Of a stretch of 45,437 nucleotides of DNA, positions 1-45,437 are shown one piece after another. A model generated the notes under the pieces. The model was given only the letters and a program-made list of their open reading frames with translations. It was not told the origin of the DNA and did no database searches. The position numbers were made by a program, and so were the translations under genes. Numbering within the stretch: position 1 is the stretch's first letter; the number at the start of each line of letters is the position of its first letter. The stretch comes from Eubacterium sp. (lineage in GTDB: Bacteria > Bacillota > Clostridia > Lachnospirales > Lachnospiraceae): NCBI GenBank assembly GCA_017477505.1, contig JAFUVQ010000045.1, forward strand, positions 1 to 45,437, read 5' to 3'.

Positions 1-90
1 ACAAGCCATTCCGAAAAACAAACACATCAGTTTCAGAAAACAAATTAATTATAGCATAGATTATCATGGTTTCAATGTCACTAGTCAGCA

Positions 91-132
91 AAAAAAGACA
101 TATCGTAGCTACTATTACGTAACTACGATATG
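91..132 (-). terminator. Rho-independent terminator of the helicase gene
   Basis: Inverted repeat CATATCGTAG (99-108) and CTACGATATG (123-132) with a 14-nt loop. On the minus strand the stem is followed by TCTTTTTTTG, a proper U-tract. It lies about 55 bp after the helicase stop codon and closes the AlbA_2-helicase unit. Confidence 0.85.
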
Positions 133-185
133 CCATATTTCCTTATATTTTTATGCTATAGGATGTCGTAAATGGTAAAAATTTC

Positions 186-3100
186 TTACCCATTAACTAT
201 ATACTGATATATATCCTCTCTCACCGGTGTGTCCAGCTTCCACTCTATCTCCACGGCAGTCTTATCAGTATTGGCCATAATGAATTCATTCGTATTGCCC
301 GTAGCTGTCATTCTGCCAAGATAATAGAACTCCTTGGAGATTTTATTATCTTTGTTCTTTCTCACGAAAAGTTCAACATCTATGCCGCGTTCCTTTGCAT
401 GAAGGAAGTTCTGTACATCTTCTGATTCAACTGTTCTGCTCTGCTTTGATATAGCAATGAGTGAGCTGCGGGATGTGAAATAATCTTCGTACTTTATGGT
501 ATCCTGGATGTCATCACTTTTATCATAGTTGATGAAGACAGGAAATGTCTTAGTAGTCTTATCATACTTATAACCACCGATATTGAGTGGTACTTCATTA
601 TGCTCCCAATTAAGAAGTCGACATGCATCCTCATAAGTATACTTTTGATACAGCACTAGCTCTGTATCCTGGTAGGTCTTTGAATAATCACGCTCGTATC
701 TGTATCTTCCGAATTCAAGAAGTTCTTTCACAATATCGTAGAACTCTTTGTTATGAATCATTTTCTGCAGAGGCTTGCTTATCTCGAAGTCACCATCCTG
801 GCTCTTCTCGATAAATATGCAGTCCTCGTAGGTCTTCTTTCCAGAACCGGATGGGAACTCATTTGTAAGTACATTTACAACACTCTTCACAACTTTGTCC
901 GGGCAGTCCTTGTTGTAATTCTCCTTCAACGAAGTCTTCATCCCCTTAACCAGCGCATCATTATAAATCAGCATGCGAGATAACATTTCCAGTTCATGTA
1001 TACGCTTTCCACTTACGAGCTTCTTGGAAATGAATTCGACTATCTTCTCTTCATTTGCAGAAAGCCTTACCTTATAATCCTTCTCATACTTCACAAGGAA
1101 CTTGTAGTATGAACCAAGGGAATTATTATCGAATATGCGAAGCACATCCATTTCGCCATATCTGTCGAAATCCATCAGGTTTGGAATGCGCCCCAGCTTG
1201 TATTTCAGATTCTTGTAGTTTTCTCTGATAAGCTTGATATCACTGAAGTTTGCCGTATCGATTGCAGCGTAAATCTTCTTCTTGGATATCTCATCAAAAT
1301 GAATTGTCGAGATTCCCGGAATAACCTTTTCACCCTCAGTAACATAGCGGCGAATGTTATCCTTATTGTAGGTTCTGTCGCCCGAAAGAGCAATCGGAAT
1401 CATAAAGTTATTCTTATAGTTAGCAATGAAATCCAGAATAACTACGAAGTCCTTATCATCAGCCTTTCTGAGACCACGACCAAGCTGCTGGACAAATACA
1501 ATCGGCGACTCTGTCGGACGGAGCATAACAACCTGATTCACCTCAGGAATATCAACACCCTCATTGAATATATCCACAGTGAAAATGTAATCGAGATAAT
1601 CCCCATGCTTTGTTCCATCTATATCAACCTGAATATCCTTTGTCAGAAGTTCTATCGCAGCTTCTCTTTCTTCCTGACTGTCTGCACCTGTGAGAGCCTT
1701 TGTCTTATATCCCCTATCATTAAATATACCACTTAGAGTTTCTGCTTCCTTCCTGGAACTACAGAAGACAAGCCCCTTAACTCTGTCACCTGAGTAACCA
1801 TAGAAGTTCATTTGCTGAGTGATATAATCCACTCTCTTGTCAGATACAAGGAACCTGAAGTTTTCCATTTCAGTTTTCTCATCGATTACTACACCGTCTA
1901 ATTCCATATCTGTTATACCGAAGTAATGGAATGGACAGAGGAGATTTTCCTCCATAGCCTGCTGGAGTCTAATCTCAAGAGCAATATTGTGATCAAATGT
2001 CGCGAATACATCAAAGTCATCTGTACGTTCAGGAGATGCAGTCATACCAAGCCAGAACTCCGGCTCAAAATAATCCATAATCTTCTGATAGCTTGAAGCT
2101 CCTGTTCTATGGGCTTCATCTATTACGATAGTTTTAAAACAGTCCTTCGGAAACTGATTCATCACTTCTTCCTTTGACATCATTTGCATAGTTGCAAAGA
2201 GGATATCTGCATCAGTATCCTTACTGTTGCCGGAAAGAAGGCCATATTTCTTACTTCGACCAAATACATTTTTATATGACTTCATCGCCTGCTTTGCAAT
2301 CTGCTCACGGTGGACAATGAAAAGAATGCGGTTAGATTCCGTAGAATTATCCTTGAAACCACTCTTCACATTACCATCATTATCACCCATAGCATCACGG
2401 AGTCCGAAGGCAGATGCGTACGTTTTGCCCGTCCCGGTTGCAGATATAAGTAGTGCTTTATTTTCCCCCTGCTCTCTTATCTTTTTTAGATTATTTATAA
2501 AATCCACCTGCATTGAATTTGGTGAGAGTCTATATTGTTCCAGTGAAACAACAGGACTTGCCTCAGCAGCGAGTTTTCTCTGTTTCTTTATCGTCTGATA
2601 TTTAGTTCTATATTCTTCAATGAAATCCTCATACTTACTTGTATGATTCTTATCATCCCACAGCGCATCAAAAGCAGACTGGATGTTCTTATACATTTCA
2701 CCTTCAGCAGTTGATACCATTTTTGTATTCCACTCTTTATTTACAGAAAGAGCTTTGCCGGTCATGTTGGAACTACCTATGATGAATGTATAGGTCTCGT
2801 CACGCTTAAAGATATAGCCTTTTGTATGGAATCCGATTCTTTCAGTGTCAGGTGTTGGAGTTGTCCCATCTTCTAAAACTGCACTCTCACCACCTGTATA
2901 TTCTCCATCGGATATTCCTGATAGCACTGCATCCTCATGGTACATACGAAGCTCTATATTCCTAAACGCTGCAAGCTTATCGAGAGCTTTAGGGTCGGTG
3001 AACATGTTGTAGTCTGTTGTAAGGACCTTTCCTGAAACACCTCGCTCTTCCAACTCTTTAAATGTAAGCAACAGAGGTTCTATTCCTCCAAGCGTTATAA

Positions 3101-3281
3101 AAGCAACACTAAAAGTAAAGGAGTCACATCTCTTTAGTTCTTCCTCTATAGATGTGAGTACCTTCACTCCCTTTGTATGATCATTTGATATAAAATCCGG
3201 TTTATATGCGGCACTGGATTTATTGGTTGAATCAATAAATGCAGTGGTTGAACCGGATATGATTTTTTCTTTATAATTCAT
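186..3281 (-). CDS. PLD-nuclease/DEAH superfamily II helicase with DUF3427-like C-terminus
   Basis: A 1031-aa protein combining a phospholipase-D-type nuclease module with an SF2 helicase. The N-terminal ~240 residues are PLD-like, with one HxK motif (HTK, about 152-154) and GSSN downstream; a single half-motif implies dimerisation for catalysis. The helicase follows: Walker A SATGTGKT (about 280-287), DEAH (388-391), TASP (about 414) and QLGRGLRK (about 599-606). The C-terminus ends in YYLGRMTA-type sequence typical of DUF3427. I chose the ATG at 3281, not 3299, because GAAAGG lies 6 nt before it while the outer ATG has no ribosome binding site. It sits 112 bp after the AlbA_2 gene with no terminator between, so the two are probably cotranscribed. 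Proteins of this build are often found in defence islands; that role is inferred here. Two broken copies lie nearby. Confidence 0.9.
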   Translation of the reverse strand: MNYKEKIISGSTTAFIDSTNKSSAAYKPDFISNDHTKGVKVLTSIEEELKRCDSFTFSVAFITLGGIEPLLLTFKELEERGVSGKVLTTDYNMFTDPKALDKLAAFRNIELRMYHEDAVLSGISDGEYTGGESAVLEDGTTPTPDTERIGFHTKGYIFKRDETYTFIIGSSNMTGKALSVNKEWNTKMVSTAEGEMYKNIQSAFDALWDDKNHTSKYEDFIEEYRTKYQTIKKQRKLAAEASPVVSLEQYRLSPNSMQVDFINNLKKIREQGENKALLISATGTGKTYASAFGLRDAMGDNDGNVKSGFKDNSTESNRILFIVHREQIAKQAMKSYKNVFGRSKKYGLLSGNSKDTDADILFATMQMMSKEEVMNQFPKDCFKTIVIDEAHRTGASSYQKIMDYFEPEFWLGMTASPERTDDFDVFATFDHNIALEIRLQQAMEENLLCPFHYFGITDMELDGVVIDEKTEMENFRFLVSDKRVDYITQQMNFYGYSGDRVKGLVFCSSRKEAETLSGIFNDRGYKTKALTGADSQEEREAAIELLTKDIQVDIDGTKHGDYLDYIFTVDIFNEGVDIPEVNQVVMLRPTESPIVFVQQLGRGLRKADDKDFVVILDFIANYKNNFMIPIALSGDRTYNKDNIRRYVTEGEKVIPGISTIHFDEISKKKIYAAIDTANFSDIKLIRENYKNLKYKLGRIPNLMDFDRYGEMDVLRIFDNNSLGSYYKFLVKYEKDYKVRLSANEEKIVEFISKKLVSGKRIHELEMLSRMLIYNDALVKGMKTSLKENYNKDCPDKVVKSVVNVLTNEFPSGSGKKTYEDCIFIEKSQDGDFEISKPLQKMIHNKEFYDIVKELLEFGRYRYERDYSKTYQDTELVLYQKYTYEDACRLLNWEHNEVPLNIGGYKYDKTTKTFPVFINYDKSDDIQDTIKYEDYFTSRSSLIAISKQSRTVESEDVQNFLHAKERGIDVELFVRKNKDNKISKEFYYLGRMTATGNTNEFIMANTDKTAVEIEWKLDTPVREDIYQYIVNG

Positions 3282-3393
3282 TTTTAGCCTTTCAATCATC
3301 TAACTATATAGATAATATCTTTTAAACTCTATCTTTTAATTTATAACTGAACTCATCCAAGTCTCAAATGCTATAGCCTCGTTATTCTTCCGT

Positions 3394-4887
3394 CTATATT
3401 CTTCTTAATTTATTATCAGATGCATTTCTATTTTCAGAAGTATACTCAATTTTGTCCAATTCGATTAAGTCTTCTATACACTCTGAAAATGTTTTAGAAA
3501 TGTTTCCCGAATAACCCAAAGATCTATATAATTCGGTTGCTGATAACTCTTCTTCATCAAGCATCTGGATGATTAATTTTTTAATTTCATCTCTAGATCG
3601 TCTACGTTTAGGAATCATTGTAGCCGGCATCGTTTTTTCGGTAAATGCATCATGAATAGGAACTATCACAGAAAAATATGATCGTTCTTCATCTGTTAGT
3701 AATTGGGGTAATGGGGATCCATTCTCTTTTATTGCTTTTATTGCAGTAGGAATACCAGTATTTCTTCCCTCAATCAAATGAAGCTCTTTTAAAAAATCCC
3801 CTATGCGCCTATTACGATATCGTCTGGTTCTCATCTGATATGTTTTTATACCTTCATCTGAAATTGATCTATCCGGTCCCGGAACACTCGTAATTTCTAT
3901 CTTGTCTCTTTCTACTCTAATAGTTATTGGCTCATATTCCTGATAAGATCTATGATAAACCGCGTTAGAAACAAATTCTTCCAATGCCTCATAACTATAA
4001 TTTTTTACCCTAACCGCTTCTGCCTGACCAGGAATTTTATATACCTTTTCTGCAATAATATTGTTTTTCAAATAATTCATCGCATCACGAAGCTGCTCAT
4101 CAATTGGTCCTCCAAAAACACGTTCTTCCATACCTTGCCCAGTTTCATCAGGGATATTTACAATTTCAATTCTGCTATATGGAAAGAATTTCTCTGGATT
4201 ATCATTAAAGAATAATAAACCTACATTTAGAGGTTTAAAATACTCCTTAGGACCATCAGCTATTCTTAAATCCGCAGTAATATCTTCCATACTCTTATTT
4301 TCAAGATTTTCTAAAAGTGCACTTCCAACATTTTGAAGATAATTTCTAACAAGAGGATATTTTATATCTTTTAATTCTGCTTTTATATTAATTCGATCAT
4401 CAAATGGAATATTATGTGATAATTCTAATAACTCTTTTACATCCAAATCCGTTGCCTCAATAGTACTTGCCATTTTTCGAATGTAATATATCTTCTCGCT
4501 ATTTTTGCTTGATGGCTTTTTCGGACACTGATAGGGGCGTTCATATCCTCCCGGACACCATACTAATAAAACCCACTTACCATCAACCCTTACAGGCTGA
4601 GTCTCCGGTAAGTATGACGGCTTAAGAAATTTGCAATATTGAAGGAGCTCCTTTTGAATATGATCTATTTCCTTTTCTTCAATTCCGCTTACTGGTCGAA
4701 TAACTCTTCCGTCTTTCTCCTTTGCTCCTATCACAAGATAACCACCACCCCAATTATCTATATCATTTGCGAATGCACTAATCGTTTTTAATGTGGTGTC
4801 AGGATTCCACCCTTCCTTGAATTCAATTCTTGCCCACTCAACGATATTGTCATTAAGTAATTTCTCTATTGTAATCGGAATTGCCAT
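3394..4887 (-). CDS. AlbA_2 (Schlafen-type) DNA-binding/ATP-binding regulator-like protein
   Basis: A 497-aa protein. The N-terminal ~120 residues match the AlbA_2/Schlafen fold (IEFKEGW, then GGGYLVIGAKE). The middle and C-terminal part carries a HATPase_c_4-like region (NAVYHRSYQEYEPITI, RRIGDFLKELHLIEGRNTGIP), and the last ~70 residues look like a winged helix-turn-helix (EEELSATELYRSLGYSG). The family is usually annotated as ATP-binding or RecG-like transcriptional regulator; enzymatic activity is uncertain. The start at 4887 is preferred because AAGGAG lies about 9 nt upstream; an earlier in-frame ATG at 4908 is less likely. The promoter just upstream is overlaid by a 49-bp palindrome, so autoregulation is likely. 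It is followed by the helicase gene, suggesting a two-gene module. Confidence 0.85.
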   Translation of the reverse strand: MAIPITIEKLLNDNIVEWARIEFKEGWNPDTTLKTISAFANDIDNWGGGYLVIGAKEKDGRVIRPVSGIEEKEIDHIQKELLQYCKFLKPSYLPETQPVRVDGKWVLLVWCPGGYERPYQCPKKPSSKNSEKIYYIRKMASTIEATDLDVKELLELSHNIPFDDRINIKAELKDIKYPLVRNYLQNVGSALLENLENKSMEDITADLRIADGPKEYFKPLNVGLLFFNDNPEKFFPYSRIEIVNIPDETGQGMEERVFGGPIDEQLRDAMNYLKNNIIAEKVYKIPGQAEAVRVKNYSYEALEEFVSNAVYHRSYQEYEPITIRVERDKIEITSVPGPDRSISDEGIKTYQMRTRRYRNRRIGDFLKELHLIEGRNTGIPTAIKAIKENGSPLPQLLTDEERSYFSVIVPIHDAFTEKTMPATMIPKRRRSRDEIKKLIIQMLDEEELSATELYRSLGYSGNISKTFSECIEDLIELDKIEYTSENRNASDNKLRRI

Positions 4888-4911
4888 ACATTTTATCTCC
4901 TTCCTCATAAA

Positions 4912-4963
4912 ACTCACGACCAACTCACGACTTAATTATAATCGTGAGTTGGTCGTGAGTCAA
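4912..4963 (-). promoter_or_regulatory. Promoter and compound palindromic operator of the AlbA_2 gene
   Basis: Perfect 19-bp arms, ACTCACGACCAACTCACGA (4912-4930) and its reverse complement (4942-4960), around an 11-bp AT centre. Each arm has two ACTCACGA octamers 11 bp apart, so four copies lie in 49 bp. On the minus strand a promoter fits exactly: TTGACT (4958-4963), 17-bp spacer, TATAAT (4935-4940). One arm fills the spacer and the other covers the expected start of transcription. That is the layout of a repressor site; the repressor is unproven, but the HTH protein encoded just downstream is the obvious candidate. Confidence 0.85.
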
Positions 4964-4997
4964 CATTAAGCAACCGCGCTTCTATCCAAAAATCTTT

Positions 4998-5030
4998 AAA
5001 CCAGACCTACCATAGTTGTAGATCTGGTTT
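4998..5030 (-). terminator. Stem-loop, possible weak terminator
   Basis: Inverted repeat AAACCAGACCTAC (4998-5010) and GTAGATCTGGTTT (5018-5030), 13-bp arms with one wobble and a 7-nt loop. On the minus strand the stem is followed by TTTAAAGATTTTT. It separates the truncated helicase from the AlbA_2 promoter. The right arm (TTGTAGATCTGG) reappears at the edge of the remnant near 9540, so this could instead be part of the duplicated unit. Confidence 0.5.
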
Positions 5031-5101
5031 CATTACCTCCTGTATTATTTTGCTATGATTATCAGGCCTATCTATATAACAATAATTGAAGAAAATACCC
5101 C

Positions 5102-5197
5102 TTAAAAATCAAAAAAACGCTTTTTTGAAAAAGGACAAAGTCTGGGAGTGCCCTATTTATAAGATCTCCGCGACTTTGTCCCTATTATGACATATTA
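5102..5197. repeat. ~97-bp repeat, copy A, abutting a truncated helicase
   Basis: Nearly identical to 9159-9255 (six substitutions and a 1-nt indel by eye). It contains two inverted repeats: TCAAAAAA/TTTTTTGA around a short ACGC loop, and GGACAAAGTC (5133-5142) with GACTTTGTCC (5172-5181). The element starts exactly after the GCAACTGGG of the helicase Walker A codons and supplies the TAA stop. Hairpins near both ends and no visible target duplication suggest a small non-autonomous mobile element, but no transposase or known family is recognised. Confidence 0.75.
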
Positions 5198-6007
5198 CCC
5201 AGTTGCTGAGACCAGGAGTGCTTTAGTCTCACCACGCTCTATCAGAGCCCTTAAATTATTGATAAAGCCCACCTGCATTGAGTTTGGAGCCAATTTATAC
5301 TGTTCAAAAGATACAACTTGACCGTTTTTCTCGCCACCGTTATATGTCATATCAGGGACAAGGTTTTGAAGAGCTATCTTCTTCTGCCTCTTGATAGTTT
5401 CATATCTTATACGATATTCGTCTATAAATTCATCATAAGACTTTGTATGATTCATATCACTCCAAAGCTTGTTAAACTCTGCAGTGATATTCTTATACAT
5501 TTCACCCTCTTCGGTAGAAACAAGTTTTGTATTCCATTCTTTGTTAACAGCCAGAGCTCTATCGGTCATATTTGCACTGCCGATAATAAATGTATAAGTC
5601 TCGTCTTTTTTGAAGATATATCCTTTTGTATGAAATCCTATATTTTCTCCGCCCTGCACCTGATACATTCTAAGTTCTATATTTTTGAAGCCAGCAAGCT
5701 TATCAAGTGCCTTCGGATCTGTGAAACTATTGTAGTCAGTTGTCAAGATTCGTCCCGGAATCCCTTTTCTTTCTAACTCCTGAAGTGTCTGAAGCATTGG
5801 CGTAATGCCTCCAAGAGTTATGAAAGCAACACTAAAAGTAAAGGAGTCACATCTTCGAAGCTCATCTTCTATTGATGTAAGCACCTTTACTCCATTTGTA
5901 TGATCGTTTGATATAAATTCCGGTTTATAGGCAGAACTGGATTTATTTGTAGAATCGATGAATGCAGTCGTTGCACCGGATTTGATTTTTTCGATATGAC
6001 TGTTCAT
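5195..6007 (-). pseudogene. Truncated PLD/helicase paralogue (N-terminal part only)
   Basis: An open frame of 270 aa from the ATG at 6007 (a TTG at 6013 is also possible; GAGG lies upstream of both). It aligns end to end with the first ~285 residues of the intact helicase, sharing blocks such as TTAFIDSTNKSS, FTFSVAFITLGGI and GFHTKGYIFK. It lacks the ~20-residue insertion before the HTK motif. The reading stops right after SATG of Walker A, where the ~97-bp repeat begins, so the whole helicase part is missing. The PLD module is intact, so a stand-alone nuclease-like product cannot be excluded, but a decaying duplicate is the simpler reading. Confidence 0.8.
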
Positions 6008-6077
6008 ATACAAGATTTCCTCGTCCGTTTTTTCATATGTTTACAATATACCACATATTCAATCATCACAAAAGAAA

Positions 6078-6103
6078 AGAACAGCCATATTTCAGACTGT
6101 TCT
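6078..6103 (-). terminator. Terminator after the immunity-like gene cluster
   Basis: AGAACAG (6078-6084) and CTGTTCT (6097-6103) form a short stem. On the minus strand it is followed by TTTTCTTTTG. It lies 14 bp after the stop of the gene at 6118-6660. Confidence 0.65.
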
Positions 6104-6117
6104 AAACTATTAAATAA

Positions 6118-6660
6118 TTAAAACCAATGCTTCGCATATTCTTTTAAGAATGAATCTACAACTTCATAGAACACATGTTTATCAACTGAGTCTCCACCTA
6201 AATCACATTTATATGTAATATACTCTTCCATATCACGATTATTCCATGATATTTCTACTCTATCATCTGCAGCCTGGAAATATACATCTGCCAGAATGCC
6301 ACCCGATGAAGCTGGATGCCATCTATGTCTTAAACACCACTCATCAAGGGTATCATAAATTCTATCAAATTCTTCATCATCATCTGAATCGAACTCTCTA
6401 GCATTATCATCTTTTTCAGAAGCATACCGTCCTTCTACTTCGACAGGATAAGGATCATCATTCATATTATCAACAAATGTTCTTAGCCACTCTGCAATTT
6501 CGTCAAGATTCCAGCATGTAGTGCAAGTTTCACCATTTCTATCAAATTCTAGAATGTTCTCGCCATTAACATACATAGCGAGCTCTGTATAACGCTCATC
6601 ATCTATGAAATCGTATTCTATTGCGAAGCTATTCTTATCGCCGATACATGTTTTTTCCAT
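6118..6660 (-). CDS. Acidic protein of unknown function, immunity-like
   Basis: A 180-aa, strongly acidic, cytoplasmic-looking protein with no signal peptide or membrane segment. It has a D/E-rich stretch (about residues 90-105) and ends in an aromatic-rich segment (YAKHWF). I do not recognise the family. Its size and acidity, and its place last in a three-gene set with a CPCC protein, recall orphan immunity proteins of polymorphic toxin systems; that is inference. The ATG at 6660 is chosen because GGCGGAAAG precedes it; the upstream in-frame start is a TTG at 6714 without a ribosome binding site. The gap to the CPCC gene is 44 bp and the set shares the terminator at 6078-6103. Confidence 0.7.
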   Translation of the reverse strand: MEKTCIGDKNSFAIEYDFIDDERYTELAMYVNGENILEFDRNGETCTTCWNLDEIAEWLRTFVDNMNDDPYPVEVEGRYASEKDDNAREFDSDDDEEFDRIYDTLDEWCLRHRWHPASSGGILADVYFQAADDRVEISWNNRDMEEYITYKCDLGGDSVDKHVFYEVVDSFLKEYAKHWF

Positions 6661-6704
6661 AAACTTTCCGCCTACTCTATTATATGATTGATTATAGCTA
6701 TAAC

Positions 6705-6929
6705 TTATTGGCAATTATTAACCCATTTATAGCTTGGATTCATCTTTCGCTTATTCATAAAGTCCTGCCTGTGTTCAGATAAAGATAATTTATTTGCTCC
6801 ACCACTAAAGCCTTCATCATCATTTTGGACTTCATCATCTTCCCAACCACAAATCAGACAAATGTCATGTAATGATTCTATTTTACCTTCGCCACAACAA
6901 GGACAACTGTAAGGATATTTATTTACCAT
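6705..6929 (-). CDS. CPCC-type cysteine-rich small protein
   Basis: A 74-aa protein with CPCCGEG near the N-terminus (YPYSCPCC) and CLICGWEDDEVQ about 15 residues later. The four main cysteines suggest a zinc-ribbon-like fold. The pattern matches the cysteine-rich CPCC domain found in many small bacterial proteins near toxin-immunity loci; biochemical function is unknown. The start at 6929 gives an 11-bp overlap with the upstream gene, typical of translational coupling. An alternative ATG at 6944 would add five residues. Confidence 0.75.
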   Translation of the reverse strand: MVNKYPYSCPCCGEGKIESLHDICLICGWEDDEVQNDDEGFSGGANKLSLSEHRQDFMNKRKMNPSYKWVNNCQ

Positions 6930-7242
6930 GCTTTCTTCTAACATTTTCCCAATACACCTCCCCATTCTCTGGAATAAAATATGTAATAATCACGCCGTTT
7001 TTTGAAACTATCACAAATTCATAAGTTTCATAGCTAAACTTATAGGTACTTCCATTTTTATCAACAAAACTGTCATGCGTAATATTGTTCACGTCATTTG
7101 CAAACAAGATAGCCATTTCTTCATAAATGGGATATTCCTCCCCATCCGTGAAGTGAGCCCCCTCAATCAAAAATGCTTTAAAAGTATCTTCCACTTTTTT
7201 TCGTTTTTGTTTTGGAGGCGTAACAAAATACAGTTGGCTCAT
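6919..7242 (-). CDS. Small protein of unknown function
   Basis: A 107-aa protein starting MSQLYFVTPPKQKRKK and ending in basic ENVRRKHGK. It is beta-rich and hydrophobic in the middle (YEFVIVSKNGVIITYF) but has no clear membrane helix or signal peptide. No family recognised. A strong GGAGG lies 8 nt before the ATG. It is first in the three-gene minus-strand set and overlaps the CPCC gene. Transcription must start in the 7243-7394 intergenic, which also holds a strong promoter on the opposite strand. Confidence 0.65.
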   Translation of the reverse strand: MSQLYFVTPPKQKRKKVEDTFKAFLIEGAHFTDGEEYPIYEEMAILFANDVNNITHDSFVDKNGSTYKFSYETYEFVIVSKNGVIITYFIPENGEVYWENVRRKHGK

Positions 7243-7269
7243 TATTTCGCCCTCCGATAAAATATTTTT

Positions 7270-7298
7270 TTGACATTTTCACCGAAGGTTCCTATAAT
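7270..7298 (+). promoter_or_regulatory. Perfect consensus sigma-70/A promoter
   Basis: TTGACA (7270-7275), exactly 17 bp, TATAAT (7293-7298) on the plus strand, with T-rich sequence before it. It points away from the minus-strand genes and no open reading frame follows, only the short RNA below. CCGAAGGTTCC (7282-7292) in the spacer is nearly the reverse complement of GGAACTTTCGG (7321-7331), so the -10 lies inside an imperfect inverted repeat. Confidence 0.9.
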
Positions 7299-7304
7299 AG
7301 AAAA

Positions 7305-7382
7305 TACCACTTTTCGAAAGGGAACTTTCGGAGAACAACATCTTGTCAGTTATTGCAGTAATTGACAGGATGTTTTTTATTT
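7305..7382 (+). ncRNA. Predicted ~77-nt small RNA, unknown family
   Basis: The promoter at 7270-7298 would start transcription near 7305. Hairpin 1 is CGAAAG-GGAA-CTTTCG (7315-7330), a 6-bp stem with a GNRA tetraloop. After six to seven unpaired bases, hairpin 2 pairs 7337-7352 (AACATCTTGTCAGTTA) with 7359-7374, 16 continuous pairs including two G-U, around loop TTGCAG. It ends in TTTTATTT (7375-7382), a strong intrinsic terminator. The T-run is only on the plus strand, so this is not the terminator of the minus-strand PIN gene. No ribosome binding site or ORF is present. Target unknown; it lies between an immunity-like gene set and an XRE/PIN pair. Confidence 0.75.
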
Positions 7383-7394
7383 AAAACAATCAAT

Positions 7395-7904
7395 TTAACC
7401 ACGACCTTTCGCTTCTAACATCTTTATTCTCTGTTTTAGTTCATCTTCAGGAAGTCTTCTTTCTTTATGTTCCAAAAATCCTCTGAAACATTTAAGTCCT
7501 TCTTCCTCAGAGATTATATTATTCTTAATCATTTCATCTACCAATCCTATACTTCCCAACACATTAACGCCTTCTTTTTGAGCAGCACTTCGTAGAGGTT
7601 TATCTCCTGTTAAAAGAGGAATTTTTCTATGCTTTGCGATAGATAATGCTATCCGATCATATTTTGAAAGTTTAGGGTATTTGCTTTCCAACATCGGAAC
7701 ATAATAATACTTATCAAAGGACATTTCGGTTTTTTGAAGACCATACTCCAATAATAAATCACATAATTCTGGTGGTGATATTACTTCCTTATCAACAGTT
7801 TCATAATGCATCAAATATACAAACTCCAATTTGAACGGAAGATTTAATCTATCTATCACATAAAAATCTAGCCAGATATTGGTATCGCTACTTATATATT
7901 TCAT
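7395..7904 (-). CDS. PIN-domain ribonuclease-like protein, toxin candidate
   Basis: A 169-aa protein with the acidic pattern of PIN nucleases: D7 (SSDTNIW), E46 (PPELCDLL), D83 (KYDRIALSIAKHRKIP) and D101 (LLTGDKPL). PIN proteins are metal-dependent RNases and often the toxin of VapBC-like pairs. The ATG overlaps the stop of the XRE-ImmA gene by 4 bp (ATGA), with GGAGG 7 nt upstream, so the two are translationally coupled. The ~50 residues after the PIN core are charged and helical. Toxicity is inferred from family and context. Confidence 0.8.
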   Translation of the reverse strand: MKYISSDTNIWLDFYVIDRLNLPFKLEFVYLMHYETVDKEVISPPELCDLLLEYGLQKTEMSFDKYYYVPMLESKYPKLSKYDRIALSIAKHRKIPLLTGDKPLRSAAQKEGVNVLGSIGLVDEMIKNNIISEEEGLKCFRGFLEHKERRLPEDELKQRIKMLEAKGRG

Positions 7905-8950
7905 CCTGATACCTCCATCTTGTCGTAATACCGTTGAACTTCCGAAACAGATTGATTCAATAATTCTGCTGCTTTTTGAATATTAATTTCTTCAACATAT
8001 ATAGCCCGAAGAACTAACTGTTTTAACAATAACGGTGTTTCTTCCTTATTAACCCTTGAAGGCTCTTTATCTTTGTATTTTACTTTATTTGCATCAATAT
8101 AGAATCTTTGCTCAACTCCTGAAGAAATAATTCCAGCCTGAGCAGCACGTTTTACAAGCAGATATAACGATATACCATATTCATTACATACCATTTCAAA
8201 ATCATGAGTAATTCTAGTTCTTTTAAGACCTAATTCTCGAACAATATCTTCATTTGAAATAAGAAATGAACCTGCTATTGCCGTTGCCTCCTTTTCATTT
8301 CTTGATTCATCCGTTGAATCAGACCAATCAAACATAAAATGTGCAAGTTCATGAATTATTGTAGTTCTTTTACGTTCAGGTCTCATATTCTTATTTATAA
8401 CTATATAAGGATATCCATTTACAGTTCCATTCATACCCGAAAACGAGTCATTATCAATATCTATCTCAAGAACAAGAATCCCTTTATTTTCAAGCATGCA
8501 TATTATTTCTTCTATAGGTCCATCTTTTTGGAGACTCAAATAATTACGTAATTCTCTAGCATCCTTATCATAATCCCCACCTCTTGTTAATTTATGAGTT
8601 TCTATTGGCTTAGGTAAAGGTTCTCCACCTAAAATCTCAACAGTATCAAAAAATCTACTGAAATACTCTTCTACAGACTCTCTGATAAATTCCTGTTCAG
8701 CTTTAGATAATGAAGATTTCTTTCGAAATTCAAAATGTTCAAACTGCAATTGATCATTTCTAGTTTGGAGGAAATCTATAGTTTTCACTCCAAGTGCTGA
8801 TGCTAGTTTTTTTACAGTTTCCATATCCGGCTTTCTTTTACCACTCTCATAATTTGTAATGGCCATAGGTGTCACATCGCAAGCATCGGCTAAATCTTTT
8901 TTGGTCATTTTCCTCTTTAATCTATAATACTTTAAATTCTTCTCAAACAT
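7901..8950 (-). CDS. XRE-family HTH and ImmA/IrrE metallopeptidase fusion
   Basis: A 349-aa protein. Residues 5-60 are an XRE helix-turn-helix (KKDLADACDVTPMAITNYESGKRKP). Residues ~130-290 are an M78 ImmA/IrrE peptidase with HELAH (200-204) as zinc site and E221 (NEKEATAIAG) as likely third ligand. A C-terminal helical tail follows. Members bind their own promoters and can cleave repressor or antitoxin proteins. AAAGGAGG lies 8 nt before the ATG. It is coupled to the PIN gene: a toxin-antitoxin-like pair in which the HTH part may repress and the peptidase may sense or relieve. Inverted repeats overlap its promoter. Confidence 0.88.
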   Translation of the reverse strand: MFEKNLKYYRLKRKMTKKDLADACDVTPMAITNYESGKRKPDMETVKKLASALGVKTIDFLQTRNDQLQFEHFEFRKKSSLSKAEQEFIRESVEEYFSRFFDTVEILGGEPLPKPIETHKLTRGGDYDKDARELRNYLSLQKDGPIEEIICMLENKGILVLEIDIDNDSFSGMNGTVNGYPYIVINKNMRPERKRTTIIHELAHFMFDWSDSTDESRNEKEATAIAGSFLISNEDIVRELGLKRTRITHDFEMVCNEYGISLYLLVKRAAQAGIISSGVEQRFYIDANKVKYKDKEPSRVNKEETPLLLKQLVLRAIYVEEINIQKAAELLNQSVSEVQRYYDKMEVSG

Positions 8951-8978
8951 GCCATGTGCCTCCTTTATCCCCTTTATG

Positions 8979-9025
8979 TGTTTATTTTATCATTATCTTT
9001 CTCAAAAGTAAACAGTTCATGTTTA
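8979..9025 (-). promoter_or_regulatory. Promoter and candidate operator of the XRE-ImmA gene
   Basis: Minus-strand -35 TTTACT (9007-9012), 17-bp spacer, -10 TAAAAT (8984-8989). A perfect inverted repeat TAAACAGTTCATGTTTA (9009-9025) overlaps the -35. A further half site TGTTTA (8979-8984) overlaps the -10 and another (TAAACA) lies at 9051-9056. This fits autorepression by the XRE domain. The rest of the interval up to 9158 holds only an imperfect hairpin near 9052-9089 and no recognisable gene. Confidence 0.65.
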
Positions 9026-9158
9026 TTTTCATATATATTTTTTATAATAATAAACAGCCAAACTTACCCCGGAAGTAAATTTGACTGTATCCTCCTTACC
9101 ATATTTTGCTCTAACTTTAGCTTGAAGCCAAGAGCAATTTGAAAAGAAAAAACATCCC

Positions 9159-9255
9159 TTATAAATCAAAAAATACGCTTTTTTGAAAAAGGACAAAGTC
9201 TGGGAACACCCTATTTATAAGGTCTCCGTGACTTTGTCCCTATTATGACATATTA
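9159..9255. repeat. ~97-bp repeat, copy B, abutting the chimeric remnant
   Basis: Second copy of the element at 5102-5197, in the same orientation. It keeps both inverted repeats, including GGACAAAGTC/GACTTTGTCC. It again follows the Walker A codons (here GCAACCGGG) and supplies TAA. The bases just before the junction match the intact helicase rather than the truncated copy. Confidence 0.75.
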
Positions 9256-9545
9256 CCCGGTTGCAGATATATCCTTTTGTATGGAAACCGATTCTTTCTG
9301 TATCAGGTGTCGAACCTGTTCCATCTTCTAAGACTGAACTACCTTCACCTATAACTTCTGAACTAGATAATACTGCATCCTCATGATACATACGAAGCTC
9401 GATATTCTTAAAGTCTGCAATCTTATCCAGAGCCTTAGGATCAGTGAACATGTTGTAATCCGTTATGAGGATTCCACCCTTCCTTGAATTCAATTCTTGC
9501 CCACTCAGCGATATTGTCATTAAGTAATTTCTCTATTGTAGATCT
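9256..9545 (-). pseudogene. Chimeric remnant of an AlbA_2-helicase unit
   Basis: Three pieces can be read. 9468-9540 matches the 5' end of the AlbA_2 gene (4801-4873) over 73 nt with one mismatch. Next comes a helicase PLD segment (LITDYNMFTDPKALDKIADF to GFHTKGYI), which has the VLEDGT...TPDTERIG insertion of the intact copy. It then jumps to the Walker A codons (TATATCTGCAACCGGG). The last jump shares TATATCT with both parent sites (about 2810 and 2442 in the intact gene), pointing to a ~368-bp microhomology deletion. The first join occurs at AGGATTC-like sequence. No functional product is expected. Confidence 0.85.
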
Positions 9546-9555
9546 GGCAGACTTT

Positions 9556-10344
9556 CTATACCCCATTCATCATAGTATAGAAAATCCCGTTTAATTGATT
9601 GAAATCTTTTTTCCTGTCATCTGAAATCCTATCAGATATTTCTTTTTGTTTTGGAAGCTCTGTTTTAATATACTCAATAATCTCCGGTATATGTTCGTTC
9701 AGCTCCCCTTCTACTGTGACTGCCTTCCTCTCCAGCAGACTGTCAATTGCCTGTAGCAATGTTTCATTCAGATCACTTTCAGTTCCATCAAAAAGCTTTA
9801 ACAAATCCTCAAACTTCATAGGTGGAATGCTATGATACCTTTCAATCCATCTGCAGCAGAGAAGGGGTCTTAGCGCATATAAATACTTTTTATATTTTAC
9901 TTTGTCGTCTTTCAGGAATCCATTATATGTACTATTTGCAGTTCCGTAATAATGACATAAAGCAGCCTTTTCTGAGAAGAATAGTCTTACCACTTTATTT
10001 ATCTTTTTCCACTCCTCAGTTTCTCTATACACTATTGGAGAATTCGCCCATTCCATAAGATTGGGATTTCCTTTACCAAAAGCAAGAAGAGCCTTCCTCA
10101 GATCCCATCCGTTTATATCCAGCACCTCATCAAGCTGCCACTCTATTACATCTTTTCCCTGATCGATTCTGAGATATTCTTCCTTTTTCTGCAAATATAT
10201 AAAACGCACATCATAATCGCTGTCTGGCGATGCAAAGCCCCACGCACGGCTTCCCGACTCAATGGCATACAGTATTTTCACATCATACTTAGACTCGATT
10301 GCACCTATGTTTTCCTGTATTTCTTTTTCTATATTTCTTTCCAT
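9556..10344 (-). CDS. RlaP-like nucleotidyltransferase
   Basis: A 262-aa protein with the polymerase-beta-type nucleotidyltransferase motif GS (31-32)...D43-Y-D45 (GSRAWGF then SDYDVRF). Later blocks (ELDEV-like region, KGNPNLMEWANSP, ALRPLLCCRWI) match the RlaP/YcgL family (COG3541). These enzymes are presumed to transfer a nucleotide to RNA or another acceptor, and some relatives occur with RNA-repair genes. The substrate here is unknown. It lies 64 bp after a second member of the same family, and the pair may form an operon. AAGGGA precedes the ATG. Confidence 0.82.
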   Translation of the reverse strand: MERNIEKEIQENIGAIESKYDVKILYAIESGSRAWGFASPDSDYDVRFIYLQKKEEYLRIDQGKDVIEWQLDEVLDINGWDLRKALLAFGKGNPNLMEWANSPIVYRETEEWKKINKVVRLFFSEKAALCHYYGTANSTYNGFLKDDKVKYKKYLYALRPLLCCRWIERYHSIPPMKFEDLLKLFDGTESDLNETLLQAIDSLLERKAVTVEGELNEHIPEIIEYIKTELPKQKEISDRISDDRKKDFNQLNGIFYTMMNGV

Positions 10345-10408
10345 ACTATGTATAATCCCTTAAACCGCAAATGTTTTGACACCCTATAACATACGGACTG
10401 CTCTGTTT

Positions 10409-11449
10409 CTAAAGAAACTCTCCCAAAACAACTCTTCTGTTAATCTTTTCCACAAATGCTTCTATCCTTGCCATATCCGGATTATCCGGTAGTTTACTAC
10501 GCAGCTCAGCCTTCCTGTATTTCTCTTCAAATTCAGCTACAATATTATAGAATTCATCATTAAGACGACCATCAACCATATATTTCCCGTCTCTTATACT
10601 TCTGAGCAGTTTCAGTTCATCATCAGGTCTTCTTGTCCGTATAAGACCATTCTCCAGAATATCCGTACCCATCATAAAAAGTCTGACGAGATGCATCGCA
10701 TGCTTATTCAGATGATTATCATCCTTCTTCTTATTGCGCTTTCCTATCTTGTCATACTCCCTGATCACAGTATTCATGGTATTCATCATATCATTATAAG
10801 CTCTTAGCGGAAAATGCTTCATCACTCCATCCACGAAGATTTCCTTATCCAGTCCTTCGGTTACTGCATCATCTATATAAAGATTTGTTTCTCCCTGTCC
10901 GCTTAGAGTCTGTCTTCGATTATAATCATCTAGAGCATACTGCACCGACCTAATGATATGCTCTTCCTGTTCCGGCTGAGTCATTGAATCTCTCGCGATT
11001 GCATTTTGCAGACGCCTGAGCTGTGCATCAGCATAGTGTCCAAATGAAGTCGCAGCTCTTTTGGATAAGAACATATCTTTATTATCCAGTAACTCCATCC
11101 CTGTCTCAGACTTAATGACATACTCATCTTCATCAATCCCCAAAATCTCTATCGTGTTGGGATTACAGTTTATAAGAAGCTTGATAATCTTATTGAAAGA
11201 GTATATTACAGTATCAGTCTTCCTATCTTCAAACTGCTCGAACTCAGTAAATCCTATCAGATCCGATGGAAGATTCAGCGTTATTCCTCTAAAATCAACA
11301 TCGCTTCCTTCTCTATTGGTTCCGTATCCATAACTTCCGGAAACTCCAAGAAGAATTATATGATTCCCCAGCCGTGAATTATCTCGAATAAAATCATATT
11401 CATTTCTTTTTATATATTCTTTGAAGTTCATTTTTATTTCGTCTCCCAT
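10409..11449 (-). CDS. RlaP-like nucleotidyltransferase, longer paralogue
   Basis: A 346-aa protein with GS (38-39)...D50-V-D52 (GVSGSYGYGTNREGSDVDFRGI), the catalytic metal site of the nucleotidyltransferase superfamily. NCNPNTIEILG corresponds to the GNPNLMEW block of its neighbour, and HLVRLFMMGTDIL is a conserved helix of the family. The ATG at 11449 is supported by AAGGAG five bases upstream; an internal ATG at 11431 is weaker. The gene begins 16 bp after the M18 peptidase stop. It may act on RNA or a small molecule; the substrate cannot be told from sequence. Confidence 0.82.
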   Translation of the reverse strand: MGDEIKMNFKEYIKRNEYDFIRDNSRLGNHIILLGVSGSYGYGTNREGSDVDFRGITLNLPSDLIGFTEFEQFEDRKTDTVIYSFNKIIKLLINCNPNTIEILGIDEDEYVIKSETGMELLDNKDMFLSKRAATSFGHYADAQLRRLQNAIARDSMTQPEQEEHIIRSVQYALDDYNRRQTLSGQGETNLYIDDAVTEGLDKEIFVDGVMKHFPLRAYNDMMNTMNTVIREYDKIGKRNKKKDDNHLNKHAMHLVRLFMMGTDILENGLIRTRRPDDELKLLRSIRDGKYMVDGRLNDEFYNIVAEFEEKYRKAELRSKLPDNPDMARIEAFVEKINRRVVLGEFL

Positions 11450-11465
11450 CAGGACTCCTTAAAGC

Positions 11466-12830
11466 TCACTTAAAATAAAATGCATATGCAAACTTTCTGA
11501 GTGAATCCACATCCTCCACACCTGCTGTCTCATATGCTGAATGCATTGCAAGCTGAGCCAGTCCTATATCTGCTGTATTGATAGAGACATGTGAATTGGA
11601 TATATTGCCAAGCGTGCTTCCGCCCGGTTCATCTGAATGATTTACAAATATCTGATAATGAATACCGGAGTCCTCGCAGAGTTTCTTCACAAATGCAGCC
11701 GAAACAGCATCTGTTGTATAGCTCTGTCTTGCACTGAACTTAAGCACGATACCCTCATTCATCTTCGGACTCTGTACGGGATCGTACTTATCGGTATGCG
11801 CAGGATGAAGGGCATGCGCATTATCTGCAGAAATCATAAAACTATTCGCGTATGCTGTGTAATACTCTTCTCTGCTTCTTCCGAGGTTGTCATTTATCCT
11901 GTCTATCAGTTTCTCCAGGAAGTTTGAGTCAGCGCCCTGCTTGGTTCTTGAGCCAACCTCTTCATTATCAAATACACATAATATATTTACATATGATGAA
12001 GCAGCATTGACAACATCACTGCCACCAGCATTTGCAGCATCTATAAATCCATCCAGTGTGCACCATACACACTCCTGATCATCAAGTCTGGATGAACCTA
12101 TAAACTCATCATTTACTCCCCAGACTTTTCCCTTCTCTCTGATATATAAGAAAAGGTCATTTCCAAGTATGCTGTCTTTCTCTACTCCGGCCTTTTCAGC
12201 TATCAGCGACATGATAGTTGCAGCAGTCTTCTCATTTTTAATAGAGTCCTGCTTTGAATCTAACTTTCTGTCTTTGTTCGAATCTTTTGATGTGCTGACT
12301 ATGGGAAGCATATCCTTCTGAAAACTATAGGAATATCCTGAATTTGCATCTCTGTTCATATGTATTGCCAGTGAAGGGATAACTGCTATATCTTTTTCCA
12401 AATTAACCAGCAAGGATTTTATTCCCGATGCTTCTTTCTCATCCCTGACAAGTATTCTTCCCGCAACCGAAAGCGGGCGATCAAACCATGGAGCAAGCAG
12501 CATTCCACCGTACTTTTCAACATTTAGTCTAACATATCCACATCTGTCCATCTCATAATCTTCTTTAAGCTTAGGGCATGGGGAGTCTGAATGACTTGCG
12601 ATAATTCTGAATCCTGTATAATCTTTCTTCGGAACAGTAAATGCAATAATAGAAGAATCATTTCTCGTCACATAGTACTTTCCGCCTTCCGCAAGATTCC
12701 ACACTTCTGATTCCTTAAGTCCTGTAAAGCCCTGTGAATCCAGGATATTCTTTGCATTTTCCACAACATGAAATGCAGTTGGTGACTTATCAATAATATC
12801 CAATATTTTCTCTGCATATTCTCTACCCAT
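11466..12830 (-). CDS. M18 family zinc aminopeptidase
   Basis: A 454-aa cytosolic dinuclear-zinc aminopeptidase (aspartyl aminopeptidase type). Metal and catalytic motifs are visible: H80/D82 in ASHSDSPCPK, FDNEEVGSRT with the catalytic and metal glutamates and aspartate, and ADNAHALHPAH near the C-terminus. Length is normal for ApeB/DAP proteins. GAGGAG lies about 9 nt before the ATG. It heads a possible three-gene run with the two nucleotidyltransferases. A TATAAT (12968-12973, minus) with poor -35 gives a possible promoter about 130 bp upstream. Role: peptide turnover. Confidence 0.93.
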   Translation of the reverse strand: MGREYAEKILDIIDKSPTAFHVVENAKNILDSQGFTGLKESEVWNLAEGGKYYVTRNDSSIIAFTVPKKDYTGFRIIASHSDSPCPKLKEDYEMDRCGYVRLNVEKYGGMLLAPWFDRPLSVAGRILVRDEKEASGIKSLLVNLEKDIAVIPSLAIHMNRDANSGYSYSFQKDMLPIVSTSKDSNKDRKLDSKQDSIKNEKTAATIMSLIAEKAGVEKDSILGNDLFLYIREKGKVWGVNDEFIGSSRLDDQECVWCTLDGFIDAANAGGSDVVNAASSYVNILCVFDNEEVGSRTKQGADSNFLEKLIDRINDNLGRSREEYYTAYANSFMISADNAHALHPAHTDKYDPVQSPKMNEGIVLKFSARQSYTTDAVSAAFVKKLCEDSGIHYQIFVNHSDEPGGSTLGNISNSHVSINTADIGLAQLAMHSAYETAGVEDVDSLRKFAYAFYFK

Positions 12831-13040
12831 CTTTTGTTCTCCTCGTACATCTTTGTAATCTTAGTTTATATTTCTACATAGCTGTCAGAACGATCTTAAC
12901 TCTAAATAAATCATCATTTTTTTCAGCCATTATTGTTCCGCCAATATAAAGTCATTTCCCCTATGCTATTATACATTCCCCCCGTTAATACACAAATTAA
13001 AATTTTATAACTACTCTTTTATATCTACGCAAATAAAGAA

Positions 13041-13065
13041 TCGACGGGGAAATTTTCCCCGCCGA
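13041..13065 (-). terminator. Terminator after the ABC transporter operon
   Basis: GC-rich hairpin centred on CGGGGAAATTTTCCCCG with flanking TCG/CGA pairs. On the minus strand it is followed by TTCTTTATTTG. It lies about 60 bp after the permease stop. The rest of the 12831-13123 interval holds only the candidate M18 promoter. Confidence 0.7.
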
Positions 13066-13123
13066 ATACTAATTCATATTTCTAGTTCATATCCTGCAAA
13101 ACCGGTAGCTCTGAAAATCCATG

Positions 13124-15712
13124 TTACTCCACACGCAGTCTGTCAACTACACTTCTCTTACAAAGCCTGTTGTAAGCGACTACCGGTATAACTACTATCA
13201 TCACACAGATAAATGGAAGGCACACTCCGAGTGGAACAAGTGTGAAGTTCCAGACAAACATAGGCAGCTCAGCCGTCAGCATTTTTATAAGTGTAAAACT
13301 GAGCAGAACAGATACCCCTGTTGAACAGATAATCGTCCAGAAGAAATAAACCATTGCTTCTTTCATCAGCTTTAACTTCTGCTGCCTGCCTGTCATACCT
13401 ACAGCTTCAAGCATTGCAAGTTCTCTGCTTCTGACAATTATTGATGTGATCATAGTATTGGCAAAGTTCATGAGACCGATAAGTCCAAGTATACCGGCAA
13501 CTACAACCCCCACTATCTTTATCATGCTGCCGAAAGAAGCATACTCTTCTTCGATGCTTTCTTTGGAGTCATAATCCATGTTGCTGTTCACTTCATTTGT
13601 ATAGTTCTTAAGCCAGTCATTTACAGATGCTTCCTTCGAGTCCTCTACATTCATAAGAACTCTCATGGCTCCCCAGTCAGAACCGTTAAGTGCCAGGAAC
13701 TCATCTTCGGGAAGAACATAGTTACAATCGCAAAGGCCAAAAGCTCTAAGTCCCAGTGCAAGTGGAATCTCTACTATACCATAAACTTCGTATTCTTTTA
13801 CCGGAGCATTTTCGTAGCTCACATACTCATACTCTTTTCCATTTTCATCAGTGTCTGTAAGAGTCTCCATATACTTTGAATCATAACTTCTTATCTGAAC
13901 CATATCTCCCGGCTTAAGGAAATCAGTCTCGTCTTTATCTGTCATAAATCTGGTCATAAGAACATAATTTCCACTGTTAAATGTATCCCAGTCGATACTG
14001 TCTTTTCCATCTATTGTCTCCAGAACCTTCAGCTTTTCAAAAGCAAGTTTTCCAACACCATAAGTCTTTCCATCTATGGTTTTTGTTTCTCTCATATACT
14101 CGTTTGATGTTTTAATATCTGCCTCCGGATATCCAAGACTTGCATACTTCTCCTTCAGAAGATCTGAATTAAGAAGATTTTCTTCTATCTTAGCCCAGTT
14201 TTCATCATTAAACTCCTGATATCTATCGTTTATATATACTGCTCCAACCTCTTCTACTCCATCTAAAGTAGACAGTTTTTCAATAAGCTCTCCATCAATT
14301 GCCTGTGTTTCTTTGTACGATGCACCCGGATCATCCACTGTAACATCCTGTACACTGAAATCTGAAATGATAAGGTTTTCTACATAACCATCCATGCTAA
14401 AACCACTTACAAATCCGTATACTGAATTAAGAACAACAAGCGCAAGTGAAAGTGAAAGGATTACTGTAACAAGTTTTTTCTTAGGTTTTCCGTTCTTACC
14501 TGTTTCTTCTGTATACTTAACTGTTTCAACCGGTGAAACCTTTGATGCCTTACGGCAAGGCTTCATGGCACTGATTATTACTGTGATATAGGAAAATACA
14601 GCTGCACCGATAAGCATCCATACATTCATATGAAGCTCACCTTTTCCAACATTAACTGTAGTAAACTGTCCGGAAATGACCGGAAGAAGAAATACTGCAA
14701 CCAGAACTCCAAGCGCTATTCCTACAGGAATACCAATGATGGAAATGATATTTGCTCTCTTCATAACAATCTTTCTAAGCTGCTTCTCTGTTGTTCCGAT
14801 TGTCTTAAGAAGTCCGAACTCCTGAATATCTGAAATGATATTTATATCAAATATATTAAATATGATCAGATAACCTGCGAACATAAATACTGCACCAAGT
14901 GCAAGGCATATGATAACTATCGATGGATCAAGGCTGCTTGCTGCATAAGCCCAGTTAACACCGTAATCAACATCTTCTCTGATTCCGGTTCTTGCGATGA
15001 GCGCCTGAACCTTTCCTTCAATATTTATACTGTTACTGAAATTAAAATCTACTGAATATCTGCCAATATAATCAACTGTATCTGATTCCGGAAGTGGTAC
15101 TGTCTTAGCAGGGGCATACTTTTCCTGAAAACTCTTTGAGAAGTATGTCATCTGTGTAGGACTTATAGGATCTCCCTCATAGATTCCGCACACTGTAAAT
15201 TCTTTCTCTATCACTTCATTTTCTAATTCGATATCGAGAGTAACCTTACTTCCCACTTCACATGGAACACCGAGTGTATCAAGTACTACATTACTGAGAA
15301 CAACCTCGTCCTCTGCTTCAGGCATTCTGCCCTTTGTAGGAGCGCTGAATCCATTCTTCGCATTTTCAAGTTCAGCGAAGTAACACTCTGAATGAATCTT
15401 CTTCAGCTCCTCATTTGCAAGCATACCTACCATGATTCTATAATTGACAGATTTAAGCTTTGGATCATCTTTTATCTGATCATACTCAGCCTCTGTAAGA
15501 TACTTAAAACTACCATGACAGCTTCCGCCGGCCTGTCTCATGGAACCTTCCTGCACCTCATTTATCATACTTCCGCCTACTGAGAAAAGTGATGAGAACA
15601 GAAGACTTGTAAGTATTACTGCCATAACAAGTATTACATACTTACTGAGCTTGGCCTTGATTCCACTTGTTGCTATATTGTTTATTGCCTTTTTATTGTT
15701 TACGTTCTTCAT
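13124..15712 (-). CDS. FtsX-type ABC transporter permease
   Basis: An 862-aa membrane protein. A first transmembrane helix (about residues 25-47) is followed by a large extracytoplasmic domain, three helices of a first FtsX core (including FAGYLIIFNIFDI and the PCRKASKVSPVETVKY end), another helix and ~300-aa domain, and a second FtsX core at the C-terminus (MNFANTMITSIIVRSRELAMLEAVGMTGRQ). This double-FtsX layout is seen in MacB/BceB-like exporters for peptides or lipids. The ATG at 15712 is preferred to 15751: AAGGA stands 7 nt before it and the outer ATG has none. The partner ATPase is 68 bp upstream. Substrate unknown; an adjacent two-component system suggests antibiotic or envelope stress. 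Confidence 0.88.
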   Translation of the reverse strand: MKNVNNKKAINNIATSGIKAKLSKYVILVMAVILTSLLFSSLFSVGGSMINEVQEGSMRQAGGSCHGSFKYLTEAEYDQIKDDPKLKSVNYRIMVGMLANEELKKIHSECYFAELENAKNGFSAPTKGRMPEAEDEVVLSNVVLDTLGVPCEVGSKVTLDIELENEVIEKEFTVCGIYEGDPISPTQMTYFSKSFQEKYAPAKTVPLPESDTVDYIGRYSVDFNFSNSINIEGKVQALIARTGIREDVDYGVNWAYAASSLDPSIVIICLALGAVFMFAGYLIIFNIFDINIISDIQEFGLLKTIGTTEKQLRKIVMKRANIISIIGIPVGIALGVLVAVFLLPVISGQFTTVNVGKGELHMNVWMLIGAAVFSYITVIISAMKPCRKASKVSPVETVKYTEETGKNGKPKKKLVTVILSLSLALVVLNSVYGFVSGFSMDGYVENLIISDFSVQDVTVDDPGASYKETQAIDGELIEKLSTLDGVEEVGAVYINDRYQEFNDENWAKIEENLLNSDLLKEKYASLGYPEADIKTSNEYMRETKTIDGKTYGVGKLAFEKLKVLETIDGKDSIDWDTFNSGNYVLMTRFMTDKDETDFLKPGDMVQIRSYDSKYMETLTDTDENGKEYEYVSYENAPVKEYEVYGIVEIPLALGLRAFGLCDCNYVLPEDEFLALNGSDWGAMRVLMNVEDSKEASVNDWLKNYTNEVNSNMDYDSKESIEEEYASFGSMIKIVGVVVAGILGLIGLMNFANTMITSIIVRSRELAMLEAVGMTGRQQKLKLMKEAMVYFFWTIICSTGVSVLLSFTLIKMLTAELPMFVWNFTLVPLGVCLPFICVMIVVIPVVAYNRLCKRSVVDRLRVE

Positions 15713-15780
15713 TTCTTTATCCTTTTGAATATGTTTGTTTCTGTTTTTCATTTCTGAATCCGGATATTTCTATGCCGGGT

Positions 15781-16446
15781 TTAATTCATAATATGTCCAT
15801 CTTCGATTCTGATAGTTCTGTCAGCCATCTGTGCTATCTCATCATTATGTGTGATCATCACGATAGTCTGATTGAATTTATTTCCCGTAGTCTTAAGCAG
15901 TCCCAGCACGTCCTGACTTGTTTTTGTATCAAGATTTCCTGTAGGCTCATCCGCAAGTATTATGGCCGGCTTCGAAGCAAGCGCTCTTGCTATGGCCACT
16001 CTCTGCTGCTGTCCGCCTGAAAGCTTGGAAGGAAGTACCTTTAACTTCTTTTCTATTCCAAGTGTTTCTATTACGTTATCTATGTAATCTTTATCAACTT
16101 TCTTTCCATCCAGCTGGATAGGAAGGACGATATTGTCATATACGGTGATCGACGGAACCAGATTGAAGCTCTGGAATATAAATCCTATCTTTCTTCTTCT
16201 GAAGATGCAGAGCTCATCACCCTTCAGGTTCGAAATGTCTTTATCATCGATTATGACCTTTCCCTCAGTCGGATTATCAAGTCCGCCAAGCATATGAAGA
16301 AGTGTTGACTTACCACTTCCGCTCGTTCCTATGATACTGAGGAACTCACCTCTTTCAACCTGAAGGCTTACATCATCCAGTGCCTTAACAAGTGTCTCAC
16401 CTTCGCCATAATATTTCTTTAAATGTTCTGCAACTAATATACTCAT
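15781..16446 (-). CDS. ABC transporter ATP-binding protein (MacB/LolD type)
   Basis: A 221-aa nucleotide-binding subunit with Walker A GTSGSGKS (40-47), Q-loop [10 protein letters not shown], signature [15 protein letters not shown], Walker [14 protein letters not shown] and switch histidine MITHNDE. The GNLD and FNLVP features are typical of the LolD/MacB subfamily that pairs with FtsX permeases. GGAGG is 10 nt before the ATG. It starts the transporter operon, has its own upstream region after the terminator of the sensor-kinase gene, and ends 68 bp before the permease. Confidence 0.95.
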
Positions 16447-16540
16447 TTTGTTATTTCCTCCATTTTTGAGATTAAATCTCTTTTCTTTTTTTATTTGTCC
16501 TTATACTAACATGCACTTCTTTCCAGATTATTTCTGAAAT

Positions 16541-16556
16541 CTTTCACTTTTGAAAG
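16541..16556. promoter_or_regulatory. Palindrome upstream of the ABC transporter operon
   Basis: CTTTCA and TGAAAG (6-bp arms, 4-bp gap) lie about 35 bp upstream of a TATAAG -10-like box on the minus strand. No good -35 is seen, which would fit an activated promoter. A candidate site for the neighbouring OmpR-type regulator; weak evidence. Confidence 0.35.
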
Positions 16557-16560
16557 AATT

Positions 16561-16594
16561 AAAAATGGAGCGATTCCACATGAGAATCACTCCA
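16561..16594 (-). terminator. Terminator after the sensor kinase gene
   Basis: TGGAGCGATTC (16566-16576) pairs with GAATCACTCCA (16584-16594) with one mismatch. On the minus strand the stem is followed by TTTTTAATT. It starts directly after the kinase stop codon and separates the long upstream run from the transporter operon. Confidence 0.85.
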
Positions 16595-17476
16595 TTACTT
16601 CCTCAAATACAGTATAAACTCCCCGCCGGTTCTTTTTTCATTTGAAACGACTTTGATATATCCGTCTTCCTTAGAAAGGATCTCCCTTGTCAGATAAAGT
16701 CCGATTCCGACTCCGTCCTCCTGCTGGACCTCGCTTCCTCTGAAGAATCTTCCGAAAATCTTAGTTGCTTCTTCTTCAGTAATACCCGGTCCTTCATCTA
16801 TAACATGAATCGATGCATACATTTCGGTTTCTGAAATCTTAACTTCAACATTTCCACCCTCAGGTGAATATTTGACCGCATTATCAAGTACATTTATCAA
16901 AGCTTCCAGAGTCCATTTCATATCAAAAGAAGCCATTACCGGGGTATCACTTTCATTATCAGCAGTGACAAATGATATCTTCTTTATGTCAGCCTTTGGC
17001 TTTACAGCAGATACACCCTTCCTGACAAGTTCACTCACACTGCCATGAGCCGGAACTACTTCAAGAGTACCGCTTTCAAGCCTTGAGAGCTTCGTAAGAG
17101 AATCTATAAGAAACTCCAGCCTCTCATTCTGTCTTCTTATCTCCGTAGCATACTTCTCTATCCTTGCTAATGAAGCACTTGTATCAGCTTCATTTTTCTG
17201 AAGGTTGTTTACTTCTTCACACATCAGCTCCGTATACATCTTGATATTGGTCATAGGGGTTTTAGTCTGATGAGATATATCTGATATAAACTGTTCAAGC
17301 CTGTGTCTCTCCGCTTCCAGATTCTGGTTTGAAAGAACCGACGTTCCAAGGAACTCTTTCCACTTCGATTCAAGTCTTGAAAGCCTTGTCTCATCATAAC
17401 TACTTTCTGAAAATGTTCCGTTCAGTGCATCATCGAGCATCTGATCCAGTCTTTCGATCACTTTATTCGTAAACAA
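16595..17476 (-). CDS. Sensor histidine kinase without membrane segments
   Basis: A 293-aa kinase with H-box DISHQTKTP (phospho-acceptor H69), N-box LINVLDNAVKYS, G1 DEGPGI and G2 GVGIGLYL, so the HisKA and HATPase domains are complete. The N-terminal ~60 residues are charged and helical. There is no transmembrane helix or HAMP domain, unlike most kinases of this group, so it may sense a cytoplasmic signal or need a membrane partner. The start is TTG with AAGGGG about 9 nt upstream; the next candidate is a GTG at 17461. It lies 38 bp after its response regulator and next to an ABC transporter it may control. Confidence 0.9.
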   Translation of the reverse strand: MFTNKVIERLDQMLDDALNGTFSESSYDETRLSRLESKWKEFLGTSVLSNQNLEAERHRLEQFISDISHQTKTPMTNIKMYTELMCEEVNNLQKNEADTSASLARIEKYATEIRRQNERLEFLIDSLTKLSRLESGTLEVVPAHGSVSELVRKGVSAVKPKADIKKISFVTADNESDTPVMASFDMKWTLEALINVLDNAVKYSPEGGNVEVKISETEMYASIHVIDEGPGITEEEATKIFGRFFRGSEVQQEDGVGIGLYLTREILSKEDGYIKVVSNEKRTGGEFILYLRK

Positions 17477-17514
17477 TTATATAATCCCCTTATTTCTATC
17501 AGGACCCGTCCGAT

Positions 17515-18231
17515 TTATTCGAATCTATATCCCTGTCCGTATACTGTATTAATATGTTTTTCCCCTCCGGAGCTTTCTATCTTACTTCTAAGACGATTGA
17601 CTGTTACTGACAGCGCATTTTCCTCTACATACTCACCGCTGTCGCCCCAAAGTCTTTCTATAAGTGTATCCCTGGTAAGAATCATACCCTTATTATCCAG
17701 AAATACCTTTAGAAGCTTCTGTTCATTTACACTGAGGAACAGTTCCTCTTCTCCCTTTCTGAAACAGAGTTTATCAAAATCAAATACCATATCATCGACC
17801 TTGTATACTCCGGTCTTATCATTTTGGGTTCCTGCCTTCTCACTTGCGGCATCAACGTTTCTTGTCATCTGACTCCGTCGCACCAGTGCATTTACCCGGG
17901 CTCTTAGAACCGCAAGACTGAATGGTTTTGTAAGAAAATCATCTGCTCCCATGGCGAGTCCCGTAACTTCATCCATCTCCAGATCATTTGCCGTTAGGAT
18001 AAGAACAGGAACATCACTTTTTGCCCTTACATATTTGAGATAATCATAACCTATTCCATCCGGAAGATTGAGATCAAGTATTATAAGGCTTATCTCTTCA
18101 CCATATCTGTCGAATCCTGCCTTAGCTGTTTCTATCTTATATTCTTTATAAAAACTATCTGCGTTATCTCCGAGAGATATGGATATTCCCTCGCTTAATG
18201 TTTTATCATCTTCTACAATCTGAATTACCAA
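17515..18231 (-). CDS. OmpR-family response regulator
   Basis: A 238-aa regulator: receiver domain (1-120) with acidic pocket E7-D8-D9, phospho-acceptor D53 (ILDLNLPDG), T80 and K102 (FLTKPF), then a linker and a C-terminal winged helix (LSVNEQKLLKVFLDNKG to VYGQGYRFE). The start codon is TTG (TTGGTAATT) with AGAGG about 9 nt upstream. It precedes the kinase gene and follows the Pr6Pr-like membrane gene by 30 bp. Likely target: the ABC transporter operon downstream. Confidence 0.93.
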   Translation of the reverse strand: MVIQIVEDDKTLSEGISISLGDNADSFYKEYKIETAKAGFDRYGEEISLIILDLNLPDGIGYDYLKYVRAKSDVPVLILTANDLEMDEVTGLAMGADDFLTKPFSLAVLRARVNALVRRSQMTRNVDAASEKAGTQNDKTGVYKVDDMVFDFDKLCFRKGEEELFLSVNEQKLLKVFLDNKGMILTRDTLIERLWGDSGEYVEENALSVTVNRLRSKIESSGGEKHINTVYGQGYRFE

Positions 18232-18261
18232 AATGATTTACCTCTCATGATTCAAGTGAAG

Positions 18262-18906
18262 CTATTCTTTTACCTTTAACCTTTTACTTACCACGATGTT
18301 CAAAAGACGCAGTATCACCGCAATCAGCCAGTTCATAAATACAATAAAGGCAAAAATACAGATACCTATAGGATATCCCCAGTTAAGAAAACCGTACCAG
18401 TCATTTGTATCCGGCCATTGACCGACTCCGTTGATCAGTATGTTAATAAGATAACCCAGGCCATAAACAAGTGCAAATGAAGCTGAAAAAAATGTATATC
18501 TGAACGGTATTTTCTTATCATCGGGATTCTCCAGGATAAGGAACTCAATCATGGATGTAAGAGGAATGATCAGATGAAACCACAGATTGCCGCCTTCATA
18601 TAGATTAAGATCCGGATAAATCGGTGCGAGAAAAGCAGCGACCACAATAAATGTTAGTCCCACAGCCGCCGTCGCCATCAGCTTCAACGCCACCGGAAAG
18701 CTCTTCTTCATAAACCGGAAAACAATGTAAGCCAGAGCAATCAGAACACACAGTTCATTTGAAAGAACTGTGAAAAACTTAAAGTTCTGAATTCCGGAAG
18801 ACGTAAGCCCCGTTCCGGAACCCTTAAAGGTAAACATTATAAATGTACCGATAATCCCGAAAACAACTATTATAAAATTGAGTATAAGACTGATTGTTTT
18901 TCTCAT
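18262..18906 (-). CDS. Pr6Pr-like six-helix membrane protein
   Basis: A 214-aa protein with six predicted transmembrane helices (starting ISLILNFIIVVFGIIGTFIM and ending GICIFAFIVFMNWLIAVIL). Conserved-looking features are FFTVLSN in helix 2 and the WFHLIIPLTSMIEFLIL stretch. This resembles the Pr6Pr/FAR-17a families of bacterial membrane proteins, some of whose distant relatives are hydrolases. Function here is unknown. It starts 6 bp after the glycosyltransferase stop and runs into the two-component genes, so it is probably cotranscribed with both. Confidence 0.7.
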   Translation of the reverse strand: MRKTISLILNFIIVVFGIIGTFIMFTFKGSGTGLTSSGIQNFKFFTVLSNELCVLIALAYIVFRFMKKSFPVALKLMATAAVGLTFIVVAAFLAPIYPDLNLYEGGNLWFHLIIPLTSMIEFLILENPDDKKIPFRYTFFSASFALVYGLGYLINILINGVGQWPDTNDWYGFLNWGYPIGICIFAFIVFMNWLIAVILRLLNIVVSKRLKVKE

Positions 18907-18912
18907 CTATCT

Positions 18913-20019
18913 TCACTTAGTCTTCTTCATTATAAAAATCATATCCCCGACACGTCCCCTCGGAAGCTTCAATCTTGCAAAGAAAGGATCAACGGCAAGT
19001 CTCATCATCAGTCTCTTATCCTTCCTCTTCATTGCATCCAGATAGCTTAGGAGAAATCTCTCGGCTCTTACAGCATACTGAACTGACGCATCCCCCTGCA
19101 TTTCTGCAGTAATGCCGTCCTCTGCTATATTCTCGTCACTTTGTTGTTTTAAATTATAATTATAGTGGGTATGCTTAATAAATGATATATACAGTTTTAC
19201 AGCCTTCAGTGCATCCACCGCTTCCTTCATGCGGTATTCCTCGGAAAGATTATCACCATCCAGTCCGAGTCCCACTGCGTTTGCCTCGTGAAGTCTGTAT
19301 CGTATCAGTTTTTTATTATAAAAATAGAAGCCCTTCATACCTGCGCCGATAAGCGCGATCTGCCAGTCATGCGGTATATCCGTGTGTATGTTTCCAAGAA
19401 TATCCTGCTTAATATTTCCCCTGAAAGCAAGACATGCCCCCTGACAAATATTGTGAAACATGATCTCTTCCGGCATTACTTCCACAAGAGCATTTTCTGA
19501 AATAGACCTGTGATAAAGATTGTTGTTGGACCATCCTCGTCTCGGCTTTTCAAAAAGCTCCGGATAAAGATTCCTGCCTTCTTCTATATCAGCTTCGGGA
19601 AGCTTCTTATAGTCTTCAATGGTTCTGCCGTCTTTATCTATAAGGATAAATGAAGTGCCAAGAACTTTTATCTCCTTTCTCTTTTTCATAACTCTGGAGA
19701 TAAGGAGAAGCTTTCTGGGCTCCCATATATCATCCTGATCCGAAAGAAGGATGATATCCCCGCTGCAGCTCTCGATGGCCTTTTTGAAGTTTTCCGCAAA
19801 GCCCTGATTTGTCTCGCTATGCAGGAGCTTTATCACAGTCTTTGAGGTATTTGAATAAGTTTCAAGATACTCCTCAACAATTTGTACTGTTCCATCAGTT
19901 GAAGCATCATCCGAAATCACGATTTCGTCCGGAACCATTTCTCCCGAAAGAATCGAATCCAGCTGTTCCCTTATGTAATTTTCACCGTTATACACGGCCA
20001 TGGCAACCGATGTTTTCAT
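18913..20019 (-). CDS. Family 2 glycosyltransferase
   Basis: A 368-aa GT-A fold enzyme: VAMAVYNGENYIREQLDSI at the N-terminus, DDASTDGT, and the metal-binding LLSDQDDIWEP. CQGACLAFRG and PHDWQIALIGAG follow, as in rhamnosyl- or galactosyl-transferases of surface polysaccharide loci. No membrane segment. AAGGA precedes the ATG. Closely related to the next gene (19 bp apart), probably an old duplication. The acceptor cannot be deduced. Confidence 0.9.
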   Translation of the reverse strand: MKTSVAMAVYNGENYIREQLDSILSGEMVPDEIVISDDASTDGTVQIVEEYLETYSNTSKTVIKLLHSETNQGFAENFKKAIESCSGDIILLSDQDDIWEPRKLLLISRVMKKRKEIKVLGTSFILIDKDGRTIEDYKKLPEADIEEGRNLYPELFEKPRRGWSNNNLYHRSISENALVEVMPEEIMFHNICQGACLAFRGNIKQDILGNIHTDIPHDWQIALIGAGMKGFYFYNKKLIRYRLHEANAVGLGLDGDNLSEEYRMKEAVDALKAVKLYISFIKHTHYNYNLKQQSDENIAEDGITAEMQGDASVQYAVRAERFLLSYLDAMKRKDKRLMMRLAVDPFFARLKLPRGRVGDMIFIMKKTK

Positions 20020-20038
20020 ATTGACATTTCCTTACAAT

Positions 20039-20980
20039 TCATATAAAGAATAATTGTCCCAATACTCTGACCGTATCACTCTTCAGGATCCTATACTTCA
20101 TAAGCACTTTGATACGCTCAGCTTTATTCTTCTCTCTCATTCCGAGAAAATCTCTGATAAGCCTCTTTTTATCACCCGGCAGCTCGCTCCAGAATCTCTC
20201 CTTCATGAGTTCCAAAGCCTGATAGCCGTCTTCCTTGGACTCCTTCGACGCCGGATCCTTCAGCTTTTTCAGTCTGTAACTGAAACTCTTGATATCCTTC
20301 GCTCCGACCTCATTCCTGTCATGCTGCCTGTAAAGCATAAGCTTTTTTGGAAAATGGATCACTTTTCCCATGGCACTGGTATAAAGTGCAATCCACCAGT
20401 CATGCATATCCATCCTCGGATCGAATTCTCCGAACATCCCGGCCGCCTCACGGTTTATCATCATGGTACAGCCTGTAACATAATTCTGAACTATCAGTCT
20501 GTTAAATGAGGTGTAATGCTTTGCCACCTCAAGATGCTTCTCATTTATATTAACAGGTTTCAGATTCTCATCCACTACCTCATAGTCTGAGAATACGACT
20601 ATAGGAAAGTCTGATTTATCCCCGCTCTGTTCGGAAACATATTTTTTCTCAGCCGTCTTCATGGCTCCGAGCATGAGCCGCACCTTATCCTCATCCCAGA
20701 CATCATCCTGATCGGAGAACATTATATACTCCGCCGTCGAAAACTTCAGAAGATGTGCGAAATTCTTTCCCGCGTTTCCAAAAAAACATCCGTCTTCGAT
20801 AATCTCTATCTTCGACGGAAAGCTTTCCCTGTACTCTCTGATAATGTCCACGGTTCCGTCACCGGAACCGTCGTCATGTATCAGAATCCTTATGTCCTTA
20901 TATGTCTGTGAAAGCAGTGAATCCAGCTGCTCCCTTATGTACTTTTCACCATTATATGTAGCCAGCAGTATATCTACCAT
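20039..20980 (-). CDS. Family 2 glycosyltransferase
   Basis: A 313-aa GT-A enzyme with ILLATYNGEKYIREQLDSL, DDGSGDGT, MFSDQDDVWDE (DxD) and MDMHDWWIALY. It parallels its neighbour throughout the catalytic domain. The ATG at 20980 is chosen because GGAG lies 5-6 nt before it and the protein then begins at the canonical beta strand; an upstream start at 21034 would add an unlikely 18-residue tail. It stands between a CapA-like gene and the second glycosyltransferase, suggesting cell-surface glycan synthesis. Confidence 0.9.
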   Translation of the reverse strand: MVDILLATYNGEKYIREQLDSLLSQTYKDIRILIHDDGSGDGTVDIIREYRESFPSKIEIIEDGCFFGNAGKNFAHLLKFSTAEYIMFSDQDDVWDEDKVRLMLGAMKTAEKKYVSEQSGDKSDFPIVVFSDYEVVDENLKPVNINEKHLEVAKHYTSFNRLIVQNYVTGCTMMINREAAGMFGEFDPRMDMHDWWIALYTSAMGKVIHFPKKLMLYRQHDRNEVGAKDIKSFSYRLKKLKDPASKESKEDGYQALELMKERFWSELPGDKKRLIRDFLGMREKNKAERIKVLMKYRILKSDTVRVLGQLFFI

Positions 20981-21049
20981 CTGATCTCCATTTCTCTGAT
21001 CGATTTTACATGCCGTTAACCTGACACAGCACATACAGCATCTATCTAC

Positions 21050-22384
21050 CTACTGTCCCACAATAGAAAATGCATCTGTTGAACTGGCATCCTCAGGCAT
21101 TACCAGAAACTCTTTGCTTACAACCGACTCCAGTGTATTGATAAGTGAGTCGTATGAATAACTTCCGTCATAACCGTGACAACCATGATTCTGAGCCATT
21201 TCAGGTGTATAATCCTTCAGCCAGTAAACACGTGAATTAGTCGAACCGTAATCATAATAAGTTACGTTTGGAATAAGCTTCGGATCTTCAACAGTTACGG
21301 TCCATGGGTCATCACCCTCTCTATAGAAATGGAACTTACAGTCTAATGTAAGTCCGACAAGATTATTCGGATGCTGCTGTGTTGAAAGGAAGTTACCAAG
21401 TGAATATGCGCAGAATACCTTACGTCCGTCCTGGGCAGTAAGCCATTCGGCAGTCTGAACAACGTGAGGATGAGTTCCTATAATAAGATCCGCACCCCAG
21501 TCAGCCAGCTTCTGAGCCTTGTCATACTGCTCATCCGATACAGCGTGGCTGTACTCAATTCCCCAGTGAGCGCTGACAATGACCAGATCAGCCTGATGTT
21601 TCGCCAGATATAACTGATGCTTTATAGTTTCTTCTTCATCAAATGTAACGACTCTTGTTGCTGATGATTCAGGAGTCGGTATTCCGTTTGTACCATATGT
21701 ATATCCGAGACACGCGATCTTAACCCCGTCATACTCGTATATCGGGATATAGTCAAGATCATTCTTATCCCAAAGTCCGAAAGCTACTAAGTCATCCGGC
21801 ATCTGGTTATTCCAGAAATCCAATGTTGCTTCAAGTCCGTGGGCACCACAGTCATAGGTGTGGTTTGTGGACAGGTTGAAATGCCTTACATTTGCATTAT
21901 AAAGTGCCTGGCCACACTGACCCGGTGTGGAAAATGTAGGGTAACCTGACGGTGGAATCTCTGTATTAACTATTGTTTCCTGATTAATGAAATTGATATC
22001 GTGAGCCTTCCAGAAGTCAGCCACATTTTCATATGCATATGTGAAATCATAAGTTCCGTCCGCACTTCTTGCCGCTGCCGACTTGAAGATACCCGAATGG
22101 ATCAGGTCGTCGCCGCTGGCTGAAAATGTTATCATCTTGTCCTCTATCGGAATCTCAGTTGTAATCTCCTCTTCTTTACCGCTGTCCACAAGGTAATCAT
22201 CCAGTCTCTCGGAGATGGAATCCGTACCTGATGCATCACCTGTTGTATGCGCATCCGGATATCTCACATCCGCCGATGTATCCTCCCCGCTTCCGCCACA
22301 TCCCGTAAGGCACATGGTTGTAACAAGCAGCATAGCCATGGTCTTTCTTATTTTCTGTTTCATATTATTGGTAGTCTTTCTCAT
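21050..22384 (-). CDS. CapA-family (PGA_cap) lipoprotein
   Basis: A 444-aa secreted protein with a lipoprotein signal (MAMLLVTTMCLTGCGG, lipobox LTGC). The mature part has the metallophosphatase-like CapA fold: SASGDDLIH, NQETIVN, STNHTYDCG, VIVSAHWGIEYS and IIGTHPHVVQ. CapA proteins act in poly-gamma-glutamate capsule formation, but many relatives are annotated with unknown roles. GGAGG is 13 nt from the ATG, rather long, so the ATG at 22363 is an alternative. It lies 17 bp after the EAL gene and upstream of two glycosyltransferases. Confidence 0.88.
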   Translation of the reverse strand: MRKTTNNMKQKIRKTMAMLLVTTMCLTGCGGSGEDTSADVRYPDAHTTGDASGTDSISERLDDYLVDSGKEEEITTEIPIEDKMITFSASGDDLIHSGIFKSAAARSADGTYDFTYAYENVADFWKAHDINFINQETIVNTEIPPSGYPTFSTPGQCGQALYNANVRHFNLSTNHTYDCGAHGLEATLDFWNNQMPDDLVAFGLWDKNDLDYIPIYEYDGVKIACLGYTYGTNGIPTPESSATRVVTFDEEETIKHQLYLAKHQADLVIVSAHWGIEYSHAVSDEQYDKAQKLADWGADLIIGTHPHVVQTAEWLTAQDGRKVFCAYSLGNFLSTQQHPNNLVGLTLDCKFHFYREGDDPWTVTVEDPKLIPNVTYYDYGSTNSRVYWLKDYTPEMAQNHGCHGYDGSYSYDSLINTLESVVSKEFLVMPEDASSTDAFSIVGQ

Positions 22385-22401
22385 GTAGCAGGTAAATCCT
22401 C

Positions 22402-24366
22402 CTAGTTTTTCAAAATCTCGATCAGTTCATCCTTAGGAACAGGCTTTGAAAAATAGTATCCCTGAAGATATTCCACCTTCAGCTTCTTCAGCATTTCAAT
22501 CTGCTCTTTGGTCTCAACGCCTTCAACTACTATCTTCCTGTCCATCTTTCTGATCATATTTATACTATTCTCAAGGACAATGCGCCCGAATTCATTCTTC
22601 TCGGCAGCCCAGAGAATACTTTTATCAATTTTAACTATATCAAAATCAAGAGAGAAACTGCTCTGCATGTTGGAGTATCCCGTTCCATAATCATCCATTG
22701 AGAAATGGAAGCCGGCCTTCTTGAGGTCTCCCATCACTTTGCTGAGTATCTCATAATCGTCAGGCTCAACAGATTCGGTTATCTCAAAATTAACCAGATC
22801 CTCACTAAGCTTATAGCTTTTTACAAGTTCCTTGATCTTCTCCGCAAAATCTTTCTTCAGGCACTGCAGCACTGAAAGATTTACATTTATACTTTCCATA
22901 CCGAACTTCTGAGGAACTCCCGAAGCAAGGAATTTGCATACATCTCTGAGAACAAATTCACTTATCTCATCAATAAGACCCATCTGCTCGGCAACAGGTA
23001 TGAACTCATCCGGCGGTACATTTCCTATAACCGAATCTTTAAGACGGAGCAGTGCTTCCGCGCCGTAAAGCTTGAAATCTTCGGTATAAAATGTAGGCTG
23101 GTAATATACTTCAAATTCATCCTCGCGAAGTCCCCTTATAAGAGCCTTCTCAACCTCCATCCTGCGAAGGGCAAACGAAAGATCTTCACCTTTAAGAAGT
23201 CTTCCGCTGAGGCTCCTTGGAACGCTGCTGTCAGCAATATAAAGAATATCCGATGCATCGGATAATTCTTCCGGCATCCTGGCTATGGCAACGGTTGCAT
23301 CAAGCAGTATCTCCGATCTTCCGACAAGCCACTCGGCATCGAATCTGTTGATGACACGGTTAACAACTTCTTCGGCCGGCATCTTAATCTCAAGTCTGGA
23401 GAGAAGCTTCTCCATAAACTTCCTGTCGCCATCCTTATGCTTTTCATTTACAAGTATGACAAACTGTCCCGGGGACGTTGAGTAGATATAATTCCTGGGA
23501 ACCAGCGTCCTGAGGAACAGAGACATAATCTCAGTAAAGCCGTCTGTATTGGTTGAGCCCGTACGCTTCAGCATCATATCCAGATCGGTAACCTTAACGA
23601 AAACTGCTGTAACGGGAATGCCCAGACCTCTATAGTTATTAAGGTCCATCATAAGGGCTTTACGGTTATATATACCTGTATCAGGATTGATACTGTCATC
23701 CTCACTTTCAACCGTAAGCATCAGACCGAGCATGGCCAGCGACTCGGCAAAAAGCTCCGCTTTAAGGCTCGGAATAAACATCTGTATGAGTATTCCGGCT
23801 ATGACAATGGTAAGGAAATATGCTATAGACAGCTTCTTCCTCGATGTTATTGCTCTCCATGTTCTTATCAGGCTGATGACTGATACAGCTATATATAAAG
23901 CAGAAATGACATATATTACCACCTCTGCCCAGCCTCTGTGAAATACTCTGGCTTCATCATAGTAGAATACCCATGAAGTAAAAGGCTGCGATATAGCCAG
24001 AATCTCCATAAAGATAAAGAATGCCATATACAGAAGAAATCTTTTGTCCTTTACCTTTCTTATAAGACCTGTTACGCAGAGTTCATAATAGAAGAAACCG
24101 GGAGCAAGCACTGTATGTATTATGAAGTACAGATAGCTACAGATACGCGCAACTAAGAAAGCCGTATCATCCACCTGGATGTCACGTCCTACCAGATCAA
24201 GAATTGCTTCCGTGCACGAATTAATTATAACTATGACCAGCAGTACCATATATGCAACATTCTGGTATCTGTCCGTCCTCTTCTGGATAAGAGTAAATAC
24301 CAGGCAGGTAAGGGACAGAAGCAGAGCTGTTATATGAAGCGCCAGATCCGCCTGTATATTTTCCAT
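22402..24366 (-). CDS. 7TM protein with degenerate GGDEF and intact EAL domain
   Basis: A 654-aa membrane protein. Residues 1-215 hold about seven transmembrane helices. Residues ~225-385 are a GGDEF-like domain whose signature is replaced by SPGQF, so no cyclase activity is expected. Residues ~400-650 are an EAL domain with its catalytic set visible: EALLRL, NVNLSV, EITES, DDYGTGYSN, KIDKSI, EGVET and LQGYYFSKP. It is therefore probably a c-di-GMP phosphodiesterase controlled through the membrane part or the GGDEF-like domain. AGGAG lies 5 nt before the ATG. RecJ is upstream by 29 bp. Confidence 0.93.
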   Translation of the reverse strand: MENIQADLALHITALLLSLTCLVFTLIQKRTDRYQNVAYMVLLVIVIINSCTEAILDLVGRDIQVDDTAFLVARICSYLYFIIHTVLAPGFFYYELCVTGLIRKVKDKRFLLYMAFFIFMEILAISQPFTSWVFYYDEARVFHRGWAEVVIYVISALYIAVSVISLIRTWRAITSRKKLSIAYFLTIVIAGILIQMFIPSLKAELFAESLAMLGLMLTVESEDDSINPDTGIYNRKALMMDLNNYRGLGIPVTAVFVKVTDLDMMLKRTGSTNTDGFTEIMSLFLRTLVPRNYIYSTSPGQFVILVNEKHKDGDRKFMEKLLSRLEIKMPAEEVVNRVINRFDAEWLVGRSEILLDATVAIARMPEELSDASDILYIADSSVPRSLSGRLLKGEDLSFALRRMEVEKALIRGLREDEFEVYYQPTFYTEDFKLYGAEALLRLKDSVIGNVPPDEFIPVAEQMGLIDEISEFVLRDVCKFLASGVPQKFGMESINVNLSVLQCLKKDFAEKIKELVKSYKLSEDLVNFEITESVEPDDYEILSKVMGDLKKAGFHFSMDDYGTGYSNMQSSFSLDFDIVKIDKSILWAAEKNEFGRIVLENSINMIRKMDRKIVVEGVETKEQIEMLKKLKVEYLQGYYFSKPVPKDELIEILKN

Positions 24367-24395
24367 ATTAACTCCTGAACAGCTTAATTAATTTA

Positions 24396-26051
24396 TTATA
24401 AACCATTCACCTCTAAATAATCAATCTGAAACTGATATGAAAGCTCTCCTCTGAACCAGGATTCATTCAACTGTCCTATGACCTCGAACCTTGCCGGACA
24501 GCCGAGAGCACGGTATTTCTCCGCAAGATTAAAGCCTACAAATGTAACGCCGCCGGAAATGAATTTGATATGCGTATAATTCGTCATATACATCATTTCC
24601 TCCGGATTTATATCACAGACGAAATGGAATACAGGCTTAGGATTACCCTCTCCGTAAGGAGCATACAATTTCTGCTGCTCCATGATACTCTCCGCAGCAG
24701 CCGTATCAAACTCGAGGTCATATTCCGCATCTTTTTTTATACTCCAAGGCAGCGCCTCATCCTTCCTGCCGGATTTCTCAAAGTCCCGTACACAGGCTTT
24801 CCTGAAAGCATCGGAAAATACATCAAGCCTGGTCTTTTCTATGGAAAGTCCCGCTGCTCCGGCATGACCGCCGTATTTATATACATTTTCCTGAATACTG
24901 TCAAGAACGTTCTTTACATGAATCTCGGGTATGGATCTTGCAGATCCCTTAATGATGCTGTCATCGGCTGAATCTGTAAGGACGATGACAGGAGAATTGT
25001 ACTCTTCACAGAGCCTGCCGGCTATAAGTCCGACTATGCCTTCACCCAGTCCCGGATGATATACAACGATAGGCTTCCTCGTCAGATCGACATTTTTCTT
25101 AATGTCGTCCATAGCTAGCCTTACCAGTTCTTTCCTTTTGTTATTGTTATTGAAGACTCTTTCTGCTGTCTGCCTTATCTCAGGATTGGTACTTCCCATG
25201 GTAAGAAGCCTTACTACCATATCAGAACCGTCATCGTGAAGCCTGCCCGGCGCATTGAAGAGCGGAGCAAGCGTAAACCCGTAATCAACTTCGTCTATAT
25301 GATTCTCAAGTCTCACCTGACTTAGGAGCTCGGCGAGACCCGGAAGAACCGTATCCGGGGTTCTTTCATTTATAGCGAGAAGGCCCTCCTTTAGAATTCT
25401 TCTGTTAGCGCCGTAGAGAGGCATTACATCTGCAACGGTTGCTATGGACGCAAGAACCAGCAGAGTTCGGAGTTCCTTGCCAGGATTGAGACCTCTTGCC
25501 ACTCTGTATGCTATTCCGGCTCCGCAATAATCCTCAAATTCTGACTTTTCCGGATAAAGATGCGGGTCAAGAATAATATCCGCCTCGGGCAGGACAGTCT
25601 GCCCCATCTCGTCCACTTTAGGGAGATGATGATCCGTGATAATGACCGTAAGCCCTTTATCCTTTGCCTTCTTTATAGCCTCAATAGCAGCGATGCCGTT
25701 ATCTACGGTTATGAGGAGCCCGCTTTCGATATCATCGATAATACCCTCATTTATCCCGTATCCTTCTGAAAATCTGTGAGGTATTCTGAGTCTCGGTCTC
25801 ACACCTCTTATAAGGAGTCCCGCCGCCATTATCGTAGTGGCAGAAATTCCGTCGCAGTCGTAATCCCCTACAACTGTGATAGTTTCGCCCTTTTGGATAA
25901 ATGAATCGATCAGTGCTACAGTTTCCTCAAGATTATCTATATATGGCTCAGGCTTATCGACCAGAAATTCCTCCAGAGAGATGGGGAAATTCTTCTCTAC
26001 ATTTGCCCTTACCACTTCTTCTATTGTGTTATAGTTATTCTTTTTATGCAT
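24396..26051 (-). CDS. recJ: RecJ-type single-stranded DNA exonuclease
   Basis: A 551-aa DHH-family nuclease. Motif I is VVGDYDCDGIS (D63, D65, D67), the DHH motif is ITDHHLP, and the DHHA1 end has YGGHAGAAGLSIE. The C-terminal ~90 residues look like the RecJ OB-type domain. RecJ degrades 5' ends of ssDNA in recombination and repair. Length is close to the family norm. The Shine-Dalgarno is weak (AGAGAAGA). It may begin the long same-strand run that ends at the kinase terminator. A self-complementary TCTCGCGCGAGA lies in its leader. Confidence 0.92.
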   Translation of the reverse strand: MHKKNNYNTIEEVVRANVEKNFPISLEEFLVDKPEPYIDNLEETVALIDSFIQKGETITVVGDYDCDGISATTIMAAGLLIRGVRPRLRIPHRFSEGYGINEGIIDDIESGLLITVDNGIAAIEAIKKAKDKGLTVIITDHHLPKVDEMGQTVLPEADIILDPHLYPEKSEFEDYCGAGIAYRVARGLNPGKELRTLLVLASIATVADVMPLYGANRRILKEGLLAINERTPDTVLPGLAELLSQVRLENHIDEVDYGFTLAPLFNAPGRLHDDGSDMVVRLLTMGSTNPEIRQTAERVFNNNNKRKELVRLAMDDIKKNVDLTRKPIVVYHPGLGEGIVGLIAGRLCEEYNSPVIVLTDSADDSIIKGSARSIPEIHVKNVLDSIQENVYKYGGHAGAAGLSIEKTRLDVFSDAFRKACVRDFEKSGRKDEALPWSIKKDAEYDLEFDTAAAESIMEQQKLYAPYGEGNPKPVFHFVCDINPEEMMYMTNYTHIKFISGGVTFVGFNLAEKYRALGCPARFEVIGQLNESWFRGELSYQFQIDYLEVNGL

Positions 26052-26076
26052 TATCTTCTCTAATCTCTTTTTTTAG

Positions 26077-26176
26077 TCTCGCGCGAGAGTGCGCTTCCAT
26101 TTTGTATTACAGGAAACACAGCTTCCTGTTACATAAAGTATATCGGCTGCCACCCATTCCCGCCGGGCAACAGCCG
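26077..26176 (-). other. Leader with three inverted repeats upstream of recJ
   Basis: Perfect palindrome TCTCGCGCGAGA (26077-26088), hairpin ACAGGAA/TTCCTGT (26109-26129) and hairpin CGGCTG...CAGCCG (26144-26176). The last follows the small membrane-protein gene and may be its weak terminator (only ATATACTTTATG after it). The first lies about 25 bp before the recJ start and could be an operator or structured leader. Confidence 0.5.
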
Positions 26177-26191
26177 AAATATCAATACATA

Positions 26192-26302
26192 TTACTCGTC
26201 ATGCTCGCCGCGGTTATGAGATACAAAATACATCGATCCCAACAGTATCGCGCCGAACAGGATAGTTCCAATAATGTACACTATAAATGCTGCGGTACTC
26301 AT
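26192..26302 (-). CDS. Small single-pass membrane protein (36 aa)
   Basis: Short frame MSTAAFIVYIIG...RGEHDE: about 22 hydrophobic residues (AAFIVYIIGTILFGAILLG) and then a polar acidic tail. AGGAGG occurs 15 nt before the ATG and GGAAAG directly before it. Codon use is ordinary. No family recognised. It lies alone between the GH1 and recJ genes. Confidence 0.65.
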   Translation of the reverse strand: MSTAAFIVYIIGTILFGAILLGSMYFVSHNRGEHDE

Positions 26303-26365
26303 CTTTCCGTTATTAATCCTCCTTAGTCACGCAATATTAAGCCGGTTCCGGAATCAGTGCCCGGA

Positions 26366-27784
26366 TCAATCAGTAAGATCTTCCCCATTTGTCTCTATAA
26401 CCTTTTTGTACCAGTAGAATGAATCCTTACGATAACGTTTCATATCAAGCAGGTCAAATTCTTCTCTGTTAACATAGATGAAACCGTATCTCTTTACCAT
26501 GCCTTCGTGGGTTGAGATTAAATCTATTGCGGACCACGGACAGTAACCTATGACTTCACAGCCTTCGGAAGAAGCCAGCTTCAGCTGCTCAATATGCTTT
26601 CTCAGGTACTCGATTCTGTATCCGTCATGAACCTTTCCATCCTCAGTAAGCTTGTCATAAGCTCCAAGACCGTTCTCGGTTATAAGCATAGGCAGTCTGT
26701 AACGGCTGTATATCTCTCTGAATGTAGCTCTGAAACCTTCCGGATCTATCTCCCAGCCAAACTCTGTATGCTGCAGGTTCGGATTCGGATAATATTTATA
26801 AACACCCGGCTCAGCCATTCCGCTCTGCTGATTGGCCTTGGATGCATCTACAGGTTCATCACCGTTATCAGCTGCAACCGTAGCCGTACTGTAATAATTA
26901 AATGCAATATAATCCGGATGTCCTTCCTTCATGATATCCATATCCCCTTCTTCCATCTCAGGGATGGCATCATGCTCTTCCAGGAATTTCCATACAAGAT
27001 TGTTGTAAACGCCCCACACTGCAAGATCAAGATAGAGCCAGTTCCTGATAGCATTGAAGTTCTGTGCCGCCATCACATCCTCAGGCTTGCAGCTTGCAGG
27101 ATATATGAGAGAAATGTTCGGCGCAGGCGCTATCTTTGCACCCGGGCACATTTCGTGGCACAGTTTGAATACTTTTGCCTGGGCAAGAAGCATATGATGA
27201 TTCTCCTGATAAAGCTTCTTAATCTTATTCTCAACCCCGTCAAGATTGCTGGTTCCGATGGCATTTCCGACAAGAGTCAGCATATTCTGCTCATTTATTG
27301 TAAGCCAGTACTTAACTCTGGTTCCGTAGTTCTCAAAAAGAATCTTCGCAAAGTTAACAAACTCGTCAATACTCTCTCTTCTTGACCAGCCGCCCTCCTT
27401 GTCAAGCGCTGCAGGAAGATCAAAATGGAACATTGTAACGAGCGGCTCAATGCCGTACTTAAGGCATTCGTCTATAACATTGCTATAGAAATCAATGCCT
27501 TCCTGGTTGATACGTCCTTTGCCCTCAGGAAGAATTCTGGTCCATGCAATACTGAAGCGGAATGTCTTGAAGCCCATTTCAGCCATAAGAGCGATATCCT
27601 CTTTATAATGATGATAGAAATCAGCACAGACATCAAGTGGACTGGTTCCTTCAGGAACTGTCTTTATATCCTGAACACTCGGTCCCTTACCGTATGAAAG
27701 GTTTGCACCTTCAACCTGATATGCACTTGTAGATGCTCCCCACAGAAAATCCTTTGGAAGCGGATGGAATTTAGTAATCTTCAT
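26366..27784 (-). CDS. GH1 6-phospho-beta-glucosidase
   Basis: A 472-aa glycoside hydrolase family 1 enzyme. Acid/base E165 is in LTINEQNML and nucleophile E370 in LITENGLGA. The residues that mark phosphate-binding members are present with the right spacing: S424, K431, Y433 (STHEGMVKRY), matching the S-x6-K-x-Y pattern of LacG. It has no signal peptide, so it acts in the cytoplasm. GGGGG precedes the ATG. No PTS genes are in the window, but a ROK kinase lies 211 bp upstream and may supply the 6-phospho-disaccharide. A 17-bp tandem repeat lies in the gap. Confidence 0.92.
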   Translation of the reverse strand: MKITKFHPLPKDFLWGASTSAYQVEGANLSYGKGPSVQDIKTVPEGTSPLDVCADFYHHYKEDIALMAEMGFKTFRFSIAWTRILPEGKGRINQEGIDFYSNVIDECLKYGIEPLVTMFHFDLPAALDKEGGWSRRESIDEFVNFAKILFENYGTRVKYWLTINEQNMLTLVGNAIGTSNLDGVENKIKKLYQENHHMLLAQAKVFKLCHEMCPGAKIAPAPNISLIYPASCKPEDVMAAQNFNAIRNWLYLDLAVWGVYNNLVWKFLEEHDAIPEMEEGDMDIMKEGHPDYIAFNYYSTATVAADNGDEPVDASKANQQSGMAEPGVYKYYPNPNLQHTEFGWEIDPEGFRATFREIYSRYRLPMLITENGLGAYDKLTEDGKVHDGYRIEYLRKHIEQLKLASSEGCEVIGYCPWSAIDLISTHEGMVKRYGFIYVNREEFDLLDMKRYRKDSFYWYKKVIETNGEDLTD

Positions 27785-27853
27785 TTTATACCCCCTGATT
27801 TTATATTATCTGCTAATCTGCCATTTCCATACGGCAGAACCCTCGTTCACACA

Positions 27854-27989
27854 GTACCTGTCACTTCATGGTACCTGTCACTTCATGGTACCTGTCACTT
27901 CACGGTACCTATCACTTCATGGTACCTGTCACTTCATGGTACCCGACACTTCATGGTACCCGTCGCATTACAGTACCCGACACTTTGCG
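27854..27989. repeat. Eight tandem 17-bp units between the ROK and GH1 genes
   Basis: Eight exactly spaced units beginning at 27854, 27871, 27888, 27905, 27922, 27939, 27956 and 27973. The consensus is GTACCTGTCACTTCATG. The first five are nearly identical; the last three drift (CCCGACAC..., CCCGTCGC...). GGTACC at unit borders is itself palindromic. It occupies most of the 27785-27995 intergenic, which otherwise holds a small hairpin (27817-27838) and the GH1 Shine-Dalgarno. Confidence 0.9.
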
Positions 27990-27995
27990 CTGTTA

Positions 27996-28997
27996 TTAAC
28001 CCTTCACATTGTCAGTAGGTATATTTGCCCTCTGGAAGTAGTTGTACAGTGCCCCGTACAGATTCGAATCATTCATATATTTGCAAGTGTCTATTTTGAT
28101 GTTATCAAAGATGAATGATATCCTCTTCATCTTTTCAACATATTTCTTAATTCCCTCAACAAACCTCGGTTCACCACTGATACCGCCGCCAATAAGGATG
28201 ATCTGCGGATCCACAATCAGATATATATTCATGCACTGCTTAGCGATACTGAAATACATATCCTCAAGGATTTCTATGGCATCTTTATCTCCCTCATCTG
28301 CAAACCTGTATATATCCTCTCCGGTGACAGACTCCTTCGGAATTCCTTTTAGCTTTGCAAAGCGGTGACTCATAGTTACTGTCGAATGAGTCGCGGCCCA
28401 GTTGAAGAACCTTTTCCCCTCATAATCATAGATATCCATAACATCATTAATCTCTTCATAAGCCTTCTCAAGAGTAATGATATTATCGACTTCTGACCGG
28501 TCCATCTCCTCAATGATGTATGAAACCTCTCCCGCAAGCAAATGCTTTCCGTGAATAACCTTCTTATTCCTTATGATAGCCCCGCCGATACCTGTACCGA
28601 AAACGAGCACCGCCGCGTCCTTCACATCCTTGGCGTTGCCAAGCCATACTTCGGCGAGAGCGGCACATTTGCCATCATTTTCAAGTGCCACAAAAAGTCC
28701 GTCGCACCTCTTTGAGAGAAGGTCTCCAAGCGGCACCTTATCCATAAACGGAAATGCTCCGCCGCCATATACTATTCCCTTCCTGATATCTATCTGACCG
28801 GGAAGCGATATTGCTATGCCCTCAGGGCCGGCATCCTTCTTCTCATCATAGATACTGCCCAGAAACTCTACAAAATCCTCTTTGGTGTTTACCGCATCGT
28901 GGTCAACCTTCTTCTTACCCTTCTCGGTAATCTCGCCCTCCTTCGTTATGAGAGCATATTTTACAGCCGAACCTCCAATATCAAAAACAAGATACAT
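27996..28997 (-). CDS. ROK-family sugar kinase (glucokinase or beta-glucoside kinase)
   Basis: A 333-aa protein. The phosphate-1 motif DIGGSAVK lies at residues 6-13, then SLPGQIDI, a second phosphate loop VFGTGIGGAII, and ILIGGGISG near the end. The cysteine zinc motif (CxCGxxGC) of typical ROK glucokinases is absent; NWAATHSTVTMSHRF stands in that region, and beta-glucoside kinases also lack it. With the 6-phospho-beta-glucosidase downstream, ATP-dependent phosphorylation of cellobiose or similar sugars is a reasonable inference. The ATG at 28997 follows GAAGGGGCGG; an earlier start at 29075 would add 26 unlikely residues. Confidence 0.88.
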   Translation of the reverse strand: MYLVFDIGGSAVKYALITKEGEITEKGKKKVDHDAVNTKEDFVEFLGSIYDEKKDAGPEGIAISLPGQIDIRKGIVYGGGAFPFMDKVPLGDLLSKRCDGLFVALENDGKCAALAEVWLGNAKDVKDAAVLVFGTGIGGAIIRNKKVIHGKHLLAGEVSYIIEEMDRSEVDNIITLEKAYEEINDVMDIYDYEGKRFFNWAATHSTVTMSHRFAKLKGIPKESVTGEDIYRFADEGDKDAIEILEDMYFSIAKQCMNIYLIVDPQIILIGGGISGEPRFVEGIKKYVEKMKRISFIFDNIKIDTCKYMNDSNLYGALYNYFQRANIPTDNVKG

Positions 28998-29085
28998 AAT
29001 CCGCCCCTTCTCAAAATAATAAACCCGCCGGTAACCTGTAGTACTGCTTTCAGAGTTATTCGGCAATACACCCATAGATATATAA

Positions 29086-29114
29086 ATTATATATGAAAAT
29101 GAGCATTATTACAA
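29086..29114 (-). promoter_or_regulatory. Promoter of the ROK kinase gene
   Basis: Minus-strand TTGTAA (29109-29114), 17-bp spacer, TATAAT (29086-29091). It is 89 bp before the kinase start, giving a leader of about 80 nt. Confidence 0.75.
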
Positions 29115-29207
29115 CCAAGCACGTGCCGAAATACAGCCTTTTAATATGTGCATTTCGCTGTATTGATGAGGGTTTCATTCGACAGAAAACGCAGTTTCTT
29201 ATTACAT

Positions 29208-29265
29208 AAAAAAGATGGCAGGAGAAATCCATCCGGTCCATAACCGTCAGTTTCATCCTGCCATC
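29208..29265 (-). terminator. Long terminator after the NhaC gene
   Basis: GATGGCAGGA (29214-29223) pairs with TCCTGCCATC (29256-29265); inner CGGT/ACCG and GAAA/TTTC pairs extend the fold. On the minus strand the stem runs into TTTTTT. It lies 15 bp after the antiporter stop. Between it and the ROK promoter (29115-29207) nothing is recognised. Confidence 0.9.
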
Positions 29266-29280
29266 TAACTTTTTTATCAA

Positions 29281-30939
29281 TTATTCATCTTTTTTGCTGT
29301 TCTGCATTTTATCCACAGACATAACTTCAATGTCCCTGTCACCGATAAGTCTCTTCATAACGAAAAGCGTAACTATCATTATAAGGATTGCAAACGGAAG
29401 CACAAGAACTGCATTCGGAAGGAATCCGGAAACTATATATGCAACCGCGCTGACCGCCGCAACCGTAAGTGCGTACGGAAGCTGTGTGGAAACGTGTGCA
29501 ACGTGGTCACACTGTGCACCAGCTGAAGCCATGATTGTTGTATCTGATATAGGTGAGCAGTGATCACCGCAAACGGCTCCTGCCATACATGCTGAAACAC
29601 AGACAACTCCGAGCGGATTATCAAGCGGGAATACACTGAGTGTTATCGGTATAAGTATACCGAAGGTTCCCCATGATGTTCCTGTCGCAAATGAAAGGAA
29701 GCATGCGATAAGGAAGATTATTGCCGGAAGGAATGACTGGAAGTTTCCTGCAGATGCAGTAACGAGATCTGCTACATATTCTTTAGCTCCCAGAGAATCT
29801 GTCATAGCCTTAAGAGTCCATGCAAATGTAAGGATAAGGATTGCCGGCACCATAGCCTTGAAGCCCTCAGGTATACATTCCATAAGATCCTTGAAGCTGA
29901 GTACTCTTCTGCAGAGGAAATATATAATCGACAGAACAAGTGTTACTGCAGAACCAAGCATAAGACCTACAGAAGCATCTGCATTTGAAAATGCATTGAT
30001 AAAGCTTTCACCCTCAAAGAATCCACCTGAATAGATCATTCCGATTACACAGGCAACTATAAGTACGATTATAGGAAGTACAAGGTCAATAACCTTACCC
30101 TTTTCATTTACCTTCTGATTTGCAGCATCCGACGCCTTCTTAAGTCCGTTAAAAATATCACCTTTCTTCGCTGCATCCTCATGGCGGGCCATAGGTCCGA
30201 AATCCATATTTGAAAATGCCAGGAACAGCATCATGACTATAGTAAGCAATGCGTAGAAGTTATAGGGAATTGCTTTTATGAAAAGATGAAGTCCGTTTCC
30301 CTCTTCAACAAAGCCTGAAACCGCTGCAGCCCATGATGATACAGGTGCAATGATACATACCGGTGCAGCTGTCGCATCTATAAGATATGCAAGCTTTGCA
30401 CGTGAAATGTTATGCTTATCTGTAACAGGCCTCATAACACTTCCGACTGTAAGACAGTTAAAATAGTCATCTATAAAAATCAGGACTCCAAGCGCAATTG
30501 TAGCAAGCTGAGCACCTATACGTGTCTTGATATGAGTACTTGCCCAACGACCGAAAGCTGCAGAACCGCCTGCTTTGTTCATGATGGCAACCATGGCACC
30601 GAGGATAACCAGGAATACCAGGATACCTACATTGTAGGAATCTGAAAGAGAGCCTACAACACCATCATTAAACACATGTGTCAGAGTGCCTTCAAAATCA
30701 AACTTCGAATAAAGAAGTCCACCCACAACAATTCCGATGAAAAGTGAGGAATAAACCTCTTTGGTGATAAGCGCAAGCGCTATCGCGATGATCGGCGGAA
30801 CAAGCGCCCAGAAAGAATGATAAAACGGGTTTCCCGCCATAGGGTCAACCTCTTCCCCGGCAGCCTGAACAGCCATTGTAAGAACCGACCCCAGCATCAG
30901 AATAAGAGCTGCGAAACGAAGTAACTTTTTCTTATTCAT
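29281..30939 (-). CDS. NhaC-family Na+/H+ antiporter
   Basis: A 552-aa polytopic membrane protein with about 12 helices. Family signatures include IFIDDYFNCLTVGSVMRP, DATAAPVCIIAPVSSW, ATGTSWGTFGILIPI and GDHCSPISDTTIMAS. It should exchange cytoplasmic Na+ (or an organic substrate) for protons or another ion. The ATG at 30939 follows AGGAGG; an outer start at 30984 is less likely. The N-terminus (MNKKKLLRFAALILMLG...VQAAGEE) looks like a cleavable signal peptide before the first core helix. Monocistronic, between two terminators; a TTGCTT-N17-TAGAAT promoter is possible upstream. Confidence 0.92.
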   Translation of the reverse strand: MNKKKLLRFAALILMLGSVLTMAVQAAGEEVDPMAGNPFYHSFWALVPPIIAIALALITKEVYSSLFIGIVVGGLLYSKFDFEGTLTHVFNDGVVGSLSDSYNVGILVFLVILGAMVAIMNKAGGSAAFGRWASTHIKTRIGAQLATIALGVLIFIDDYFNCLTVGSVMRPVTDKHNISRAKLAYLIDATAAPVCIIAPVSSWAAAVSGFVEEGNGLHLFIKAIPYNFYALLTIVMMLFLAFSNMDFGPMARHEDAAKKGDIFNGLKKASDAANQKVNEKGKVIDLVLPIIVLIVACVIGMIYSGGFFEGESFINAFSNADASVGLMLGSAVTLVLSIIYFLCRRVLSFKDLMECIPEGFKAMVPAILILTFAWTLKAMTDSLGAKEYVADLVTASAGNFQSFLPAIIFLIACFLSFATGTSWGTFGILIPITLSVFPLDNPLGVVCVSACMAGAVCGDHCSPISDTTIMASAGAQCDHVAHVSTQLPYALTVAAVSAVAYIVSGFLPNAVLVLPFAILIMIVTLFVMKRLIGDRDIEVMSVDKMQNSKKDE

Positions 30940-31040
30940 ATTGCCCTCCTGAAATATATTATAATATAAAAGCTGTACCGCCATAAAAAGTCCGGTTCAG
31001 CCCTCTTCATTCTACTAAAAACCGAATGATTAAGCAAGAA

Positions 31041-31085
31041 AAAACGGATACCGGATGCCATTTAAGACACCCGATATCCGTTTTT
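31041..31085 (-). terminator. Terminator after the laminarinase gene (bidirectional)
   Basis: AAAACGGATACCGGATG and CACCCGATATCCGTTTTT form a long stem with two mismatches. On the minus strand the run is TTTTTTCTTG; the plus strand also ends in TTTTTG. It is 51 bp after the stop codon at 31136. Confidence 0.9.
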
Positions 31086-31135
31086 GATCTAGTTAATCAT
31101 TTTCGGAATTCAATATCAGATTGATCAACCAAATA

Positions 31136-34100
31136 TTATGTAGGATTTTCTACTTCTTCAAGTGCAAAATCATCCATGTATACTGAATGCATAACACCTT
31201 CATCGATATCATCAAACTTACCAAGTGATACACTGAGAAGTACGTCTGTGTCAGTTTCATCATTCATCGTGAATACTAACTCAAATTCCTGCCAGTCATT
31301 TGTAAGCTTAACATTATTATCGCCTGAATAAACTGTCCATAAACCATCGCCGGCACCATCTCTCTGCATTACTGCACTGATTGTACGATCAACGGTAGCC
31401 CATGCTCTGAATGTAAGTCTATATGTCTTACCCTTCTCAAGTGTAATACCTCTCTGCTTAAGCTGAACATTCCAGTCAGCGTTACCAACTGTCTCTATAT
31501 CAACCGCACAGGCAGTATTATTCTTTGGATTCTGTGAATCAACACTGAACTTAGCTGAACCCGGGTTGAATGAACCTGCTTCATAGCTTGCAAGATTTGC
31601 TTCAAATGAAGCATTCTTGATTATAGCATTTTCTCTTACACCTACATTATCAAGATAGTAAACACCCGGCTTTGTAAATCTGAACTCTACCTTTGCATCT
31701 TCGCTGGCTACAGATTCAAGGTAATCAACTTTGAATTCATAAGTCATCTTATCTGCTGAAAGTTCAGGCGCAAAATCCTTACCGTTAAGTGTTGCTGTAA
31801 GTCCATTTGCGTCACCATCCGGTGTATAAGCATCAAAGCTGAAGAGATACTTTCCTGCAGGCATTGTAGGAAGTTCACTCTGTGATATAACAACAGGGTT
31901 AGCTTCGCTTGCTCCATCAGGAATAACAACCTTAACTTCAAGCTCTCTTCTAAGCTTATCATTTGTTACAGAGATTGCTTCAGCATCAGCTTCATCAAAT
32001 TCCCAGTAACCAAGTCTCTTTTCACCCTGATCAAATGTTCCGTTATATACGAAGTTTCCGTCAGGTCTGACAGTCTTGTCAATAATATCTTCTGCAGGGC
32101 CTTCAGTCTTAACCTTGATACTTACATTAGAGATTGTAACAGGAGCTGTACTTCCCTGGTTACCAAGGCAGAACTCAACTGAACTGTTATAATCTGACTT
32201 CTTGTCCATCATGAAGTCAAATGAATATGTCTTCTTTTCTGTTGTAACGTCTACAACTTCATCACCGAAATATCTTGTCCAGCCATTGTCCGGTCCTTCG
32301 ACATTAACGATCATCTTTCTGTTCTCAGTAGCATATGCATCAAATGAGAATGTGTACTCCCAACCCTTGCGGATCGGAACACCTTCCTGCTTAAGCTGGA
32401 TACTGTAATCCTGCGCACCCACTACAGAAGGAACGATTGTTATAGCTCCGTCAGATACTGTATAAGTAGAATCCTTTGCATCACTTTCAAGATGAAGCTC
32501 GAAAGGATCAATGCTTGTACCGGCTACTTCTACATCTGAAAACTTCTTGATCGCACGTGCAAGGAATGCTGCACACTGATCTCTTCTTGTATCACCATTT
32601 GGCTTAAGCTTTTTGCCTATGCCTTGAATAATTCCGTTAGCAAGACCCCACTTAAGAATCTGCTCGGTACCCTTAGGTATATCAGCACTGTCACTAAACT
32701 GTGTAAGATCGTATTCAGCATCATTAATATTGATACCGTTGAGTGCTGCAAACTTAGAAAGCATTATAAGTAACTGAGTTCTTGAAATATAATTATTCGG
32801 CTTAAATGAACCGTTCGGGAATCCTCCGATTATTCCATAGCTGCCAGCCCATCTTACTGCTGCATATGCGTTATTGTCTGATGTAACATCTGAGAAATCT
32901 CTTGCAGTTCCTTTATTTGCCGGAGGGCATTTTGCAAGATTGTAAAGCATTATAGCAAACTGTGCTCTTGTAACATTCTTCTCACCCTTAAAGTTAACCA
33001 ATTCAGAATCCTTGATAGGGAATCCTGAAATAGCTCCACACTTGTATGCGAAAAGTACTTCCTGTGCAAGTGCTTCATTCTCTTTGTAATCTGCAAATGG
33101 CCAATCTGATGCAAACTTTCCATTTACTACGAGATTGCCTTCTTCATCAGGTTCTCTGATTTCAATAACATTCTCAGGCTTCTCGCACTCATCTTCCATC
33201 TTCTTATATGTTTCTTCAGGAAGCTGATAAACTCTTACATAATCAATATCAAAACTCTGGTTGTTCATATCCTCAACAGCAGCCTGATCCGGATATCCTA
33301 CCCAGCCTCCGCCTACTGCAAGGTTAAGAATTACATACATATTATGATCGAATGGAGCCGGATATGTAAGCTGACCTTCTTCGTCCTTACCTGTGAACCA
33401 GTCACTTGTTGTGTAAACTTCTACATCATCAACATACCAGGTAAGCTTGCCCGGAACCCACTCAAGTCCGTACTTGTGGAAATCTTCATAGAAGTCTTTC
33501 TCATCTTTACCTACAGTTTTTGTTCCCTGATTCTGTCTGTGACCTGATCCTGAATCATAACCATAATGGATAGTATGATATGACTTTGTAGTATCCTGTC
33601 CCATAACTTCCATGATGTCGATCTCACCACACTGTGGCCACTGACCATATTCATTCTCATCTGTTGCCATAAGCCAGAATGCCGGAAGATATCCCATACC
33701 CTTCGGAACTCTTGCTGAGCACTCAAAGTAACCATATGTAAAGTCATGCTTATTCTGAGTATTGATACGGCCTGATGTATAGTTATAGTTCTTATAATTA
33801 AATGCTGTCTCGCCGCCTTCTTCAGCTGCAGCCTGTGCAGTAAGGTCAATAAGAGAAATATTTGAAAGAGTAACTGTTGTTAAAGCGCTGTCTTCCTCAC
33901 CAAAATTACCAAGGTTAAACTGAACAGCTACCTTTCCTTCATCGCATGCTCCCATGGTGAATTGAAGCGTATACTCTTCATCATCTGTTCCGAGATTACA
34001 AGTTGTACTGCCAAAAGATGAATAATCAACTGTGTTAGATATATTAATCTCCATCTTTCTTGCTTCTGCTGCCTTAGCAGTTACTGAAAGCTTATAATCA

Positions 34101-35011
34101 TGACCTTCTGTAAGAGTCATTCCTGGCTTCTGGAACTGTACATCCCATGGATTTGTTCCAGCATTTCCGATGGCTATAGAAGCTGTTCCGTCTGTTATCT
34201 CTGTAGCTCCGGTCCAGCTGTCATCAAATGCATTTCCTTCGAAAACTTCCACTGAAGCATCCTCTGCTCCACTCTCAGTTAAGTCGATAAGCTGAACATC
34301 TGAGAAAACAACTGTAGCTAAAGCTGTACCTTCATCTGTATCATCAATTTTACCAAGGTTAATCTGAACAGCACCCTTCTCAGCTTCGCTTGCGCGAGCA
34401 GTGAACTCAAATGAAATTTCCTGGTCTTCTTCTCCAAGAGTTACTGTAGCATCTTTAAATGGTTTGTAATCTACAGTCTCAGTAACACTAAACTGAACCT
34501 TTCTTGCTACACTAGACCTTGCCTTTATTGAGAACCTATAATCATGTCCTTCAACAATTGTAAGGCCTGCTTTCTGGAACTGTACATCCCATGGATTTGC
34601 TCCAACGTTTGTTACTGTTACAGTAGCTTTTCCATCTACTATTTCTGCGCCGCCTCCGGCCCAGCCATCAAAACCTTCCAGAAGATCTACGGGCTCTCCG
34701 GCTGCATTTTTTTCCTCTACTGTTGGATAAATAGAAAGTTTGCCATCGTCAATAACGATATTATCACTCATTTCATCCTTGTTTACGTACCTCTGAAGTT
34801 CTTCATTTACCCAACCCGGGTCATGTGCCTCAACATTCCAGTCGTCTAAGCTGAGTTCTTCGTCGTCAAATTCGTCACTCCAAGCGAGAGTGTAGCCATC
34901 TTTGTCATCAACCGGTAAATCCGCAGCAGCAAATGCAGTCATAGGCACGCTGCTGACAGCAAGCCCAACTGATAATGCAGAGGCTAAAACTCTTGATCTG
35001 AATTTTTTCAT
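31136..35011 (-). CDS. SLH-anchored GH16 laminarinase with several CBM4/9-like modules
   Basis: A 1291-aa secreted endo-beta-1,3-glucanase. A signal peptide (1-~30) is followed by the first strand of GH16 (~38-100, WSDEFDD, ELQRYV). Two CBM4/9-like modules (~108-245 and ~255-392, both with NPWDVQFQK) interrupt it. GH16 resumes at YTSGRINTQNK (411) with catalytic EIDIME (E463, D465, E468) and ends about 597. Three SLH repeats (~638-825, VTRAQFAIM, RRDQCAAFLARA) should bind cell-wall polymers. At least three more CBM-like beta-sandwich modules run to the C-terminus. AAGGAG precedes the ATG. It is divergent from an AraC regulator that may control it. Confidence 0.92.
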   Translation of the reverse strand: MKKFRSRVLASALSVGLAVSSVPMTAFAAADLPVDDKDGYTLAWSDEFDDEELSLDDWNVEAHDPGWVNEELQRYVNKDEMSDNIVIDDGKLSIYPTVEEKNAAGEPVDLLEGFDGWAGGGAEIVDGKATVTVTNVGANPWDVQFQKAGLTIVEGHDYRFSIKARSSVARKVQFSVTETVDYKPFKDATVTLGEEDQEISFEFTARASEAEKGAVQINLGKIDDTDEGTALATVVFSDVQLIDLTESGAEDASVEVFEGNAFDDSWTGATEITDGTASIAIGNAGTNPWDVQFQKPGMTLTEGHDYKLSVTAKAAEARKMEINISNTVDYSSFGSTTCNLGTDDEEYTLQFTMGACDEGKVAVQFNLGNFGEEDSALTTVTLSNISLIDLTAQAAAEEGGETAFNYKNYNYTSGRINTQNKHDFTYGYFECSARVPKGMGYLPAFWLMATDENEYGQWPQCGEIDIMEVMGQDTTKSYHTIHYGYDSGSGHRQNQGTKTVGKDEKDFYEDFHKYGLEWVPGKLTWYVDDVEVYTTSDWFTGKDEEGQLTYPAPFDHNMYVILNLAVGGGWVGYPDQAAVEDMNNQSFDIDYVRVYQLPEETYKKMEDECEKPENVIEIREPDEEGNLVVNGKFASDWPFADYKENEALAQEVLFAYKCGAISGFPIKDSELVNFKGEKNVTRAQFAIMLYNLAKCPPANKGTARDFSDVTSDNNAYAAVRWAGSYGIIGGFPNGSFKPNNYISRTQLLIMLSKFAALNGININDAEYDLTQFSDSADIPKGTEQILKWGLANGIIQGIGKKLKPNGDTRRDQCAAFLARAIKKFSDVEVAGTSIDPFELHLESDAKDSTYTVSDGAITIVPSVVGAQDYSIQLKQEGVPIRKGWEYTFSFDAYATENRKMIVNVEGPDNGWTRYFGDEVVDVTTEKKTYSFDFMMDKKSDYNSSVEFCLGNQGSTAPVTISNVSIKVKTEGPAEDIIDKTVRPDGNFVYNGTFDQGEKRLGYWEFDEADAEAISVTNDKLRRELEVKVVIPDGASEANPVVISQSELPTMPAGKYLFSFDAYTPDGDANGLTATLNGKDFAPELSADKMTYEFKVDYLESVASEDAKVEFRFTKPGVYYLDNVGVRENAIIKNASFEANLASYEAGSFNPGSAKFSVDSQNPKNNTACAVDIETVGNADWNVQLKQRGITLEKGKTYRLTFRAWATVDRTISAVMQRDGAGDGLWTVYSGDNNVKLTNDWQEFELVFTMNDETDTDVLLSVSLGKFDDIDEGVMHSVYMDDFALEEVENPT

Positions 35012-35084
35012 GTTCTTCTCCTTCCTGTTATTTTTATTTTACGAACACATCGCTAATCATAAGTATATACAATTATGCATTTCA

Positions 35085-35114
35085 TTTATATATAAACTAT
35101 CCCAAAAGTGTCAA
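35085..35114 (-). promoter_or_regulatory. Promoter of the laminarinase gene
   Basis: Minus-strand TTGACA (35109-35114), 18-bp spacer, TATAAA (35085-35090). It lies 74 bp before the laminarinase ATG, in the 244-bp gap shared with the divergent AraC gene. Confidence 0.8.
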
Positions 35115-35166
35115 AATGATAAACCAATTTTTTGTAGAACTATTTTTTTGTGTATGTTAAAATGCA

Positions 35167-35192
35167 TATAATTTCAGAAATCAAATGAAATT
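35167..35192 (+). promoter_or_regulatory. Candidate -10 and palindrome of the AraC-type gene
   Basis: Plus-strand TATAAT (35167-35172) has no clear -35. Overlapping it is AATTTCA (35170-35176) with TGAAATT (35186-35192), a 7-bp inverted repeat that could be an operator. The two divergent -10 boxes are about 75 bp apart. Confidence 0.45.
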
Positions 35193-35255
35193 ACGTAAAC
35201 CAATCAAATAAATAGTAATAATTGCTAAATATTTTTAAAATCGGGAGGAAAAATT

Positions 35256-35987
35256 ATGGTAAACCACGATAATTATTCACTTTCTGACATCGATATGCAC
35301 AGAGCTCCGGATGAAGAGATAGTCTTTCTTCATAATGTCAGCCATGGCAATATGGATGAAATATACAAAAATTGTGAAGAACATCGCTTCCTCGATCCGA
35401 CCGGCGTTGGAACCCTCTCCAGGGATCCTGTTCTTAATCTGAAGTATCATCTTGTTATCACCGCTGCCCTAATCACAAGAAGATGTATAGAGCGTGGTCT
35501 CGGACAGGAAAAAGCCTTCCGAATGAGTGACTTCTATATTAGAAAGCTTGATGATGCAAAGACGATTTCAGCTGTTGAACGCATTCATAATGCCATGGTT
35601 CTGGACTTCACCGGTAAGATGCGTATTCTGAAGAAAAAGCAGGGTATATCCAAACCGGTAAACCGTTGTCTTGACTACATATATTCCCATATCTACGACA
35701 GAATTACTGTCGAAGAACTGGCTGAGCATTCAAATGTATCCAAAACCTACCTTTCACGTCAGTTTGCGAAAGAAGTCGGCATCCCGATCAGCGATTACAT
35801 TCGTGAGAACAAGATTGAAATCGCAAAAGAAAAGCTCCGTACGACAGAAGAAAGCATACTTGATATCTCATGCATGCTTTCTTTCGCCTCACAGAGCCAT
35901 TTTATAAGTGTTTTTAAGAATATGACCGGTATGACACCGAAGAAATACCGTGCCCTCAACCAGGGGACAACCTGGTCGCTGAATTAA
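35256..35987 (+). CDS. AraC-family transcriptional regulator
   Basis: A 243-aa regulator, the only plus-strand protein gene recognised. The C-terminal ~100 residues hold two helix-turn-helix units of the AraC type (VEELAEHSNVSKTYLSRQFAKEVG, then ILDISCMLSFASQSHFISVFKNMTG). The N-terminal ~135 residues contain HNVSHGNMDEI and a helical region with LITRRCIERGL, as in Firmicutes AraC proteins that lack a cupin. GGGAGG is 8-9 nt before the ATG. It is divergent from the laminarinase and likely senses a product of beta-glucan breakdown. Its stop codon directly abuts that of the convergent ohrR gene. Confidence 0.92.
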   Translation: MVNHDNYSLSDIDMHRAPDEEIVFLHNVSHGNMDEIYKNCEEHRFLDPTGVGTLSRDPVLNLKYHLVITAALITRRCIERGLGQEKAFRMSDFYIRKLDDAKTISAVERIHNAMVLDFTGKMRILKKKQGISKPVNRCLDYIYSHIYDRITVEELAEHSNVSKTYLSRQFAKEVGIPISDYIRENKIEIAKEKLRTTEESILDISCMLSFASQSHFISVFKNMTGMTPKKYRALNQGTTWSLN

Positions 35988-36419
35988 TTATTCATCAAGG
36001 TATTTATAGAGCAAGCGGTATAATTCCTTTGCCTCATCTTCAGTCAGGGATGAATCCCTGGCTGCAAGCTGCAGAGGGATATCCTTACATTTTTCTTTCA
36101 ATTCATTTCCCTTATCGGTAATGCTTATAACCGTAATCCTTTCATCCTCTTTGGAACGTGCCCTTGTAACATATCCATCCTTTTCAAGATGCTTCAGAAG
36201 GGGCGTCAGGGTTCCAGCATCCAGATGAAGGGTCTTTCCAAGCTGCCCCACACTTACATTTTCATTTTCCCAAAGCACCATGAAAACTACATACTGCGTG
36301 TAGGTAAGTCCCAGTGGCTTCAGAAGCGGCGTGTAGCTGCTTACGATCTTCCTTCCACAGGCATAAAGCGGAAAGCATAATTGATTTTTAAGTAAAAGCT
36401 GTTCATATTCCTGTGCCAT
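35988..36419 (-). CDS. ohrR: OhrR-type MarR-family peroxide sensor
   Basis: A 143-aa winged-helix repressor closely resembling Bacillus OhrR. The N-terminal pattern NQLCFPLYA places the sensing cysteine at C15, as in OhrR, and LDAGTLTPLLKHLEKDGYVTR is the recognition helix region. A second cysteine, C21, is also present. Organic peroxide oxidation of C15 should release DNA. GAGGAG precedes the ATG. It lies 78 bp after the glutathione-peroxidase gene, most likely in one operon, and probably binds the palindrome in that promoter. Confidence 0.92.
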   Translation of the reverse strand: MAQEYEQLLLKNQLCFPLYACGRKIVSSYTPLLKPLGLTYTQYVVFMVLWENENVSVGQLGKTLHLDAGTLTPLLKHLEKDGYVTRARSKEDERITVISITDKGNELKEKCKDIPLQLAARDSSLTEDEAKELYRLLYKYLDE

Positions 36420-36497
36420 TTTCTGTCTCCTCTATATTTCCTCCCCAATCCATCTATCACGCATCAGGTATCATTGTTATAAATCTTTAGCATGTTG

Positions 36498-37040
36498 TCA
36501 CAGCAGTCCTTCAACGAATTCTGCAATCTTATCCATCTTTTCTGTAGGCTCAAAACGAGCAACCACATTTCCTGATCTATCAACTACGAACTTTGTGAAA
36601 TTCCATTTAATCTCCGGATTATTCTTATAATCTTTGTCTATCTTCGAAAGCATAGCGCCCATGGCAAGTGCCTTTGGCCCTTTTCCAAATCCTTCGAAGC
36701 CCTTCTCCTGCTTAAGGAACTTGAAAAGCGGAATAGCACCCTCTCCATTTACGTCAGCCTTCTTCATCTGAGGAAACTGTGTATGATATTTCAGAGTACA
36801 GAACTCGTGAATCTCATCATCTGTTCCCGGAGTCTGGCCTGCAAACTGATTACATGGTACATCAATCACCTCAAACCCTTTGTCATGAAACTTTTCGTAC
36901 ATCTCCTCGATGTCCTTATAATGCGGAGTAAAACCACATCCTGTTGCCGTATTTACAATAAGTACAACCTTTCCTTCATAGTCCTTCATAGATATCTCGT
37001 CGCCTGAAGCTGCCATAACACTCAAATCATAAAATCCCAT
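36498..37040 (-). CDS. Glutathione peroxidase-family thiol peroxidase
   Basis: A 180-aa enzyme of the GPx/BsaA family. The catalytic site is C35 in NTATGCGFTPHY, encoded by an ordinary cysteine codon rather than selenocysteine. NQF of VPCNQFAGQ and W of IKWNFTKF complete the usual Q/N/W set. Bacterial members usually use thioredoxin to reduce alkyl or lipid peroxides. AAGGAGG precedes the ATG. It is the first gene of the gpx-ohrR unit, under a near-perfect promoter with an embedded palindrome. Confidence 0.92.
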   Translation of the reverse strand: MGFYDLSVMAASGDEISMKDYEGKVVLIVNTATGCGFTPHYKDIEEMYEKFHDKGFEVIDVPCNQFAGQTPGTDDEIHEFCTLKYHTQFPQMKKADVNGEGAIPLFKFLKQEKGFEGFGKGPKALAMGAMLSKIDKDYKNNPEIKWNFTKFVVDRSGNVVARFEPTEKMDKIAEFVEGLL

Positions 37041-37071
37041 CTTTGTTACCTCCTTGTTTATCTTTTGCCCT

Positions 37072-37100
37072 ATTATATTTTATCAAATGTAATTTGTCAA
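37072..37100 (-). promoter_or_regulatory. Promoter with embedded OhrR-like operator
   Basis: Minus-strand TTGACA (37095-37100), 17-bp spacer, TATAAT (37072-37077). The spacer contains the palindrome CAAATTACATTTG (37084-37096), whose arm touches the -35. AT-rich palindromes of this kind are bound by OhrR proteins; binding here is inferred from the ohrR gene in the operon. Confidence 0.85.
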
Positions 37101-37133
37101 GAGGCATTTTCTCTTTTTTTGAAATCACAAACA

Positions 37134-37182
37134 GGAATCGGATTCCATCACCAGCCATAAGACTGAGACAGAACCCGATTCC
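37134..37182 (-). terminator. Stem-loop after the large SLH/LRR gene
   Basis: GGAATCGG (37134-37141) pairs with CCGATTCC (37175-37182) across a 33-nt loop. On the minus strand it is followed by TGTTTGTGATTT, a moderate U-tract. It lies 25 bp after the stop codon at 37207. Confidence 0.6.
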
Positions 37183-37206
37183 GATTACAAACCTATATAT
37201 TTGTTT

Positions 37207-40200
37207 TTATTCAATAAATGCTTTATAGAACCTTGCGCAGAACGCAGCACACTGGTCTCGTCTTGCGTCTCCATTCGGCTTAAGCTTGGTGCTTGTTATT
37301 CCGGAAATTATTCCGTTATCAAGAGCCCACTGAAGATCGCTTTCTGCATTTGCCTTTACTTCACCATAGTCTGCAAATGACTTAATGTCCTGTCCACCGG
37401 TTTCATACATATATCCAAAATCCTTGTAGTCAGCAAATCGCTTAAGCATCATTGCTATCTGTGAACGACTGATATTGCTTTCCGGCTTAAACTTACCGTT
37501 TGGATAACCGGAAATGATGCCATGTGAGCTCGCCCATACCACTGCACTATAGCAACCGGCCGTACTTGGAACATCCGAATATGTATACTTATCCGTATTA
37601 ATACCTTTTATACTTGGCTTTCCGGCCATTCCGTATACCATGATTGCAAACTGAGCACGGGTTACTTTTCTTTCAGGTTTGAAGTTCACCTGTCCATTTT
37701 CATCAGGATTTCCAAATCCATTTGCTATTCCATGGTCATAGGCATAACGCACCTCTTCTGCGATCGGTGAGTCTTTGGAAAGATCTTTGAACGGCCATAC
37801 CGGTTCTTCTGATTTTTCTGTAGTAACGGTAAGTGAGCTCGGTTCACTTGCCAGAAGGTAACCCGACGCCATCCTTCTCATATAAACTGTATACGTTGTA
37901 TCAGGCTCAAGATATAAGAAACATGGTGAATATTGCCTCTCTACTCCGTCAATTGAGTACTCACACCAGTCAATATCCTTAACAGTAATTGTTGTATCTG
38001 TAACTTCTGCTACTTCAATTGCAGATGGCGCATCCTGAGATCCGAATATTTCAACATAGTAAGAATAGTATGAATCCTCACCATTAATTTTGCAGCTTAC
38101 GGATATCATTCCGGCACCCGTAGCCTTAAGGATTCCATTTTCATTTATAGTTGCATATTTGCCTGTACCTTCAGGTTCGCCTTCAATTTCATTTCCGTCA
38201 ACATCTAATAAATCATTTATTACCCATTCAAATGTTTCACCCGGCTCAAGATTCCTGTTAAGTGTAGCACTGATTTCAAGCTGGTCTCCGACATTCATTT
38301 CATCTTCAATACCAACAAATTCTTCCACATAGACAGGATCATATGGCTCTTCTCCTCCTGCAGGAATTACTACATCCTTAGTTGCATCGCAATTCTTACA
38401 TTTGTATGTCTTAAGTCCATCTTCCGTTTCAGTTGCTTCCCTTACAACCTCTCCGTTATCCCATAAATGGCCTTTTGCCTTGATTACTTTGCCCTGAGTC
38501 AAAATCTTTCCACATCTGCTGCACTTTGTATAGGATGTAAATCCGTCTTCTGTACAACTTGCAGGTACTTCATCGACAGTGATCTCGTCATGTCCAAGCG
38601 CATCAACCTTCTCTGTATAACTTTCACCGCAGCTGCAGGAATAGGTCCTGATTCCTTCCTCAGTACAGCCTGGCTCTTTTGTTATAACACCATCGTCCCA
38701 TTTATGAGTATGCTCACCTTCTTCTACTGTTACTGTACAAGTGGCGGTCTTGGCACCATCTTCAGTCTTACATATAATAATCGATGTTCCGGCAGATAAA
38801 GCTTTGAGCTTACCATCAGAATCGACACTGACAACATCAGGCTTACTGCTCGTCCAGGTGACCTTCTTATTAGTCGCATTTTCAGGTGCGATCGTAGGAG
38901 TTAATGTATAAGAATCTCCAACTGTCATATCAAGGGCCTTCTTGTCGAGAGTGACTCCTGTGACGTTGATTGCCTTTACAGTTATCTTACATGTAGCCGT
39001 TTTATTCATATCATCGGTAACTACCGTGATGGTTGCTGTACCATAAGCTAAAAGCTTTACATTACCATCTGAATCAACAGTTGCAACCTTGTCATCACTA
39101 GTCGACCATTTAACTGTCTTATACTTAGCGGTATCAGGTTTTACAGTAGCTACAAGCTGCAGCTCGTCGCCCGTTGTTCCTTCATAAGAACCCTTATTCA
39201 GACTTACACTGTTAACCGGCGTATAAACTTCTACGTCACATGTCTCTATGACACTGCCCGACATTGCTATTACCTGAGCTGTGCCGACAGCCTTTGCCAG
39301 TATATTTCCATTTGCATCAATAGTGAAAACATCTTCATCTGTTGAAACCCATGTAAACTCATCTTTAGAATCAATCGGGTCAATAGTTGCAAACAACCTT
39401 AATTTCTGATTAACCCCTATTTCAATCTCCGTTTTACTAAGGGTTATTTTTTCCGTTTCCTTATCAAGTGCAACGAATTTGATACTATTTGCATTTGCAT
39501 ATTCTTCTGCGTAACTTCCTTTGACACCATGAATAGTTACTTTTTCAGGATATGAGAATACGTCAGCTCCAATAGTTTTTACATTCTGATTTATTGTAAT
39601 ATCCGTAAGTGCCGGACACTGCGCAAATCCTTTGTCATATATTGAAGTTATCTGTTGTGGAAGTATTACTGTCTTTAAATTATCGCATTCAAGGAAGCAT
39701 TCCTTACTGATTTCAGTTACTCCTGACCCAAATTCCACTTTTTCAAGTGCTTCGCAATAGCTAAAGCAGCCATTTCCCAGCTTACTTACCGAATCAGGAA
39801 GTTTGATCTCTTTCAAAATTTTATTGTTCTCAAACGCCCTTGCTCCAATACTTTCACATCCATCTTCTATGGTAACGTCAGTCAGCAGGATACATCCGCC
39901 GAAAGCCCTGTCTCCTATAGATTTAATATTTTTAGGGATTGATATTTTTTCAAGGTTAACACATCCGGAAAAATCATCATTTCCTATAGCAGAAATAGTT
40001 TCAGGTATTACTAATTCCTTTAATGATGTACAATTTGCGAATACTCCTACGTTAAGTGTTTCAATCTTATCATTGTAAACTATCTTTTCAAGAGAACTGC
40101 AATTTGCAAATGCAGTATTTCCTATCTTCTTTAGATTCTTTCCAAAAGTGACTTTTTTCAGATTTGTGCATCCATTAAAGGTATTTACTCCTATCTCCTC

Positions 40201-43191
40201 TATAAAATCGGGTATTGTCAGTTCCTCAAGACCTGTACAATTTTGGAAGAGCTGAGTATGTATTTTGGTACGTCCTTCCTCAAATTCCACTGTCTTTAAA
40301 CCTGAGCAATCATTAAAAGGAATATCATCTGTGCCATAATCACTATATCCACCTCTTTCGAGACCGACCGGGATATTTATAGTAGTGATAGACTCACAAC
40401 TTCCAAAGCATAAATGTCCCAAATGTTTCAGTCTGCTCGGAAGCTTTATTCCCGTCAGCTGTCTACAACCTAAAAATGCCCAGTTATCCATCTCCGTTAT
40501 CGAATCCGGGAATTCTACCTTTTTTAGATTTTGACAGTTTTTAAATGTGTACTGTCCAATATATATAACAGAATCCGGAATTTCAATTTCTTCCAGTCCT
40601 TCACAACTTTCAAATAATCTTGACGGTATACTTGTTATACCCGTTTCAAATTCAACCGTTTTAAGAGCCGGACACGATTGAAAGATACCGGTTGCCGTAA
40701 CACCTACATTCGTTAGGCTCTTAGGTATAAATACCTTTTCTAGAGAAGTACAACCCTCAAAAGCATTTCCATTTATCGTTTTAAGATTTTTATTAAATAT
40801 CGCTTCTTTCAGATTAGTACAATTTGCAAATGCAGACCCTTTTATTGTCTCAAGAGAATTATTAAAGTTTACTTTCTCTACGGAAGAATCTTTGAATGCA
40901 TCGGTACCTATTTCAATCAATGTATCAGGCAAAGTAACTTCCTTAAGCCCGTTGCAATCTCTGAAAAGGTTTCCTGGTATAACCTTAATATCCTCAGCAA
41001 AGCTTATTTCACTCAGATTTTCACAATTAGAAAAAACTGCCCTATGATTCCCACTGAGTAATCCAAACGTATCATGTCCAACTTTTTCTATCCCCTTAGG
41101 AATATAAACACTTCTAAGGCTTGAACATCCATCAAACGAACGTACTTTTAATTCTTTTAAACTCTCAGGGAGTTTAACTTCAAGAAGCGACGAACATGTA
41201 ATGAACGCCCCATTACCTATAACCGTAACGTTTTTAGATATGTCGACACCGTACATATTCGTACAGTCCTTAAATGCACCATCTCCGATACTTGTTACTG
41301 ATTCCGGAATAGTCACATATCGCAACGCCTTGTTACCGGCGAAAGCGTCTATACCTATAGCTATTACCTTATGTTCATCTAATGTATCAGGAATGGTAAG
41401 ATCTGATGCATTTCCATTGTATTTTGTTATAGTTGCATTTCCATCATCATCTACAGTGTATTCCCAAATGATAACTGGCTTTCCTTCGCCATCAAGTCCA
41501 TAATTACCATCATATCCATAAAGACCGCTGCCCCAGTATCTGGATCCATATCTTGTATAATATACGTACGGACTATGACCTGTAGCAGCAATGAAATCAT
41601 TTTCTCGGGTACATATACCAACTTCCCGTCCGTCTTCATAATGGTGAATAACCTTAACCGGGCTATTAGTTTCCGTATATATTGGATATTTATATTCTCT
41701 TTCTACAATAGTAACTGGCCCGAGTTTAAATGAAATCTTTGCTCCTGCTTCTGCATATATGAATCCAACAAATGCGGAGCAATTTGATGGTTTACCAGCA
41801 CTATATGATGCTGAACTAATCGATGCCCTTCCCCCTGCAGTCACATAACAGTATCCTTTAAACGGCGTAGCATCTCCATATAATCCTAATCTGGCTGTTA
41901 TTCCTACGCCAGCTTCCACCTCACACTTCAACTCAAAACCATAGGATTGAAATTCATGAATAAGTCGCATTCCACCCCCAGTGGAATAAGCCAGACCAAC
42001 ACAAACCCTGCCTCTATTTGTTCCTGAAACGCTCGCTGAACCACCAACCTCTGCATACACAATAAAGCCACCAAGTCCCGGTGCCTCCCTATCAATTATC
42101 GGCACTTTTACTTTTGCAGAAACACTTCCCTTAAAAGATACTTTGGAATCAGCTATAAGCTTGATATATGATTCCCCGCCAAGTTTCACCGCATAATCTA
42201 TCTTTATATTTGTCAATTCTGCATTGACTGTAACTCCTCCTAATGAGGCAGACCCGCTAATCTTTGTGCCTAGACCTTTACCACCTTTTCCACCAAGATT
42301 ATCCTCATCACCAGTAGAAATATCTGTATCATCACCATCATCACCGCCAATAAGTGCTGATGCATCTAATGTCCCCTGAATATCAATATTTTCAAATGCT
42401 TCTTCATTTTCGACGTCATCAACTGAAACAAGAATTCCATCATCAAACTTTTTTACTTTATTTACAAGATATACACACGGAACACCATTAAGCTTTACGG
42501 CGATCTTATCACCGCTTACTACGCCTGTACTTAATGACTCTATATAAACACTTCCGCTATCCATAGCGTAAGCCTCTACATCGTCAGGTACTTCCTTAAT
42601 ACCATCCTTTAACTCGTATGTATCCTCGTGATTCTCATCTAAATCAGTTGAATGCCATACTTCCTCTGCATCGGCAAGCATGGCAGTTTCTTCTGAAACT
42701 GTTATATATCTTTCAGGTGAGAACTCTCCATCAATCAGATTAAACCATTTTCTGTCTATCGCAACCTGTGCCGCTGCCCGATCAACTACAGCATCGGTAT
42801 CAGAAAATGAGTAATCCGTATCTTCATCAACTATAAATCCCAGACAATAGTTAAGAGTAGATGCTGCGAACTCTCTCGTCACACCATCCTCCGGATTCAT
42901 ATTTCCGCCAGCTGGCACGTCAACAAGACCAAATTGAACTGCGACCAGCATGTCGTAATAGTAGTCGGAATCTTCATCCAGATCCGCAAAATAATTATCC
43001 GGATAATTATCATCCTCTACTGTCATGTCAAATGTTTCGACAAGCTTCTTTAACCACTCTGCCCTGGTTACATTTCCTGCCGCTTTCGCCTCTCTTGCAC
43101 TCAGGCTGTTAATAGCACTGAAACCTGTCACAGTCAGCATGGTGACGAGAATCAATGCTAGCGCCTTTGCAATAAAACGCCTTCCTCTCAT
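37207..43191 (-). CDS. Giant surface protein: BspA-type LRR, Ig-like, Cys repeats, SLH
   Basis: A 1994-aa secreted protein. After a signal peptide comes an SLH-like N-terminal region (VTRAEWLKKLV, VTREFAASTLN), then a glycine-rich beta domain (~280-510). About 27 leucine-rich repeats of the BspA/LRR_5 type (~590-1235, IPESVTSIGDGAFKDC pattern) follow. Next are three BIG2 Ig-like domains (~1250-1490), a cysteine-rich CxxC repeat region (~1490-1615), another Ig-like and a fibronectin-like part, and three SLH repeats at the C-terminus. SLH repeats bind wall polymers; BspA repeats mediate adhesion in known cases. The ATG at 43191 follows AAGGAGGAGG; an outer start at 43242 is unlikely. Its promoter carries a palindrome. 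Confidence 0.9.
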   Translation of the reverse strand: MRGRRFIAKALALILVTMLTVTGFSAINSLSAREAKAAGNVTRAEWLKKLVETFDMTVEDDNYPDNYFADLDEDSDYYYDMLVAVQFGLVDVPAGGNMNPEDGVTREFAASTLNYCLGFIVDEDTDYSFSDTDAVVDRAAAQVAIDRKWFNLIDGEFSPERYITVSEETAMLADAEEVWHSTDLDENHEDTYELKDGIKEVPDDVEAYAMDSGSVYIESLSTGVVSGDKIAVKLNGVPCVYLVNKVKKFDDGILVSVDDVENEEAFENIDIQGTLDASALIGGDDGDDTDISTGDEDNLGGKGGKGLGTKISGSASLGGVTVNAELTNIKIDYAVKLGGESYIKLIADSKVSFKGSVSAKVKVPIIDREAPGLGGFIVYAEVGGSASVSGTNRGRVCVGLAYSTGGGMRLIHEFQSYGFELKCEVEAGVGITARLGLYGDATPFKGYCYVTAGGRASISSASYSAGKPSNCSAFVGFIYAEAGAKISFKLGPVTIVEREYKYPIYTETNSPVKVIHHYEDGREVGICTRENDFIAATGHSPYVYYTRYGSRYWGSGLYGYDGNYGLDGEGKPVIIWEYTVDDDGNATITKYNGNASDLTIPDTLDEHKVIAIGIDAFAGNKALRYVTIPESVTSIGDGAFKDCTNMYGVDISKNVTVIGNGAFITCSSLLEVKLPESLKELKVRSFDGCSSLRSVYIPKGIEKVGHDTFGLLSGNHRAVFSNCENLSEISFAEDIKVIPGNLFRDCNGLKEVTLPDTLIEIGTDAFKDSSVEKVNFNNSLETIKGSAFANCTNLKEAIFNKNLKTINGNAFEGCTSLEKVFIPKSLTNVGVTATGIFQSCPALKTVEFETGITSIPSRLFESCEGLEEIEIPDSVIYIGQYTFKNCQNLKKVEFPDSITEMDNWAFLGCRQLTGIKLPSRLKHLGHLCFGSCESITTINIPVGLERGGYSDYGTDDIPFNDCSGLKTVEFEEGRTKIHTQLFQNCTGLEELTIPDFIEEIGVNTFNGCTNLKKVTFGKNLKKIGNTAFANCSSLEKIVYNDKIETLNVGVFANCTSLKELVIPETISAIGNDDFSGCVNLEKISIPKNIKSIGDRAFGGCILLTDVTIEDGCESIGARAFENNKILKEIKLPDSVSKLGNGCFSYCEALEKVEFGSGVTEISKECFLECDNLKTVILPQQITSIYDKGFAQCPALTDITINQNVKTIGADVFSYPEKVTIHGVKGSYAEEYANANSIKFVALDKETEKITLSKTEIEIGVNQKLRLFATIDPIDSKDEFTWVSTDEDVFTIDANGNILAKAVGTAQVIAMSGSVIETCDVEVYTPVNSVSLNKGSYEGTTGDELQLVATVKPDTAKYKTVKWSTSDDKVATVDSDGNVKLLAYGTATITVVTDDMNKTATCKITVKAINVTGVTLDKKALDMTVGDSYTLTPTIAPENATNKKVTWTSSKPDVVSVDSDGKLKALSAGTSIIICKTEDGAKTATCTVTVEEGEHTHKWDDGVITKEPGCTEEGIRTYSCSCGESYTEKVDALGHDEITVDEVPASCTEDGFTSYTKCSRCGKILTQGKVIKAKGHLWDNGEVVREATETEDGLKTYKCKNCDATKDVVIPAGGEEPYDPVYVEEFVGIEDEMNVGDQLEISATLNRNLEPGETFEWVINDLLDVDGNEIEGEPEGTGKYATINENGILKATGAGMISVSCKINGEDSYYSYYVEIFGSQDAPSAIEVAEVTDTTITVKDIDWCEYSIDGVERQYSPCFLYLEPDTTYTVYMRRMASGYLLASEPSSLTVTTEKSEEPVWPFKDLSKDSPIAEEVRYAYDHGIANGFGNPDENGQVNFKPERKVTRAQFAIMVYGMAGKPSIKGINTDKYTYSDVPSTAGCYSAVVWASSHGIISGYPNGKFKPESNISRSQIAMMLKRFADYKDFGYMYETGGQDIKSFADYGEVKANAESDLQWALDNGIISGITSTKLKPNGDARRDQCAAFCARFYKAFIE

Positions 43192-43255
43192 TTTAGCCTC
43201 CTCCTTAGAAAAATATAATAAAATGATCATCGATAGGTACAAATCATACGCAGTA

Positions 43256-43289
43256 ATTATAGCATTGTATGGTGGTATTATCCACCATA
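43256..43289 (-). promoter_or_regulatory. Promoter and operator-like palindrome of the giant SLH gene
   Basis: Minus-strand -35 TGGATA (43279-43284), 17-bp spacer, TATAAT (43256-43261). TATGGTGG (43268-43275) and CCACCATA (43282-43289) form a perfect palindrome with a 6-bp centre, covering the -35 and part of the spacer. This is a classic repressor position; the regulator is unknown. Confidence 0.75.
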
Positions 43290-43309
43290 TAATAATCTAT
43301 GGTTATCTG

Positions 43310-43392
43310 TGATAAGAATGAAACTTGTGATAAGTTATGATAAAAAATACAACTTATGATAAGTTGTGATAACTTATGATAAGTTGTGATAA
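43310..43392. repeat. Helically phased TGATAA repeats
   Basis: TGATAA occurs at 43310, 43328, 43338, 43357, 43367, 43377 and 43387, mostly 10 bp apart (others 18-19). A 20-bp unit, AACTTATGATAAGTTGTGAT, occurs twice in direct tandem (43351-43370, 43371-43390). It lies upstream of the SLH-gene promoter and downstream of the neighbour's terminator. It could be a binding array or bent DNA. Confidence 0.8.
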
Positions 43393-43393
43393 A

Positions 43394-43428
43394 ACAGGCA
43401 GTATCTGCAAATAACAGATACTGCCTGT
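43394..43428 (-). terminator. Terminator of the second SLH gene
   Basis: A perfect 14-bp stem: ACAGGCAGTATCTG (43394-43407) and CAGATACTGCCTGT (43415-43428), 7-nt loop. On the minus strand it is followed by TTTTATC. It lies 8 bp after the stop codon. Confidence 0.92.
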
Positions 43429-43435
43429 ATATAAC

Positions 43436-45437
43436 CTATTCTATAAACGCTTTATAGAATCTTGCACAGAAAGCTGCACACTGTCCTCTTGTTGAGGTAC
43501 CGTTAGGTTTCATCTTTGTAGAAGATACCCCTGATAGAATTCCATTATCTACTGCCCACTGAAGATCATTGACAGCACCGCTTCTAACTTCGTTATAATC
43601 CGAATATGTACTGATGCTTGTTCCTCCAGATATATATTTATCTTCACAATTCTGATAATCACCGAACTTCTTAAGCATTATCGCTATCTGTGAACGGCTT
43701 ATGTTATTATTTGGCTTGAACTGTCCGTTAGCAAATCCGGAGATGATTCCCTTTGAGCTCGCCCATACTACCTCAGCATATCCGGCTGTTCCGGAGGAAA
43801 CATCTGAGTAGCTGCTCTTATTCAGGTCAGCCGCTGTAATCGCAGGACTACCTGCCATCTTATATATCATAATAGCAAACTGTGCACGTGTTACATTCTG
43901 ATCAGGTTTTACCTTTACTTGTCCATTTTCATCAGGCGCTGAGAATCCATTTATAATACCCTTATCATAAGCATAACGTATTTCCGGAGCTAAACGATCA
44001 CTTACATCAACATCCTTGAACGGCCATACATCTTTCTTAACGGTACTGATAATAGTTCCTTTGCTCATACCGCTTGCTCTAAGATATCCTTTTGATGCTT
44101 TTCTTGCAAATACAGTATATACCGTCTTTGGACTAAGATTTGTAAATGTGTTTTCATTCTGCCATGTAATACCGTCAAGTGAGTACTGACATCCGTCCAT
44201 ATTTAATACGCTGATGCTTGTTGCCGTCACCTCATCTTCAACAGGAGCAGGCGGAACGTCATACTTTCCATATACCTCAACTGTGAAACTAGTTTCCGAC
44301 ATTTCATCATTTAACATATAATTGATAACTGCTTTTCCCGCTCCCAATGCATTAAGGTTACCTGCATCATCTATCTCTACAATACTTCCGCTGGTTCCCG
44401 GTGCAACCGGCTTACCATCAATACCAAGTACATCTGATATAACCCATTCAAAGCTTTCGCCTTCAAGAAGGTCTCTGCTGAAAGTAACGCTGACTGGTGA
44501 GCTGTCGCCAATCTGCATCTCATTTTTGATACCATTTATACTTTCAATTGAGAGAGGCAGAGTCGGATCTTCCGAACCTATAGGAGGTATTACCTCATAT
44601 TTCTTCTCTTTACATACGTCACAAGTATAAATCTTTATACCACTTTCTTCTTCTGTTGCCTCTTTGACAATCTCTCCGTCATCCCATTTATGCCCCTTTG
44701 CCGGAATAACTTCACCGGCCTCTAAAGTTTCACCGCATCTATGGCATTTTGTGTACTGAGTAAAACCATCGCTTACGCATGTAGCAGGAACTTCCTTTAC
44801 TACAACTTCATCATGACCATAAGCCTTAACAACTTCCTGCTCTGTAAGTATTTCTTCACATCTTGAACAATGAACTCCGGCAGTTAATCCGGTTTCTGTA
44901 CAAGTTGGCTCAACTGCCTCATCTATTACTTCAATATGTCCAAGAGCTTCCTCTGTTTCTGTATACTCGTCACCGCACTTACTGCATTTATATGTTGTGC
45001 TTCCTTCCTCGGTGCATGTAGCATCTACAGAATCAATCACCTCATAGTCATGCTCGCATCTGGTTTTATACCTTACCTCTGTTGACTTAGCTGTTGAATC
45101 CTTTGTATCAACCCAATCAGAAACCTTTGTATATCTGTACTGTTCTACTTTTACTCTGTCCTGATATACATTCCATCTGTACCATGCCTGGCATCTTTCA
45201 CCATGACTGCCATATGAACCATCACAAGTTACACCTGATTTACAATAAACCCTAGCACCACTGTCAGCCCAGTTGAGCAGATAATACGGATGACTTCCAT
45301 CCATACCTGTTGATGCTATTCTTACTCCATATCTGCTGTCATCTATTTCATCATAATGGACAAATTTTCCTGTCTGCTCATAGTTACCTTCATTGCCTGC
45401 ATTCGGACCACAGAAATGATAATAAATATGCTTTACA
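43436..45437 (-). CDS. SLH-anchored surface protein with Cys repeats (5' end outside window)
   Basis: The frame is open to the right end of the window, so the N-terminus is missing; an internal ATG at 45304 is not the likely start. About 667 residues are visible. An aromatic-rich region (YYLLNWADSGARVYC, WYRWNVYQDRVKVEQYRYTKVS) comes first. Four to five cysteine repeats with paired CxxC motifs (YKCSKCGDEYTE, GVHCSRCEEI, YTKCHRCGE, YTCDVCKEK) follow, then an Ig-like domain, a fibronectin-like domain, and three SLH repeats (VTRAQFAIMIYKMAG to QCAAFCARFYKAFIE). Everything from the Cys repeats on closely matches the end of its neighbour, showing a shared module or duplication. Attached to the wall through SLH; ligand unknown. 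Confidence 0.9.
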   Translation of the reverse strand, partial: VKHIYYHFCGPNAGNEGNYEQTGKFVHYDEIDDSRYGVRIASTGMDGSHPYYLLNWADSGARVYCKSGVTCDGSYGSHGERCQAWYRWNVYQDRVKVEQYRYTKVSDWVDTKDSTAKSTEVRYKTRCEHDYEVIDSVDATCTEEGSTTYKCSKCGDEYTETEEALGHIEVIDEAVEPTCTETGLTAGVHCSRCEEILTEQEVVKAYGHDEVVVKEVPATCVSDGFTQYTKCHRCGETLEAGEVIPAKGHKWDDGEIVKEATEEESGIKIYTCDVCKEKKYEVIPPIGSEDPTLPLSIESINGIKNEMQIGDSSPVSVTFSRDLLEGESFEWVISDVLGIDGKPVAPGTSGSIVEIDDAGNLNALGAGKAVINYMLNDEMSETSFTVEVYGKYDVPPAPVEDEVTATSISVLNMDGCQYSLDGITWQNENTFTNLSPKTVYTVFARKASKGYLRASGMSKGTIISTVKKDVWPFKDVDVSDRLAPEIRYAYDKGIINGFSAPDENGQVKVKPDQNVTRAQFAIMIYKMAGSPAITAADLNKSSYSDVSSGTAGYAEVVWASSKGIISGFANGQFKPNNNISRSQIAIMLKKFGDYQNCEDKYISGGTSISTYSDYNEVRSGAVNDLQWAVDNGILSGVSSTKMKPNGTSTRGQCAAFCARFYKAFIE

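What the first reader, a model, noticed from the sequence alone, without database searches (positions are those of the whole stretch)
7270..7382. Orphan ~77-nt structured RNA from a perfect consensus promoter
An exact TTGACA-N17-TATAAT promoter drives no ORF. It drives a short RNA with a GGAA-capped hairpin and a 16-bp terminator hairpin, reading against the minus-strand genes and ending 13 bp before the end of the PIN gene. A strong constitutive sRNA between an immunity-like cluster and an XRE/PIN pair suggests an RNA antitoxin, a regulator of one of the two modules, or an island-encoded sRNA. The hexaloop TTGCAG and the single-stranded GAGAAC linker are natural pairing candidates.
Basis: partly seen in the sequence, partly recalled or inferred. 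Interest (0 to 1): 0.75.

Follow-up and report, generated by a model that had tools for sequence, protein, structure and literature searches.

The report
Antisense RNA guarding a toxin operon
A short RNA made from a strong promoter belongs to a family of small RNAs, absent from the RNA library searched, that appear to keep a gene of unknown function and the toxin-like gene behind it untranslated by closing the messenger's ribosome site; in this genome the guarded gene has since been mostly deleted.

Summary
In detail: an exact TTGACA-N17-TATAAT promoter (7270-7298, +) precedes a ~77-nt RNA with two strong hairpins (z -7.1) and no Rfam match. XRE/PIN is not the general partner: the RNA recurs divergently from DUF4417 (PF14386) genes with or without PIN, with variable toxin-like genes behind. 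In the window that gene is an in-frame remnant (6919-7242, -). The RNA lies antisense to the stretch between PIN and this gene. On that strand the complement of the sRNA promoter spacer can pair with the DUF4417 ribosome-binding site (anti-SD), and the complement of hairpin 1 with the anti-SD. Barring the sRNA-covered stretch from pairing raises the predicted cost of opening the RBS in 14 of 14 loci (2.5-10.0 kcal/mol; shuffles about -0.3) and in 5 of 6 short-gap hold-out loci. In 12 of 13 long-gap loci a second copy of the hairpin sequence lies before the gene; barring that copy does the same in 12 of 12 (9 significant). Its differences from the sRNA favour changes that keep G-U pairs (17 against 3). 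Direct sRNA-RBS pairing and an XRE operator are not supported. Best reading: an antisense RNA that shuts DUF4417/toxin translation through an anti-SD switch. No expression data.

The parts
7270..7298 (+). sigma70-type promoter of the sRNA, TTGACA-N17-TATAAT
   Evidence: promoter-like hexamers at similar spacing in relatives
7282..7292 (+). X, CCGAAGGTTCC in the promoter spacer; its complement on the minus strand is part of the anti-SD element
7305..7381 (+). predicted sRNA (about 77 nt, start site inferred)
   Evidence: no transcript data
7311..7334 (+). hairpin 1, 10 bp, GGAA loop
7321..7331 (+). X', inverted repeat of X (10 of 11 bases), loop plus 3' arm of hairpin 1
   Evidence: own X pairs own hairpin region better than other loci's
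7337..7380 (+). intrinsic terminator hairpin, 16-17 bp, and T-run
7346..7393 (-). possible leader ORF (TTG start, MIVLNKKHPVNYCNN) with a worn SD; SD and start well formed in 12 of 22 sRNA loci, start kept with worn SD in the window and L012
   Evidence: judged by eye from its table
7273..7288 (-). anti-SD strand, pairs with 7251-7265 (-)
   Evidence: minimum-energy structure
7251..7265 (-). ribosome-binding site stretch (GGAGGG) of the controlled gene
6919..7242 (-). controlled gene: in-frame fusion of a DUF4417 N-terminus (residues 2-45) to the tail of the next, toxin-like gene (residues 40-107)
   Evidence: E 1e-10; 69% identity, E 5e-35
7395..7904 (-). PIN-like protein upstream in the same direction
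7901..8950 (-). XRE plus ImmA/IrrE peptidase, RmrA-like
6118..6965 (-). downstream genes of the same strand: Cys_rich_CPCC protein (6705-6965) and a 198-aa protein without Pfam match (6118-6714); minus-strand terminator-like site at 6103-6078

Best explanation
The element is an antisense RNA gene for the leader of a DUF4417-toxin operon. Transcription from the upstream XRE-ImmA/PIN genes (or, in long-gap loci, perhaps from a promoter inside the gap) makes a leader with three mutually pairing parts: an SD mimic (complement of hairpin 1), an anti-SD (complement of the sRNA's own promoter spacer and -10), and the DUF4417 SD/start. Left alone, mimic and anti-SD can pair and the RBS is easier to open. 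The sRNA pairs with the mimic, either by full overlap in cis or through a second 25-35-nt copy in the gap, so the anti-SD falls on the RBS and translation of DUF4417, and by coupling the toxin-like gene, stops. Shown by sequence: the family, the gene partner, the three-part complementarity, and that the pairings are specific to their own locus. Inferred: that the RNAs are expressed, that read-through happens, the direction of control, toxicity. In the window organism the switch survives but its target gene is a fusion remnant.
For: Partner: Pfam finds DUF4417 in 7 of 7 intact neighbour genes tested (one, L017, lacks the sRNA) and nothing in the window remnant. Promoter plus terminator divergent from DUF4417: strict scan 8 of 51 loci, 3 of 1020 shuffles, 0 of 51 opposite strands; looser scan 13 of 51 and 14 of 49 new loci, 12 of 980 shuffles of the new ones, opposite strands 2 of 51 and 2 of 49; by eye 15 of 51. 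Switch: barring the sRNA-covered leader raises RBS opening energy in 14 of 14 loci, window 8.7 to 15.0 kcal/mol, null means -0.56 to 0.11, p 0.012 (floor) in 11 and 0.025-0.049 in 3, Fisher over 11 independent loci 7e-11. Own anti-SD pairs own RBS better than other loci's anti-SDs do (15 groups, p 2.6e-4), own X own hairpin 1 likewise (8.9e-5), direct sRNA-RBS pairing not (0.66). Putting in other loci's RBS lowers the mean effect in 14 of 14 (11 groups, p 0.0025). Hold-out: 5 of 6 short-gap loci rise (p<=0.033, Fisher over 6 7.6e-5); of 7 new long-gap loci with the second copy, 7 rise when it is barred (Fisher 7.0e-5); barring the sRNA region alone changes the cost by under 1 kcal/mol in 9 of 12 second-copy loci, an internal control. 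Copy differences keep G-U pairs on the mRNA strand, 17 against 3 transitions (p 0.0013), 7 transversions.
Against: No transcript or protein data. L197 goes the other way (-2.6 kcal/mol). With other assumed transcript ends the 14 short-leader loci still rise but some only by 0.3-3 kcal/mol, L105 falls (11.5 to 8.7) and L117 barely moves (10.4 to 10.6). Three of 12 second-copy effects are not significant (L163 0.082, L157 0.180, L194 0.164). Part of the first set was found through X-X' or judged by eye with it in view, so one search is partly selected; (RBS row), 85 and 104 are cleaner. RBS swap is not decisive in single loci: in L102 7 of 13 foreign RBS do as well, and the bound-state cost itself is matched by foreign RBS in L107 (11 of 13) and L127 (8 of 12). 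The RBS's best leader partner is significant in 13 of 19 loci and lies outside the expected stretch in 4 (window, L019, L107, L117). L097 has the sRNA but no DUF4417-like ORF behind it by eye. Most DUF4417 loci read lack the sRNA. L014 and L012 have ambiguous gene starts. The recurrent terminator loop is not explained by the switch itself. In the window the anti-SD already pairs the RBS in the free minimum-energy fold, so the sRNA would only deepen an off state.
Confidence: 0.72

Rival explanations
1. X and X' are DNA operator sites for the XRE protein (or another repressor) and the RNA is incidental.
For: X sits between -35 and -10 and X' just after the start site, an operator-like layout; XRE genes are adjacent. 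In L038 and L105 X matches the locus's own xre promoter better than any other X does.
Against: That holds in only 2 of 13 loci; in L104, L108 and L016 1 to 3 of 12 foreign X do as well, in the other 8 loci 8 or more do. X, X' and RBS match each other locus by locus. Differences between copies keep pairing on the mRNA strand.
Confidence: 0.08
2. The RNA is an antitoxin or substrate for the PIN protein.
For: Found beside PIN in 9 of 57 PIN loci printed, in the window and in L097; PIN proteins often cut RNA (recalled).
Against: Same RNA architecture beside DUF4417 with no PIN gene next to it; 48 of those 57 PIN loci do not show the RNA.
Confidence: 0.04
3. The RNA works in trans as a protein-bound RNA, for instance bound by DUF4417 through the recurrent terminator loop, with the leader pairing a by-product.
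For: A terminator loop like UUGC-G/U-CCAACAA recurs in otherwise unlike RNAs, by eye; DUF4417 function is unknown.
Against: Locus-specific pairing with the leader and RBS is left unexplained. In the mRNA the same loop reads UUGG, like a known kissing-loop motif, so it also fits the antisense reading.
Confidence: 0.1
4. The promoter and terminator only hinder read-through by convergent transcription; sequence details are neutral.
For: The sRNA is convergent with XRE/PIN, and no minus-strand terminator-like site lies between PIN and 7242.
Against: Neutral sequence would not keep the X-X'-RBS matches nor second copies at 87.5-100% identity over 25-35 nt.
Confidence: 0.06

Closest known systems
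hok/mok/sok and ldr/rdl type I toxin-antitoxin loci (PMC8167048, passages read)
   Same: Small antisense RNA against the leader of a toxin message; a short leader ORF whose translation is coupled to the toxin gene
   Different: Small membrane toxins there (recalled); here a ~220-aa DUF4417 gene and a variable toxin-like gene next to XRE-ImmA; the sRNA promoter is itself the anti-SD complement
aapA/IsoA of Helicobacter pylori (PMC6733600, passages read)
   Same: 80-nt antisense RNA; anti-SD hairpins that close the RBS
   Different: IsoA lies opposite the toxin ORF; the passages mention no SD mimic paired by the antisense RNA and no second target copy
I-complex plasmid antisense RNA control of rep translation (PMC10724649, passages and reference titles)
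   Same: Antisense stem-loop that inhibits translation; target loop with a UUGGCG motif (a reference title); leader and pseudoknot details recalled
   Different: Controls a replication gene; no CGCCAA partner seen by eye near the DUF4417 start; controlled protein unrelated
RosmerTA (PMC10440598, passages read)
   Same: XRE-ImmA protein like RmrA next to a PIN-like protein; that paper reports PIN-like partners of the ImmA node
   Different: No RNA part in the passages read; the RNA here goes with the following operon

Membership tests
Type I toxin-antitoxin system | Antisense RNA complementary to the toxin message leader | tested here: met
   By position if read-through from the upstream genes occurs (assumed), and by 25-35-nt copies in 12 of 13 long-gap loci
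Type I toxin-antitoxin system | RNA represses translation | tested here: inconclusive
   Predicted by folding only
Type I toxin-antitoxin system | Product of the controlled gene is toxic, usually a small membrane peptide (recalled) | not testable with these tools
   DUF4417 is ~220 aa with weak barrel-like fold matches; second gene has an LHH nuclease domain in 1 of 10 tested
RosmerTA | XRE/ImmA antitoxin RmrA | tested here: met
   14 RmrA models match, best 5.9e-42; Peptidase_M78
RosmerTA | Adjacent toxin neutralised by RmrA | not testable with these tools
   PIN-like neighbour, weak Pfam match
I-complex pseudoknot antisense control | Loop of the target pairs with a complementary stretch before the controlled start (recalled) | tested here: inconclusive
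   No such partner seen in the gaps read by eye; no systematic scan
Any Rfam family | Covariance-model match at gathering score | tested here: not met
   Window and 10 of the fetched loci (only a tRNA elsewhere in L028); weak sub-threshold matches only (best PyrR, 25 bits against 54)
Polymorphic toxin cassette | Conserved N-terminus with exchangeable C-terminal domain | tested here: met
   L104 and L105: DUF4417 90% identical, next proteins share 16 residues MGAGNHGGFGATKGSR and then differ
Polymorphic toxin cassette | Toxic domain with cognate immunity protein | not testable with these tools
   LHH nuclease domain in L102 only; immunity role of the next genes is a guess from position

The most novel reading that the evidence does not exclude
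A family of antisense RNA switches, spread over Lachnospiraceae and other Firmicutes, forms an RNA safety catch on DUF4417 toxin cassettes that are wired behind phage-sensing XRE-ImmA genes: when the sensor operon fires, read-through removes or outnumbers the sRNA and the cassette is translated, a type I-like RNA layer stacked on a type II-like defence operon.
Probability: 0.3. Interest if true: 0.8.

Novelty: new variant of a known kind. Interest (0 to 1): 0.62.

Why it matters
It gives a first handle on DUF4417, which only 3 papers in the searched library of 5.39 million mention. It shows a compact design in which an antisense promoter doubles as the complement of an anti-SD, so promoter, RNA and target must co-evolve. 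It also links RNA control to XRE-ImmA operons of the kind read as phage defence. The steps are testable with a reporter fusion.

Tried and rejected
XRE/PIN antitoxin RNA: dropped once the same RNA was found beside DUF4417 without PIN. XRE operator: X is the best match to its own xre promoter in only 2 of 13 loci. Direct sRNA-RBS pairing: no better than other loci's. Known RNA family: none at gathering score. Phage or plasmid copies of the element: one 21-base match in one phage (two records), none in plasmids, none for an exact 29-base pattern in viral contigs; three viral PIN relatives show no RNA. The third CCGAAGGTTCC in the window (29660) lies inside a long ORF. The G019 match is partial. 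DUF4417 function from structure: AlphaFold pLDDT 77.7, Foldseek best E 7.4e-3 to aldolase-like barrels, too weak; PHROG matches of unknown function or 'nuclease'. PDB sequence search with the PIN profile: nothing. Papers: RosmerTA plus small RNA, 4 listed; polymorphic toxin plus antisense RNA plus leader peptide, none; polymorphic toxin plus antisense RNA plus translation, 8 listed; only listings seen, none of the titles or abstract starts describes this. For DUF4417, passages of 2 of the 3 papers were read.

Rows dropped: one search kept the best 80 of 102 relatives; one search printed 57 of the 83 loci. One search used 51 of 52 DUF4417 places (fragment L124 left out). Searches used 68 new places, leaving out places already seen (G000, two of G015, G266) and three short fragments (G077:C28, G385:C90, G069:C22); 19 of 68 had no usable start. 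The promoter threshold was looser than that; its controls were run afterwards. One search used a misplaced structure string; one search replaces it. One search timed out with no output and was re-run smaller.

Full report
What is there. The promoter is exact and the RNA looks real by the sequence tests run: TTGACA-N17-TATAAT at 7270-7298, two hairpins with z -7.1, no Rfam family. One copy in its own genome. In the genus it is found in full in the window and G028 (identical) and nearly in full in G015 (85%), 3 of 61 genomes, plus a 47-base partial in G019. In G015 the genes on the far side differ while XRE/PIN stay, which first suggested XRE/PIN as partner.

Changing partner. A scan of 84,980 species for PIN relatives gave 102, the best 80 kept. 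Reading the stretch behind PIN in 57 loci, 3 of them viral, showed the same layout in unlike sequence in 9: L011, L012, L013, L014, L016, L019, L021, L028 and L038 (by eye); L097 came later. A scan drew out a second regularity: the promoter spacer (X) is repeated inverted in hairpin 1 (X') although X differs between loci. A DNA search in a Butyrivibrio-like genus then found the RNA in G811 with no PIN, divergent from a DUF4417 gene. The gene behind the sRNA is DUF4417 in L012, L014, L016, L019, L028 and L100 and in L013 (alignment with L016). In the window the 107-aa gene is a fusion of a DUF4417 N-terminus and the tail of the following gene; in the near-identical L011 only a short stub is left (by eye).

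Survey of DUF4417. Two genera gave 52 places; 51 were read. Fifteen carry the divergent RNA by eye. A strict promoter-plus-terminator scan finds 8 of 51 against 3 of 1020 shuffles and 0 of 51 opposite strands; the looser one finds 13 of 51, opposite strand 2. Several of the rest have a divergent HTH-like ORF in its place (by eye). Upstream of the RNA, in the sense direction, 6 of 11 loci listed with an sRNA have an XRE-like ORF followed by a second gene, L123 has one long XRE protein, and L101, L109, L128 (the L100 locus, an ATPase-like ORF) and L142 differ. Pfam finds the ImmA/IrrE peptidase in 6 of 8 such genes tested (L102, L104, L105, L107, L108, L123; not L117, L109) and an HTH in the 2 first genes tested. 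Behind DUF4417 comes a gene with a constant start and a variable rest: L104 and L105 have DUF4417 90% identical but their next proteins part after 16 residues. One of ten such proteins has a recognised domain, the LHH nuclease. I read this as a polymorphic toxin-like cassette.

The switch. Twenty-two sRNA cores were collected; 19 have a controlled gene start in reach. On the mRNA strand X reads as an anti-SD and X' as an SD mimic. In the window the anti-SD strand 7273-7288 pairs with 7251-7265, covering GGAGGG. The strongest partner of the RBS in its leader lies in the promoter spacer or in the gap before the gene in 15 of 19 loci, and elsewhere in the window, L019, L107 and L117; it beats shuffles at p<=0.05 in 13 of 19. 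When the stretch covered by the sRNA is barred from pairing, opening the RBS costs more in 14 of 14 loci. Pairings are specific: own anti-SD with own RBS (p 2.6e-4) and own X with own hairpin (8.9e-5), but not sRNA with RBS (0.66). Replacing the RBS by others lowers the mean effect in 14 of 14, though in L102 half of the foreign RBS do as well.

Hold-out. DUF4417 was searched in 397 family genomes, 53 positive; 40 more stretches were fetched; 68 loci were used, 49 had a usable start, and 14 carried the RNA by promoter and terminator alone, from 13 genomes of 13 genera; the same scan hits 12 of 980 shuffles and 2 of 49 opposite strands. Six with gaps under 100: five rise by 3.8 to 9.4 kcal/mol with p 0.016-0.033, L197 falls by 2.6. 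L165 (gap 122, no second copy found) rises by 10.9. Seven with longer gaps, and five such loci from the first set, carry a second copy of the hairpin sequence, scores 17.5-26.5 against shuffle maxima of 9-13; barring it raises the cost in 12 of 12, with p<=0.033 in 9. Barring only the sRNA stretch changes 9 of 12 by under 1 kcal/mol and raises L194, L192 and L108 by 5.0-6.1. The copies differ from the sRNA complement by 17 changes that keep a G-U pair on the mRNA strand, 3 transitions that do not, and 7 transversions (p 0.0013 for 17 against 3). This fits RNA pairing on that strand, with the sRNA or within the mRNA's own hairpin, and does not fit a DNA site.

Leader. A well-formed SD and start lies just before the sRNA-antisense stretch in 12 of 22 loci; the window and L012 keep the start with a worn SD; the other 8 do not show it (judged by eye). 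Sense-strand terminator-like sites between leader and gene were found in 3 of 33 loci (L123, L127, L142), so read-through is plausible in most.

Known relatives. The logic is that of type I toxin-antitoxin loci and plasmid antisense control. The recurrent sRNA loop UUGC-G/U-CCAACAA gives UUGG in the mRNA; UUGGCG is the target loop motif named in a ColIb-P9 reference title. What differs is the target, the three-part switch with the sRNA promoter as anti-SD complement, the trans copy in long-gap loci, and the setting behind XRE-ImmA genes.

Limits. All mechanism evidence is from sequence and folding. Transcript ends are assumed, with other ends, gives smaller rises for some loci, a fall for L105 and almost none for L117. 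The first set was partly chosen with X-X' in view. In the window the controlled gene is a remnant, so here the RNA may be a relic.

Noticed in passing
window 186-3299, 5195-6013, 9215-9520 (-): A PLD-helicase (DUF3427; PADLOC mREase_IV) and two shorter ORFs that share N-terminal stretches with it, on both sides of the sRNA region; possibly recombination or decay of a repeated restriction gene.
   Followed up: no
L017 6107-6166: Perfect 23-base inverted repeat (TGATATGCTACCCCCAAGTAGGA and its complement) in a locus that has DUF4417 but no sRNA.
   Followed up: no
L144 and L151, upstream of weak DUF4417 matches: GCGCCAACA loop motif present but stems and promoter unclear; may be worn or diverged sRNAs.
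   Followed up: no
window 37072-37100 (-) and 43569-43599 (+): Two further exact TTGACA/TATAAT pairs.
   Followed up: no
DUF4417 loci without sRNA (for example L116, L118, L140, L141, L149): A divergent HTH-like ORF (by eye) sits where the sRNA would be, as if protein and RNA regulators replace each other.
   Followed up: partly
window 9556-10344 (-): RlaP family (RNA repair pathway polymerase-beta-like) protein beyond the XRE/PIN genes.
   Followed up: no
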